Shown here: piece by piece, positions 1 through 64,000 of the stretch
Layout: each line of letters starts with the position of its first letter
Numbering within the stretch: position 1 is the stretch's first letter
Assembly: GCF_036711975.1 (NCBI RefSeq)
Contig: NC_091972.1
Location: forward strand, 33,113,001-33,177,000
Length of the DNA stretch: 64,000 nucleotides
Source of the DNA: Onthophagus taurus
Lineage: Eukaryota; Arthropoda; Insecta; Coleoptera; Scarabaeidae
Direction: 5' to 3'
Position numbers and translations under genes: made by a program
Notes under the pieces: model-generated
The model's database searches: none
Seen by the model: the letters and a program-made list of their open reading frames with translations, nothing else
Told to the model about the DNA's origin: nothing

Positions 1-192
1 TTTTTTAATAAAATCTCATGTTGCTACAACATCAAACAAGTGTCGCAAAAAGCGTTTTAAAAACCGCAATTTAACAATTTAGAAAAATTTATGTGAAGTT
101 AAGTTAAAAGGATTAGTAAATAATCACCACAATAACACTAACCGCACAGATTACTTCATTACTATTAATGTACTCTGTAACTAACCGATAAG

Positions 193-336
193 ATGGCGTT
201 GCCGCGCAAACGCAGAAAAATGAGTTTTGGCGGGATACACCTTGTCTCCTTTCAGGTTATTTTGTGCCTTAGTATACTCTCCGGGATTCCCCTAATTTGC
301 ATGTGTGTATTTGTTACCTTTGAATTAACAACATGA
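193..336 (+). other. possible upstream ORF overlapping the Kelch start (ATGA)
   Basis: An open frame of 47 codons starts MALPRKRRKMSFGG at 193 and ends in TGA at 334-336, so its stop overlaps the Kelch ATG at 333-335. It would matter only if transcription starts upstream of 193, which the sequence does not show. The first 190 bases hold nothing else I recognise. Confidence 0.3.
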
Positions 337-842
337 AATCACAAAAGATATACCAAAAACAAAAGGTCGTAGTTGAAATATTTCAGAGATTGTCTGCAAT
401 GAGAGAGTAAGTGTTAATGAAAGACTAAGGCTCACTTTTACCACCTCTTGATAAATTTATCCGATAGATAAATTGGCGCTGTTAGCCAATGAGAGCGCTT
501 AAAACCACTGTAACCATGGTAATTACATCTTAGATAGTTTATCAGGAAGATGGTAAAAGTGGACCTTACCCTGTAATTCAAATAAGTAAATAAAATTTGT
601 TTATCACTGCTTGTAGTAGTAAATTATGCGACGTAACTTTAGTTGTGGATGGTGTCCAAATACATGCGCACAAAGTTGTGCTAGCTGCTTGTTCGGAATT
701 TATGAAAACATTATTAACAGGAGACTTTAAAGAATCTCAACAAGCGACGATTAAATTATCAGAAATAAATGCTGAAGCAGCGAATCAAGTAGTTAACTAC
801 ATATACGGCTCATCAATCGAAATAACGATAGATAACGTTTTT
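333..842 (+). CDS. Kelch gene exons 1-2 (N-terminus and first half of BTB)
   Basis: Exon 1 runs from ATG at 333 to 406 and is followed by a strong donor gtaagt. Exon 2 starts after the acceptor ttgtag at 616 and ends at 842 before gtaagt. Exon 1 ends in phase 2 and joins as MRD-SKLCDVTL, the usual spacing of the helix before a KLHL BTB domain. The 210-bp intron contains a MITE. An acceptor 3 nt further on (after 619) would remove one residue and is also possible. Confidence 0.85.
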
Positions 843-3800
843 GTAAGTACCAAAACATCCAAAGATAATTTATCTTGCTATTAAGCTATTCAACATAATT
901 TTACTTACAACTAGTAACACATCAAATTAGGTTAACGTTTTATGCATCTTTCTCAATATGCACAATGGTATCAATCAAGTAAATAGGTTATTCATTTCGT
1001 CTCTTAACATTGCTGGGGATATATTTCCAGCCCTTATAATATTAATCCGGGATTAATATTATATCAACCTGAAACTGGTCATCATATTGTCGTACCTTGG
1101 CACAAATGCAGCAGTTGGAAAAGTATTTACAATAGGTAATGTTTATTGGAGATCCTACATTCTATTGATAGTAATCTGTTGTATGAAGATATTCGCAGAG
1201 TCAATTTATTGTTGTGGTTTTAATTTATGATGGATTAACTTGATCCAAAGTTAAGCGTTTTTCTCTGTATATTTAGTTGCCTAAACTACTTATTTTTCGG
1301 TTAATCTTTAGTGGAAATATTTGAAATGAATATAAGCATTCGCGAATATTCGCATATTTTTCAACATTCGCTTTCGCATTCGCGAAAAACATACGAATAT
1401 TTCTAATATATCCAAAAAAGTTAATATTTAAATTGAAGAAGAGGAATATTATATTTTAAAAATAAAAGCTTTGACGCCTTTTCTCCTTGTAGTCTATTTC
1501 GATGTGATGTGTAAATAAGCCCGTGAAATAAAATATTCCGTGATAGTTTTTCTGACCAATAGGTGTAAGGCATTAGCAGGCGGAGATTGATCACTAGTGA
1601 TTTCGCTTTCTCCTTTACTTTCACTGGAAGAATCCATTAGGAAAATCATGGTGTCTCTAAGAGATGCCTGTCTTATTGACTGAAATGCACTGGGTCCTAA
1701 GTTTTCGACTCCATCAGTCAATCTGGAGCGCTTTGCTTTGGGGCCACTTAATCTAAAGGGTGCAGTTATTTCGTGGTCTGCAATTGAATCCGCAATGTGA
1801 TTGGTTATGTGCTCTTGGATTGAATTTATTTCGAAAAATTTTGTTATTACTCAAATGTCTTGAGTAAGCAAATAAGTAGTTCCACAATTATCTACTCCTC
1901 TAAAGTTAATTGTGGTATTTTATTGTTACTTGACGCATAAAGACACAATGAATCTATGTTTTTCAAAATGCGCTCTAACATATAAAAGGTGCTGTTCCAC
2001 CTGGTATTGCATTCTTGAAGAATCTTAAGTTTCAAGTCTTTGTTGTAGGGTTTAAAGTTCATCTTGCGCTGTATTAGATTGATGAAAATGTGTTGTCATC
2101 TTTTTACACTTTATTAGCACTGTAACAACGGTTTCTTGTGTCTTAAGTCCCTGTTTCTCGACCAGTTGTATTTGGTGAGAAGAGCAGGCAATATGCTGGA
2201 CAAGTAATAATGAAATACCTTTTTTTATGTTAGCGCCAGCATCCCTGACAATGCACTATACTTTTTCTTTAGGTATTTGCCATTTTGTCAAAATACTTTC
2301 AATTTTTGCAGCAACATTTTCTCCAGTATGTCGGCTCTCACCAAATACTTCTGATTTTAGCACTTCAACTTTTCTTTCAAAATTCTCCGTAACCCCATGA
2401 CAAGTGAAACTCAGCAGTGACACCTCAGAGGCGGAATCGGACCAGATATCGGTGGTAAACGATATTTTTTCAAACGATTTTGTTAAATCGAGGATTTTTT
2501 CCTTAACTTTTCCATACAATTTTTCACAAATGTACGAAGTAAAATATTGTCGACTTTTCAAGTTATAGGACGGACAAAGTTCTTTCATCAGTCTCACAAA
2601 GCCAAGGCATTCTACAAAACTAAACGGTAAGTCTTCCAACGCAATCATTTCGCCGATCAAATTGTCAACCGTCGCTGACTTTGCGTTATTGACATCCCAC
2701 TGTGTCCTTTTTTCGACAAAAGCAACAAGGGTTTCATGTTTGATTTTCAGGTCAGCTTTAGTACATTGCTACGAGGACGATGCCAACTGATAGGTTTTTA
2801 ATACATTCTTTTTTTTTGATCTCGCGTTTCTCTACAATTTTTTGTTGCATTTATGGATTCTACATAAAATTCAGAGTATTATTCATATACACATCCGATG
2901 TCAATATTCAGCTGTCTTCGAAAAAATGGCAGTTAAAAAAATACAGTCACTATTTTATTACAGAAGTAAAATATTAACAGCTGATGCCTCATTTTTCTGA
3001 GCCTCTTCTACATCTGTTCTTATTTTTTTTATTAACAGCGTCAACTAGTTCAACATTAAATGTTACTTCATGGCTTTGATAACAATTGAAATTAGTTATA
3101 CAATAATAGCGGGGGAACTACCAATGTCATCCTGAATCTATTCGCTATCTACTAAGTCATCTTCTATAAATATGTCTTGGGGAAGTCTCCGTGTTATGGA
3201 TTCCAATATCTCCCAATTGACGTTCTTGTGCACTTGGACACTTTTTGGTTGGTTTAGTAATGTGTTCTGTTATCGTCTCGACCCCTAGTTCTTAATATAT
3301 TGCGAGTTTCTCACAAACCATGAGGCTACCATCTACAGACATTCTTAGAATTTTATTTTGTAGCACTTGAATTTTTTTAATATTAGATTTAGCTGGTCTT
3401 ATTAATGATTTGTCTAGTAGCATTGCACATTCGATCTTCAGTTTCGGTTTTCTGTTGATGATGGAATAAAGTTCTTTCAGTTTTGGATATGCTTCGTTTA
3501 ATTTTTTATTAATATGGTACTTCCACGTAAGTCTTTGGTTCAAACATACTCCCAGATATTTGATAGCGCTATTTTTCGTATTCCAGTTTAAAGGGTGATC
3601 TTCGATTATTATTGTTGTAGGATTTTTAACTTGTCTAAGGGTAAATATTTTTCCTAGTAAATAACCATTTATTATGTATCTCATTAACCGAGTTTTGGAG
3701 ATCTTGAATGGATGTTTCCAGATTTTCGTTTTGGGTGACTATAACCATGTCATGTGCGAATAAGGCTTTTAGGTCTTTTTTATTAATCGGAATGTCATGT

Positions 3801-6800
3801 AAACAGATATTAAATAGCAGTGGTGAGAGGATGCTGCCTTGAGGAACTCCAGCCTTGATGGGTTTTGATTCGGATTTATAAGCATTAACTTTGACGTAAA
3901 ATGTTCTATCATCCAGAAATGAGAAAATTAGGGCTTTGAGGTATTCAGGTATATTAGTTTTAAGGATCTTATATTTTAAACCATATAGCCATACTTAATG
4001 AAAGGCTTTTGTTATATCTAGAAAAGCAGCTGTTGTATATTATTTATTTTCATATCCTCGCTCTATTATTTCCGTCACTCTTGTGAGTTAACGTACTGTT
4101 GAGTGACTAATTTTAAATCCGTATTGAATATTAGGATGAATTAGGAATATTGTGATTTTGGAACGTTGAAAAATCAGTTTCTCAAAGAATTTACCTATGG
4201 TAGGAAGCAGATTAATAAGTCTGTAATTTTAGATTTCACGTTTATTTTTGCCAAGTTTCCTAAGCATTAATATTTCAGCTTCTTTCCAGGTGTTAGGAAA
4301 GTATCCCAGATTCATGCAGATGTTAAAAATGGAGCTTAATATATTTAAGGTCTGACCAGGAGCTTTTTGGTAGGTAGTCTATTGGTAAGCATTCGAAGTT
4401 CTTCAGGGGTGGTATGATCTATAGTGGGTTTATTAACAGGAAAATTAGCTACTATATACCGTTGAATTTTATTTGTGAATGTGTAACTCGCTCTTGAAAA
4501 TTGTGGAGTGAATATTTTTGCAAGATTGTTTGAAAAACCTACGGCTTCATCAGCATCTGTGCTAAAAGTGTTCTCTTGATGGATTAGTGTTGGAATTGGT
4601 TCCCTTTTTTTGATTATTCTTTTAGTTGTTTTCCACATTCCTGGATAATTGGTCGCTAGATTTTTGATTAAGTTATTGTAAGAATCTATTTGATGTTGAT
4701 TCAATTCGTCAGTGATTTGGTATGTTAACTCGTCCAGTTTTCTCTTAATTTTTGGATCTCGAGTTCTCTGCCATTCTCTTCTAGTACATCTTTTTTGGTT
4801 TATCATTACAATTATGTAAGCAGGAGGAATGTTGTAATTAGGATCAATATTTGTTTTGGTAGGTTACTATTGCGTGCTGCTGTAGTTATTTTATTGTATA
4901 ATCCTCAGGTTGTTGTCAACATCAGAGGGTACTGTTATGTTGATTATCGGGTTTCTTATTTTTATCTTCTGGCTGCTTATATGCACATATAATATTCATC
5001 TAGTTTTTGTTTACGAGATGAACTGTAATTGCTATAGTTTCAACTTATTTTGTTTCGATTATGATCAAATCCGAATGCACCAGATGGTTTTTAATACAGA
5101 TAGCAACTTCACCAGCAGTTATTCTTGATTGGCTATCTTTTCATATATTATATTTTTATATGATATATTTTTTTGTATCTTGATATATCAATATGTTGTG
5201 ACTAGTTGTTTCTTTGGAGTTTATTGGCAGTAATTGATGAGGGAAGTTGCGCTTTGGCAGTAGCTGCTGCGTAAGAAGGATAGGTAGTATTAGGACAGTA
5301 TTCATTGACGTCGATTATTACACCTGTAGTGTTGATCTTGTAATACTTTGTGAGTTTTACAACCTCTGTCATTCGATGGGTGCGCTTCACCACAATTTGC
5401 GCATTTTGGGAGATTGAAGATTTTTTTTACATTCATTATATAAATGTTCTTCGTCGCATTTGACACATCTTGGTCTTAAAAGTGCAATAGCTTTTGGTAT
5501 GTCCATATCTCCATATCTGGCAGTTATGACATTGGTGAATGTAAGTTGGCCTTTTACGAGGTTCTACAGTAACAATTGCTTTTTCTATTTCATTGATAGT
5601 AATAATTTCTTTTGCTTTGTCAGTGGGTGTCAATTCTACCGCACATAAGGGTATTGGGGTGTTTATTTTTATTCATAAGTCGGGTTACTTTTATGATAGG
5701 TAGTTTTTTTTAATTCATCCTCTATTTCATCATTAGTTAAGGAAATGGGTACGTTTTTAATTACTACTGCCAATGGTTTGTTGTTCGGGTCTTGAAAAGT
5801 ATGATATTCAACTTTATTTTCTTTATAGTATCATTTATGACGTAAAAATATTGGTGGAATTTTTTATTTACTGTTTTTTGGTCTTCTCTCCGTTATTATT
5901 ACTTTTAATTACTATTAATAATATATTATTGTCCGTTTTTGGATCTTTTTTCTCTATCTTCCGCGCTCTGTATCCAATTTGTTATTCTTTATCTTCTGTT
6001 ATTCTTTTGACATCGTCAGTCTTTTCTTGTCCATTCTCGGTCCTCACTCGAGCATCTTCCATCCTTCGAACAAGGTACGTGCCCTGCTCAATTCTATTTA
6101 AATTCTACAACTCTGGTAATCACATCCGTAACGATCGTCCTTCTTTCTACATCCTCCTTAGTCATTCGGTCACGAAACGAAACACCATACATTGAACCCT
6201 TCATTTTTCTCTGTGCAGTTTCAAGTACCTACTGTAAAAGTTATTGCAGTCAGGGTAAAAGTTGCAGCATCGTACGTCATAACAGGTACTACGTATAAGT
6301 CAAATGTTTTGCTTCTTACAATAAGCTAAAATTTCCCAGTGATGTTTTTCTGGGGTTAGATTTGATTTCCATTTTGGCGTTGAAATCGCCACACATAATG
6401 CTAAATTGTGAATATTTATCTGTCACTAACAAAGTAACATTTTGTTGTACTCTTAAGTAATTTTCACGTTAATATGTAGTTAAATGTAATAAGATTATAC
6501 TTTCGTGAATTTATGTATGAGTCATATATGTATAATTCATTTAAATCTTGTATTTTATAAAAATATAGAAGTAAAAATATCTCGGAAAGTTTAATAGCAA
6601 GATTGGTCATGTTTGGAGTCAGTTTAAAGAATTTTTCATGAAGAATAAATATGAATTTTGTATGAAAACGATTAATTAAATCTTGTGAATTATCGTTTAG
6701 CTTTAAAAATGATATAATATTAAATAAATCTGATTACAGAACATACTACGTATTTCACGGATGTGGTTCATAAATACTTTATTGGAAGAGTGTGAACAAT

Positions 6801-9800
6801 TTTTGATGGAATCTCTTAACATTTCTAATGTATTGTTAATTTGGACGAATTTTCGTTTACTTAACCAAAACCAAATAAAAAGGAGAGCTGAAGCTCTTTT
6901 GGAATGTCATTTTACGTAAGTTGAATATAACAAATCTGAACAATCTTTTGCTAGTTTTGAGCATTAATAAAAACAATAATAATAAAGATCAATTGCTTCA
7001 AAACTTCTTCTTTCTCTTGCCTTTGTAGGTGTTCCAATTTTATTTTTCATACTTCGGCCACACTTTCAATGCCAGCATTCTTCTTTTTGAATTCATATAA
7101 AGTGTTCAGACTTTCTTTGAGATTCTCTTCTACTAGAGCTCTCAAGTATTAAGCATTTGATAAAGTTTGGCACGAACCATACCGTTTTGGTTGGCGTAGT
7201 GCGGTGCAGTGAAAATAGTTTGTAGTTCGAGAAAGCAATGCAAGAAAGTAGCCGAAATATGTGTTTTGATTTTCTGAAGATAACTTAATATCTGACACAC
7301 CTCTTTCTTTTTCTCTATGCTAGGAGATATATTTACACTGCTGTTCAAAAATTGCGCCACACGTTGTTATGCTATTATCCTACAACCTTCTCAAGTGCCA
7401 GGCTCAAAATCTCTAGACATATGTCTTCTAATATTCACTCTGCATGTTAAGCTACTCATTATAAATTTATTAAAACCTTGTCGACTGCCGTAATATTTCG
7501 AATTCTAATAGGGCCCTGTATAATTGGAATGTGTGATGTATGTATGCGGATGTTGTACTCTATAACTTTCTCGTGTATTTGGCGCAGTGTGAAAATGGTA
7601 TCTGTTATAGATTTGTTCTTCGTGAATTTCGCTTGGTATTGTTCCATCATGATTTAGGTGTGAGATAGTAATCGACTATATAGGATTAGCGAAAATACCG
7701 CCATTGGTTATTCGGTCTATCCATGATATCCGTAGTACACGACAAAATTTCAAGGGCCTTAACGCGACTCTTTAGCGTTTGTGAGTATCCAGTTCTTGGA
7801 TTCATGACGATAGTGTGTCATCGGCAAAACATATGTTGTTTATGGAGGTTCCATTGATCTTAATTCCTCTCTCAGTATGCACTAGTGCTTTCTGCAATAT
7901 CACTTCCGAGTAGATATCTCTTACGTCTCTGCGGATGTCTATTTCATCAGATGTTGTGTTCTTCTATTTTATTTCTATGTGAGATGCAGTCAAAAGTTTT
8001 CTGATAGTCAATAAAGCAGCCTCGTGCGTACCTGCTCCGTTTTTCTTTTGCAATCTATACGAGCGCGAATGATGCGCAGAAATATTTTGAGAACATGAGA
8101 CATCAGATTGATGATTTTGTGTAGAGTGACAAATGTCGACTTCAGCCATCATGGTATTATGGTACCTTACCAGCCTTGTGTAAGAAGTCTAACAGATAGG
8201 TGATGAGTTTTAAACCATCTCCGCATTGGCTATCAGTCTCAAGGTTCCAGCGTGTGGACATTTATAGCTCGCCTGACCTCTTTCCAGCGATGTAGCTTTA
8301 TTTCAACGCCTACTAAGATTATGTTATTTTCGTCCCTGAAAACACCCCGATGTTGTTTGTGTTTTATATTTTATTTTTTCGATATTTCATATAGTTTTGT
8401 GGAAAAGCGCGGTTTAGTAGGATGCGGTTATTTCGAAAACGACCTGATGGATTTCAACGCAATTTTTACCAAAGTATGTCAAATAACGTCGGTGTCGGAT
8501 TCCGTTATCAGTTTTTCAAAATTAGGGCTCCCTAATTTTTTAAGATCGATTTAATGAAATTAAAAATTAAAAAGAAACAGAAGTAAGATATGCGGGGAAA
8601 GGAGGGTTCCGTCCAATCGGAACAAATGGTGTGTCCCAGATAGTACGTCGCGCCTTTATCTTACCTACATAAAGAAATAACGCGCGACGTCCTGTCTGGG
8701 GCGCACCATCTGTTCCGATTGGACAGAACCCCCGTCACCCCGCAAAGCTTATTTCTGTTTCTCTTTAATTTGTAATTCCATTAAATCGCTTTTAAGGAGC
8801 TCTAATTTTGAAAAACTGTTAACGGAATCCGACAATCGACATTATTTGACATATTTTGGTCAAATCCGCGAGGAAATCCACCTAGCCGTTTTCAACATAT
8901 CGGCGTCTTACAAAACCGCGAAACTGTATGGAATATCGAAAAAATAAAATATGCCACTCATTAAGAATACATCAGGCTACCATCTGATCAAAATTGAAAT
9001 TTTGTCGTACGATAGTTTTCGAGAAAAAAAATCGCAAAGTTGACAAAGCTGCCGGTACCGTAAAATATCGGGTACTTTTTTCATTTAACTCGCGATAAAA
9101 AGAAAACCGTGAATCAGAAAATTTTCAAATTAACATATGTTACCTAGAAATGTTCAGTGATTACAGCAAACTTTGTCGCAATTTTTTTTATCGAGTGGTT
9201 GCGAAGATATCGATCTCTAAAGTGAGGGGCCTTGACTTTTTGCACGGATAGTAGAGGGTTGGGTCTGTCATCCACTCTCGTTTCTTGAGGGTATGTGTAA
9301 ATCCAATCTCCATATCTTGAGTCTCAATGAGAGCCTTCTTTATGACATCATATCTATATCATCGTCATTGTACTTGTCGGCTGTTCCTGAGACCCGTCTA
9401 CAGGTCTTGAGATGTTTGGACCCGTATCTCTAGATTGGCGAATCTATTGAGCTCTACTGAACTGGCGAAATCGTAAATTTATTACGACTGGGTTATGGTC
9501 GTTATTGATATGAGGGTGCGTTGTCGCTGCTGCTACATACTTTATAGATGGCTTTTAATAAGGACGAAATTTGTATGAGTTAGATTATGCTCTGTGCAGA
9601 CTAATCGGCGACATTCCCCATCAAATTATCTTTTCTTATTGAAGCAATTGTCAAATAGTGGTCGGAGTCTATATTATCTCCCCAGTAACTCCTGCTGTTA
9701 ATAATGTCAGTTGCGAAATTATATCTTTGTTTTATTCACGTTCAACTAGAGAAAGAGTTTTACATCACCATGTACTAACATCTTTAACATATTTAATTAA

Positions 9801-11415
9801 AGTGACATAATGAACTCCGACAAATTTATGGAATTAGAAATTGAAGAACTAATCGAGCTACTAAGTAAAGATTCATTATCAATTGAAGCAGAAAGTCAAG
9901 TATTTGAATGCGCAATTTCTTGGATAAAACACGATCAAGAAAGAAGAAAAGTTTATATTGCTGATATAATAGGATGTATTCGAATGAGTTTGATACCAAG
10001 AACTTATTTGAATAATTGTTTGATTCAAAATGAATTAATTAAGAACAATCATGAGCTGATTTATAAAGTTTATTCGCAATTTGCGTCAGAAGCAAAGCCT
10101 CGGAAAGACGGAGATGTGTTGTTGGTTATGGGCAAATCACCACAAAATCAATGTATGTTTATTTTGTTTTTTTTCTATGTGAATTAATAATTATATATTA
10201 AGGGTAGAGAGAAGTTTTGCTCGTTTCTTACACGGCAAGAAATAATGGTTGATTCCTTCTTCTGTGTTACGTTAGAGTAATATATTATTTAAACTAAAAC
10301 TAGAACTAACACTAGTACTATGATAGTGCTAGTGTTAGTTCTAGTTTTAGTTTAAATAACACCGGCTATGAAAGCCTTCGTACTTATAATATATTATTCT
10401 TTTAGGCTTTGTGAAGTATTATAACTTTAAAACAGAAACCCTGCACAAGTTGCCCACCATAACTGAATCTCTTTATCAAATTTCCTTCAGTTATATAAAA
10501 GACTTACTGTATGTGGTTTATAAAAAATCTTCAGAAAATAGCCCTATTATTGCAAAATACGGCTTAACCAGTGGAATATTATTTGATCACAAAACGTTAA
10601 CAGATCATAAAACAACATTTGAAGAGGTGATCATTTTGAATCATTTTATTTATTCATTTCACACAATAATTAGTAATAATTATTATGGTTATTCACCAAC
10701 AAGTGTCGCAGAAAAGGTTGATTTAATAGCTTGCACAATAACAAGTATTAAGCCTATGAATGTTGGAAGAAACGACGTTGCTTTATGCGTTTTAGACAAT
10801 TTTATATATGCGGTATGTCCTACTAAATAAAATAACGCATTTTATCGTTACAAATAGATTTTAGTTAACTTACATTATCAATTTTTTACTTTTATATACA
10901 GATTGGAGGAAGGGATGCCGTTCGAACCTTGAAATGTGCGGAACGTTACAATATAGATACAAATGTATGGGAACGTCTCTCGGATATGAACTATCCAAGA
11001 AAACGTGCAGGTACATGATTATCTTACAGTACATAAATTGTTTTAAAAGCTTTTTCTTTATTTACTAGTTGCTACATTTGTTAAAGGACTATTATATGTA
11101 TTCGGAGGTTTAGATAATGTTAGTGGTACGTCTAACACTATTTCAGTATACGATCCCAAGAATAAATTGTGGACTGATATAACTTCAGAAATTAGTTTTT
11201 ATTCTACTGAACCATTATCGATAACATCTTATAAAAATATGATATACGTGTTTGGCAAAGGTAATGATACGAATCGCGTTGTAGTTTTTAATCCAGAAAC
11301 AGAAACTTGGGACACAGACTTAAATGAATTAAGTATCCACTTATCTAATACAATTTATGGGACTGCATTAATAGATGCTTCACAAATTATGAAACGAAGG
11401 TATAAAGGAATATAA
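333..11415 (+). CDS. BTB-BACK-Kelch (Kelch-like) protein, complete gene of 7 coding exons
   Basis: Exons: 333-406, 617-842, 6740-6915, 9803-10152, 10406-10812, 10902-11010, 11069-11415. All have GT-AG borders, phases agree at every junction, and the sum is 1689 nt (562 codons plus stop). The protein begins MKSQKIYQKQKVV. A BTB domain follows at about residues 28-125 (DVTLVVDG, AHKVVLAACS), then the BTB-BACK linker (LLEECEQFL), the BACK domain to about 240 (ELIELLSKD, AISWIKHD), and Kelch blades to the end. The clearest blades are IGGRDA with NVWERL and YVFGGLD with NKLWTD; others have lost the double glycine. Kelch-like proteins of this layout are usually substrate adaptors of Cullin-3 ubiquitin ligases; that role here is inferred from family. 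The length is normal. Introns 2 and 3 (5.9 and 2.9 kb) are packed with transposons, but the exons are unbroken. Which KLHL it matches is not clear. Confidence 0.88.
426..568. mobile_element. 143-bp MITE in Kelch intron 1
   Basis: The ends are imperfect inverted repeats of about 30 nt: taaggctcacttttaccacc on the left, matched by the reverse complement of the right end (ggtaaaagtggacctta). There is no coding sequence. Removing it leaves an intron of about 67 bp, the normal size in this window. Confidence 0.7.
1421..2790 (-). pseudogene. hAT transposase remnant (ZBED-like), in Kelch intron 2
   Basis: Reading the minus strand from about 2790 down, pieces of a hAT transposase of the ZBED type appear in the expected order: DNLIGEMIALEDLPFSFVE, SYNLKSRQYFTSYICEKLYG and KISFTTDIWSDSASE (2256-2660), then CSSHQIQLVVEKQGL and ECNTRWNSTFYMLERIL (about 2200-1960), then the linker LSGPKAKRSRLTDGVENLG and the region near 1421-1721. 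Frame breaks separate the pieces and no hAT C-terminal dimerisation domain was found. The AT-rich string with repeated attcgc at 1335-1400 may be its terminal region. It is dead. Confidence 0.7.
3240..6230 (-). mobile_element. Jockey-like LINE remnant with ORF1 (gag) and RT, in Kelch intron 2
   Basis: On minus, 5660-5200 carries an ORF1 piece with a zinc knuckle (CHNC, then YGHTKSYC) as in Jockey-type gag. The region 4806-4345 carries the segment ahead of RT (NYPGMWKTTKRIIKKREPIP). From 4340 to 3690 degraded RT includes GVPQGSILSPLLF, and 3684-3292 is the RT C-terminal part (IKYLGVCLNQRLTWKYHI). Endonuclease is missing: 4806-5200 does not read as protein. ORF1's upstream part (6230-5660) is frame-broken but begins MKGSMYGVSFRDR. 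Neither ORF is intact. Confidence 0.7.
6740..6915 (+). CDS. Kelch gene exon 3 (end of BTB, start of BACK)
   Basis: This exon has no ATG-led frame and lies between LINE remnants. Acceptor gattacag ends at 6739 and the donor gtaagt starts at 6916. Translation in the phase set by exon 2 gives NILRISRMWFINTLLEECEQ, then FLMESLNISNVLL and RRAEALLECHFT, which fits the BTB C-terminal helices and the start of BACK without gaps. It ends in phase 2, and exon 4 supplies the missing base at 9803 (ECHFT-DIMNSDKF). Confidence 0.85.
6980..7360 (-). other. unidentified coding-like remnant
   Basis: Minus-strand open stretches read SPSIEKKKEVCQILSYLQKI and APHYANQNGMVRAKLYQML (7360-7142), then LVEENLKESLNTLYEFKKK further down. 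They look like decayed protein sequence with a coiled-coil character. No family was recognised. Confidence 0.3.
7459..7660 (-). mobile_element. LINE reverse transcriptase fragment (finger region)
   Basis: YQAKFTKNKSITDTIFTLRQ matches the RT segment usually written YQ-GFR-KSTTDQIFTLRQ. It lies on the 3' side of an RT fragment that should follow it (7690-8240), so it belongs to another copy or the locus is rearranged. Confidence 0.55.
7690..8240 (-). mobile_element. LINE reverse transcriptase fragment (palm region)
   Basis: In order on minus, with frameshifts: LMFSKYFCASFALV (from MSHVLKIFLRIIHARI-like), CFIDYQKTFDCISH, LVHTERGIKINGTSINNICF followed by ADDT (the catalytic box), and RVLRISWIDRITN. 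It is the same family type as 9250-9720 and probably one element split by the foldback between them. Confidence 0.6.
8361..8950. repeat. foldback repeat, arms of about 270-290 bp
   Basis: The left arm (about 8361-8655) and right arm (about 8690-8950) are diverged inverted copies, e.g. gtccaatcggaacaaatggt on the left against the complement of accatctgttccgattggac on the right, around a short AT-rich centre. The frame at 8252-8554 lies in this repeat and is not a gene. Unpaired sequence of unknown type follows to about 9245. Confidence 0.7.
9250..9720 (-). mobile_element. LINE endonuclease fragment
   Basis: Minus strand reads NSRSYWGDNIDSDHYLTIAS, the SDH motif at the end of an APE-type endonuclease, followed by frame-broken sequence. 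It is the expected 5' neighbour of the RT pieces at 7690-8240. Confidence 0.55.
9803..11415 (+). CDS. Kelch gene exons 4-7 (BACK and Kelch propeller)
   Basis: Exons 9803-10152 (BACK), 10406-10812, 10902-11010 and 11069-11415 (Kelch blades). Intron 4 (10153-10405) carries a 97-bp palindromic element just upstream of the exon 5 acceptor; introns 5 and 6 are 89 and 58 bp. The frame ends with MKRRYKGI and TAA at 11413-11415. Confidence 0.9.
10290..10386. mobile_element. 97-bp palindromic element with 12-bp target duplication, in Kelch intron 4
   Basis: A near-perfect palindrome (ctaaaactagaactaacac inverted around tagtactatgatagtg) is followed by a non-palindromic tail ending gaaagccttcgtactta. 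The 12-mer taatatattatt flanks it at 10278-10289 and 10387-10398. A second copy lies at 22528-22702. Confidence 0.75.
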
Positions 11416-11514
11416 TAGGAATATATTGTAAATTTTACAATAGCAACTAAACCTTTTGTATGTTAAGTTGATTGCGAATTTTTATCGAAAAAATTGTAGA
11501 AACTTGTAATTTTC

Positions 11515-11520
11515 AATAAA
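11515..11520 (+). terminator. polyadenylation signal of the Kelch gene
   Basis: AATAAA about 100 nt after the Kelch stop codon, followed by a second overlapping AATAAA-like run. Confidence 0.55.
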
Positions 11521-11958
11521 ATAAAGATTAATTCTTGTTGTTTAACTTCAAAAAGAAATCATGTCTTCATTTTCAATACTTTATGACGTTTCTTCCCGTT
11601 TTGATTTGGGAAGACGTGTCTTGGCGCTCATAATGAACTTGTTTAAAAAAAAAATGTTAACGGAAAGCTCGGACGCCACCTTATGTTTAGAGAGGTAAAG
11701 AACTCTTTCGCTTCGTAGGTAACTTTTGAGGGTTACAGCCGGAATAACCGGGTAAAAAGGAACGCAGAAATTAATAAATGTAACAAATTTTATTGAAATA
11801 ACTCCATGTTATTTTGGCAAGAGAACTTCGTCCTAGTAAAGTTTCCTGATTAAAATCTATTCATCCAATTATCTACATATACACTGTGTACATAAACTAC
11901 ATATGGAATCAATTCGATAAAAATTCGAGGGATAGCCTTCCAGAAGAAAATAAAGCTA
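11521..11958. other. intergenic, no feature recognised
   Basis: AT-rich sequence between the Kelch polyadenylation signal and the next transposon. No reading frame or repeat that I can name. Confidence 0.4.
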
Positions 11959-11960
11959 TA

Positions 11961-13397
11961 CAGGGTGTCTCACGTAACTGGTTCGTTAAAACTTTTTTAG
12001 GTTCCAGTATTCGTATAGTTTTGAAATTTTGGTAGTATGGGTTGTTCAGTAGGAACTTTCGAGCTAAAATATTTTCAAGATGGCTTTTTAAATGGAACGC
12101 GCCATATTTTATTAGCCTACACGAAAGGGAATTTAATTCTCTACAATTTATCTATAAACATTTCTATACCTATTTATTGTAGTTTCTCTCATATTCGTAA
12201 ATTTATCAAAACATGCAAGAAATGTAGGAAACCGTTTGTATTTTTATTAGAAGGCCATGACATTTTGACAGTTTTTTGTTTAATTTATTTCTATTAATAT
12301 TTGTACTATTAACTACGATTGAAAATCTTTTAGTTTACTAGCTTTTACTTACCAAAAATAACAAACAGAAGATCAAATAAATGAAACTATTAAAACAAAA
12401 AGTTAATGACAAAAATTAGATTTGAATAAAAATATAAATTTATAATATAAATTTGTTATAAAATTGAATTTGGAAATGCAATAAAATACGATAAAATATT
12501 TATTTCGTTGTCTTCATCACTGGTGACCGGAAATATGCGATTTCTTTTGGTCTCGATATATCCAGAACTAAGAAATTCTTTATCAATTTTTTGAAATTTT
12601 TCCTTGTGATGGGCGTTAGGTTTGTTAGGCATCTCTCATTAAGTGTTCGACACGTCCTGTCCAAAAGTTTATTACATTCGCCATCAATACAAAATAAATT
12701 TCAAATATCTGCTTGGAATAATTTACCATGATGTTCAATAACTTACACCCGTCGTCAAATGTAACAAATGACAACAATAATACAAACATGGACCAAAAAC
12801 TGTCAAAATTCCATAACTTTCTAATAAAAAAACCTGCATTTCGTGCATGTTTTAATAAATTTCGCAATATGAGGCAAACTACAATAAATAGGTATGGGAA
12901 TGTTCATAGATAATTTATAGAGAATTAAATTCTCTTTCTGATAGGCTAAAAAAATATGGGGCGTTCCATTTAAAATTTTCGACTTTCTCGCCATTGAATA
13001 TGGAGAAAGAGTAATTCAGTTGTCGACCAGCCTGTATAAGATACTCCGATACAACAAATGACAATCTATTTGACAACATCTGAAGAGTAATCAGAAATTT
13101 ACCAAAAAAAGCTTATAACCAAAATAACTCGAAAACGAAAAACGCTAGGTGCCAATAACTGTTATCAAAGTCAACTTAGTTTTTCACGCACAATTAAACA
13201 GTGTAATAAAAACTATAGCATTTCATTTAAAATAGTAAAGTTATGGTCTACTTCCGGTAGACCGGAAGTGGCGCCCATCTTGAATATATTTTAGATCGAA
13301 AGTTCTGAATGAACAACCCATGCTACCAAAAAATCAAATCTCTACGAATAGTGGAACCTGAAAAAGTTCTAACGAACCAGTTACATGAGACACCCTG
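11961..13397. mobile_element. long-TIR foldback element, Tc1/mariner type, non-autonomous
   Basis: The ends read cagggtgtctcacgtaactg and, as reverse complement of the right end, cagggtgtctcatgtaactg, each next to TA (11959-11960 and 13398-13399). Similarity between the arms continues inward for about 320 bp on the left (to about 12280); on the right it is interrupted by extra sequence at about 13015-13260 and goes on to about 12780. Frames at 12037-12297 and 12625-12867 are mirror images of the same arm and not genes. The TA duplication and CAGGG ends suggest Tc1/mariner; no transposase is present. Confidence 0.75.
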
Positions 13398-13430
13398 TAT
13401 ATTAAAGCTATTAAATAAGGCTAATATTTA

Positions 13431-13548
13431 AGGGGGGGCTGAACTTTTTCAAATGGTACACCTTATTACAATTTTCCGGGGGGGCTTAAGCCCCGTGGAG
13501 CTGACTACGGGGGGGGCTCAAGCCACGCAACCCCCCTTCTGAAAATAG
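13431..13548. repeat. G/C-run inverted repeat
   Basis: Runs ggggggg and cccccc bracket copies of gggcttaagcccc and ggggctcaagcc. This short G+C-rich patch stands out from the AT-rich surroundings and is probably a fragment of a repeat. Confidence 0.4.
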
Positions 13549-13549
13549 T

Positions 13550-15120
13550 AAGAAAGCCGACGGTTGAAAATTCTTTACAATTGCGGTAAACAAAATCATA
13601 AGTTCGATAACATTTCGCGCACAGATTAGTTGAATGAATGTTAGTTTTGAATCAAAAGTTACCCCCAAGCCTGTAATATTATTAGTGCACCGCAAGACTT
13701 CATTACCGATACAGTACTCTAATGTGTATCAGCGAACTTCTGGTGTATTAAACAACGGCGCACTTCGACACAAACCACTCTGAAGAACAACACCATCCGC
13801 TGAAGATCGAACTGAGGTAAAAATTTTTAGGTCATCAACAAAAAGTAGTTTACCGCAATGTTGGCCGAATACGATACGATACGAACTGCAGTTGAAGTAT
13901 CTGACGCTCTGCTGTCTATCTCGAAGGTAAGACTCCATAAGGGAGATCAAAGGATTACTAAATCCAACGGAACTCAGCTTGCGCAACAACACATAATGAT
14001 CCAACTGATCAAAGGCCTTCTGAAAATATAGGTAAACAACATCTACTTGGTCTCTATCATTTAACACATCGGACACAAATTGTGTAAAACAAACTAGGTT
14101 TGATACAGTTTATTACAAAATTGATTGAAATACCTTGGAGAAGCCACACATTAACGAAATAGGTCGATAGTTTTCAATGTCGCTAAAGTCGCCCGGACAA
14201 ATAAAGGCTTTCTTCCACTGTGTAGGCATATCGCACTTTTTGAGAATTAAGTTGAAAAGATACAGTACGGGGGTATCAAAAATAGCAGCGCAATCTCTTA
14301 GCAAGAAGCTGGGAATACACAACGCCGAATTTACATCCTCGAGAAGGAAACCACGGATTTGAGGGGGTTTGGTCGAATGTCAACTCAGAACCGGACAAAT
14401 TGTGAGGATCCGAATCAACGTAGACTTTTTTCGTTTTAGATTCCTCTCTCCTGCAGCCTGACGCTCCTCCAACTCCACTTTGAGCTCGTTATAGTACTTT
14501 ATTTGATTCAATTCATTACGAATCAAGCTTGATGGACATGAAGCTTTATCAAAGACCACCTTCATAGGGCGCTCTCGAGGGTTACGATAGGAATTATGAC
14601 CACAGCCCAAACGCAATGACTTAAAAGTACTGTTAAAATTAATCACGAAATAAAGCCGTAACGGCATTCATATCGGAAGCACCATCCAAAGCATTGCGAT
14701 CATCAGAGGAAGATTCGGGAAGCCCAAACACAATCACGTTATTCCTCCTCAGCTGTCGCTCAGTAACTTCTCGGACGACCTCTTCCATATTACATTCTTA
14801 GACAGAATTGTGTAAGTTCTTAAGGACATTCATTTGCGTGGTCAGATCGGCGCGTAGCTTGTTCAAGGAGGCGGTGAATTCAGCTTGAAGGGAAGATAGA
14901 AGGGTCTTAAGATCTTTAAACTGATCCATATTCCGATTGCACCCGTTACATACCACTTTGATAGATCTACATTTTTTTTCTAGTCATAATTACATCGCTT
15001 TCTGACATACATTCCAATGCATGTAGAATGGATTGGGTCTTGGCAAGCGTCGCAATTGATAACACGACTACCTGTTACAATGACGCTATTACAGTTTAAA
15101 CAACTACTCATTTTAGGAGG
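13550..15120 (-). mobile_element. CR1/Jockey-group LINE remnant with PHD-finger ORF1 and RT
   Basis: Minus strand, 5' to 3': ORF1 start near 15110 (MSSCLNCNSVIVTGSRVINC, a Cys/His-rich PHD-like finger ending VVCNGCNRNMD after a one-base frameshift), a coiled-coil stretch from about 14935, then NVIVFGLPESSSDD and FKSLRLGCGHNSYRN (to 14380). RT starts at 14322 (IPSFLLRDCAAIF; NYRPISLMCGFSKVF) and continues at 14076-13729 (FQKAFDQLDHYVLL; VDDLKIF in place of the usual F/YADD). The endonuclease and the part of RT around GVPQG are deleted. Confidence 0.7.
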
Positions 15121-15299
15121 GAGAAAGGAATAGACAATTCTTCAGCACCCAGGGGTCTATCGGGGTGACTAACACACAGATAAGATCACGGATATTAGGA
15201 AAAGGAAAACAAAAACAATTAACCAATCAAAATCATGAAATTCGGAAAATAAACAGAGCGAAAACAAGTGCGAGAAACTGGCCTCGAGACGATAGCAAC

Positions 15300-15870
15300 A
15301 AACCGCCCAGCAACAAACTTTTTCCTTTATATTTCCACCTACTTCTAGGGCCCATATCTTCGTTATATAGAAAGATAGCGAAAAACTAAGCACACGGTTG
15401 GAAAGCTTGGTCTTTTCTCTATCCTAAAGTAGTAGTCCTAAAGTAATCCGATAGTCATGGATTTCGTCCGCCGATATGTTGATAATGAAAGCAAGAAAAA
15501 ATAAGAAACGTCCCGCTGCATTCAAATTACCTCAAAATTATCAAACTTCACGGCCTTGTGCAGCCGTTACCAGATGGAAATTTAACAAATGGTTTACATA
15601 TTCGGAAAGAGCTGACCTTGGACTGTCTTATTCCGAGTTTTCGTCCGTCAATATCTGTCGGCGTCTGTCAAAAGAACGCTCCTGAAAAGGAGCCTACAGT
15701 TGGCAACAAACTTTACTTTTGTATTTCCATCTATGTACTTTTCGGACGGATATTTTTGTTATTTATAACGCTAGCGAAAGCTTGGTCGTTTTTCTATCTT
15801 AAACCGAGTTTTCGTCCGCCGATATGTTGATAATGAGAGCACGAAAAAATAAGAAACGTCGCGCTGCCAC
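15300..15870. repeat. direct repeat (two units) next to the LINE 5' end
   Basis: About 200-bp units: caacaaactttttcctttat to gtcccgctgc (15300-15522) and caacaaactttacttttgta to gtcgcgctgc (15702-15868). The shared block ttcgtccgccgatatgttga is nearly identical in both. They lie upstream of the minus-strand LINE and may be 5' promoter monomers. Confidence 0.6.
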
Positions 15871-16221
15871 GAATTTTTGCCGCGGAGGACTATGTATAAT
15901 ATTTTTAATTTTAACGTGGTTTTCAATTAGTGTATTGCCTGATCTTTTTTACATTCTCTAATGGTCTCTAATGTCTCTAAAGGAAGTAGATATAAATATA
16001 ACCTTACTTCCTATTACTTTCACGGGAACCCCGGAATACCAGTGTAATACGTACCACCGTCAACGCAAGAAATGTCACTAGAATTAAATAGCTAACCTAT
16101 AAAATTTAGGAGTAGTTCTACGTGTAGTCGGATCGCATTTTTCCAAAAAACCTTTATTATTGTGTTGTGATTTAAAACATTTGGTAAGTGTGAAAATATT
16201 ATGACGTTAAAATTAGTTAAA

Positions 16222-16443
16222 ATATCGACGGATTTTTAAAACATCAGAACATCGTAAACAACACTGAGAAAATTTCACAAAAATTGTTTTTTAATAACTG
16301 TCTTATTTCAATGAAAACTCATTAAACCTCTTGCCCACAAAAAAAACATGCTGTAAGATAAAGCAGTTAAAAAATCGATTTTTGTAAATTTTTCTCAATG
16401 TCGTTTACGGTGTTCTGCGTTCTGTTAAAAACCTATCGATGTC
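16222..16443. mobile_element. MITE with arms of about 85 bp
   Basis: Imperfect inverted repeats: atcgtaaacaacactgagaa on the left and the complement of ttctcaatgtcgtttacggt on the right, with a loop of about 30 nt. No coding sequence. It sits just upstream of the hAT reading frame. Confidence 0.6.
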
Positions 16444-16532
16444 TTCCTCCAAAAGTGTTCTATGAATACCACTTGCAATAGGTGATGTTCGCTTTTCAAG
16501 AATAATCAAAGTATTCTTTCAATAGAACTGTC

Positions 16533-18443
16533 ATGGCTGATGCTAGTAAGCCTAAGCGATCTTCTGGGTCGCAAAACCGAAAACGGAAAGCGGAAAAAGA
16601 AAAAGAAAGTGCCAAATTAAAAAGATCTCTCCTTGTTTTTCTTCAAAGAGAAGATAAAGAAAATACAGATATTCTAACAGAGACAAGTGAATGCAGTACT
16701 TCTACTACGGAGCAGGGAACAGAAGCAGTACACGGTGAAAATTTAAAGGATGAAGGAACATCAAATACATCGGCATACGTTTCCATTGATTATGACGATC
16801 CTGGTACCTGACCTGATTCTATAAATGATCATTTGCGACAAATGATTGTCTCACGCGGCCCTCAACAAAATATTCCAAGTCAGTTTCCCAAAGATAAAAA
16901 CAACCGTAGGTTTACCACGGTTCACTTCAATAGACAAATGTGTAATGGAGAAAAAATACCAAGGAAATGGTTAGTTTATTCTCCATCAAATAACACAGTT
17001 GTATGTTTTTGCTGCAAGTTATTCAAGAAAAAACAAAAATCTGCATATACCTCACTGTGCCGAGAAGGAAACGACTGGAAAAACATGAGCACCATCCTCT
17101 CTTCCCATGAGCGCAATGTAAATCACATTGACAATTGTCAAGTTTGGCGAGAATTAGAAGTTCGCCTACGTGAAAATAAAACCATTGACGCCATGCACCA
17201 AAAGAAAATTAAACAACAGGAGAGCTATTGGAAACAAATTTTACATCGTTTAATAGCCTTGGTGAGAACTCTGGGTGGACAAAACTTGGCCTTTCGCGGT
17301 TCAAAGGATAAATTATATGACCATAATAACGGCAACTATTTAAAATTTATTGAATATCTTGCATTATTAGATCCAGTCATGAAGGAACATTTGCAAAAAG
17401 TTAAAGATGATAAATTATTTGTTCATTATCTCGGCAAGGATATTTAGAATGAACTTATACAACTGCTATCACGAGCTATAAGAGCAAAAATTATGACGCT
17501 CTTATGGATATTTATAATGACCCAAATCCAGCAGGTTACAGTCTAACAATCATGCGCGTGGAAGCAAAAGGAATTGCAGATGGTATAAGTACATTTAAAT
17601 TTCTAGTGTCACTTATTACGTGGTACAATATTCTTTTCGAAATCAACATTACAAGCAAATTACTGCAAAATAAGAATGCAGGCATATTTGTATGTACGAA
17701 ACAGCTGGAAGTTACAAAGAATTATCTTGTAAGTTGTCAATCAGATGAAAACTTCGAAAAGAATTTATCAGATGCTACACTTCTGGCAAACGAACTCGAT
17801 TGATGCAAATTTTCCTAATTCACCTAGGAAAATTAAAAAACAGTTTGATTATGAAGCCGAAGGTGTATCAATACAAGATCCCAAACAAAACTATAAAATA
17901 TCATTCTATTATATGATTATAGATAATGCAGTAAATGCAATACAGGAAAGATTTAATCAAATGCAAGAGTATTGTGCTTTATTTGGGTTTCTTTACGATA
18001 TTTTTAACTTAAAGGATAAAAACGAAGCTGATATTCTTATGCAATGCAAAAAGTTTGAAAGTGCCTTAACGCATAATTCCTATAAAGACATTGATGGAGA
18101 AGACTTATGCTGGGAACTTCAAAGTGTGTCTCGAAGACTTCTAAAAGTAATGGGCCCATCTGAAGTTCTCCTTTTCATTTTAAGGCATGATCTCCAGAAT
18201 AGCGTTCCTAATATTTACGTCGCGTTAAGGATTTTATTAACTCTTCCTGTTTCTGTAGCAAGTGGAGAGCGCAGTTTTTCTAGATTGAAATTAATTAAAA
18301 CGTACTTGCGCTCAACGATGACTGAAGAACGATTAGTTGGATTAGCGACAATATCAATAGAGCAAGAACTGGCTTACAATCTGGACCTCTGTGAATTAAT
18401 TTCATTATTTGCACAAGAGAAAGCACGCAAAGTAGCATTTTAA
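16533..18443 (+). pseudogene. hAT transposase (ZMYM1-like type), few breaks
   Basis: ATG at 16533 opens a basic, low-complexity N-terminus (KPKRSSGSQNRKRKAEKEKE), then a stop replaces what is probably Trp at 16809-16811 (DDPGT-stop-PDSIND). The TTF-type zinc finger region follows (PRKWLVYSPSNNTVVCFCCK), then the helical part (NYLKFIEYLALLDPVMKEHL), a stop at 17445-17447, and after a deletion of much of the catalytic core YSLTIMRVEAKGIADGISTF (17504-17803). A frameshift near 17803 leads into the intact end (17745-18443) with the hAT dimerisation domain (LPVSVASGERSFSRLKLIKT). The missing core and three frame breaks make it non-functional. Confidence 0.75.
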
Positions 18444-18694
18444 TATTGTGGCCTGCCTTCAAGTAAATGTTAATATTGTTGGAAGTAACGATACGATTAT
18501 GTTTTAGTATTAATAAAATATTAGACAATGTTATTCTTTATAAAGAGTTTTTAAATTTCTTTTCCTATTCATATTTTACCTATTCATTTATGCTATTAGT
18601 TCATTAAATTGGACTACATAGAAAATGATTCTGTATTCTGTGCTGTATATTGTACAAATCAAAGGGCGTGATAGGACAGTTTGGCCTAGGGCGA

Positions 18695-18717
18695 AAAAAA
18701 GCCTCGCGCCGGCCCTG
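18695..18717. mobile_element. probable 3' terminal repeat of the hAT element
   Basis: gcctcgcgccggccctg, i.e. cagggccggcgcgaggc on minus, a common end of this hAT type. No matching left end was found. Confidence 0.4.
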
Positions 18718-18718
18718 G

Positions 18719-19152
18719 TTGCGATAAACGATAATAGCGACGATACTACCAAAACAACGAAATTGTTGTCATAGTTTTATATGCAGGTGTTTATATTGGA
18801 ACGAGAGCTGCGATAAACGATAAGAACAACAATGAGAGCAGCGAGAAGAACTGCGCAAAATGAATTGAAAACGATTTGTCAGAACAAATCTGTTGTGGTA
18901 ATTTTTATCTTTTTGGTCCCACAAGGGGGATCTAACAAAAATTTCACTAATTAAACAGTCGATATCCATGCCGACCACACATGATAATAGCAAAGAAAAT
19001 AGGGAATACAATTAGCGTCGCTCTTATCGTTAGTCGACTGTCAAGCTTGTGACAATTCGTCGCTCCAATATAAACACTTGCATATAAAACTATGACAACA
19101 ATTTCGTTATTTTGCTAGTATCGTTTATCGCAGCTCCAACGTAAACGCACCC
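18719..19152. mobile_element. MITE with arms of about 90 bp, left end cut
   Basis: The left arm gcgataaacgataatagcga (from 18721) and the right arm (19060-19131, complement gctgcgataaacgatactag) share most of 90 bp including aaattgttgtcatagtttta. The right outer end (ctccaacgtaaacgcaccct) has no partner on the left, where the hAT end abuts. From 19152 to 19590 only AT-rich sequence with repeated ttggcgcc motifs was seen. Confidence 0.6.
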
Positions 19153-19775
19153 TTAGTCACGGCAGTAAGGAGAAACGTCTAACACTCTGATTGTTTTTTC
19201 ATGTTTTCAAAAACGGTGTTATTTGTTTTACTCGTTTTCTTTACCGATAGTACTATTGGCGCCAAAAAGTAGACGTTCCGTCAATTTTATTGGCGCTATG
19301 ACTACTGACGCCAATGGATTTTTGCTATTTCCACATGCAATTAAACTGGTGCCAGCTGACTGGCGCCACTAATCCATGCACGTGGAAACTTACCTTTACA
19401 TACAAGATTTTTATTTAATTAATTCTCTTGAACCTATCCAAACAATTACAATTGATAATTAATGTGCAGTGAAATAAAGTAGCACATTAGGCGTTTATTT
19501 TGTTTTCTATTCAATATTTCTCCTAAATTGAGGACAAATAAAGAAATCATATCAAAATGTAGTTGGTGTAATTTTTAATAAAAGCATTCAATTTTATTTA
19601 ATAATTTATTTGCGTTATACAAAAAGTGGAGTTTCCCTCTATTTATCAATATATTATTATTTATCATTACGATGGAAATAAATTTTCAAACCAAACAAAA
19701 ACAAGAAAAGAAAAATAAAAACAAAAAGATGTAAACTTTTGATGATTTGACGACGATTCCTTTCTCTCACTCTTT

Positions 19776-20797
19776 TTATTCAATAAGCTTCTTGGCCTTG
19801 AAATATCTCCTAAGGTACAATACTTGCCATGTTGTAAGGCCCAATAAACAGAACATTGAAAAGACGGAAAAATACAACACTCTTCTATTTGTTGACTCTG
19901 AATATTTCAATGTTTTAAAGATTTAAATAAAAATAATTAAAAAAATTGATTTTACCATTTGTATCTCTCATTTCTTCTTCTCTTTTTCTCATAATTGAAA
20001 AATCATGGACTATATCGTTTGATAAATCCTCTAATCTTCTTAATTCAACTTCAATCGGTTTCAACTTAGCTGCTTCTTGAATCTTAAAGGATTAAATTTA
20101 TGATTAAATTTAAAAAAAATTATGAAAATTAAATGATTACCCCTTCATATTGTTTAGCTTCAACACCATGTTTTGTAATTAAAGAAATTTCTTGGGACAT
20201 TCCTCTATGTTCTAAATTATAAAAAGAATGTATTTAAAAAAAATTATTAAAAGATTGTTTAGCGCCATCTAGCTTAACGAAAATATAAGTTGTTTAAATA
20301 ATAAATTACTTGGTTAAATGATTATAAAATATCTGTTATTATCAACTGTGTTAATCTGTAGTTATCAAAATGCTTCTTATTATTATTATATTATTATTAC
20401 AACAATATTCAAAATTTATACTTACGTGGTGATACTCTTGATATAAAACAAATTTCGAAAGTATCGTAAGTTTCAGTTACAAAAGAGAACTTCCCCTTAG
20501 TAACAACATCTTCTTTTTGAGCTAAAATATGCCCCTTAGAGTCCCTAACCTAAAAAAATATTTTGTCAATTTCAGTCTATAAATAGATTGCTACATCTAA
20601 GGAATATTTATTTTACGTACAACGTAATCTACTTTCTGCCCAGGAGCGTCTTGAATTGTAAATTCTCCCGTAACAGGCACGTTTTGATGAAGTTCTTCTT
20701 TCAAACACTTATTAGTGTTCGGCTCTAGATTCCACATTATTCCCTGCACCGTTAACAGGTGCGCGAGTAACACCGAACACAACCACCACGTATACAT
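19776..20797 (-). CDS. bai: TMED10 / p24-delta cargo receptor (baiser orthologue)
   Basis: Minus-strand exons: 20621-20797, 20426-20549, 20141-20211, 19956-20082, 19776-19897 (621 nt, 206 codons plus stop; phases agree). It is a type I membrane protein of COPI/COPII vesicles cycling between ER and Golgi, where p24 proteins sort cargo such as GPI-anchored proteins. Seen: signal peptide about 1-19 ([16 protein letters not shown]), GOLD domain with the Cys pair ([12 protein letters not shown] and TFEICFIS), [10 protein letters not shown], a helical stalk ([15 protein letters not shown]), a transmembrane segment ([20 protein letters not shown]) and tail [13 protein letters not shown] with the di-aromatic/dilysine-type retrieval signal. 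Its length fits the p24-delta type. It lies downstream of NPC1 in the same direction. Possible minus poly(A) signals (plus tttatt) are at 19593-19610. Confidence 0.95.
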
Positions 20798-21256
20798 TTT
20801 TTTAAGTAAATTAGATTAACTATATTAAAAAGCTAGAGGAACGCACGTTGAAATTAAATTTACAACATATCAATTCGTTTGACACCGATGAGCTGGCGCA
20901 AGTTTGCAAACAGATTGACGTGTGACAGTTTATGTTGGTGTTACCAACCAAAATAAAAATTCCTAAACGAATTAATGAATTAAAAGCAAACAGATATATT
21001 TTTAAACGATATTTTAAGTAATATGTATTAAATATGAGTTAATTTAATTAAAATTAATTTAATTTTGTTTTAAACATAATTATTTTTGATATTTCGATTG
21101 AGTGCTGCCATCTTTTGGGGTTGCTTAACATTCATAAATAAATTTGAATTTTGATAAATTAATTTTATTTTATAAATTACATTCTACAATGAAAACAATT
21201 AAATTATTACTATACAAAAATTGATTCTTAATTAATTAATTAACCATCTTTAATTA
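20798..21256. promoter_or_regulatory. NPC1-TMED10 intergenic gap
   Basis: About 460 bp between the NPC1 stop and the TMED10 start must hold the NPC1 3' end (minus AATAAA at 21164-21169, about 90 nt after the stop) and the TMED10 promoter. No core promoter motif was identified. Confidence 0.45.
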
Positions 21257-21960
21257 TTACGAAAGTTTTTTCTTATTCCTGCCTGTAAAAAAAAATTAAA
21301 CAAATTAAATCGTTATAATTTATGTAAAAGTCGAAAACTTACCTAAAAAACTAAGCATCACAGGTAAAAACACTAATCCGTGTAAAGCCCCTATAATAAC
21401 GATCCCCAAATACATACGGAAATAGAATATTTTGAAAATTTGAGATTTTGAGAATGCTAGGACGATGATTCCGCAGAATTTTGTTAATGTTATACCAGAA
21501 AGGACCTGCAATAAATATTTTTGATTAATCGATTAATTAAATAATTAAGAAACACTTACAGAACTTCCCATATTTGCCAAAGCATCACTTGCTCTATCGA
21601 TTGCCGTTAGTTCTTTCGATTTTTCAAAAGAATTTATTATGTGACCACAAAATTCAACTGCTATACCAACAGCCTAAAAAAATTATTAATTTAGTAAGTT
21701 AAATTAATTAAAACAATGTGTTACTCACCATGACTAAATTGACCAAAGATACAGCGTTTAAACTAATATTCCAGACGTACATTAAACCACCCATGTTAAC
21801 GACGATCATAAAAACTGTAATCGATACCATTAAAGCAGCAAAGAAGCTAAATCCGGACACTATAAAAGTTACTACTATAACAGCCAAGAAAGAGTATCCT
21901 AAAGATGTTAAAGTGTCTTCCCAAATGGTAAGGTATTGTTCATAGAACACATAAAATATA
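21257..21960 (-). CDS. NPC1: NPC1 exons 17-20 (last membrane helices and tail)
   Basis: Exon 17 [20 protein letters not shown]; exon 18 [19 protein letters not shown]; exon 19 [20 protein letters not shown]; exon 20 is only 26 nt and ends KKKLS plus TAA at 21257-21259. Introns are 54-60 bp. Confidence 0.92.
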
Positions 21961-24900
21961 CTAAAAATTAAAAAATAATGTATTAAAGTTATCTAATTAA
22001 AATTTAAAATCTATACGACAAATATTCCATTCGAAAGCTTAATCCTTGGCCAATACAAAAGTAAAAATGTCCGATACGAAATCTGTCTTCGAATTCCACG
22101 AAAACGTCAAAATATTGCAAAGCCCATAATAACTCGTCAACTATGTACTCAATTATCAAGATCTATAATTAATTATCAAAATGACCGACCGAAGATTCGG
22201 TTTCGGCCAGTTTCGGCCAAAATACGAGGTTCGATAAATGTTTCTATTTCGGCCAAAAATCCACCATATTATGTCATAATGTTGCAAAAAACTTTTTTGT
22301 TTTGGCTTTATAATTATCGACATGCTACCTTACTTTATAATGGAAAGTACTGTTTCCGGACGTCACTAATACGCCAAACACATGACATAGTGAAGACAAA
22401 AGTAATGGACTTAATCGAGCAATGCGACTGGTTGCACTACTGATCTATGGATAAATCCATCAAAGTTGTGCTCACTACTAAGTTTGACAACTCATTTCAT
22501 AATGGGATCACAAAGATTGAAAGTTATTAAACTAAAACTAGAACTAACACTAGCACTATCACAAGAACTAACACTAGACCTAGAACTAGAATCTTAACTA
22601 GAAAAAAACGCACGGCTTAACCCGAAAGATTGTAGTTCTAGGTCTAGTGTTAGTTCTTGTGATAGTTTAATTAATATCGGCCGTGAAAGCCTTCGTACTT
22701 ATATTGAAAGTTATATTGAAAGCTGCTCTACTAGAAGAGGATCACATGGGCGTTTCCGCTTCAGAAAAGTTGCAAAGAAATTCCGCAAACTGACGTTGCA
22801 CAACAGGTTATTGTGCAAACAAGGTTACTCCTACACTATATACAATTTTATACAAACTTTAGTTGCTTGTGTTCTGAACGCATGGAAACATGCCGTCTGA
22901 CGAAGTAGCCTATTTAGCTATAATAATTGCTGTTGCGTCGGATGATGGTGTTAGAAAAAGGAAGCGGAGAGTATGAATGAGAGTGGTTAAAGAAAAGATT
23001 ACTTTTTAACCTCGCAAATCATCTCAAAGAACTTAAGTTGAGTTCATCATTACACTATAAAAATTATTTACGAATGGATCCCACTACTTTTGGTAAATTA
23101 TTGGTCATGGTAACAACACTTATACAGTGAATTTCACTTAAGATGCAATATACTAAAATATATTTCCATAGAAACCAGGGCGTACCTACTTACTTCGTTC
23201 CACATAAAATGCAACATGTCAATATAATTTTACATTATAGTAAAACATCGATATAACAGATTAGTACGGGGACGAAGGAAGGAGTGTCCATTATAGCTCA
23301 ATAAAAATATACAATAATCTAGTGCTGAATAACAAATAATACTAGACTAACACTAGCACTAAAACTAACACATCTTCAGACGCATGGCTAAACCCGAATG
23401 CTTCTAGTTCTCGCTCTAGTGTTACTTCTAGTTTTACACTAGCACTATCACTAGAACTAACACAAGACCTTTAGATTGGGGTATATTTTTATTGAACGAC
23501 AAGTAGAACTAATACTAGACCTCGAGCCAGAACCATTCGGGTTTAGTTATGCGTCTCTTAAAACGGCTAAACCTGAATGTTTCTAGCTCTGGTCTTGTGT
23601 TAGTTCTAGTGACAGTGCTAGGTAGTGCTAGTTAGCATTAAATATTATTAATAATTATTGAATTAAAACTAGAACTAACACTAAACCCGAATGTTTCTAG
23701 TTCTAGGTCTAGTGTTAGTTCTAGTTTTGCACTAACATTATCACTAGAGCTAACACAAGACCTAGAATTAGAATCATTCGGGTTTAGCCGTCTTAAGAGA
23801 CGTGCGGCTAAATCCGAATGTTTCTAGATCTAGGTCTAGTGTTAGTTCCAGTTTTAACTGTTATTCAGCGTTGGTTTGTGGTATATTTTTATTGAACGAA
23901 AAGTAGAACTAACACTACACCTAGAACTAGAACCATTCGGGTTTGGTTCTAGTGACAGTGCTAGGTAGCTCTAGTTAGCATTACATATCACTGTGTTGTA
24001 TATTTTTATTGAATTCAAACTAGAACTAACACTAGACGTAGAACTAGAATCATTCGGGTTTAACCGTCTTAAGAGACGTGCGGCTAAATCCGAATGTTTC
24101 TAGATCTAGGTCTAGTGTTAGTTCCAGTGTTAACTGTTATTCAGCATTGGTTTGTGGTATATTTTTATTGAACGAAAAGTAGAACTAACACTACACCTAG
24201 AACTACAAACATTCGGGTTTAGCCGTGCGTCTCTTAAGACTGCCGAAAACTCAGGGTTATCATAAGGACGTTCCAAACAAAACTTTTCCTTTGCAAAGCT
24301 ACCCAATGCTTGTACTATTAAGTTATGTTCCATTTTATAGTTTGCAAGTGCACAGTAGTTTCGTAACTATCGTTACTGTATTCATATATTGCGAGTTATA
24401 TGAAATTCCCGGTACAAAAACAAGACACCATATTGAGAGAAGCTACTACCTTCTACTAACACACGCGAAAAGAAACTATCGTTATTTCACAATGTGTCGC
24501 ACAAACCCCATACATAATACAATTGGTTGCACAACGAATGGCGTTACGCAACTGATTTCAAACTATTTTGAATTTCTGCAACGAGTTGCGCAACGCAACG
24601 CAACCAACATTATACACTACACAATTTTTGCAAAACAGCGATTGTTGCGCAATTTGTTTGCTGGTGTATGGGGTCTATTAGGGATAGTGCAGCAAATATG
24701 GGTTGTGCAACGCGTATAGTGCTATTTGATTCTATAGGTTGTGTACCTCACTCTTTGTATGTGGTCATTAATGATACTAAGAGGTGCAGAATAGTCGGTC
24801 ACTTTCGAAAGAGTGAACAAGCAAACAGAAATCTGACAGATTGTCAAAATCAGTGCTTACTTCCCACTCGCTCTTTACTAAATGACATAGAAGTGCGGTG

Positions 24901-27900
24901 GAATAGCACGTAAGTACCTAATGTTGCAACGATTGGTTGAACAAAAACGTGCATTATTAAGATTAGTAATGTTTTTTACTTTGTGATGAATACAATATTA
25001 TTAAAATCCTTGGATTTTGTCTTTTATTTATACACCCCTAAAAATGTTTCAGTTACGGTTTCAGTTTCGGCCAAAACTGAGACAAAAGCCGAATTTTGGT
25101 TACGGCGGTAAATGTCGGTTGCCGTTTTAGTTTCGGAGGTAAATATCGGTTTCGGTCGGACACTATTGTATAGCTCTCAGGATGACACTCTGTTCGCCTA
25201 GTTGTTTAAACAACAAGCCGAACAGGGGGCTCGTTGTTTATACACGTATGAACACACAAAAGTGTATTACATTTTGTTGGAAGAGTACTGTAAAGTTGTA
25301 TCAAACTTTATTGTTAACAATATTGCTGTTTTACACTTTTGCTCCCAGATGGATAAATATCGAGAAAAATTCGAAATTATCAAAATTAGATGATATCGTA
25401 GTTTTACATCTTGTTGTTAGAGCACGTATACAGTTAATTAGCGAATTTTGAGATTGGGCATTCCGATTTTCGCATTCAATGTCATTTTCGATCGAATCCT
25501 GATGACTAACAATAAAATATATCAATTAATAAAGAAGATAATTATGTGTTCAATTAGATAGCTTTTGGTGATTTTATCAAAATCAATAAATATTTCGAAT
25601 TGACATTCGCATTCTTCCAGATCCAACCTTTCAAAAGAGATATAAAACATTAAATCGTCACATCGTTCTTTACTTAGAATCGATTTAATCTAAATTATTT
25701 TCTTCTCATTAGGAGCTAAACTGTCGGGCGTTCATATATGTTCATTCTCACGGTTGTACAAGGTCACCGAAAAAGAATTAAGATTGAACGTTTTGTAATT
25801 TCGATAGAAAAAACTATGTCGAATGGAATGACGTATAGATCTTGATAATCGAGTTGATCGTTTAGGATTTATGACCACTCAAAAAAGGCCATTCTTATAT
25901 TAACGGAATTCGAAGGAGATTTCAAATTAGGCATTTCCACTTTCGTATTAGTAAAGGATTAAGTTTTCGAATAAGATATTGTACATCAAAATCGTTAGAA
26001 AGGGTCTCTTGTTATAATCAAAATACTATATATTTTGTAAAATCTTATCTAGTCAGAGGTTAGAAAAATTGGGGCTAACTTCACATAAATAAATTTAAAA
26101 TTTACCTGTAAGGGAAAATTTCAACTCCAGGTTCATTTAATGTTACAGTTAAATTATCTGCAATTATTCTAGCGTATCTTAACGCTTCGTAATAATCTTT
26201 CGAAGTGTTTAAAACTGTGTGATAAGACATTACGTGAGATTGGAGTATGTAAGAATTGTCGTTTTCATCTGTGATGTAATTTATTCCCTAAAAAAACGAA
26301 AATCAATGAGAATCGAAATTCAACGATTACGAAAAATATATTTACATCGTAATAAGAAGCGTGTCCAGCTTTGCTACACATATCATCAGGATTATCGTTA
26401 AGAAAATAGTTTAAATACTTTGGAAAGTATTTTTGGAAATCATCGTCATCAGATCTTCCGCATTTACCGCAAATTTTATGATTGGTGACCGTGTGGGGAC
26501 AAAAAGTGTCGTTACTCAAGAAATATTTGCAACATTTATCGTTTAAACTCCAATCTCTGTAGTCATCGATCCAAGAAGATGCAGGGCGAGCAACATATGT
26601 ACTAAAAAAATAAAGATAAGGTTCAGTTATTAATTAATTATACCTAGTTGATGATGTTTCAGTATTTTATGGCAGAACTTATACACAGAGCCGCTGTAAG
26701 GCTCTTACTCATTCTATGTAAAACTAAGCATAAATACCTAAAGCCTTCAATATGTAAGTATGTACCACAAAAACCAAAATCCTCGTTGTATCTAAAGAGC
26801 CAGTGGCTATCTAAGCATACAAATCACCTTATATCAAAATAAAATAAAGAAAGTAAAAGACCAAGCCAGCCGTATATAAAGCCGTGTGTCCACTACCAAG
26901 TTTTCTTGCGGAAGTCACTTCTGAAGCAACTTCCGCAAGAAAACTTGGTAGTGGACACATGGCTTAAGACGTTCTTTAGGACATCTTTAGGACAATGTGA
27001 GCTGGAAGACATTCTCAAATTCCAATCGATTTGAATTATTTTGACTATTTTGATTATTTTATATGGTCATTTTCTGAAATCTTTGAAACACTTTCAAAAG
27101 ACACCAAAATCATTTTTTACAGAATTACCCCGTTAAGTATTTGCAATCGATATTATAATTCCTTTAACTGTTTGGAAAAGATCTCATACATTGTGAGGAA
27201 TATATGCACATTATTTTTATCATGAATACCGTAATCTGCTAAGATTTGAAAAATTGTTCTGTAACGAACAGGACTCAGCCAAAATATGTTGACACTTTGT
27301 ATGGACATTTCTCTGATATTACTCTATAGGTATTTTGATATTTTCAACTGCTAAGAGCATTGTTAATGGTTGTTATCAGATTGCCACAGCTATGAAGTAA
27401 ATGTCAGTAATGTTTCGTCCAGCGTATGATAGGTAGAATTTACTGAAGTCTGAGGTTCGGCATCAAGGGAAATCCACATTCTAAATTAAGTCTACCAAAT
27501 CTTTCAAATTACGTCCACATAGTGTCCTAAATAGAGCCGAGAGTGTTCCATCTGGTTTGGAATAATCACTTAACCTTCATGACTTTTGATGGGTCATTGC
27601 CCCTTTACGGTCTCTTGGAATAACTCAAATGTCAGTTATTTTCAGTTTCTATAAACAGACCACCTTAGGCCCTTTTCTCCATTACAGCCTTACCGTCACA
27701 TTTTACTAACAGGGCCAAGTCATTCATCAAAACATCCAATTATTCACATTTAACTGTAAGGTTTTGTCAAAAACTTTCTTCGCTGCAATATAATCTTGAT
27801 GATCTAGTAACGAGGTTCAAGTGTACTTGATTTATTAGTTTTCTGGTAGGTACTCAAAGTGTTTAACTTTGAATGAGAATCTACACCGACATTGTAGTGA

Positions 27901-30900
27901 CTCTTGCTCCTTCACGCTTTATGTAGTATCACGGCATATCTAACCATAGTCACAAATACACCTACAACATATTTGCAAGGTAATCTAGTAACGAGGAGGA
28001 GTAAGTATGTGGCGGAATTTAGTTGTGCTTGACTTATTGGTTATTCATGCTCAAAGTGCTTGCAGCTCTTCTTGTTCCTTCATGCGATACGTGGTACTAC
28101 GCAAATCCGACCGCAGCTACAAACTCACTTACAACGTATTTCGAAGGAGACCTAGTAACTACGGAGACTAAAAATGTGATGAATCCTAATTGTGCTTGAC
28201 TCACCATTTTTGTCACGTTCAAAGTGATAGCCTCTGAACAAGAACCTACAATGACATTACAATGTCTCTTGCTCAATCATACGGCCTCATATAGCGGTAA
28301 ATCTCTCCGAAAGAATGTTGAAATTCTTAACTCTACATAAAGATTAAAGGTTATTTCCTAATTATGACTTACACACGGTATAAACAGAACTGGTAATAAC
28401 AGGTTATGATTGTACCATACATTTCTCTCAGGAGTTTGAGGGGTTCTGATTTAATGTTCAGTCGTCTCTTGTAAATATTAATGTTTGAGAAAATGTATGA
28501 ATATAGTTCGTAGGTTTTCATGACTGGTATAAGATCTATTGTAACTTAAACCCTCCAAAGGTTTAGGGTAAATGTAGATTCTTGATGAACCTTAATATTG
28601 CTCCAAGGTCTTGGTCCTTAATGTCGGTAGGTGTCTCATTCGCACAGTATATGTTCAGCAGTCTCTAACTCGTCGTTGTAAAGTTGACAAGTTTGATCCT
28701 CAGCTTGCCCAATATGGAAGAGGTGGTATTTTAGGGGCGCATGGCCAGTCAAGAAGCCTTAGACCCCCTTTGCTGATGTATAAAACCTCTTTGTTATCAT
28801 ACTCTTCGCCTGTCTGTGACCTGGAAGTTTTTTCCAGCGTAAGCTACTGAGAATTGCACTTAGAATAATCTCTTATAAAAGCTACTCTTGACTAATGCTT
28901 TATAATCGTATTGCTAGAAATAATTGCTTCGTAACGAAACGACACGCTTAAGGTCTGAAGAAGAATGATTGTAAGGTAGGGTATTTTCTTTCCTGGTTTA
29001 GTTCCTGATTGATAACCATATTATTAACAAAGTTATTTTCCAAAATATCTGTCCTCAGGCAGCGCTCTTAGAATGAAAACTGGTGTCTATAATTAATTTG
29101 CCAACCTCAGAAGTGCTAGTGGTAAAAAGTTCAGAAATGCTTTGGGACATCTACATCTTTAATATGCCGTCATCAGAAGAATACATTCGCAAGATTTCCG
29201 AAAAGTTTTAGTAACGAATCAAGGCATTTCAGAATTTTTAAAAGCTTACGTTATTATGGTTATGACTGGAAAGAGACTAGTAATAGAAGAGACTCTAAGA
29301 AAGAAATCAAATAGAAAATTGGTGGTAGAAGAGATAGATTAAACAGTGACTAAAATGAGAAAAGAAGACTGAGCAGAGAGAAAGGAAAAAGTGGCAATAG
29401 AAGATAGTGACTGTAAATAAGAAAGAAACTGAGAAGATAAGAGGAACACTGAAAGAAGACGGTAAAGACTTAATCGATTTCATAGCCTAGATTATATAGA
29501 TATTCGTTTTTTGGATGGAAAAAGAAAACACTTTTTACATTTAAATTCTAAAAATTACATTTAAATTATAATAGAAGAATGCAGCGTATAGTATTATATT
29601 GTTCTCTATGACACCACTATGATCGTCCAGATGTTTTCAAACAAGACTTTTTTTGACACTGATTATAAAAGATGTAAATCAGTTTTTAATATAAATCGTT
29701 TAATGAGAGAACATTCAATTTTTTTTGAATATGTGTTTGAAATTAAGACACATTTCAAATGATTGCGAACAAGTTCTAGTGTTAAGCATCCTTAACGGTA
29801 AGTGTTAAAATACTGCCATAAATATCTGACACACTGTAAAATAAATGGAAGTTAGTATAAAATATTTACATTTCGGATTGTTTCGCAGCGGCATATAATT
29901 GAGTACTTATCGAATTCGGTTGACACCCAACTCCACCACAAAATTTATTTTGTATAGTTATGCTTGAGTAATCTAAATCACCTTTTGTCACCCAATATAT
30001 AGGAGACCCAATTCCCATAAGTTGACTCATGTACTGAAACAAAAAATAAAATCTTATTGATCTTAAAATGCGAATTATTAAAAATTCTCTCTTAACGTGA
30101 ATTAACTTAAATTTGTTTATAAAAACTAATATTAATGTAAGAAAGTGTTTACTTACTTGAAGATATTTTAAAACATGACTATCTTCCGGCATAGAAAGTT
30201 GTTGGTCTAAACCAATATCAACGGAAGGTATTATCGCTAAGCTAACACAAAGAAGTGTTGAGAAAAGAAATAAAATGATACACCTAACATCTAAGCGAAG
30301 AATAAATGGTGTATACAATTCGGACCAAAACCTATACAAGATACTACTTTTATTGCTTGTGTTTAATTTATCTGTTTTTATGCAACAGAAAAGATCCCAT
30401 CTATGACCCTAAAAGTACAATAATGAATAAAAAAAATTATTAAAGTTTTAAAAACTCACTCTATATCTTCGTTCATCTACAGCTAATAAAGCTACAAAAG
30501 CTGTTAATTGCAACACTAAATTAAAAGCGATTGCTATGGTTGCGTATAATGCGAATGAATTTACAGCTGGCATATCAGATAAACTACCTAAAAGAATACA
30601 TAAAATCGAGGTTAAATTTTATCATGTAACTTATATTAGTTTAAACTTACCAATAGCAAAGCAACAAATTTCTGATAAACTAGTTAATAACATACTTGGT
30701 CCTACTTTACTTAAAGTTAATCCAATTTGTTGAGTGACTTTAGAAGACTTAGTACTAAAATAAATAAAATTAAAAACTACTTTTACTGTTTTAGAATTAG
30801 AATTATTACCTTCCTAATCGTTCGTAATGTTGTACAATAATAAAAATATTATCGACACCAACAGCCAGAACTAAAAATGGAATTACTTCAATGGTTAACA

Positions 30901-33900
30901 TGGTAGTTTTAACACCAGCGTATCCACAAAGACCCAGTGAACAAATAACGGAGGAAAGAACGATTATTATTCCACTTACTCCAAGAAAAATTTTACTTTC
31001 TACCTAAAAAGAAATAATAAAAATGGTATTAATTGTATCTTATAATTACAACAAACTCTATTTAACTTACAAACAGAGTTTTGAATGATCTGAATCTCCC
31101 CAAAGCGATGGTGATGTAAACAAACATAACAGCGTAACTGATAACAATTGTTGATACTTCGGATTGTGATAGTCGTTCAATTTCATCTTCAATTGATCGT
31201 TCAGAATTGAAGGCGATGTCGAAAAATTCTGGTCTTTCGTTTTCATCATAATTTTTCAAAAAGTTTATGAACCTAGAATAAGAATGATTAAAAATGTTTC
31301 TATCAATAAAAAATTAATAATATCACTAAAGATAACGAAGAAAGTGGTGAGAGATGTTAGGTATGATATTAAGGAATGCTGTAGACTACTGTAGAGGACG
31401 TTTCGAAGGACAAGAATAATATTTGAATATATGAAGGACGATGATATTGATATTGATATATAAATACAATGTTGAGGAAGGCCAGGGACGATATTCGAAG
31501 ATGTTGAAAGATATCATGGATAACGTTAGGAGATGATGGAGAAAATGTTTACAGAGATATAAAGGACGATGTTGAGCAACAATGAAAAAGATGTTGAGAG
31601 TGGTCAGAATATGAGAGATTGGAGACAAACTCCACCTGTATGATCGTTAAATGGAGCTAAACAGCCTACCCATCGAAAATATAGTCATTGACTATATTTT
31701 GAAATACATTCATTTACCCATAAATTTTCCTCGAAACAAGACTGATTCAAACATGATGATCCATGCATGAAAAAGGTTGACGAATTGGAGAAACAGGGAA
31801 ATTCGACGATTTACTACTTGGAATATAAATATATTCTACAACAAAGAACAAATGATTATGATAGAGCAGACCAGAACATCGATATTTGCAAGAATTGCAT
31901 TGCAAGAAGCTAAAAAAGGAAAAGAGACAAAGAATGTATGACGATTATGTAATAATATCAAAATAAAAAGACAGTGTAAAAGAATGTAAGAGTGTAAAAG
32001 AAGAATCATTAAAATGCGAACAAAAGGTCAATACTAAATATAATCTTGATATACACAAGAATCATATCAAACCAAATAAATGAATGTGTTCTCATTAGCA
32101 AGGATTCAGATCAGGGAGATTCTGCGCAAACATCATCTTTGTGTATGTAAGCAAACTAAGACGATACAAAATGGGTAACGGGAGGTTAAAATTCTACGCT
32201 CTACAGACGATGCGAAATAACAAAATCTATGATTACTACTTCCAAGACACTGATCAGATGCAAGTTTGTGATCAATGATAAAATCATACACTAGGAAATG
32301 AAATATGAACATCGGGCATCGAAATATCTAGATACGGGTATGATGAGACGGAATTAAGACATCAAGTTGCAAAAGTGTCAAGAACACCGGCGTACCTAAA
32401 TGGCGAAATAAACATATTCGAACTGAATCCAAAGCCCCATCTACAAGGTTGTAATTACACCTACACTATCTTATGCAACAGAAATCCGATTAGAGACTTT
32501 CCAACCAAAAACAATAGAGACTACAGAAATGAAAATAGTGCGTAGAATAGCTGGGAAAACACTGAAGAGCAGATAAGAGAGTTGAACGTCAGATAAACAT
32601 ACAGGATAGGTAACATCAATTACTGGGTATTAATAGAATGAAAAATGGAATGAGCACATTGATCGCATGACAGAGAAACGAATTTTTAGAATAACTAGAG
32701 ACACAAATCACCATCAGGACGAAAAAGTATTGAAATAAACAGCCAATTATGTCTAAATACAGAAGAAAGAGGACATTAGAGACAATATAGAGCAGTGGTG
32801 TCCACTAATTTTTGATCAAGATCGACTTTTTATATAAATGTCTTGTCAAGATCGACCGAAGGGTTTAAAGTAACCTTCCTTTTTTTTTTTGCTCTGAGGC
32901 CCAAATATAGATATTTCAGATTCATGATTTTCTTGGCGATCAACGTTATGGCCACCACTGATTTAGAGCTTATAAATAAAAAATGGTAATAATTGGGTTC
33001 AATCTTTTTATGGATCTAATATTTATGGTCCATTACTAAGGTTTTATGTATAAAAAATATTACCCCATCGCTTTTATTTTATGAGTTATGATTGAGTTAA
33101 TTTTCGAATATCAACAATTTTGATATTTAATCGGTTTAGAGCTTATAAATAAAAAATGGTAATAATTGGGTTCAATCTTGTTATGGATCTAGTCTTTATC
33201 GCCCATTACTAAGGTTTTATGTATAAAAAATATTTCCCCATCGCTTTTAGTTTATGAGTTATGATTGAGTTAATTTTCGAAAATCAACAATGTTGATGTT
33301 TAGTCGATTTAAAGCTAGTAAATAAAGAACGGTTATAATTGGGTTCAATCTTTTTATAGATCTAGTCTTTATGGTCCATTACTAAGGTTTTATGTATAAA
33401 AACTATTTCTCCATCGCTTTTAGTTTTTGTGTTATGATTGACTTAATTTTCGAAAATCAGCAATTTTGACGTTTAATCGGTTTAGAGCTTATAAATAAAA
33501 AATGGTAATAATTGGGTTCAATCTTGTTATGGATCTAGTCTTTATGGCCCATTACTAAGGTTTTATGTATAAAAAGTATTTCCCCATTGCTTTTAGTTTT
33601 TGAGTTATAATTGAGTTCATTTTCGAAAATCAACAATTTTAATGTTTAATCGATTTAGAGCTTATAAATAAAAAATGGTAATAATTGGGTTCAATCTTGT
33701 TATGGATCTAGTCTTTATCGCCCATTACTAAGGTTTTATGTATAAAAAATATTTCCCCATCGCTTTTAGTTCATGAATTATGATTGAGTTAATTTTAGAA
33801 AATCAACAATGTTGATGTTTAGTCGATTTAAAGCTAGTAAATAAAGAACGGTTATAATTGGGTCCAATCTTTTTATAGATCTAGTCTTTATGGTCCATTA

Positions 33901-36900
33901 CTAAGGTTTTATGTATAAAAAGGATTTCTCCATCGCTTTTAGTTTTTGTGTTATGATTGACTTAATTTTCGAAAATCAGCAATTTTGACGTTTAATCGGT
34001 TTAGAGCTTATAAATAAAAAATGGTAATAATTGGGTTCAATCTTGTTATGGATTTAGTCTTTATGGCCCATTACTAAGGTTTTATGTATAAAAAGTATTT
34101 CTCCATCGTTTTTAGTTTTTGAGTTATGATTGAGTTAATTTTCGAAAATCAACAATTTTGACGTTTAATCGGTTTAGAGCTTATAAATAAAAAATGGTAA
34201 TAATTGGGTTCAATCTTGTTATGGATCTAGTCTTTATGGCCCATTACTAAGGTTTTATGTATAAAAAGTATTTCTCCATCGCTTTTAGTTTTTGAGTTAT
34301 GATTGAGTTAATTTTCGAAAATCAACAATTTTGACGTTTAATCGGTTTAGAGCTTATAAATAAAAAATGGTAATAATTGGGTTCAATCTTGTTATGGATC
34401 TAGTCTTTATCGCCCATTACTAAGGTTTTATGTATAAAAAATATTTCTCCATCGCTTTTAGTTTATGAGTTATGATTGAGTTAATTTTCGAAAATGAACA
34501 ATGTTGATGTTTAGTCGATTTAAAGCTACTAAATAGAGAACGGTTATAATTGGGGTCATTCTTTTTATAGATCTAGTCTTTATGGTCCATTACTAAGGGT
34601 TTATGTATAAAAAGGATTTCTAAATCGCTTTTAGTTTTTGTGTTATGATTGACTTAATTTTCGAAAATCAACAATTTTGACGTTTTATCGGTTTAGAGCA
34701 GTGGTGTCCACTAATTTTTGTTGAAATCGACTTTTTATATAAATGTCTTGTCAAGATCGACCGAAGGGTTTAAAGAAACCTTCCTTTTTTTGCTCTGAGG
34801 CCCAGATATAGATATTTTAGATTCATAATTTTCTTGGCGATCGACTTAAAACTGCTTTGCGATCGATGTTATGGACACCACTGATATAGAGGGATGACAT
34901 AGACTATGTTGAGATCAGCTAGGGGCTATGTTCGAAGGTGTAAATGATGTTAGGGGTAATATTGATATATTGATGTCACTAACAATGTTTAATGATATTG
35001 ATAGATAATAAGCAAGTAGAGTTGGAGAAATATGGATAGTTGCCAGAATAGCATTAAAGATTATCAGGGATGATTATATTGTGCGAAGTCAAAGAGACTA
35101 TGTTGAGAAATATCAAGAATGATATATTAGTACGATAATAAGGATTATGTTAGAGATCTTAAGGATAATAATTAGAGAAGAAGATGTTATGTAATCACAT
35201 AGAGTTACTAATTAAAAAACTTTTTACTTACTCAATTTCCCATGCCATGATTTTTTCCAATTTACTTTCATCCAAAGTATTTTCAACTAACATAGTTATA
35301 GCAACTCCTTGAGCATCCCTATAGTCATCTCTTGAAGCACCAGCATATGCTAAACCAGGTTCAATGGGGCCTCCATATGGTGCTAAACAATCCATGTGAT
35401 AAGCGCTCCTGAAATAGTTTTAAAATTTTTAATACTTTTTTATATACTAATTTAAACCTTACTTTGCGCATTTTAACATTGTATCAATATAATCTTCAGA
35501 CGCTTGAAAAATATTTATATCATTTTCAAATAAACCTAAGATAGATTGAACGGTGCAAGCATCAATATTTCGTGGCGGGGAAAATGGTCCCAATAAAGGA
35601 GCATAACAAATACTAACAAAATCAACACCTTCACTTGAACTAACCGTCTATAAAAAATAAAAATGAATTAAAAATGTATGTTAATAATTTATTGGTTATG
35701 TACTTCTTGTAACTGTTGTTGTAATTCAAAAGCTGCAGTTAAAAATGTTTTATTAAAAGCTGGTCCTAAAGTAATTGTTTCGTCCATGAATAGGTATTCC
35801 AACTAAAATTTAAAATTATTTTTTTATTTGTTTAAGCTTTGAGTGGGTACTTACATCTGGAACGTTAACCGCTTTTATAAAAATTTGTTCAGTTCTATAA
35901 AACGGTTTAAAATGTTCATCAAAATAATCTTTTTCAATTCTGCTTCTACTATTAGGGGCTGCCCAAATTTCAACTGGACTCGTAGTAACTTGTAAAGAAA
36001 AGAAACCATAACCCAATCCGATTACAATGTATGGGGTTAAAAGAAGAACCAACATAGCATTATCAGCCATAACTAAAAATAACAATTTAGATAATTAATT
36101 TAAAACGGTGTAAATTATTATTACGAATTCCAAATTTTCTGAAGAGTTTTCCAAGAATTCTATGAACGATGTTAGTTTCTTCTTCATTATCTGCAAAATC
36201 CAAATCTTCTCTGTCGAAGGATTCATTAGTTGCACTTCCATTTGATCGACGCCGAATAAAAATGTATAAAATTATCGTAGTTATGAAAGATAAAGCAAAT
36301 ATGACTATTGCAACGATGAAAGTGTAACCGTTTAGTTTTAAAATAAGAAATCCTTCTGGATGTGCAGGAAAATCCTCTAAAACACAACTTATTGGACAAT
36401 CGATACAACTGCAAGCTAAACCACCTTCCTACAAAAAAAATTAAATTGATATATAATTCAAGATAAAATGTAAAAATATTTATTTAAATAATCTAGTTTC
36501 AATTTGTTAAATATGGAAAAACTTTAACGTTTAACATTAACAATAACTCGACAATGCAATTATCTTATCTAAACTCCTTAGAATGTTATGACCACTTAAC
36601 CAACCGTTTACATTAAGTGTTCGTAGGATTGCGACAAAAAAATGAAAATTATTCCGATATCTAAAATGATAAGCATAAAAAGTATTTGAGTAAAAAAAAA
36701 TAAAAATTAATTTTTTTTACAATTATTAACAAGTAAACATTTAATAAATCGTTTTATGAAATAACACGTGTTACTATAATTTCGTTTACATTTTGCGAAA
36801 AGTACTTGAAGAAATCTTGATAAGGATTGGGTAACTGTAAATTTATTGATGATGATTGAAGTTTACTATAAATAAATAACCTTCGAAAATAACACCGAGA

Positions 36901-39900
36901 AAGGAAATGTATGTAATAAAACTAAAATTAGTAATTCAAAAGTTCGGTGAAACTAACAATAAAGCATAAAGAGTTGTTATTGTTATAATAAAAGTAATGG
37001 TTTTATTAATTGAAGTTATGACTTTATTAGTAATATCATTCATGTTCATTTCCAGGATATTATTAATGGTTGAACCATCGAAATCATTACTTTCGAAATT
37101 AATTCCACCAATACAATGCTTCAATAAACTAAACCAGCATTATAAAATATTTGCGCTACAAAATACGTTGGTTAACTAGGTCGTAAGTTTACGGAAATTT
37201 ATAAATAGTATAAATAGATAAAATATGGGTAAACTTAGTATTTTGAGCTTATTTAATATCAATTTGGACACATAATGAGACAATACCGGATAACACTACC
37301 TCATGTTATATAAGAAATACTAAAACTGAAATAAGGATATTTAAGAAACACTAATAATAATAAAGTTAATTACAGTAATAACTAATCTGGATCCAACGAA
37401 TCAGAGTAGACAACTGAATGAAGTGGATACTAGATTGGAGTATAAAATATGTAATCCAATCTAAGATCGGGCGGAACGCTAATGTTGATGTAGTAGAGTG
37501 CCGATTAACTGCAGTAATCTGAGGGAAATAGAAACCGAAAGTCATTAACAACTTTTCTACCAACAACAAGAAGCAGTTTAAATGGAAGCGAGCATGAATG
37601 ACAGTCATACGAGGATAAACAATATAGGGTCTATATTGTATATCCTCGTAAAGGAAATGCTGAAAAACCTCCATGCCAGCACTAGTCCAGATGATATCAA
37701 AAACGAGTTGATAAAATGGAGTTTTCAGATATGCGACGTAATCAGTAAAATGTAAAGATAATTGTCAGAAAGGATATAAAGAGTGCAAAAAATTGTCTTC
37801 GGAATAAATTACATCCAGAACTTCAAAGTGAAAATAGAGATAATCCGAAGAAGTAGACAAAAATACCATAGTGCAAGAAGTGCCAGCGTGAAATGATCAG
37901 AAAGCCATTCATCGAAGAATTACACTGGGTCTAGAAATATACCAGCGAGATGCTAAAAATGTGAGGAGCTTCATTCGGCCAACTATCGAGAGTATTTGGT
38001 GATAGAGGAGATGACAGAAAAGACGGGAAAAAAAATATTAGTATTATAATTTTCTCACAAAAAAGGTGTCGAGCAAAACTACATATGACGCTGGCACCAG
38101 GTGACAAACTGCTCTAGTGATGAATGAATTTTTATATTGAATACTTTCACAAGTGGAGAGAAACGACCTTATAACCGCCATTTTTTGTTTCTAGATGTCA
38201 AAGTTCATATCTTCCTGATATTAAAGTCACGCTCCAAACTCACCTCAAGTTCCAGAGATACCATGTACACTTACCAGACTATTCATTCAAAAAACGATGT
38301 AAAGGAGAAAGCCGGGTAGTAATCCATAAAAATATTGCGCACAATAAAGATTTGTCGATACAAAGGGCCGACTTAAAAGTTACAGTCGTTGGAGTTCACA
38401 CTATAATCACCGCATAACATTAAACAAAAAGAATAGGTATCAGTCCTGAAACATGTTGGTGAAAAGTTTATTCTTGAATGGGATGTCAACATAAAACATG
38501 TGTATTAGGGATCTAGATTTACTAAAAAAAACATCGCGAACTGGAAACAGCTGTGTTGCAAGTGTCATTAAAAACCAAATACTAGCTTAATTTAGAAGTG
38601 GAGCGATTCACCATAAACATCCAGATGGAGGCATGAAATAATACTCGAGTGCTATCAAGCAAAATCCGTTGAAGCTAATTTCCCAATCGAAGTAAGAGGT
38701 GTCGTCAACAAAACAAAACTGCCCTTAACAACAAATTAAGATTAAAAACCCAATAACTTTGACGAGAAATCGGAAAATTGAAAAAAGAATCAATTGCAAT
38801 TTACCTCAAAGAATTAACAGCTGACAAGAACACTGTTTATTTGCTGTGTACCAAAAAATATCATAAATAATTAAAAAAAGCAATTTGTCAAATCCTGCCC
38901 ATTGAAAATCGTGACGAAAATCATGACGGGGCGTGGATCAGAGAACCTATGCAAAAAGTAGAAGCAGTTGCCAACCATCTTGCAGATATCTTCAGATTAC
39001 GTGTAGGTCAAGCATCAATACAGACGATGAGATTATCGACTTAGTATCAAGCGAAATTCACACCAACATAAATCATAAGAAAAGTCCTGGGTATGCTCTC
39101 AAAAGTAGTTAAAGACATCAATTAGACAAATGATTTTGAACCACTAATTTAAATTTTGCAGTCAGGATTCCAAAATTGATCAAGTTCACAGGAATAAGAT
39201 TACATCGAGAAGATCCCAGAAAACAAACAATTGATGTAGCTGAAGTTTTTGATAAGGTTTGGCACCATTAAGCTGAATGTATCCTTGGAATCCAACCTAA
39301 TTAAACGATTTTTTAGAGGACGATAGAAAGTGAAATATTCAAACTTCAAAGACACCAGTTTTGAAACCATTCTTGTACCTACTTTAGATATATGACTTGT
39401 CCAAATAGGACGACGTAACCATAGCAACATTTGGTGATGATACGACTATACTTGCTATTGAAGCAAGAAGCAACTAGTTAGTTACAGAAAGCTGGTGACA
39501 TAGACCAACAGTAGAAGTGAAAATGAAAAAATAAACTCATTCAGCTGGTCTTCATGTGTAAATTTTACGTATTGTAAATTGGACGAAACTCCCTCCGTGC
39601 ACATAAATTGTGTTATAGAGTTCTGACGGTTTGTTAAATTAATTAAAAAACTATTTTCAAAAGTTAGATGAATGTAGAGTTCTTGAGTTACATAACAAAC
39701 TAAAAACATACATACGTATACCTAGAGAAAATACTAAAATCAATAGAAATGACTGTAGAGGCTCCCAAAACAGTCTGTCAGAGTTACGTTTTTTTGCACG
39801 ATAACAATGCGACTCTGTCAATTTAGGTTATATGTCAGAAAAAAGTAAAAACTTGAAAACATCACTTCAACAAAATACTCAATTTCCTTATCAATCTGAA

Positions 39901-42900
39901 TTGAAGAAGAGTATTAAGGGTCATATGCAAATATATAGTTGTAGTTTTCAGCCACTATTTGCAACCCAAATTTCAAATGACTAATTAAAGGGGTTGTAGA
40001 AATGCTGGGAGGTGTTAGTTCAGAAGAGAGCACCGAGTTGAAGGTTGGACCGTTGGAGCTAAGTAAACGTAGACTTTTGCTTGGCATGAGGTGCCCTAAA
40101 AATAAACGTACGGAAGTATTGAAATCTTGTTTTGTGAAATGAGAAATGATTTTAGATGGAACAGTATCTCTATGCATTGAAATGAAGTTGTTAATTAGGT
40201 AGTCATGTTTTTCATGTCGTATTGTCGACATCTACTTTAGAATTAATTTTAAAATTTCATTAGTCAACTACAATGTAGGACAATCTTTTTTGTATAGATT
40301 TTACATAGAAACACATTGTGGGAGATTATGCAACGTAATCAATGTGTTAAAATGCTTCAAAGTTACTTAAGGAAGATATCTAGACGATATATAAACTGTT
40401 GTTTTCCGGGACCGCGAAGTTTTAAGCCCGAAACATTCGATTGCATGTTAGCAGTGTACTGTGTATGAACACAAAAAAAAATGTTGTAAGAATTATTACA
40501 TGAAATGATTATTGAGAAAATACAACACATTATCGAATCTTCATTATCTTCTTACTATTGGTGATGAGGGTAAGTTTATTGCTCGAGTGTCTATAAACTT
40601 ACAAGATATTCATTATTACGTATGATATGAGGAATTGTTTATAATCATTCATGAAGCTCATCTTGTAACTGATTATGGTGGCAGAACTAGAATACTGAAA
40701 GAGGTTAATTGTTGATGCAACTGATATAACTATTAAATCTATCGTGAATTTTTTGTTATGCAAATCTTGCCAAAAGAAACACAGCATGTCTAAAACTAAA
40801 TTGTAGCGAAATTTTATATTTATAAATTTCGATTTATTATGATATATCAGAACCATCTTATCAAATTTGTAATATCTACGCCCTCTTAGAACAAGATATT
40901 CAAAACATGATTACAACTTAGATGGACCAATCAGAGTTTACCACAGATAAAGATTACCATGAAGGCGTTCACCATACGAGGTTGTATTTGAATGTCCAAG
41001 GAAAATTGGTTTAGCTAATTCAAAACTACTATCTAATATACTCAAGAGCTTGAAAGGTTGAAATGTGAACAGTGGATAATAGCCGATAATATTACCGTGA
41101 GTCTTCTGTATATTATTAACTTTATCTAAAATCGTCAACTACTACAAAGGCAAACGAAGCCTTTAAAAAAACAGCTTTGATGTTTTATAATATCCTACAG
41201 GAACAGGAAGCATCAACCATAGCAGAGTCACTAGGCAGTTACGAAATCCCTCCGGAATATCTCAAACAGGGAGAGGCCCAACTGACCTGTCAGTTACACA
41301 AAATATACCAACAATTATGAACTACAGAAGAAATACGCAACGAGTGGAATCTGAAGATCATCTGCCCTATCCATACGAAGAGTTAGTTATTACATAGTTA
41401 AACACAGCATATAAAGTATTCTCCAATGAGTTATATAAAAGACTGCTTCCGTTTACGGAAAAGCTTCTAGGAGAATACCAAAATGTATTCCGACCAGGTA
41501 AATCAACGACGGACCAAATATCTCCTCTACGCCAGATCTTGCAGAAGGACCTAGAGCACAACATCGACATGCACAAGCTAAACTATATGATGCCCTATAT
41601 AGCTTCAACATCTCAAAAAAAGTGGAATGACAAAGAAGAACGTCGTCAGATGCATAAAAATATGAAATAACAACTACAAAATGGATTACGTCAGGGGGGC
41701 GTGCTGACATGTCTTCTGTTGAACATCCACCTAGAACAGACGTTGAGACATGCACTTCATAACTGCGCGCCTATGCTTACGACATTGACATCGTCGCCAA
41801 AACTCTGCCGCAGATGGCACGACCTCATACAAGCACTGATAAGCTAAGCCAACCGACATGGCCTACAAATAAATGAACAAAAAGATCATGCCAGTAATAT
41901 AATAATAACCTCGATGCGTGTTATTCGTACCCTTGGAGAGAATCTTGCAATCGGTACGGAAAAGACCAGATAGAACGAGAGCACAAAGATGGTGGAAACA
42001 AGGAAAGGCCTAACCTCAGTTGGGAGGACAAGATAACGAGGACGCTGCCATAGTTGGATTTTGAGGTTGGAGGTCAGGCTGACGTAATAAGTAGCGCCAC
42101 ATATGATGAGGATGAATACTGGAATGTGTGAAGGTGATATTAGCTGATCTATCAGTACAAGAATTAAATGTAGACAAGAATATTGTCGAGCTTTAGAAGC
42201 ACACAAAAAAATTTGAAATTGGCTTCCAATAAAAAATTTCCAACTGCAATCGAATATACTCGTTAGACAACTTTGTGATTTTTTCTGTCACCCGACAAAA
42301 TTTGTCACCTGTAAATCACAGTTGTATTGTTTGCGCTTGCGCATTTTTGTGGCCGCATAATTATCATCTTTTTCTAGTACAAACACACATTACTTCAGTA
42401 TCATCGTTAACAACAATATTGTAACTTATTTGTTCTTCTCATCCAACATGGAATGCAATTGCGACTTGATATTTAGTTCAGAAGTTCAACGAGTGATGTT
42501 TGGTTCGTGGAGGAAAGTAGTCATGATTACAGTCTTGCTTTAGCTCAGCTATGGTCTCGAGTATAACAAGACACTTCTCCACTTCCACCGTTTACTAAAG
42601 CGATTAATTAAAGTGATTATAGTTGCCTAAATTTATTTGAGCTGAGAGAAAGGACTTTGATATAACATAAATTCAAATAAAATTAGAAAATGTTTGCATA
42701 TTATATTTTTGCAAACACCTGCTTCTATGTAGTACGTAGAAGAATAGAGGAAAAAATATATATGGAACGATTTCGTGCTTTACAAAAAATCTGGTCAAAA
42801 TCACGTGATTTTGATCTGAACTTTTCATTGAAAAATATTAAATGTCCTAACACTCCTGAGATTATCAGCAAAATACAATCATTTGTACCACCAACAGCAA

Positions 42901-43959
42901 AGAGAGAAAATCCACATTGTTCGACATTGTTTCTTCTGCTCAAGAAAGTTAAATGAAAACAATAAATGGGTTCGCAAAAGAACAAGATATTTGTGTGCTG
43001 AATGTAACATTCTTCTTTGTGTCATTAGCTTTTTTTCAATATTTTTTGTTCATTTTCAACTTTTTTTTGCCGGAATTAACACGTATAAAATTTAATAAAT
43101 TATGTCATTAACTAACCTGGTAGGATTCATTACAATTTCTGGCCCTACTAACATATATCTCAGGATTATCCGATGGAATATAAGTCATATTGAACGGCAA
43201 ATAAGGATTATCCAGTCCCAAAAAATTAAAAAATCTTTCCGTCGTACAAAATGCGGCCACATAATCACTACATCCAATACTATCCATGACGGGGCCTCCA
43301 GTTTGAGGCATCGTAACACTTTTACACGATTCGAAAGTCGTATTCATAAACGTTTCATCAATATAAACGTCAATTGCATCAATGTAGTCTAAAAATAAGA
43401 TTAATCAGTATAATTACGAAAGTATAAACTAAAAAAAGTTTAAATTTAGTGGCGAAAGCATATTAATATTAAAAGTTACTTACGTCCTTTTCCTCGATTT
43501 CCTTCTAGTTCACTCATTTTAGTAATACTAAGAAATTCATCTTGATCTTTTGAACAACTAAACATGCAGATATTCGTGATGATATTTAACATACAACTTG
43601 GACATCTTGAAAACACCGATAACATGTCAATGTTTTCCGACATCACCGACACTTGTTCATCATCGCAACAAACACTCGGATTATCCGAATCTTCAAACAT
43701 AAATGGACAATTTGATTTTAACAATGTCCTTGCTTCGTCCGACAATAAAGGAACCGGGTCCATGCCAGTTGAATTACAATTTTGATAAGTTTTATTTTCT
43801 TTTTTATAGTTACATATACCGTACATCATACATGTTGCGGTTACGTACGATATTAATGTTAATAACGTGAAGTAATTTAAAATATAATGTTGTTTTACTA
43901 AATGAAAAGAAATGAAAATTTGTGATTGGAAATTAATTAAATTTAAAATATTTACCCAT
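21257..43959 (-). CDS. NPC1: NPC1-family sterol transporter (NPC1b/NPC1L1-like tail), 20 coding exons
   Basis: Exons 5' to 3': 43956-43959, 43484-43897, 43117-43388, 36125-36428, 35855-36072, 35704-35802, 35463-35647, 35232-35408, 31071-31272, 30810-31003, 30651-30754, 30460-30587, 30157-30408, 29870-30033, 26346-26601, 26106-26287, 21729-21960, 21560-21673, 21343-21505, 21257-21282: 3690 nt, 1229 codons plus stop, all phases consistent. NPC1 proteins move cholesterol out of late endosomes, or take it up in gut for NPC1L1/NPC1b. Seen: signal peptide, Cys-rich sterol-binding N-terminal domain ([20 protein letters not shown]) to about 235, first membrane helix about 258-280, luminal domain ([16 protein letters not shown]), sterol-sensing domain about 590-760 ([20 protein letters not shown]), second luminal domain ([24 protein letters not shown]) and the last helices ([29 protein letters not shown]). 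The proline-rich linker is short, and the tail GRNKKKLS lacks the LLNF lysosomal signal. Confidence 0.93.
22019..22170 (-). repeat. one arm of an inverted pair in NPC1 intron 16
   Basis: Its reverse complement (tatagatcttgataattgag, later gtggaattcgaagacagatt) aligns by eye with 25838-25985 on plus. About 3.6 kb lies between, largely the hAT element. Confidence 0.5.
22528..22702. mobile_element. palindromic element, second copy, 12-bp target duplication
   Basis: It starts taaactaaaactagaactaa, contains a second arm pair, and ends gaaagccttcgtacttat, as at 10290-10386. The 12-mer attgaaagttat flanks it at 22516-22527 and 22703-22714. Confidence 0.75.
22930..23115 (+). mobile_element. PIF/Harbinger transposase N-terminal fragment
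   Basis: Translation with one break reads [27 protein letters not shown] and [18 protein letters not shown], the start of a HARBI1-like nuclease. The catalytic domain is absent. Confidence 0.55.
23298..24240. repeat. cluster of long hairpins (aactagaactaacactag family)
   Basis: Several palindromes share arms aactagaactaacactagac, ctagaactagaa-cattcgggttt-agccg and their complements, with centres such as gtcttaagagac. Spacers tgtggtatatttttattgaa occur at about 23872 and 24147, about 275 bp apart, and an inverted one near 23300. The open frame at 24225-24719 is a by-product of this and of gttgcgcaac-rich repeats to about 24720. Confidence 0.75.
25838..25985 (+). repeat. other arm of the inverted pair in NPC1 intron 16
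   Basis: tatagatcttgataatcgag and attcgaaggagatttcaaat match the reverse complement of 22019-22170. Weaker related stretches occur at about 25440-25640. Confidence 0.5.
26106..26601 (-). CDS. NPC1: NPC1 exons 15-16 (second luminal domain)
   Basis: Exon 15: [16 protein letters not shown] and a Cys-rich loop to [13 protein letters not shown]. Exon 16: [20 protein letters not shown] to VEIFPY. A 58-bp intron separates them. Confidence 0.92.
26881..26962. mobile_element. 82-bp hairpin MITE in NPC1 intron 14
   Basis: Two 35-nt arms (gccgtgtgtccactaccaag...) differ at one position and enclose a 12-nt loop (cacttctgaagc). The high identity suggests recent insertion. A ttaa follows the right end. 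Confidence 0.7.
26963..27800. other. NPC1 intron 14, no feature recognised
   Basis: Decayed repeat-like sequence; the small open frame at 27031-27225 has no recognisable domain. Confidence 0.4.
27803..28320. repeat. decayed tandem repeat, about 170-180-bp units
   Basis: Three diverged units each begin ctagtaac (27803, about 27983, about 28150) and carry gcttgact, a caaagtg motif about 40-50 nt later and cttgctc/cttgttcc further on. Confidence 0.5.
28480..28860 (-). mobile_element. LINE 3' fragment (region after RT)
   Basis: Minus strand reads [20 protein letters not shown] then [18 protein letters not shown], the Cys-His-Cys-like segment near the end of I/R1/Jockey-group pol proteins. Stops follow. 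28860-29865 holds only AT-rich or purine-rich sequence. Confidence 0.55.
29870..31272 (-). CDS. NPC1: NPC1 exons 9-14 (sterol-sensing domain and start of second luminal domain)
   Basis: Exon 9 starts [16 protein letters not shown]; exons 9-12 carry the sterol-sensing helices; exon 13 has [19 protein letters not shown]; exon 14 ends [10 protein letters not shown]. Introns are 51-123 bp. Confidence 0.92.
31330..31640. repeat. degenerate gatgttgag-type repeat, NPC1 intron 8
   Basis: Purine-rich sequence with many variants of ggatgatgttgag and aggacgat. Similar sequence resumes at 34892-35190 beyond the composite element. Confidence 0.4.
32080..32720 (+). mobile_element. LINE RT C-terminal remnant
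   Basis: Frame-broken plus-strand sequence reads [35 protein letters not shown] and [13 protein letters not shown], the C-terminal part of a LINE pol. Confidence 0.6.
32793..32960 (+). mobile_element. hAT-type MITE, left copy
   Basis: Begins cagtggtgtccactaatttt and ends gccaccactg, so inverted ends of about 11 nt. Compared with the right copy it lacks about 20 nt between two gcgatc motifs. Confidence 0.75.
32961..34698. repeat. satellite array: ten units of exactly 173 bp
   Basis: Unit starts: 32961, 33134, 33307, 33480, 33653, 33826, 33999, 34172, 34345, 34518; a last 8 nt (gtttagag) start at 34691. Every step is 173. Two unit types exist: A (tttagagcttataaataaaa) and B (tttaaagctagtaaataaag; unit 10 reads ctact); B units are 3, 6 and 10. 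Confidence 0.92.
34699..34883 (+). mobile_element. hAT-type MITE, right copy
   Basis: Begins cagtggtgtccactaatttt and ends atggacaccactg; 185 bp, same orientation as the left copy. Confidence 0.75.
35232..36428 (-). CDS. NPC1: NPC1 exons 4-8 (first membrane helix and first luminal domain)
   Basis: Exon 4 ([15 protein letters not shown], then a membrane helix and an RRRS stop-transfer), exon 5 (second helix, [20 protein letters not shown]), exons 6-8 (luminal). Introns are 52-56 bp. The gaps on either side are introns 3 (6.7 kb) and 8 (4.0 kb). Confidence 0.92.
36429..38050. other. NPC1 intron 3, first part, no clear feature
   Basis: AT-rich sequence, then from about 37640 faint LINE-like stretches too broken to name. 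Confidence 0.35.
38050..39500 (+). mobile_element. Jockey-like LINE remnant, heavily decayed (NPC1 intron 3)
   Basis: Plus-strand pieces in order with many stops: endonuclease-like [15 protein letters not shown], then [16 protein letters not shown]-like [13 protein letters not shown] (about 39230), and a broken FGDDT-like catalytic box near 39430. Reading frames change often. Confidence 0.5.
41160..42190 (+). mobile_element. LINE RT fragment (NPC1 intron 3)
   Basis: [20 protein letters not shown] then [20 protein letters not shown] at about 41430-41560 is the RT finger region; [17 protein letters not shown] follows with frame changes, and [12 protein letters not shown] near 41970 is a typical pol end. 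39500-41160 has no recognised feature. Confidence 0.6.
42690..43065 (+). mobile_element. piggyBac transposase C-terminal remnant
   Basis: Frames at 42690-42956 and 42883-43095 give RENPH, then [20 protein letters not shown] and [13 protein letters not shown], the Cys-rich C-terminal finger of piggyBac-family transposases. The catalytic part is absent. It lies just 3' of NPC1 exon 3, inside intron 3, on the opposite strand. Confidence 0.55.
43117..43959 (-). CDS. NPC1: NPC1 exons 1-3 (signal peptide and sterol-binding domain)
   Basis: Exon 1 is predicted as only ATGG (43956-43959), with donor gtaaat and a 58-nt intron ending in a pyrimidine-rich acceptor (catttag). Joining gives [20 protein letters not shown], a clean signal peptide. 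Without that splice the frame stays open from 44036 and would add about 50 residues before the same hydrophobic stretch, so the start is not fully settled. Exon 3 ends NCNESYQ at 43117. Confidence 0.75.
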
Positions 43960-44890
43960 AATGTTATTTCTTGTATTAAATTTTTATTGTAAATCACTGA
44001 GAGCACATCCACACTAAACGACGATTTCAGTTGCAATATTTGATTGTTATAAAATTTGTTATAATGAATAGACGATTATCAACAACTGATAAAATTAATT
44101 GTGGCGCTCGTAAACAATATTTAAGTTGACAAAACGAAAATGATTGAGATAGGATTGAATTGCGTACGAGGATTTAAAAAAAAATCAGATAGAAATAAAT
44201 TTTCAAGATTGTTGTAACGCATTTATTTAAAAAAAATGGAACTCCCACAAAATATCTAATTAAAGAGTTATATTAAAACAATATTTATCAAAAATGATAC
44301 ATTGTAATAATTTGTTAAAGATAAATATTATAGTAAATGAGTATTTTGAGTTGAGTCTTATCTGTTTCGACTGCAGGTGTTTAATTTTAATTTATCAGGT
44401 GTTCAAGTAAGTTTTCCAATCGATCGATATTCAAGTTAAAATAAAAATGATAAAAATAGATAAGTAGAAAAAGTTTTAAATTAAACAGCATTGATGAATT
44501 AAATTAAAGTAATAGTTTTTTTAACACGCATTTCTATTTTTTTATCAAAATTAAAATTTATTGTGAAGATCATTCATTAATGAAGGAATTCGCTTAAATA
44601 TATATTTAAACAAATTTAAAACATAATTCCAGAATTCAAAGAAAAGTCTTATTCAATTACGCAGTAATATAATGTTATCTAGAAATCTTCGTTTCTGTTA
44701 CTACGACTTTTGGAATTACAAATTGAGTTTTTAAGTGATCTCAAGTTTGTGCTAGAAAGAAATAATGATTAGATTTGTGTTAGCGATTTTGAGAACGGAT
44801 GATTAATAAGCAGCTTTTTGTAGAATTTTTCCTTAAAATTCCTTAAAAACTTCGTTTACAGTAAAAAAGGTCTCAAACAAGGTGTAGTGA
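43960..44890. promoter_or_regulatory. NPC1 upstream region
   Basis: About 930 bp of AT-rich sequence between the NPC1 start and the next LINE must hold the NPC1 5' UTR and promoter; no specific site identified. Confidence 0.35.
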
Positions 44891-44899
44891 CAACAATGT

Positions 44900-47800
44900 T
44901 TACAATTTAGAAAGCGCATCAATGAAATTTACAACAAAATGCAAGACAATTGGTATATCAATTGAACGACGGAAGTTTGAACGCACACCTCAATGAATCA
45001 TTTACATCAATTAGATGTAATTGTTCTGACTGAGACTTGGCAGCTGGCGCATGTGAGTGAGATAAGCTTTAATAATTATAAGACATATTATAACAATAGT
45101 AATTTCAATAAAAATGATGGCGTGGTTATTCTCGTGAACGAATTTATTGATCACGAGTCCCACTGCGTTGATGTTAGTGGATTCAAGTTTCTGCGTATTG
45201 AGTTTAACTTGGGTTTGAGTCGGTTTGGTGTCACGGGAATTTATAAATCACCTTCATTTAACCCTAATACCTTTATTGACAACTTAAATTTATACATTAA
45301 ATCCTTCTGCACTAGAGAGCATGAAGTTTTAACTGGAGATATCAATATTGACATCCATCCGGATATGCAGTTGAATCAAATACCTGCTCTTTATTTGGAT
45401 GTGACGGCCGCTGCTGGCTTTGAGCCCTATATCCGTGATTATACTAGAATTTTTAATAATCGTAAAAGTTGTTTGGATCACATCTTTGTTAAAACCTCTC
45501 TCCCGCGGGAAAATTTTCTATCAATAATATCGCATTCAAAAATTACTGACCACTGTCCTGTGTTTTTACAGCTGAATTTCCCTGATAGTTGTGATAGTAA
45601 TCAGAGTATTGAAACTAATAGGTACAGGAACATAATTAATTATAACAAGTTTATTAGCACTATGGGTTCACAAGACTTCACAAATCTTCCTTTGAATATT
45701 GATGATGCAATTAAATTTATATGTGACACAATAAGTAATCACAGGGACGGTGCTTTTTTCAGAAAGAGAATTCCTGCCAAAAATAGGAAACGTAAGCCTT
45801 GGATTACGGACGGAGTGGTAAGATCTATAAATGTTAGGGATACCTTGTATAAACAGTACAGATTAGATGATAGAAACAACCAGATTAAAACAGCATATAA
45901 GCAATATAATACTATGTTAAAAAAAATCATTAACAGTTTGAAGTATGATTATTATACTCGAAAAATTTGTAAACTGAAAAATGATACCAGACGGCTATGG
46001 AATTGTGGCAAGGAATTAACTGGTAAAAATAAATTACGAGACGGTATATCATGCATTAAGATTGATAACGATACTAAGATATATGACGAATTGGGTATTG
46101 CGAGTGAGTTTAATATGTACTTTAGAGACGTTGCGGAAAAATTGTTGAAAAATTTGTATGCATCTGATGATCAGGATCTCAAACGTATTCAACGTTGTGG
46201 GAATTCATTTTTTATAACGCCTACTAATCAGTATGAAATTATGGATATTGTTCAAAAATCAAAGATTAGCAACTCGGCCGGGTGCGATAATATTTCGATG
46301 ATTCTTATTAAGAAGGTTATTCATTTGATTGCATCTCCATTATCCAATTTATTTAATAGATGTTTTGTGTTAGGTTATTTTCCAGAAGCTTTTAAAAAGG
46401 CTGTGGCCGTACCTGTGTTTAAGGGTGGTGATCCTCAATGTGTAAGTAATTATAGACCTATTTCTTTAGTAAATAATTTCGCAAAAATTTTTGAAAAATT
46501 ATTAAAAGTACGTTTGATAAATTTCTTTAATGAAAATAGTATTCTTTCTAAGAATCAATATGGCTTCACTGAGGGTAAATCAACAAGTGATGCCATTGCG
46601 GAACTTACAACAAAAGTTAAAAATAGTTTTGAGAAATCAAGGCCTTGCCTAGCTGTTTTTTTGGATCTAGCTAAAGCTTTTGACACGGTTGACCACAGTT
46701 TTTTGTTGCGTAAGCTCGATATTTATGGGGTGAGAGGTACACCTTTGAAATTAATGTGGGACTATCTGCACGAGAGATCTCAATATGTGAGGATTGGTCA
46801 AGGTCTCAGCTGTTCGGTATCGATGAATGTCGGAGTGCCACAGGGAACAGTTTTGGGTCCGCTTTTGTTTTTAATCTATATAAATGACTTGCTTTCATTA
46901 ACACTCAATGGAGACTTAATCTCTTATGCGGATGATACCGTTCTGTTTTTGGAAGGCCGTTCTTGGGCAGATGTTGAAGATAAAGCTATAGCAGATTTGA
47001 GATTAATAAATAACTGGCTAAATAGCAGTAAACTTATTTTAAATGATAGCAAGTCATCTTTTATGAGATTTACCATCAGAAAGGATACCACTAGTAGCTT
47101 TTCTAGCCTTCCAATTCATGAAAATGATTGTTGTGTGGTAGATTGCAATTGTAAAAGGATTACATCTGTGCAAGTTGCTACTTATTTGGGTGTATTAATT
47201 GACAATCATTTGAGATGGAATGCTCATATTGCAAGGATGGTTGACAAGATTCGGCGTAGTACTTACATGTTCAAAAGATTACGTCATGTATGCGATTTCA
47301 AAACTATTAAGATATTTTATTTTGGAATTATACAATCAATCCTGCAATATGGCATATTGGCATGGGGCTCTGCAGCTGATTCTTACCTTCAGAAATTAAT
47401 TACGTCTCAAAAAGGTGTTATAAAAATAATGATGCATAGGCCCCGTACTTTCCCATCTGCGTTGTTGTTTGCTGAGTGTGACTTATTTACTATTAAACAG
47501 TTATACACCTTAGCAATTATGAATAACATTCTAAAATCACCGGACCGATTGGCGACTGTCTCACATGGTTACTCTACTCGGATTGCATCCCAGAATCGTG
47601 CTGTTATACCGCCCGTAAATAAGACTGTAGGTCAAAGACATTACTCTTACCATTCCATTAAAATATATAATAAGTTTAGGGAATACCTAACAGCACAGAA
47701 CCTTACGTTGGTGAAATCTAGGTGGAAATACTTTTCAAAAAGATGGGTGAAATCACTTAATGATGGCGTGATAGATGGACTTTTTTCAATTATGGTTTAG

Positions 47801-48107
47801 TTCTTTTAATGTTGAATTGAGTGTTGTATAATTTGTTATTTTTGTTCACAGTAAGAATAATGTTTATGTTTGAATTTTTATTATTTTTTTTTCTCGAAAG
47901 CCGCGTGCAAACTGATTTTTTTCAGTTTTTGCGGTTACCCCCATGCGCCAGCTGCTTGGTACTGATCATAATAGAAATTAGTTATATGGCGTGTTACGGG
48001 AGTTTTTGTTTTTGTTTACCTTATATACATAGTGTTTACTATTAATTTCTCTATAATTTCTTTCTGTAAACTGGATACAAAGACAAATATATAAATAAAA
48101 ATAAAAA
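44900..48107 (+). mobile_element. CR1/Jockey-group LINE with intact EN-RT frame
   Basis: The coding frame at 44993-47800 is followed by a 3' UTR of about 300 bp ending in an A-rich tail (aaataaaaataaaaaatc near 48107). No ORF1 is present, so it is 5'-truncated or the 5' part lies in unreadable sequence. Confidence 0.75.
44993..47800 (+). CDS. LINE ORF2: APE endonuclease and reverse transcriptase
   Basis: A 935-codon uninterrupted frame. Endonuclease: VIVLTETW (about 9-16), GDINIDIHP (about 115), SCLDHIFV (about 162), KITDHCPV (about 185). Reverse transcriptase: NYRPISLVNNFAKIFEKLL (about 486), QYGFTEGKSTSDA, FLDLAKAFDTVDH (about 555), GVPQGTVLGPLLFLIYINDL (about 614), SYADDTVLF with the catalytic Asp pair (about 645), TYLGVLIDNHLRWNAHI, and a C-terminal domain to WVKSLNDGVIDGLF. 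Just upstream, NARQLV and SLNAHLNE read in another frame, so the first endonuclease strand is probably cut off by a small indel and the ATG at 44993 may not be the original start. Such enzymes copy the element RNA at a nicked target. Confidence 0.85.
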   Translation: MNHLHQLDVIVLTETWQLAHVSEISFNNYKTYYNNSNFNKNDGVVILVNEFIDHESHCVDVSGFKFLRIEFNLGLSRFGVTGIYKSPSFNPNTFIDNLNLYIKSFCTREHEVLTGDINIDIHPDMQLNQIPALYLDVTAAAGFEPYIRDYTRIFNNRKSCLDHIFVKTSLPRENFLSIISHSKITDHCPVFLQLNFPDSCDSNQSIETNRYRNIINYNKFISTMGSQDFTNLPLNIDDAIKFICDTISNHRDGAFFRKRIPAKNRKRKPWITDGVVRSINVRDTLYKQYRLDDRNNQIKTAYKQYNTMLKKIINSLKYDYYTRKICKLKNDTRRLWNCGKELTGKNKLRDGISCIKIDNDTKIYDELGIASEFNMYFRDVAEKLLKNLYASDDQDLKRIQRCGNSFFITPTNQYEIMDIVQKSKISNSAGCDNISMILIKKVIHLIASPLSNLFNRCFVLGYFPEAFKKAVAVPVFKGGDPQCVSNYRPISLVNNFAKIFEKLLKVRLINFFNENSILSKNQYGFTEGKSTSDAIAELTTKVKNSFEKSRPCLAVFLDLAKAFDTVDHSFLLRKLDIYGVRGTPLKLMWDYLHERSQYVRIGQGLSCSVSMNVGVPQGTVLGPLLFLIYINDLLSLTLNGDLISYADDTVLFLEGRSWADVEDKAIADLRLINNWLNSSKLILNDSKSSFMRFTIRKDTTSSFSSLPIHENDCCVVDCNCKRITSVQVATYLGVLIDNHLRWNAHIARMVDKIRRSTYMFKRLRHVCDFKTIKIFYFGIIQSILQYGILAWGSAADSYLQKLITSQKGVIKIMMHRPRTFPSALLFAECDLFTIKQLYTLAIMNNILKSPDRLATVSHGYSTRIASQNRAVIPPVNKTVGQRHYSYHSIKIYNKFREYLTAQNLTLVKSRWKYFSKRWVKSLNDGVIDGLFSIMV

Positions 48108-48119
48108 ATCAATGGATAC

Positions 48120-48290
48120 ATCAACCCTCTACACCTTGGCACTTCCTGACAATCAAGTTGTGATTGCACGTGATATTGATGATATTGATGATGCTGAATA
48201 TATGATAGGAAAACTAATTTAAGAGTATAATAAATGGAGCTTAGTGGTTAACTTATTAAAACTGAAAACATCTGTCTATATCAGACATAT
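48120..48290 (+). mobile_element. LINE RT fragment (post-catalytic region)
   Basis: LPDNQVVIARDIDD, EYMIGKLI-stop-EYNKWSL and NLLKTENICL resemble the stretch after the catalytic box of another LINE family (DDQVV, then KTEYM). It directly abuts the next fragment. Confidence 0.45.
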
Positions 48291-48294
48291 TATA

Positions 48295-49370
48295 CTTAAC
48301 GGACGAAATTGAAGTCCTACAAATAATAAATAATTTAAATAACACAACGGCAATGGGTGAAGGTGAAGTATCTACGAGCGTGCTAAAGCATTCTGCAAGG
48401 TACTTGGTTAAACCGCTAACGCATTTAATAAACACATCCTTCACTGACGGGGGTTTTCCGGATGAGTTGAAAAAGACGGTAATAATCCCAGTCTATGAAA
48501 AAAGAGACAAGTCCTGCTATGATAACTACCGTCCAATAGCATTCATATCCAATCTTGCAAAAATGAATGAGAAGCTTGTACACAACAGAATTATAAATTA
48601 TTTAAACAAATATAATATATTGCACGAGAATCAAAATGGTTTTCGGAAGGGAAGATCGTAAGTTTGGTTACGATGTTTCAACTGTTGGAAAATATTGTCT
48701 TGGGATTAAATGGAAAACAGGCCACAACAGCATTGTTCATGGATCTTACAAAAGCCTTTGATAGTGTACATCATTCAATCCTTTTGACCAAGTTGGAGAG
48801 ACTTGGCTTTAGAGGTGTTAGCTTGTCATGGATGAAATCCAATCTATCAGGGAGGTTACAATGTGTAGTTGCCCACATTGAAGATACAATCTTCATATTA
48901 CAGAAGAGGTGTGTAAGAACAATCTTTGGTCTAAAAAATACTAATAGCTGTAGAAGTTACTTTAAAGACTATAAAATACCTACCTTGCATGGAATTTTTA
49001 TTCTGGAATGTGCCGTATTGGTTAAGAAGAATTACTTTGAATTTATCAAAAAATATGAAATATCACAACCTCGAGACACACGCGGGAAGGTGAACTGCTA
49101 TCTGGTGCCACCAAAAACGCACCTTACTAAGATTCCGATGACGGCTCTATACCAGAGTATCAAGATCTACAATCACATTTCGGAGATTCCGGAGAAGACT
49201 GAGAATTATTGTCACGGAAAATCCGTTGTGTACCATTGTCATGTTTTTAAAACTTAATGTTTGATTCAATTTGTATTATATTACAATGTAATTATTATTA
49301 AATTGACGCACTCTACACTTTTTTGGTAAAATGGAGGAATAAAGTATTATTATTATTATAAGCAAAACAC
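48295..49370 (+). mobile_element. LINE fragment with internally deleted RT
   Basis: LTDEIEVLQIINNLNNTTAM (from about 48300), DNYRPIAFISNLAKMNEKLV, NGFRKGRS-stop, then TALFMDLTKAFDSVHHSILL; after GRLQCVVAHI the frame jumps to the pol C-terminus (CVRTIFGLKNTNSCRSYFKD). The catalytic box is deleted. The 3' end is an att trinucleotide run near 49345. Confidence 0.65.
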
Positions 49371-49379
49371 GAAACATTA

Positions 49380-49690
49380 CTGCTCATGCAAATTCCTGGC
49401 CATACATATACAAAAAATAAGAAACGCCAAAGAAATGGATTGCTGAAGAAGAGCTAGTGGAAAATCTAGACTGGAAAGGATTAAACGAAGACATAAGGAA
49501 TATAATGAATAATGAAAGTATACAATGACATTGTAGATGACATAAGATCTGTCTAACGTAGATGGTACAGTTATGTACAAAGAATTGGTCAAGACTGGCT
49601 ACCAAAGAATATACTGCACTAAGACAATAAACACGACAAGGATGAAGATAGAGAGGAAATGTAGAGGAGTTGAATAACCCGGTAGATATA
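49380..49690 (+). mobile_element. LINE pol 3' fragment
   Basis: Broken plus-strand sequence RWYSYVQRIGQDWLPKNIL resembles the pol end seen as RWFGHVQRM. The minus frames here are shadows. Confidence 0.4.
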
Positions 49691-50129
49691 TACACAAAGA
49701 CAACACGGGAATTATTCAAATGAATATTTAAAACAGATCTGATTGCAATCTTTATATTTCCGAGACGAGTTTGATTTTTTACATATTACGCGAAATTGAT
49801 ATTACTGGTAATTCTGAACTATGTCCGCCAGATACAATATCTAAGCGGACAAACATCCCTACTACACAATATAGCCCAAAAGAACCAATACCTAACACCT
49901 AGTTCAGGATTACCAAGTCAGTACTTAGCATAGTAGGAAGTACTCGGTTACAACGGTGTGGGTTCAAAACTTATAGATAGACATAAATATATACCAGGAA
50001 AACCATTCACATTAGTAGGTAAATTATTAGTACATATTAATATATTGATAGATATGTAAAAATATTGTCTTTTGATATTTCCTAATTCACTACTCCAGCT
50101 CTCATAAGCAAGGTACTTTCACCAATCTA

Positions 50130-50900
50130 ATATTGTAAAAAGAGCTAATTAACTTGAATAAATTTTATCTGAAGAACCTATAGTGATTTTTCCAAACGAG
50201 TTTGCTCATTACAAACTATATACGTCCATTAATAGTTGGTAATGATTTTATAATAATTTTCCAATAACTCGATTTCTCAGAACTTTTCAATATTAATCCA
50301 AAAAATTGTAAAAATTGCTAATAAACTTAAAAGATATGCTATATTTTAAAACAGAAGAGTGATTTTTCATAACGGACTTGCTCATTGCAAATTGCATGCT
50401 TTCATTAATAATTGGTGATAATTTTACAATAATTTTCCAAGCAATTAATTTCTCACAAATTTTACAGTTAATCCACAAATATTTGAAAATAAATTGAATA
50501 AATTTTGTCATAAACCAAGAATGTCTTTTCGAAATGGAATTATGTATTGAGAAGCATATGTCTTTATTAATAATTGGTGACAATTTAATAACAATTTTTA
50601 TAGGAAAATTTTAATATTAATCCAAAAAATTGTTAATTAACTTTAACAATGTATACCTCAAAAACAAAGGGTACTTTTCCACACAAACTTGTTCATCGTA
50701 AACTATATGTTTTCATTAATAATTGGTATAATAATTTTTAAGTTTATCCAAAGAAAAATCTACATCGCTAATTTTGTAGTTCTTTTAAAATGAAATTGCT
50801 CGTTGAAAAGTAGATGCTTTTGTTAATAATTGATGAAGATTTAATTATTCAATAATATTTGAAATTAAACAAAATAAGGATAAATATTGCCAATTACCTT
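50130..50900. repeat. decayed tandem repeat, units about 110-175 bp
   Basis: The anchor ttaataattggtgataattt (with changes) recurs at about 50232, 50406, 50567, 50718 and 50826, together with aatccaaaaaattgttaa and ttgctcattg motifs. Spacing shrinks through deletions. 49730-50130 and 50900-51280 hold nothing recognised. Confidence 0.55.
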
Positions 50901-51516
50901 CAATAAGTCATTAAGATTGGCTTTACAAAATTTAATGAGATAGCCAAAATCATCGTTGTCAGAAAATTACTGCATAAAAATTCTGCGTGGGTTTCTGAAG
51001 GAGGACTCTTCGTTAAATGAGTTATGTTCAAAGTAAGCTAATGGAGTTTAAGTAACTTATTGAGTTAATTGGAATATACGAAGAATAATTTATGATTGCT
51101 TAGGGTATACTAGAATAGTTTAAAAATGTTCAAAGATATACATGTAGGTGAACAGTCTATAGATAGATATCGTTATTGTGTTATTAAGAAAGACTTCTCT
51201 TATACTCGTCATATGGTACATATAGCATAAAGTAAAAGTACAGCAAAAAAGTATACAAATTTTATACGGAAATCTAGGCTAAGGCCGGTATTACACTATC
51301 ATAGTTCTTCAAATATTTGTAATATAAAGTTTAATGAGAATATTACGAAAAATATGTTGTTTACACTACGTAATATATTTGATCATATTATTATATAAAA
51401 TGGATAAACGACAGTTTTTGGCTTGTGGTGCCTGTTTGAGTTCTATAATTACACATATATTTATTGTTGAAAAAGTAACGTAAAAAGAAGGAAAAACGAG
51501 TGGGGCAGAGGAGCCT

Positions 51517-51735
51517 TTGATAGCAAATCGTAATAATTTGGAAAATCATTTATTGAGAGAACTGAAAAGTGAAGACCCAAAACATTACGAGAACTATTTA
51601 AGAATGGATGAGAAGAGCTTTTGTTTCTTAGCCTTTAAAGTAAATTACGTGCCAAAAGATTACAACACGTCGAAAGAGCTGAATTACAAAGCTGAATTCC
51701 ATGTAATTTGTATATATTTCAGCAGTAAATCATAA
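51517..51735 (+). pseudogene. PIF/Harbinger transposase N-terminal fragment
   Basis: NLENHLLRELKSEDPKHYEN then YLRMDEKSFCFLAF is the N-terminal motif of HARBI1-like nucleases. The nuclease domain is missing, replaced by the Tc1-like insert. Confidence 0.6.
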
Positions 51736-51789
51736 CAATTGAAAACCAAAACACCAACAATTTATGTTAATAAAATGTTACACCCCCAC

Positions 51790-52265
51790 GACTGTTTATG
51801 CACTGTCGAGATATACTATAAATGAGATGATTAATGGTGACGACGAAGCTACTGCAAGGTGTTTGGCGCTTATGGTAAACGCCTTATATAGCGACCCATC
51901 ATATCCCACACATGCTTGATCGGGTTTGAATCCGAAAAACGAGCAGGCCAGGGGAGAATTTCTACTCCTTCTTCGTGTAGGAAGTTCTAACAGATGCATC
52001 GACCGCATCGGTCAACGGACGGGCGTTATCCTGCTGGAACATGATGTTAGGACGTTCGCTTAGCCTGGGTGTTACAAATCGCAATGATGTACCGGTGTAC
52101 AATTAAACTGTCAGGGATAACAACTAAAATTGACTTATATTCCAACGATATGGCACTCCATACTGAACTGAGAAAAATCTAAACTGAGCTGCTCGTTGCG
52201 AAATCTTTTTACCATTGCCCGTCGATCATTTTGTCACAAACAGAACCGGAATTGGTCGCTAAACA
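51790..52265 (-). mobile_element. Tc1-like transposase remnant
   Basis: Minus strand: DQFRFCLCQNDRRAMVKRF, then PNIMFQQDNARPLTDAV (motif around the second catalytic Asp), then FSPGLLVFGFKPDQACVGYD, a decayed WPARSPDLNPIEHVWD. Several frame breaks. Confidence 0.6.
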
Positions 52266-52605
52266 TTATGTAATAAATGAATAACAATAAATGAGATTAT
52301 TTATTGATCCTACTTAGTCTTTCTTGGCACCATAGAAGTCTGGCTCTTTTATGAAGTTGAAAATTGCATGAAATTATATTGACCGAATACACATTGGGCG
52401 TGGGGTAAGAGAAGGCGATATAATGTTGAACCCAAATTGTTCATCACAGTCCTGGAGAGTGCATTTAAACAACTGAATTGAACCCAAAAAGGTATAGACA
52501 TTGATGGCAATATTAAATAATTAACAATTAATTTCGGATAACCTTGGAGAGATGAAACTGATGCTGAACATACACAGGAGGCGTGTGAAAGAGTCGGGCT
52601 AAATA

Positions 52606-52870
52606 TCAACAAAATTTAGGACAAATCTTATTCCAAGCTTTAACATCAATATTGGTGATAATGAATACTTCTATCTTGAATACTTTCGATGGTATGTCAT
52701 TAATCCCTGGTGCCTTTCCATGTTTTGACGCAGTGATTGCGTTTTGAACCTCACTGATTGATATAGGTTCCATGACACTATCCTTTCTTTGGTGTGACGG
52801 ACTGCTGTCTATTTCCAAATCAGTTTCTATGCTTAATAGGTTTGGAAATAATTTTTCCAAATGTCATTCA
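52606..52870 (-). mobile_element. LINE fragment (start of RT)
   Basis: PISISEVQNAITASKHGKAP then GINDIPSKVFK is the conserved stretch at the start of LINE RT domains. 52265-52600 and 52870-53430 show no recognised feature. Confidence 0.55.
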
Positions 52871-53429
52871 TTTCACTATCACATATTATTTTTCCTGTTC
52901 CATTTCAGCATAGAGCTGAGTGCGATTTGTGCCTTTGTCTTAACTGTCTAACAAATTTATACACATTCCTGGTGTTATTAGCTTTAAAGTGTACATGTAT
53001 TTCGGGAAAGTTTATATTTTCACTACCGACCATTCTCGTTTACTCTTATTTACGAAAATATTTAACGATTTCTTTAATGCTCGAAAAACATTAATGATTG
53101 ATGACTAAATTCAGTTTTTGTGCTTCATTAATTCTTGTTGTTTGATTCTTTTCTAGTCATATTGCACTTCCATCAAATCCAAGATTCCAAAATCCATGAG
53201 ATTGTTGATTTCCAATTGAAAATTAAGTAGTTCGTTTAAGATCTTATTCTTCTTCTTCTTCTTTTATTCAGGTTGTAACCTGTTTTTTACGCATCATTCA
53301 TGGTGTTTCATTAGAGTTGGAAATCTATCTCTTCCTGTCTTTTCCACTATTGTTCTTAAAGTACTCATCTCAGTTGGTTCGCATCGCAGCCATATATCTT
53401 GGCCATGAGGTTCGTGTATCAAGAGATAA

Positions 53430-53790
53430 TAATCAAACAAGCGAACTAAGCAGAAGGATGATACTCGCATGAGCAACCTACAGGAAACTTAGAGACATCT
53501 TCATGAGCGATATTCCTGTATATTTGAAAAGAAAGGCTTTCAATCAATGCGTGCTTCCTCCTTTGGTTATGACATACGGTTCCGAAACTTTAACATTAAC
53601 GGTGGCCATTACTAGGAGGCTCAAAGTAACGCAAAGAAAGATGGAGAGGTAGATGCTGGGTGTAACCCTGAGGCACCACATACGAAATGAAGACCTAGGA
53701 AGAAGAATGATGCGATCAACATTGTGGCAAAGCTCAACTGGAACTGGGCGGATCAAGGTCGCAAAAATGAAGAATGAGCAGTGGTTACCT
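53430..53790 (+). mobile_element. LINE pol C-terminal fragment
   Basis: DIFMSDIPVYLKRKAFNQCV, LPPLVMTYGSETLTLT, RRLKVTQRKMER-stop and MLGVTLRHHIRNEDLGRR match the end of RTE/craniofacial-type pol frames. Confidence 0.6.
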
Positions 53791-54449
53791 GATTATAATA
53801 CGTCTTCAACGTCCATTTCATCATGTTCCTCTACATTTTGTCCGAGCTGTTATATTTTTACTTGTATCACTTTTATACTGTTTGGGTATTTACCCTGGAT
53901 CGGGGTAAATACTCAGATAAATACCCATTTTATAAATACCTACCCGGGTATTTACCCACCGCCCATCACTGGCTACACTATCTTCATCAGATCTCTCATG
54001 CAGTCAACACCAATTGCAGCCGAAGAACGAAATCTGTCTCTAAGACTTATTTGTCTTCACGTTCGTTAGTCGCTCGATGACGTCCGCTTCCAGGACAACG
54101 ATGTTGGTTATGTTCCTCAGAGAGAGTTATGTTCTAGGCAATGTTAAGAATCGAAGAAACAAGGTTCACTCACCAAATGGCATTTGCTTTGTGATGCAAT
54201 TTGTAACATTCCTGGTACAGATGGTCTGTTTCACAAAAAAAACATATAATAACTTGCAATTTGTATATCGATATGATGTTTTTATCGCCGACTTTTTACA
54301 TATTGTTTTGTTAACACTCCAGCTTGGTGACTCGTCTTTTTCCAGGTGTTGCTAATTTTTTTGTACGTACCTAGTGTATATAAATTGGTTTCGCAGAAAA
54401 ATACTCATTTGAAAAACAGTATAAGCGTGGAAGACCGCTATGAAACTAG

Positions 54450-54690
54450 TGAAGCAACTGGTGAATCTTATCTTAGTCGTTTGTTCTTAGCTATCCATTG
54501 ATTTTCTTCCTTACATCTGTTTCTATAAGTACAATCTTCCACAATATCACTTACAGCCTTAGCAATCAATTGATAAACAAATAAACGTTTGCTTCTATAT
54601 TTATTATAGTCATAAGTGTTGACATTGAACATTTCATTCGCTTCATACTCAGAAATTAATAATTTAGTGGCAGCTACTGTCCACTAAATC
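54450..54690 (-). pseudogene. Myb/SANT-like protein of the Harbinger element, partial
   Basis: Minus strand reads WTVAATKLLISEYEANEMFN, SKRLFVYQLIAKAVSDIVED and CTYRNRCKEENQWIAKNKRL, then TAA: tryptophan-led helices of a SANT-like DNA-binding domain. No start codon was found; a piece of the second Harbinger gene. Confidence 0.55.
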
Positions 54691-54929
54691 TTGTCAGACG
54701 CCATTTTAGTACTAAATATCATAATATGTTCTGCTGGCGAGAACATATGGTTATAGACATATAATATTTGAACTATTATAGTATTTGGTACATTACACTG
54801 TAATATTTTTTATCAAATATATATGATAATAGATCTATGACATAGAACTATGATAGTGTATTACCGGTCTAAAGAAGGAAAACTTCGTAAAAGTACAATA
54901 TCATTAATACAAGCTGGCAACAAGCAAAA

Positions 54930-55240
54930 AATAAAAGTAGCAAGATTTTACAAAAAAAAACGCACTATTACAAGTCGGCAAGCCCTCCAGTCAATGAAAT
55001 TGTTTATCAGATATTCATAAATGTTATAGCAACTTTTAAATCCAAGGTAGAGCCTTATTTTAATTTTAAACTGTTTAATATCAAGCACCCGGGCACGCTC
55101 GGGCAGCACATTGAACAGCTTGACGGCGTAATAGTCCACGCCATCTCGAGCTCTCACAGTACGTGTAATATTTATTTCAATATCGTTATTATTTCTATTG
55201 TGATAATTGTGTTTATCGCTTACTTTACGATACAAAGTTG
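54930..55240 (-). mobile_element. LINE pol C-terminal fragment
   Basis: YYAVKLFNVLPERARVLDIK then QFKIKIRLYLG is the standard end of CR1/Jockey-group pol (GIKLFNSLP-like); an A-rich tail lies at 54950 on this strand. Confidence 0.6.
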
Positions 55241-57340
55241 GATTATAAAAATCATAAATATATATCAGTCATGACTCTCAGCATCTGCTTTGAATTTGAA
55301 AAATCTGGGCAGCATCAGCAAATTGTAGGTAGAAGTATCCGTAATAAATAACAATCAATGTGTCAAATGGTACTATATTTATCAGATTTCTAATTGCAAA
55401 AATACACTTATTAAGCTTTCCGGATCTTATATACCAAAAACGTAAAGTCAAACGTTCAAATATAACCTAAAGCTTATACCTTAAACTTCTTCATTGTTTT
55501 TATCTACGCCAAATTATTGCTACATTCGCGATAAATCTAGTTTGATAAAATCAAGTCTACTAAACTACTAATTATTAAGCAATTCATCCACTTTAACCAA
55601 AGTATGTTTACTTATTCATTTATTGGGTATGCCATAATTTTAAAATTTTACTTCTCCATGTCATTAATTAATGAAAATTTTTTGTTCTAATTAAGAAATT
55701 CTTTTGTTATTCATGTCACAAAACAAAGACAATTTTGGTGATTTTGCTGCTTAAAATTCATACTGATGATGACTCAATGGACGATTACCAACGGAATTTT
55801 TTGGATGATTCGACTATCTACAATTAGATGTGTTCAAAAAGTGATCGTTCGTTCTTAATTCGAGATATGCTTAAATAATCACCTAGCATCCAATTATTCA
55901 TCTTCAAGCTTAGCAACCGTTTCAAATACAAAATAAAAATAATTTAACTATTGTAAACACACTTAGATATATCATAATTTCTGGACAGTTCAATTATTCC
56001 CCTAAAAAAAATTTTGATCATTATAATTTGAAGTAATTTACTCTACATAAAAAGGTATCTACAAAAATTAAATATAAACGCAAAAAGTTATTTTAAACTT
56101 TTCAACAGCAAAAAGTTGCTTTTAAAATACACGCTTGTCAAAATCTTCTAAACGCAATCTACGATATCTATAAATAATACCTTTTACAAAGATTAAGCAT
56201 TATAGCGCAACTTTTTGATAACGTGTTTATAGTAATAATACAACACCTGTTTAGATTATATTTGTAGATTGTGACCGTTTAAGCAAAAATTCATAAAACA
56301 CCTGGACGACAACATTTTTTTTGTCTATAATTAGAAATTTTTAAACGTTGGTATGAATAAACCAGTAGAATCAAATAATCCCAATAAAAAAATTAAAATA
56401 TATGATGAACAAAAATGATAATTGTTTCCGTAAATATCATTTTTGTATGTTAGTAAGTATCATTATCACATTGCGTAGATTCCAATAATAATAAGATAGG
56501 AATGCTAATTATTTACGTTTCCTCTCCTATTTCTGGATGAATTATTTTTGAATACAAATAGAAAATAAGCGGACACCATATGCCCAAGAGCGCGAGGGCC
56601 CATTATTCAGAATTAAAGAGTACACAGGTAGGGGTGCTTCTATTTGTATTCAAAATACCTACGCGTTCGTTTCAGGCGTTTTTTTTAATTGCATATTCGT
56701 GTTGGTATAGACAGGGAAAAGAACTACGCGATTTAAAAAAAGGGATTATTTTTGTTTACATATTAGCTGTTCTGCGTTTTTTTAAGCGACTAGAAAGAGA
56801 TATTCTTTAAAAAAACTTTCACAAACGCAGAGATATGTATTTATAGTAAGTCTATATTATTTTGAAAAATTTTAATGTTGCGACTGTTTTATTAGTTAGA
56901 TAATTTATTTGTTAAATACTTATCAATATAATTAGTTTTTTATCCATTGTGCTTATTATACAATTTGTTTAAAATGTAATATCTAATAGGTTTCCACAAT
57001 TAAAAGGAATCTCTTGAATTATCTTCATGGTAAAATCAAAATTTAAAAGTTTACAATTTATATCTCAAAACCTGCATTCAAATCCCAAAAAAATATTCCA
57101 TCTATGAAATGAAGATTTCCAACACCTGCTCCTGAAAAATCTTGTATAATAGCAGTTATCTACACAAAAATACAATCTTGCGACCTGTACGAACACAGTT
57201 TTTGCTGTCAACTATGAATAAAATGCTCTTTCGCGTATAGTTGTGGAACTGCATAGGTAACCAAGTCATCCAGTTTTGCTTCTACTCTCTAAGTGAAATA
57301 AATCATCAAAAATATTTGAAATTTGTACTACCGTTCATTA
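55241..57340. other. 2.1 kb without a recognised gene
   Basis: AT-rich sequence. The frame at 56580-56810 (76 codons) shows no domain. Confidence 0.4.
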
Positions 57341-57342
57341 TA

Positions 57343-57711
57343 CAGGGTGATTCTCAACCTATACGCGTAAACTTGGAGATTCCTCATGACAAATAATGAC
57401 TAAAAAAAATTGTAGAAAAAGTTGTTTAGTATGCTAGATATCCGATATAATCGGCGAGATCTAGATAATATGCGCCCCATTGTGTATAGAAAATATGGTA
57501 AATAATTTCCAACACGTAAATTATGATTTATTTTTGCTGTGATGTTATTTTAAAATGTTCTATATATTCTTGATTTGAAAGTAAATATCACGGATATCTA
57601 GGAAACAAAAAAGCGTTCACTCACAATTATTTCGCCTATTAGTCATTATTCGTCATGAGATGAGGAATAAATCCCCAAGTTTATGGGGATTATAGGTTGA
57701 GAAGCACCCTG
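57343..57711. mobile_element. mariner-type MITE
   Basis: Inverted ends cagggtgattctcaacctat and (complement) cagggtgcttctcaacctat with TA on each side (57341-57342, 57712-57713). Arms stay similar for about 60 nt (aaacttgg, cctcatgac, aataatgact). Confidence 0.75.
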
Positions 57712-57713
57712 TA

Positions 57714-59400
57714 TTTGCTATTCATTGTCAGATTTTCCATTTAAGTTTCCGTTTCTATGACGGAATCCTGGTTATTTTTTTAGTCCTTAAAAATTGTTTA
57801 GCAATCCTGGATATGACGAGTGAGAATTATAGTGTTCAACACATTTTCCGTGGTCATGGTGATGACACAAGCCTTTTGTTCCACTTTCTTACTCTTGATT
57901 CCAAGCTAATTTGCTTTCTGACATGTGACGAAGGCATTTTACCTTGGAAGCCAATTGTTTTAGAATTTAAACTAATTCAGATGTCCTGTAAGCAACTATA
58001 GGTTACACATTTATGTGAAAAGCTTTATTTCCATCTTTTTGGGATGGACAATGCATGTTTGGTTGTAACGTTAAGTGTTACCCAATCTAGAGGAAAATCA
58101 GGATTGTTACATTGTCAGTACAATCAAAAGCTATAAAATTATCTGGGTATGACTCCACAGTAACCCCTGGTTTTCTATCCTAGCTACAGTCTCTGGTGAA
58201 ACATCTTTTAAAGTAACACTACCGCTCTTAATTTTATGATTCTTTGTTTTAGAGTACTATCTGTATCTGTACAGTCGTAGAAGGTCGGTGAAACATTACG
58301 TTTTAGTAAAGCCTCGTTCATGTTGTATACGTAGATTTATCTAAAGGACCTTCAATGACATTTTTATGTTGAAATCTTTTTCAAAGTCGCGATGTTCATC
58401 TATATCATAAAAAATGCATTATTAGTATAAATTTCTTTTATAAAATCATTTTAATATTAGTAGTAAAACAATAACATTTATATTTTTTAGTAAAAGAAGA
58501 TTTAAGATATAATTTTGTGCAAAAATCTCAGCTTTCATAAATATGTCAAAGACAATTTCTTCAAGTTAAACATTTGATCTCAATGTGAATCTTAGAAATG
58601 TATCGATTGTCACATTTCCTTTACAAAATTCTTTCAAACCCAGTCAATATATTTTATATTTACTGAAATTCCTCGACTTGCGACGGAATTCCGTTCCAAT
58701 AACTTCGTCGTAAGACGATTTTGTCGAAACTCGAGAAAAGGAAGTAACTTAAATGTTATAAAATGAAAAAAAATATAAATAAAATTCTATAAAAAATCGT
58801 AAAGGGTTTTAATGAAAATGTTGTTTGCTTTTTAATTTTGTATATCTCTTAATAACATGTTATTGCTTCTTGAATTAATTTATTGACATAAGCGAAACAA
58901 GCAATGTCTTGATCCAAACTTACAAGTAACTTGAGGCCTTGGTTAAATTTTGAAACTACTCCTCAAGTTAATTAAATTTTGATTGCTAAGGTCAACTTCG
59001 TCGTAGTTTGCTAATTCTTTAACACTTTAAATATTATTCCGTTACTTCTTCCCAAGACGGTTCAATATTTTTGATGCATTAGCATTTTTTTCAAAATTCA
59101 CGTAAAGTTATTTGTCCGTCATCCATTACGATTTTTTCTTGTTAGAAAGTAACCTTGATCCATGATGCAATTCGTCAAAGTTATCAAGCAGTGGCTGGAG
59201 CATCAACTAATATTCGATATAATATAAACGATGTAATTTGTGCAAAAACAATAACGATATTTGTGCCCAGTATGTGTTTATTTTCTAATTTGAAACAATA
59301 AATAAGTTCTTGTTTTTTTATTAATCTTAAAGTCCTGGAAATTTTATCTTGTAGAGTAGTTTATGTTAAATCTCTTAATACCTCGATCTATGATGGTAAG
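57714..59400. other. no gene recognised; possible transposon remnants
   Basis: Faint minus-strand coding-like pieces (GSVTLKDVSPETVARIENQG near 58200) were not identified. cctcgacttgcgacggaatt at 58670 and cgtcgtaagacg nearby resemble ends of pogo/Tigger elements, but no partner end was found. Confidence 0.3.
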
Positions 59401-59419
59401 CTTTTTGTAGTGATATTGT

Positions 59420-60745
59420 TTTTAGACGAAAAAGTCTTCGGTCTCTCATAAGAAGAATGGTGGTAGTGTTGTTGTGGCTATACGAAGAAGTGTTTCCGCT
59501 ACAGTTCTACCAGAATTAACGAACGATGCTCAAAATTTGTGGCTCTTCGTTCATGTTGGTGATAAACGAGTGTTCTTGTACTGTGTCTATCTTCCTCACA
59601 GTGATCCTGTTCCTTTTACTATGTTCCTGCAACAATTGCCACACATCGAAGAGCTTTCTCTTCAAACAGTAGATAACTTTAACTTACCTAATATTTCATG
59701 GCAGCAATTACCCTCCGGGTATCTGGTTTCTATCGCCGGTAATGATGATCGTTCAAGGGAATTTCTGTTAACGTTTTCTTGTTGTAATCTTGTACAATTT
59801 AATAACATTGTGAACTATAATAGTAGATCGCTTGAATTAAGTTTGTGTAATGTTGATCCGCTTGTTTGCATTGATGTCCCTGCCTTGGAGTTTAATTACC
59901 AGTTTAATTGTCAACTGCTTTTACAGATTAGTTCTTATACCAATTTTATATTTAGTCCAGCAGACTTCCATAATATTAAAAATGCTTTGTTAATTGTAAA
60001 CTGGAATGTAATACTTAAAAATCGTAATGTTAATCAAAGTGTTATCGAATTTTATGACCATGTCAATCGTATTATTATTGAGAACGTCCCGAGTGTTGTT
60101 TCCGGTAAACACCGTTGTCCTAGATGATATTCAATTTGTTTCTAGTGTTAAGGATCTAGGCATCAATACTGTATTCAATTATGTTTCCGTTGTTTGGAAT
60201 CCTGTGTATGCTTTGTACATTAACCGCCTTGCGGGGTTGCAGAGAAGGTTTGTTCCGCATTTAGCTCACAAATTTAACCTACCATACAGTTCGTACGAGA
60301 ATATACTGTCTATGGTTTACGAACGCTACGTGGACATAAAACTGGCACTGATATGTTGTTCTTTCATAAATTGATTAACGAATTGGTTGATTCACCTAAT
60401 CTCGTGAATCGTATTTCATTCCTTGTGGCTAACTATTCTACTATATTTTAATTCGCTGTATACTCGTATAATGAGTACATACAATCGTTGCTCTTCAGAC
60501 GCGGCAATTTTTGTTTTATCGTTTATTAATTTTTTTTGTGTTATTTGTAAATTGAACGTGTATCAATATTACTTCGAGATTTTATTAATTTATTTTGAAT
60601 ATCATTCCTATATACATACTTCCTTAAAACTGTAAATGAGTTCTTTTGTTTTACTATTCTTTGTTTTTGTCTTGTTAGTGGTACTATTGTGGGGATTACC
60701 TTGTATGTATCACGAATAATGTATAAATAAATAAAATTAATATGT
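59420..60745 (+). mobile_element. LINE fragment: endonuclease joined to RT C-terminus
   Basis: The endonuclease-like frame 59474-60127 (VAIRRSVSATVLPELTNDAQ, LYCVYLPHSDPVPF) is followed after a jump near 60120 by the pol C-terminal part (VVWNPVYALYINRLAGLQRR). The whole RT core is absent. The 3' end is an A/T-rich tail with aataaataaaattaa near 60735. Confidence 0.6.
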
Positions 60746-60749
60746 TTTA

Positions 60750-62950
60750 TAATATTTAAAATATTTAATAATGTTTTAGCAGTATTAATCTTAATAATGC
60801 TAAAACAATAACTTTCATATTTTCAGAAAGAAGATTTTTGCTTTAATTTGGTGCAAAAAATATTGTCTATTTTAGTCTGAATTAAATGGAGTGCAATACA
60901 TCTCAGTTTTTCGTATTTTTATATGACATTGATGGATTAACATTTGTAAAACATCCATCAATGGACATTGATAATGGAATATTAAATTTAAATATTCCAG
61001 AAATCAAGTTCCACATTGTGATAAGATTTCTCAAGTACCTATTAAAGGACATATTTCCTTTTTATAAATATTTATTCATTATTTGTTTCAATCAGTACAC
61101 CAGCAACAGGGACAAGAAAGAGGGGAGACAAGATTAGAGCTGTGCTCTAATCACACGTTCATCTTATACAAAGAGAAAGTATATTGGTAAATAAAATTTT
61201 TAATACCACAACGAAGGACAAATTATAATTAAATAATAAATTAACATTACGTCATTTTTAGGTCACACTATACTCATCGTGTTGAAGACAGACATGTTAT
61301 TGAAATATAACATTAAAAAGGCACCAAAATTCATGTTGAATGGGCTTAGCTTAAATTATTACATGAAGAAAGAATTTTCTTATCTCGGACGTCGCATACT
61401 TTCGAACCAACCTGGATAGTTTAAGTCAACTTTTATTTTTATTCTTCCGATCCCTTTGTCATACTTTAAAAAACCGAAACAATTATTACGCAGATATTAT
61501 TTAAAATAAAATAAAATTTCATCCTTTCCATAACGTGTGTTTTTCACTTAAAATTGTCCAAACTATTTTGAAGTTGCTGTAAGTCTAAAGTTAAGATCCA
61601 ACGAAAAGCCCGGATCGCAAACGTTTCGTATTATTCTAATCGTTCTGAGCTAAGAATGGTAACTACACAGCTCAATGACACCTACTTGAATGAGATCTCG
61701 ACAAATTCCCATGTTAATTAGATTAAAATTAGATTTCATAATGGCGAAACAAACTTAGAAAAGGTATTAAATTAGAAAAAGAATATATTAAAAAAACAAT
61801 TTCCAGTATTTCATAAAATTGTGTTTAAAATTGATTTACTGAAATTGTTTCAAAAATTGTATGTAAATCCGATAAGTTCGTAATTACAGTAATTTCCACT
61901 AATTTGGGTTGACAATAATAATAATCAGTATTGAAAATAACGTCGTAATTGAATGATTAATAAAATATAGAATAAATAATGTAGATTTAAAATATAAATA
62001 ACTTTAAAAACAGCCGTTTATATAAATAATAAATTGTTTGTTAAATTTAAATTATTAATACAAAATATTTATTTTCCATCACTAAACATTTTCTGAACAG
62101 TAAACTAATACGGGTGTAGTTGCAATAATTTCAACGCACTTCAATTAAATTTATTGCATCGATTTTTTGTAAATTAATCGCAGTGAGACAAAAGAGGTAA
62201 ACACGTAGTACATTAATAATTCTCGTAAAATTCCGCGTAATGTTTATGAAACAGTTTTCAACCAGATCAAATCGTTCAAAAGCCATACAGCGTAAAGCAA
62301 GCAGTAAAAAAATTATTTGCAGGAAATGCTAAATATAAAAACACATAAATATTTAGAATGTTTTGTAATTCACTCATTAATTTATGTTTACTATTAATTT
62401 ATACATTATCTTACGAGTAATACAGAGAGATTTTGAATGCAACATTTAATCTTATCTTTAGATATCCTCATTCCAATATAGTGATATATTTTACTATTAA
62501 GAGTGTTATTAAAAAAATATCGATTTCAGTTTGTTCTTTTATAAGAAGCAAACAGTTGGGCTTCTCCCATCATTTTATGATATATTTATAAAAGAAATGT
62601 TATTCACATTTTAAATAAAAACTTATGTATTATTATTAACATTTATAAAGGTTATAACACCTTCGTTTAGCTAATCGGTGTAAATGGCAAAACAATTTCT
62701 GAAACACTGTAAAATCTTTTTCATCAGAGAGAAAGCGCAAAAACATTTTTGAAATGATGAACTAAGATTTAAAAAAGAGATATGGCAAATCCTTACAAAT
62801 AACGTGTTGTTCAAAGATCATCGTAGTAGAAGTTAATAGATGCAACACTAGAATCGTGTTAACTGTAACTCGATTTCAAAGTCTTCTACAATTTCATCCA
62901 GCCTGTACATATTGATAAAACTCTCGATTTGGTCTTGCTTCTTCAAACCT
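60750..62950. other. 2.2 kb without a recognised gene
   Basis: AT-rich. The frame at 60886-61137 (83 codons, starting MECNTSQFFVFLYDIDG) has no recognised domain. The segment at about 60775-60870 repeats 58440-58530 in part. Confidence 0.4.
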
Positions 62951-62959
62951 GAATTTTTA

Positions 62960-64000
62960 AATTACACACTCAGACATTACAGATGACGATTACCATCTGG
63001 CATTACTACATACAATTGTGGTAACGATGCCTGCGCATTTGATAACTCGAGATGTACACCGTGACGCCCGGTACTGCTTCAAGAGAGCTTATCTACCTGA
63101 CTTATACGACAAAAACGCACCACCATATTCATTGTAATGAAAAAATTCATTACAGATATCATCGCACAAGTTTCAGTCGGGATTTTAAGTCACGTATACG
63201 ACAGGATCGTCGAGTATATGTCAAATCTTTGGAAAGGGACATAAAAAAAAATCAAAAAACTTTGGCGTTTTGTTAACAAGAACAGAAACAATGTAAGATC
63301 TCCAGGCTCTCTCAAGTAGGCCGGTGAAACTGTGTCCGATTTGCCAACAGTAGTTAACTTATTTGCCGATCATTACGAGGCTATGTATTGTCCTACATCA
63401 ATGGAAACTACTAGTAACGATCACGCTTTTAATGATATTAATTCGGTCACCTTCGGTATCTACGAAGTGAGTTAAGACGAAATGGTTCATCTTTCAAAAA
63501 TTTCAAGGCAAAGGCTACAACGGGTCCAGATGGAATTCCTGCATTTTTAGTCAGACTGTGCCCCTGTACTCTTACATCCGCTCTTACATATTTTCAATCT
63601 AATAATCAAAAACTCTGAATTTCCAACGATATGGAAATTGAGCAGAATTTGCACAGTTTTCAAGAAGGGAGATAACTGCTGCGTAACGAACTATCGGCCA
63701 ATAGTCATCATCAATAACTTTGCAAAGCTATTTGAACAAATTGTATAAAATACGCAAATCGCGTCTTGCAATACCAATACTGTGATATTGGTTGCAGATT
63801 TGCAATGATGACGTCGGGTAAGATAATTAATTAACACCGTGTATCTGCCGCACTGGACTACCGTGGACAAGTTAATGTAATTTACACCGATTTCTCACGG
63901 GCATTTGACTGTTTCGATCTTTCGTTGTTGACGATGGAACTGGAGAAATTTTGGTGCGATTGCCCACTTATACATCTCCTTAAGTCTTATGTGTCTAATC
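62960..64000 (+). mobile_element. LINE fragment running off the right edge
   Basis: Plus strand: SFSRDFKSRIRQDRRVYVKS, LPTVVNLFADHYEAMYC, FKKGDNCCVTNYRPIVIINN then FAKLFEQIV, and VIYTDFSRAFDCFDLSLLTM near 63880, which is the RT up to its first catalytic Asp region. Frame breaks (for example at 63475 and 63745) show it is dead; the rest is outside the window. Confidence 0.65.

Follow-up and report, generated by a model that had tools for sequence, protein, structure and literature searches.

The window, a stretch of 64,000 nucleotides from Onthophagus taurus (contig NC_091972.1), contains a compact block made of two MITEs and a satellite array, the parts of which are collected in Table 1. The two MITEs have the same orientation, and the arrangement given in the preliminary description, ten 173-bp units between the MITEs with atatagag outside both, was confirmed by direct reading and by TRF, which independently reports positions 32962-34699 with a period of 173, 10.0 copies, and 90% matches. 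Units 3, 6, and 10 of the array are of a variant type. The left copy, MITE1, is without the TCAAAACTGCTTTGCGATCGAC block and its inner end reads ggccaccactg; the terminal inverted repeats of MITE2 are 11 bp long and perfect. Homology to the older repeat in the left flank stops at least 7 bp short of the outer 8-mer, so the left flank offers no empty-site test. The right flank matched only itself, so neither flank provides a comparison for this locus.

Table 1. Parts of the MITE-satellite-MITE block and its left flank (positions in the window)
Feature	Position	Strand	Basis
Left flank, end of older dispersed repeat	32585..32777	+	at least 43 other matches, 73-84% identical
Left 8-bp target-site duplication, atatagag	32785..32792	.	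read in sequence; identical to 34884-34891
MITE1, left copy, subfamily B, 168 bp, cagtggtgtcc...ggccaccactg	32793..32960	+	sequence, MITE comparison
Outer left terminal inverted repeat, cagtggtgtcc	32793..32803	+	sequence
Inner left 8-mer, atttagag: MITE1/array junction, array start	32961..32968	+	sequence
Satellite array, 1738 bp = 10 x 173 + 8 bp	32961..34698	+	sequence, TRF
Inner right 8-mer, gtttagag: array/MITE2 junction, array end	34691..34698	+	sequence
MITE2, right copy, subfamily B, 185 bp, cagtggtgtcc...ggacaccactg	34699..34883	+	sequence, MITE comparison
Outer right terminal inverted repeat, ggacaccactg	34873..34883	+	sequence
Right 8-bp target-site duplication, atatagag	34884..34891	.	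sequence

The same structure can be found across the genome. A genome-wide pattern search located the left inner junction at 77 places, 54 of them exact, and the right inner junction at 75 places with up to 3 mismatches, while reversed-pattern controls gave 0 matches for either side. Since the patterns tolerate up to 3 mismatches, a few places are not real block junctions: C1:38134484 (L049) is a non-junction, C8:5386572 is a MITE inside the satellite of L145, and C3:6327843 and C3:6328176 are two starts within one array. Pairing left and right junctions by position yields 42 pairs, whose spacing, counted in 173-bp units, comes to within 0.10 of an integer in 33 cases. Array size ranges from about 2 units (L050) to about 46, so that the check proposed earlier, a search for further MITE-satellite-MITE copies with differing unit numbers, has a clear outcome: they are present. 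The end repeats of the blocks are mostly 130-207 bp in direct orientation, and the MITE on each side of the array has its own two inverted repeats, so the array lies outside any single MITE body.

A second proposed check concerned whether each copy has an 8-bp duplication of its own. The 53 blocks read at both ends are those, from the 77 left and 75 right places, for which both ends were fetched. Outer ends are intact in 35 of them, and here 33 have the duplication (27 perfect, 6 with one mismatch) and two, C3:4292116 and C2:26395589, have no good one; a further 7 of the 53 keep it next to a damaged end, and 11 were not assessable. A strict scripted tally of the 53 came to 25 perfect and 5 one-mismatch duplications because ends were mis-set at three loci; values from an earlier script were substituted at C2:24498776 (perfect), C7:17910473 (perfect), and C7:19639509 (one mismatch), and reading by eye supplied the duplications at C5:11422118 and C1:41077360. 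Mispaired ends of the 53 blocks gave 4 perfect and 70 one-mismatch pairs out of 2704, and a smaller control gave 2 and 44 out of 1260. Given this rarity and the genome-wide recurrence of the structure, the atatagag pair in the window is not a chance match. The outer 8-mers of 38 loci (C8:17967175 and C8:18425106, which have common flanks, were entered as one) are 38 different sequences, in which base 4 is T in 38/38 and base 5 is A in 37/38. One block, L050, is without the inner left end of MITE2 yet has a perfect duplication, ttctatac; this loss may postdate insertion.

Empty sites were sought by joining the flanks of the 38 loci with a single 8-mer and matching them to the genome. Among the 40 of 3133 candidates that were scored, uninterrupted paralogs across the join, with one 8-mer, were found for three loci: at least 31 places for C1:22579112, at least 5 for C2:19316522, and at least 4 for C1:8863102.

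The two MITEs of the blocks also belong to distinct lineages. In a FastTree topology, read without support values and excluding copies no longer than 120 bp (1 left, 3 right), 44 left MITEs cluster separately from 29 right MITEs, and solo MITEs are basal. Subfamily markers link the parts of each block: outer-left and inner-right markers agree in 45/45 MITE1 copies, outer-left and inner-left markers in 27/27 parsed blocks, and the inner end of MITE1 with the inner start of MITE2 in 40/42 pattern-paired blocks. The two mixed blocks, C1:22579112 and C2:3644103, point to some exchange between blocks or arrays. Monomers at the array edges have position-specific relatives as well, the nearest relative in another locus being a last monomer for 12 of 22 last monomers (binomial p about 1e-8) and a first monomer for 5 of 16 first monomers (p about 0.001). 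In subfamily A, base 5 of the MITE2 inner left end is A, not G, in 15/15 blocks. Base 5 is probably important for such ends, and this change may weaken the inner end. The idea that loss of a TCAAAAC...GATCGAC block disables the inner end of MITE1 was dropped, as some outer right ends (L048, L064) are also without the block and solo L047, which is without it too, has a perfect duplication.

The block ends are short terminal inverted repeats starting with CAG (CAGTGGTGTCC / GGACACCACTG). An intact transposase gene between such ends was not found. Coding fragments that may be Buster/GTF2IRD2-like occur in relics bearing these ends, and one of the relics (L156) has both ends and the duplication AACTATAG. 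Coding fragments beside the same ends gave no hAT match in Pfam or among PDB sequences, and no hAT dimerisation domain fell in a same-end relic among the 150 of 1076 candidates listed. Helitrons and Helentrons have neither a target duplication nor terminal inverted repeats, and a Helitron/Helentron reading was rejected because both are present here. The 8-bp duplication, the nnnTAnnn target, and the CAG-type ends are features of Buster-type hAT elements; nnnTAnnn is given as the 8-bp target consensus of that group in the available part of PMC3517528. Two linked elements in direct orientation, the use of the outer ends, and a duplication around the whole are, in turn, features of an Ac/Ds-type macrotransposon.

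Judged from these sequence comparisons, the block is very probably a single non-autonomous hAT-type macrotransposon, Buster-like by its target site, which moved en bloc with satellite DNA as its cargo. This reading rests on inner junctions that stay constant across dozens of sites, the duplication that most copies have for themselves, the three loci with empty paralogs, and the co-inheritance of two separate MITE lineages; the suggestion in the preliminary description that the block moved as one unit is supported by the same recurrence, duplications, and paralogs. A transposase supplied in trans would use the outermost ends, at the left of MITE1 and at the right of MITE2, and the whole MITE1-satellite-MITE2 block would move and insert at a new nnnTAnnn site, where 8 bp are duplicated. 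Unit number (about 2-46) would be altered by unequal exchange or slippage inside the array. The likeliest origin is a founder MITE that inserted at attTAgag within a satellite monomer, with a second MITE coming to lie at the same phase downstream via amplification, unequal exchange, or a same-phase second insertion.

Other histories can account for parts of this evidence. Solo MITEs with their own duplications may have come first, with circular MITE-plus-satellite DNA then recombining homologously into each. Such capture would explain both the outer duplications and the fixed inner junctions, is compatible with the empty paralogous sites, and could draw on existing solo MITEs whose outer bases match at 7 or 8 of 8 positions (L045, L046, L047, L052, L058, and L023). 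However, it predicts that outer and inner parts are mostly unlinked, whereas the markers agree in all but the two mixed blocks. With L023 and L026 set aside, 6 of 7 solos have CGGCTTCGCG-type bases where composites have CTGCTTTGCG, and the seventh is without that sequence block; residents of the type needed therefore look rare, with 1 (L023) of 9 solo-like loci compared. We consider circle capture unlikely.

Growth in place, in which a MITE landed at a tttagag site and unequal exchange enlarged the array locus by locus, had been offered in the preliminary description as an alternative, and it is the variation in unit number among loci, together with a single MITE within the satellite at L145 (ATTTAGAG on both sides), that speaks for it. 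The resemblance between the outer 8-mer and (a/g)tttagag, on which it also drew, holds at the window locus, where the 8-mer is one base off atttagag, but not as a rule elsewhere: the outer 8-mers are very diverse and have mainly the nnnTAnnn pattern in common with atttagag, while the satellite inside them, and its phase, stay the same. For three loci, moreover, the paralogous sites contain no MITE and no satellite. With an inner junction constant at dozens of places and outer 8-mers that differ, in-place growth is superfluous here, and we think it very unlikely. Least credible, to the point of being barely conceivable, is a small LTR-type element (TRIM) with the direct repeats as LTRs and the satellite as interior, even though the whole, direct terminal repeats included, is flanked by a target duplication and the solo chimera L023 resembles a solo LTR. 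LTR retrotransposons and TRIMs have TG...CA ends, a 4-6 bp duplication, and left and right repeats that are most alike within one copy. Here the duplication measures 8 bp and follows nnnTAnnn, the ends are CAGTG...CACTG, and each end unit bears terminal inverted repeats of its own. Left repeats are nearest to the left repeats of other loci and not to their own right repeat, the opposite of what reverse transcription would leave, and the tree contains no copies whose left and right repeats are equal within a locus but differ between loci.

The macrotransposon reading has its closest parallel in maize Ac/Ds (Huang and Dooner 2008 and Wang et al. 2022, as cited in PMC9910405). As far as the sections available describe it, nearby hAT elements in direct orientation there use their outermost ends, the intervening DNA moves along as one unit and an 8-bp duplication results, and copies are able to reinsert and become more numerous (PMC9910405). 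Those macrotransposons are presented in the same sections as products of alternative transposition in maize lines, whereas here two MITEs surround a satellite and a single founding structure recurs at dozens of genome sites. Arrays of variable unit number are borne by a non-autonomous element with inverted repeats in O. taurus, and in this the block resembles miDNA4 and Xstir of Xenopus (PMC12628747, PMC9659126) and pearl of bivalves (PMC5139131), at least as outlined in the portions of these sources consulted. Within those portions, the array of miDNA4, for which capture of a pre-existing repeat is proposed, and that of pearl sit inside one element; Xstir includes composites of MITE and tandem array, but its repeats are said to come from the interior of the MITE. 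Here, in contrast, a complete MITE with two inverted repeats stands on each side, and the satellite is unrelated to it. Helitron/Helentron arrays of Crassostrea gigas similarly scatter short satellite-like arrays through a mobile element, according to the excerpt available (PMC7492417), but the present block is set apart by its inverted repeats and its 8-bp target duplication. In Drosophila, the Buster-group hAT MITE Mar likewise has inverted repeats of CAG type and an 8-bp target consensus of nnnTAnnn; it is a simple MITE for which the accessible part of the account describes no satellite cargo (PMC3517528).

No description of a MITE-satellite-MITE macrotransposon was found in the literature searched, mostly outside subscription papers. 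Satellites carried by MITEs have been described, as have Ac macrotransposons in maize; the multicopy MITE-satellite-MITE element looks like a new form of such arrangements, and represents a natural, multiplied hAT-type macrotransposition outside maize. Arguments about how satellites come to lie on chromosome arms usually rely on cases that are scattered and eroded. In the present set, dozens of copies retain their duplications, three have empty paralogs in the same assembly, and subfamily markers can tell transposition from in-place growth and recombination. A composite copied to dozens of places is one concrete route by which satellites are scattered through chromosomes, and the loci form a set in which changes of array length after insertion can be followed.

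It is possible, and we propose it tentatively, that the genome-wide scatter of the 173-bp satellite is owed chiefly to this macrotransposon, with transposition seeding arrays, length then changing, and decayed ends leaving arrays that are free of MITEs. If so, a two-MITE composite, a selfish element of its own, could found and spread a satellite family. Arrays without a MITE at either edge exist (C3:21190657-21195119 and C10:9851364-9854099), and hence some arrays lie outside any composite today. The clean MITE-free edges (L065, L066, L080, and L081) yield no complete monomer for a distance comparison, and the 18 monomers classed as 'free' come only from L073, L074, L077, L078, L079, and L145, some from arrays with a MITE elsewhere. 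The distance of these 'free' monomers to inner ones is 0.069, next to 0.070 between inner monomers of different loci and 0.054 within a locus.

The block in the window consists of two MITEs in the same orientation, each with CAGTG...CACTG termini, and a satellite array enclosed between them. Its order is atatagag, MITE1 (168 bp), satellite (1738 bp, or 10 x 173 + 8), MITE2 (185 bp) and atatagag, and direct reading of the sequence bears out the preliminary description of ten 173-bp units between two such MITEs with atatagag outside both. The array begins with atttagag and ends with gtttagag; both edges are therefore cut at the same phase. That this block moved as one unit, as had been proposed, is upheld by recurring blocks with their own 8-bp duplications, three paralogous empty sites and co-inherited markers, and blocks of this kind have spread en bloc with 8-bp duplications.

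A whole-block search of the 290.8-Mb genome, in which the window lies on contig C7, found copies on many contigs among the best 35 of 424 candidates scored. Patterns for the MITE start and the MITE end gave 222 and 199 matches, with the first 100 of each set listed, and the reversed controls 0. Genome pattern searches placed the left inner junction, from the end of MITE1 to atttagagcttata, at 77 places (54 exact) and the right one, from tttagag to the start of MITE2, at 75 (38 exact), with 0 control matches for each. The expected further MITE-satellite-MITE copies with differing unit numbers do exist: pairing left and right junctions by position yields 42 blocks, whose arrays hold roughly 3 to 46 units; in 33 of them the unit number lies within 0.10 of a whole. 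The block in stretch L050 has about 2 units. Most copies first read have a left MITE of the shorter type and a right MITE of the longer, an arrangement from which damaged copies, such as L002, deviate. About 400 bp of other DNA interrupts the MITE2 of one block (L051, about 138-537).

Composite copies were each tested for their own 8-bp duplication. Both ends were read in 53 blocks, comprising 35 with intact outer ends, 7 with one damaged end and 11 with an end missing or not fetched. Outer 8-mers are identical in 27 of the 35 intact-end blocks, the window included, differ by one base in 6 and match poorly in 2 (C3:4292116, 3/8; C2:26395589, 6/8). The matching 8-mer adjoins the damaged outer end in the 7 further blocks, with 3 extra bases at C1:8863102 and a match made by eye at C1:41077360. 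When ends of different blocks were mispaired as a control, matches were perfect in 4/2704 and had one mismatch in 70/2704, a conservative comparison because target sites have the common form nnnTAnnn. The right end of the block in L030 (about 1675-1697) is GTTATGG TGT CCATAAC, a small palindrome replacing the normal end directly before the matching 8-mer TTATAGAG; the damage is hairpin-like. In L092 (C1:41081847-41082108) only about the first 20 bases of MITE2 remain, and CACTAGAT, the 8-mer from the block's left side, follows immediately. L049 holds a MITE and, after it, flanking DNA duplicated in tandem together with a second, partial MITE; the 8-mer ATTTACAG encloses the whole.

Coordinates of blocks and arrays (C, contig; L, genome stretch read)
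Feature	Position	Basis or stretch
Window block: outer 8-mer, MITE1, array, MITE2, outer 8-mer	32785-34891	read from sequence and TRF
Damaged-end blocks with 8-mer	C11:15109817, C3:4915639, C1:22579112, C8:18425106, C1:8863102, C5:11422118, C1:41077360	
Array, MITE-free at both edges	C3:21190657-21195119	L065, L066
Array, MITE-free at both edges	C10:9851364-9854099	L080, L081
Array with MITE2 scrap only	C10:9844764-9848083	L069, L070

An alternative history in the preliminary description, in which a MITE inserted at a tttagag site and the array then grew in place, is disfavoured, as 38 loci have 38 different 8-mers, base 4 being T in all 38 and base 5 being A in 37. Target preference, rather than local array growth, is therefore the best explanation for the resemblance between the outer 8-mer of the window block and the inner attTAgag. 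To look for empty sites, the flanks of 38 loci, each joined with one 8-mer, were searched against the genome. Three blocks lie in dispersed repeats whose other copies cross the join unbroken: among the best 40 of 3133 candidates scored, there are at least 31 uninterrupted paralogous places for C1:22579112 (91-97%), at least 5 for C2:19316522 (91-94%) and at least 4 for C1:8863102 (98-99%). These are paralogous empty sites without MITE or satellite; for the remaining 35 loci, no empty site was found among the matches listed from the same best 40.

Movement of whole blocks predicts co-inheritance of markers and edge monomers. Subfamily markers (A or B) at the outer left and inner right of MITE1 are concordant in 45/45 copies, and outer-left and inner-left markers in 27/27 parsed blocks; left and right markers agree in 40 of the 42 pattern pairs (22 A, 18 B), the other 2 being mixed. 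The first monomers of arrays, and likewise the last, resemble their counterparts at other loci more than expected. In a FastTree tree of 44 left, 29 right and 9 solo-like MITEs (after exclusion of copies no longer than 120 bp, 1 left and 3 right; support values not read), left MITEs cluster with left and right with right, whatever the locus, and solo MITEs are basal except L026 and L023. Judged by its satellite-like left flank, L026 is an orphan right end. L023 joins the left part of a subfamily-A MITE1 to the right part of MITE2 within a perfect duplication, ttatagat, and is probably a block whose array was lost via recombination between its own MITEs.

A putative transposase would act in trans on the two outermost ends of the block, and array length would change after or during movement. 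For instance, C8:17967175 and C8:18425106 (L125-L128) have both flanks and the 8-mer gtataaaa in common, and the locus itself was therefore duplicated; with about 3 and 6 units, its array length changed after insertion. The founder may have arisen when a MITE inserted at attTAgag within a satellite monomer and was then duplicated at the same phase. An array length of n x 173 + 8 is compatible with either a single insertion that amplification copied or a pair of insertions sharing the same phase. In L145 (2389-2553) a subfamily-A MITE1 is flanked by satellite, with ATTTAGAG on each side and no outer MITEs in the stretch. This is the shape that MITE insertion into a monomer would give, but it may be a later product because its MITE is of a derived type. 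Satellite also occurs outside composites, in two arrays MITE-free at both edges, which yielded no complete monomer to compare, and one with a MITE2 scrap only. Repeated flanking sequence lies beside one free array (L080, L081; C10:9850800-9854700), with AATATTAATGAAGTTATGGTCAACTTCCGG on both sides. A distant satellite relative, about 64-81% identical in pieces, occurs at C5:7836500-7841500 (L067, L068), and the MITE is absent from the two edge stretches read.

As far as the accessible text of the sources goes, the block resembles the maize Ac/Ds macrotransposon in its mode of working (PMC9910405) and miDNA4, Xstir and pearl elements in its satellite carriage (PMC12628747, PMC9659126, PMC5139131). 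Dispersed satellite-like repeats described in Tribolium are related to DNA transposons; a MITE-satellite-MITE structure is absent from the accessible part of that description (PMC5844308). In the published literature searched, within the text available, no macrotransposon-like MITE-satellite-MITE combination was found.

Some solo MITEs have outer 8-mers that agree at 8/8 (L047, L052), 7/8 (L045, L046, L058) or 6/8 (L063) bases. Other elements with the same ends contain coding fragments; L156, for example, has both ends, the perfect duplication AACTATAG and three such fragments. These fragments, for which alignments were made, may come from a Buster/GTF2IRD2-like hAT transposase; Pfam and PDB sequence searches of them gave no support for hAT transposase identity. 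hAT dimerisation domains are frequent in the genome (at least 150 listed of 1076 candidates), several of those listed lying in frames over 600 aa. The window itself holds frames of another hAT transposase gene at 16812-18443 (+), with a C-terminal dimerisation domain (PF05699, E 4.7e-11); upstream of it, DUF4371 matches weakly, below the cutoff. At 44981-47800 (+) lies a 939-codon open frame without stops, a long non-LTR retrotransposon frame with a reverse transcriptase domain and an endonuclease domain just under the Pfam cut-off.
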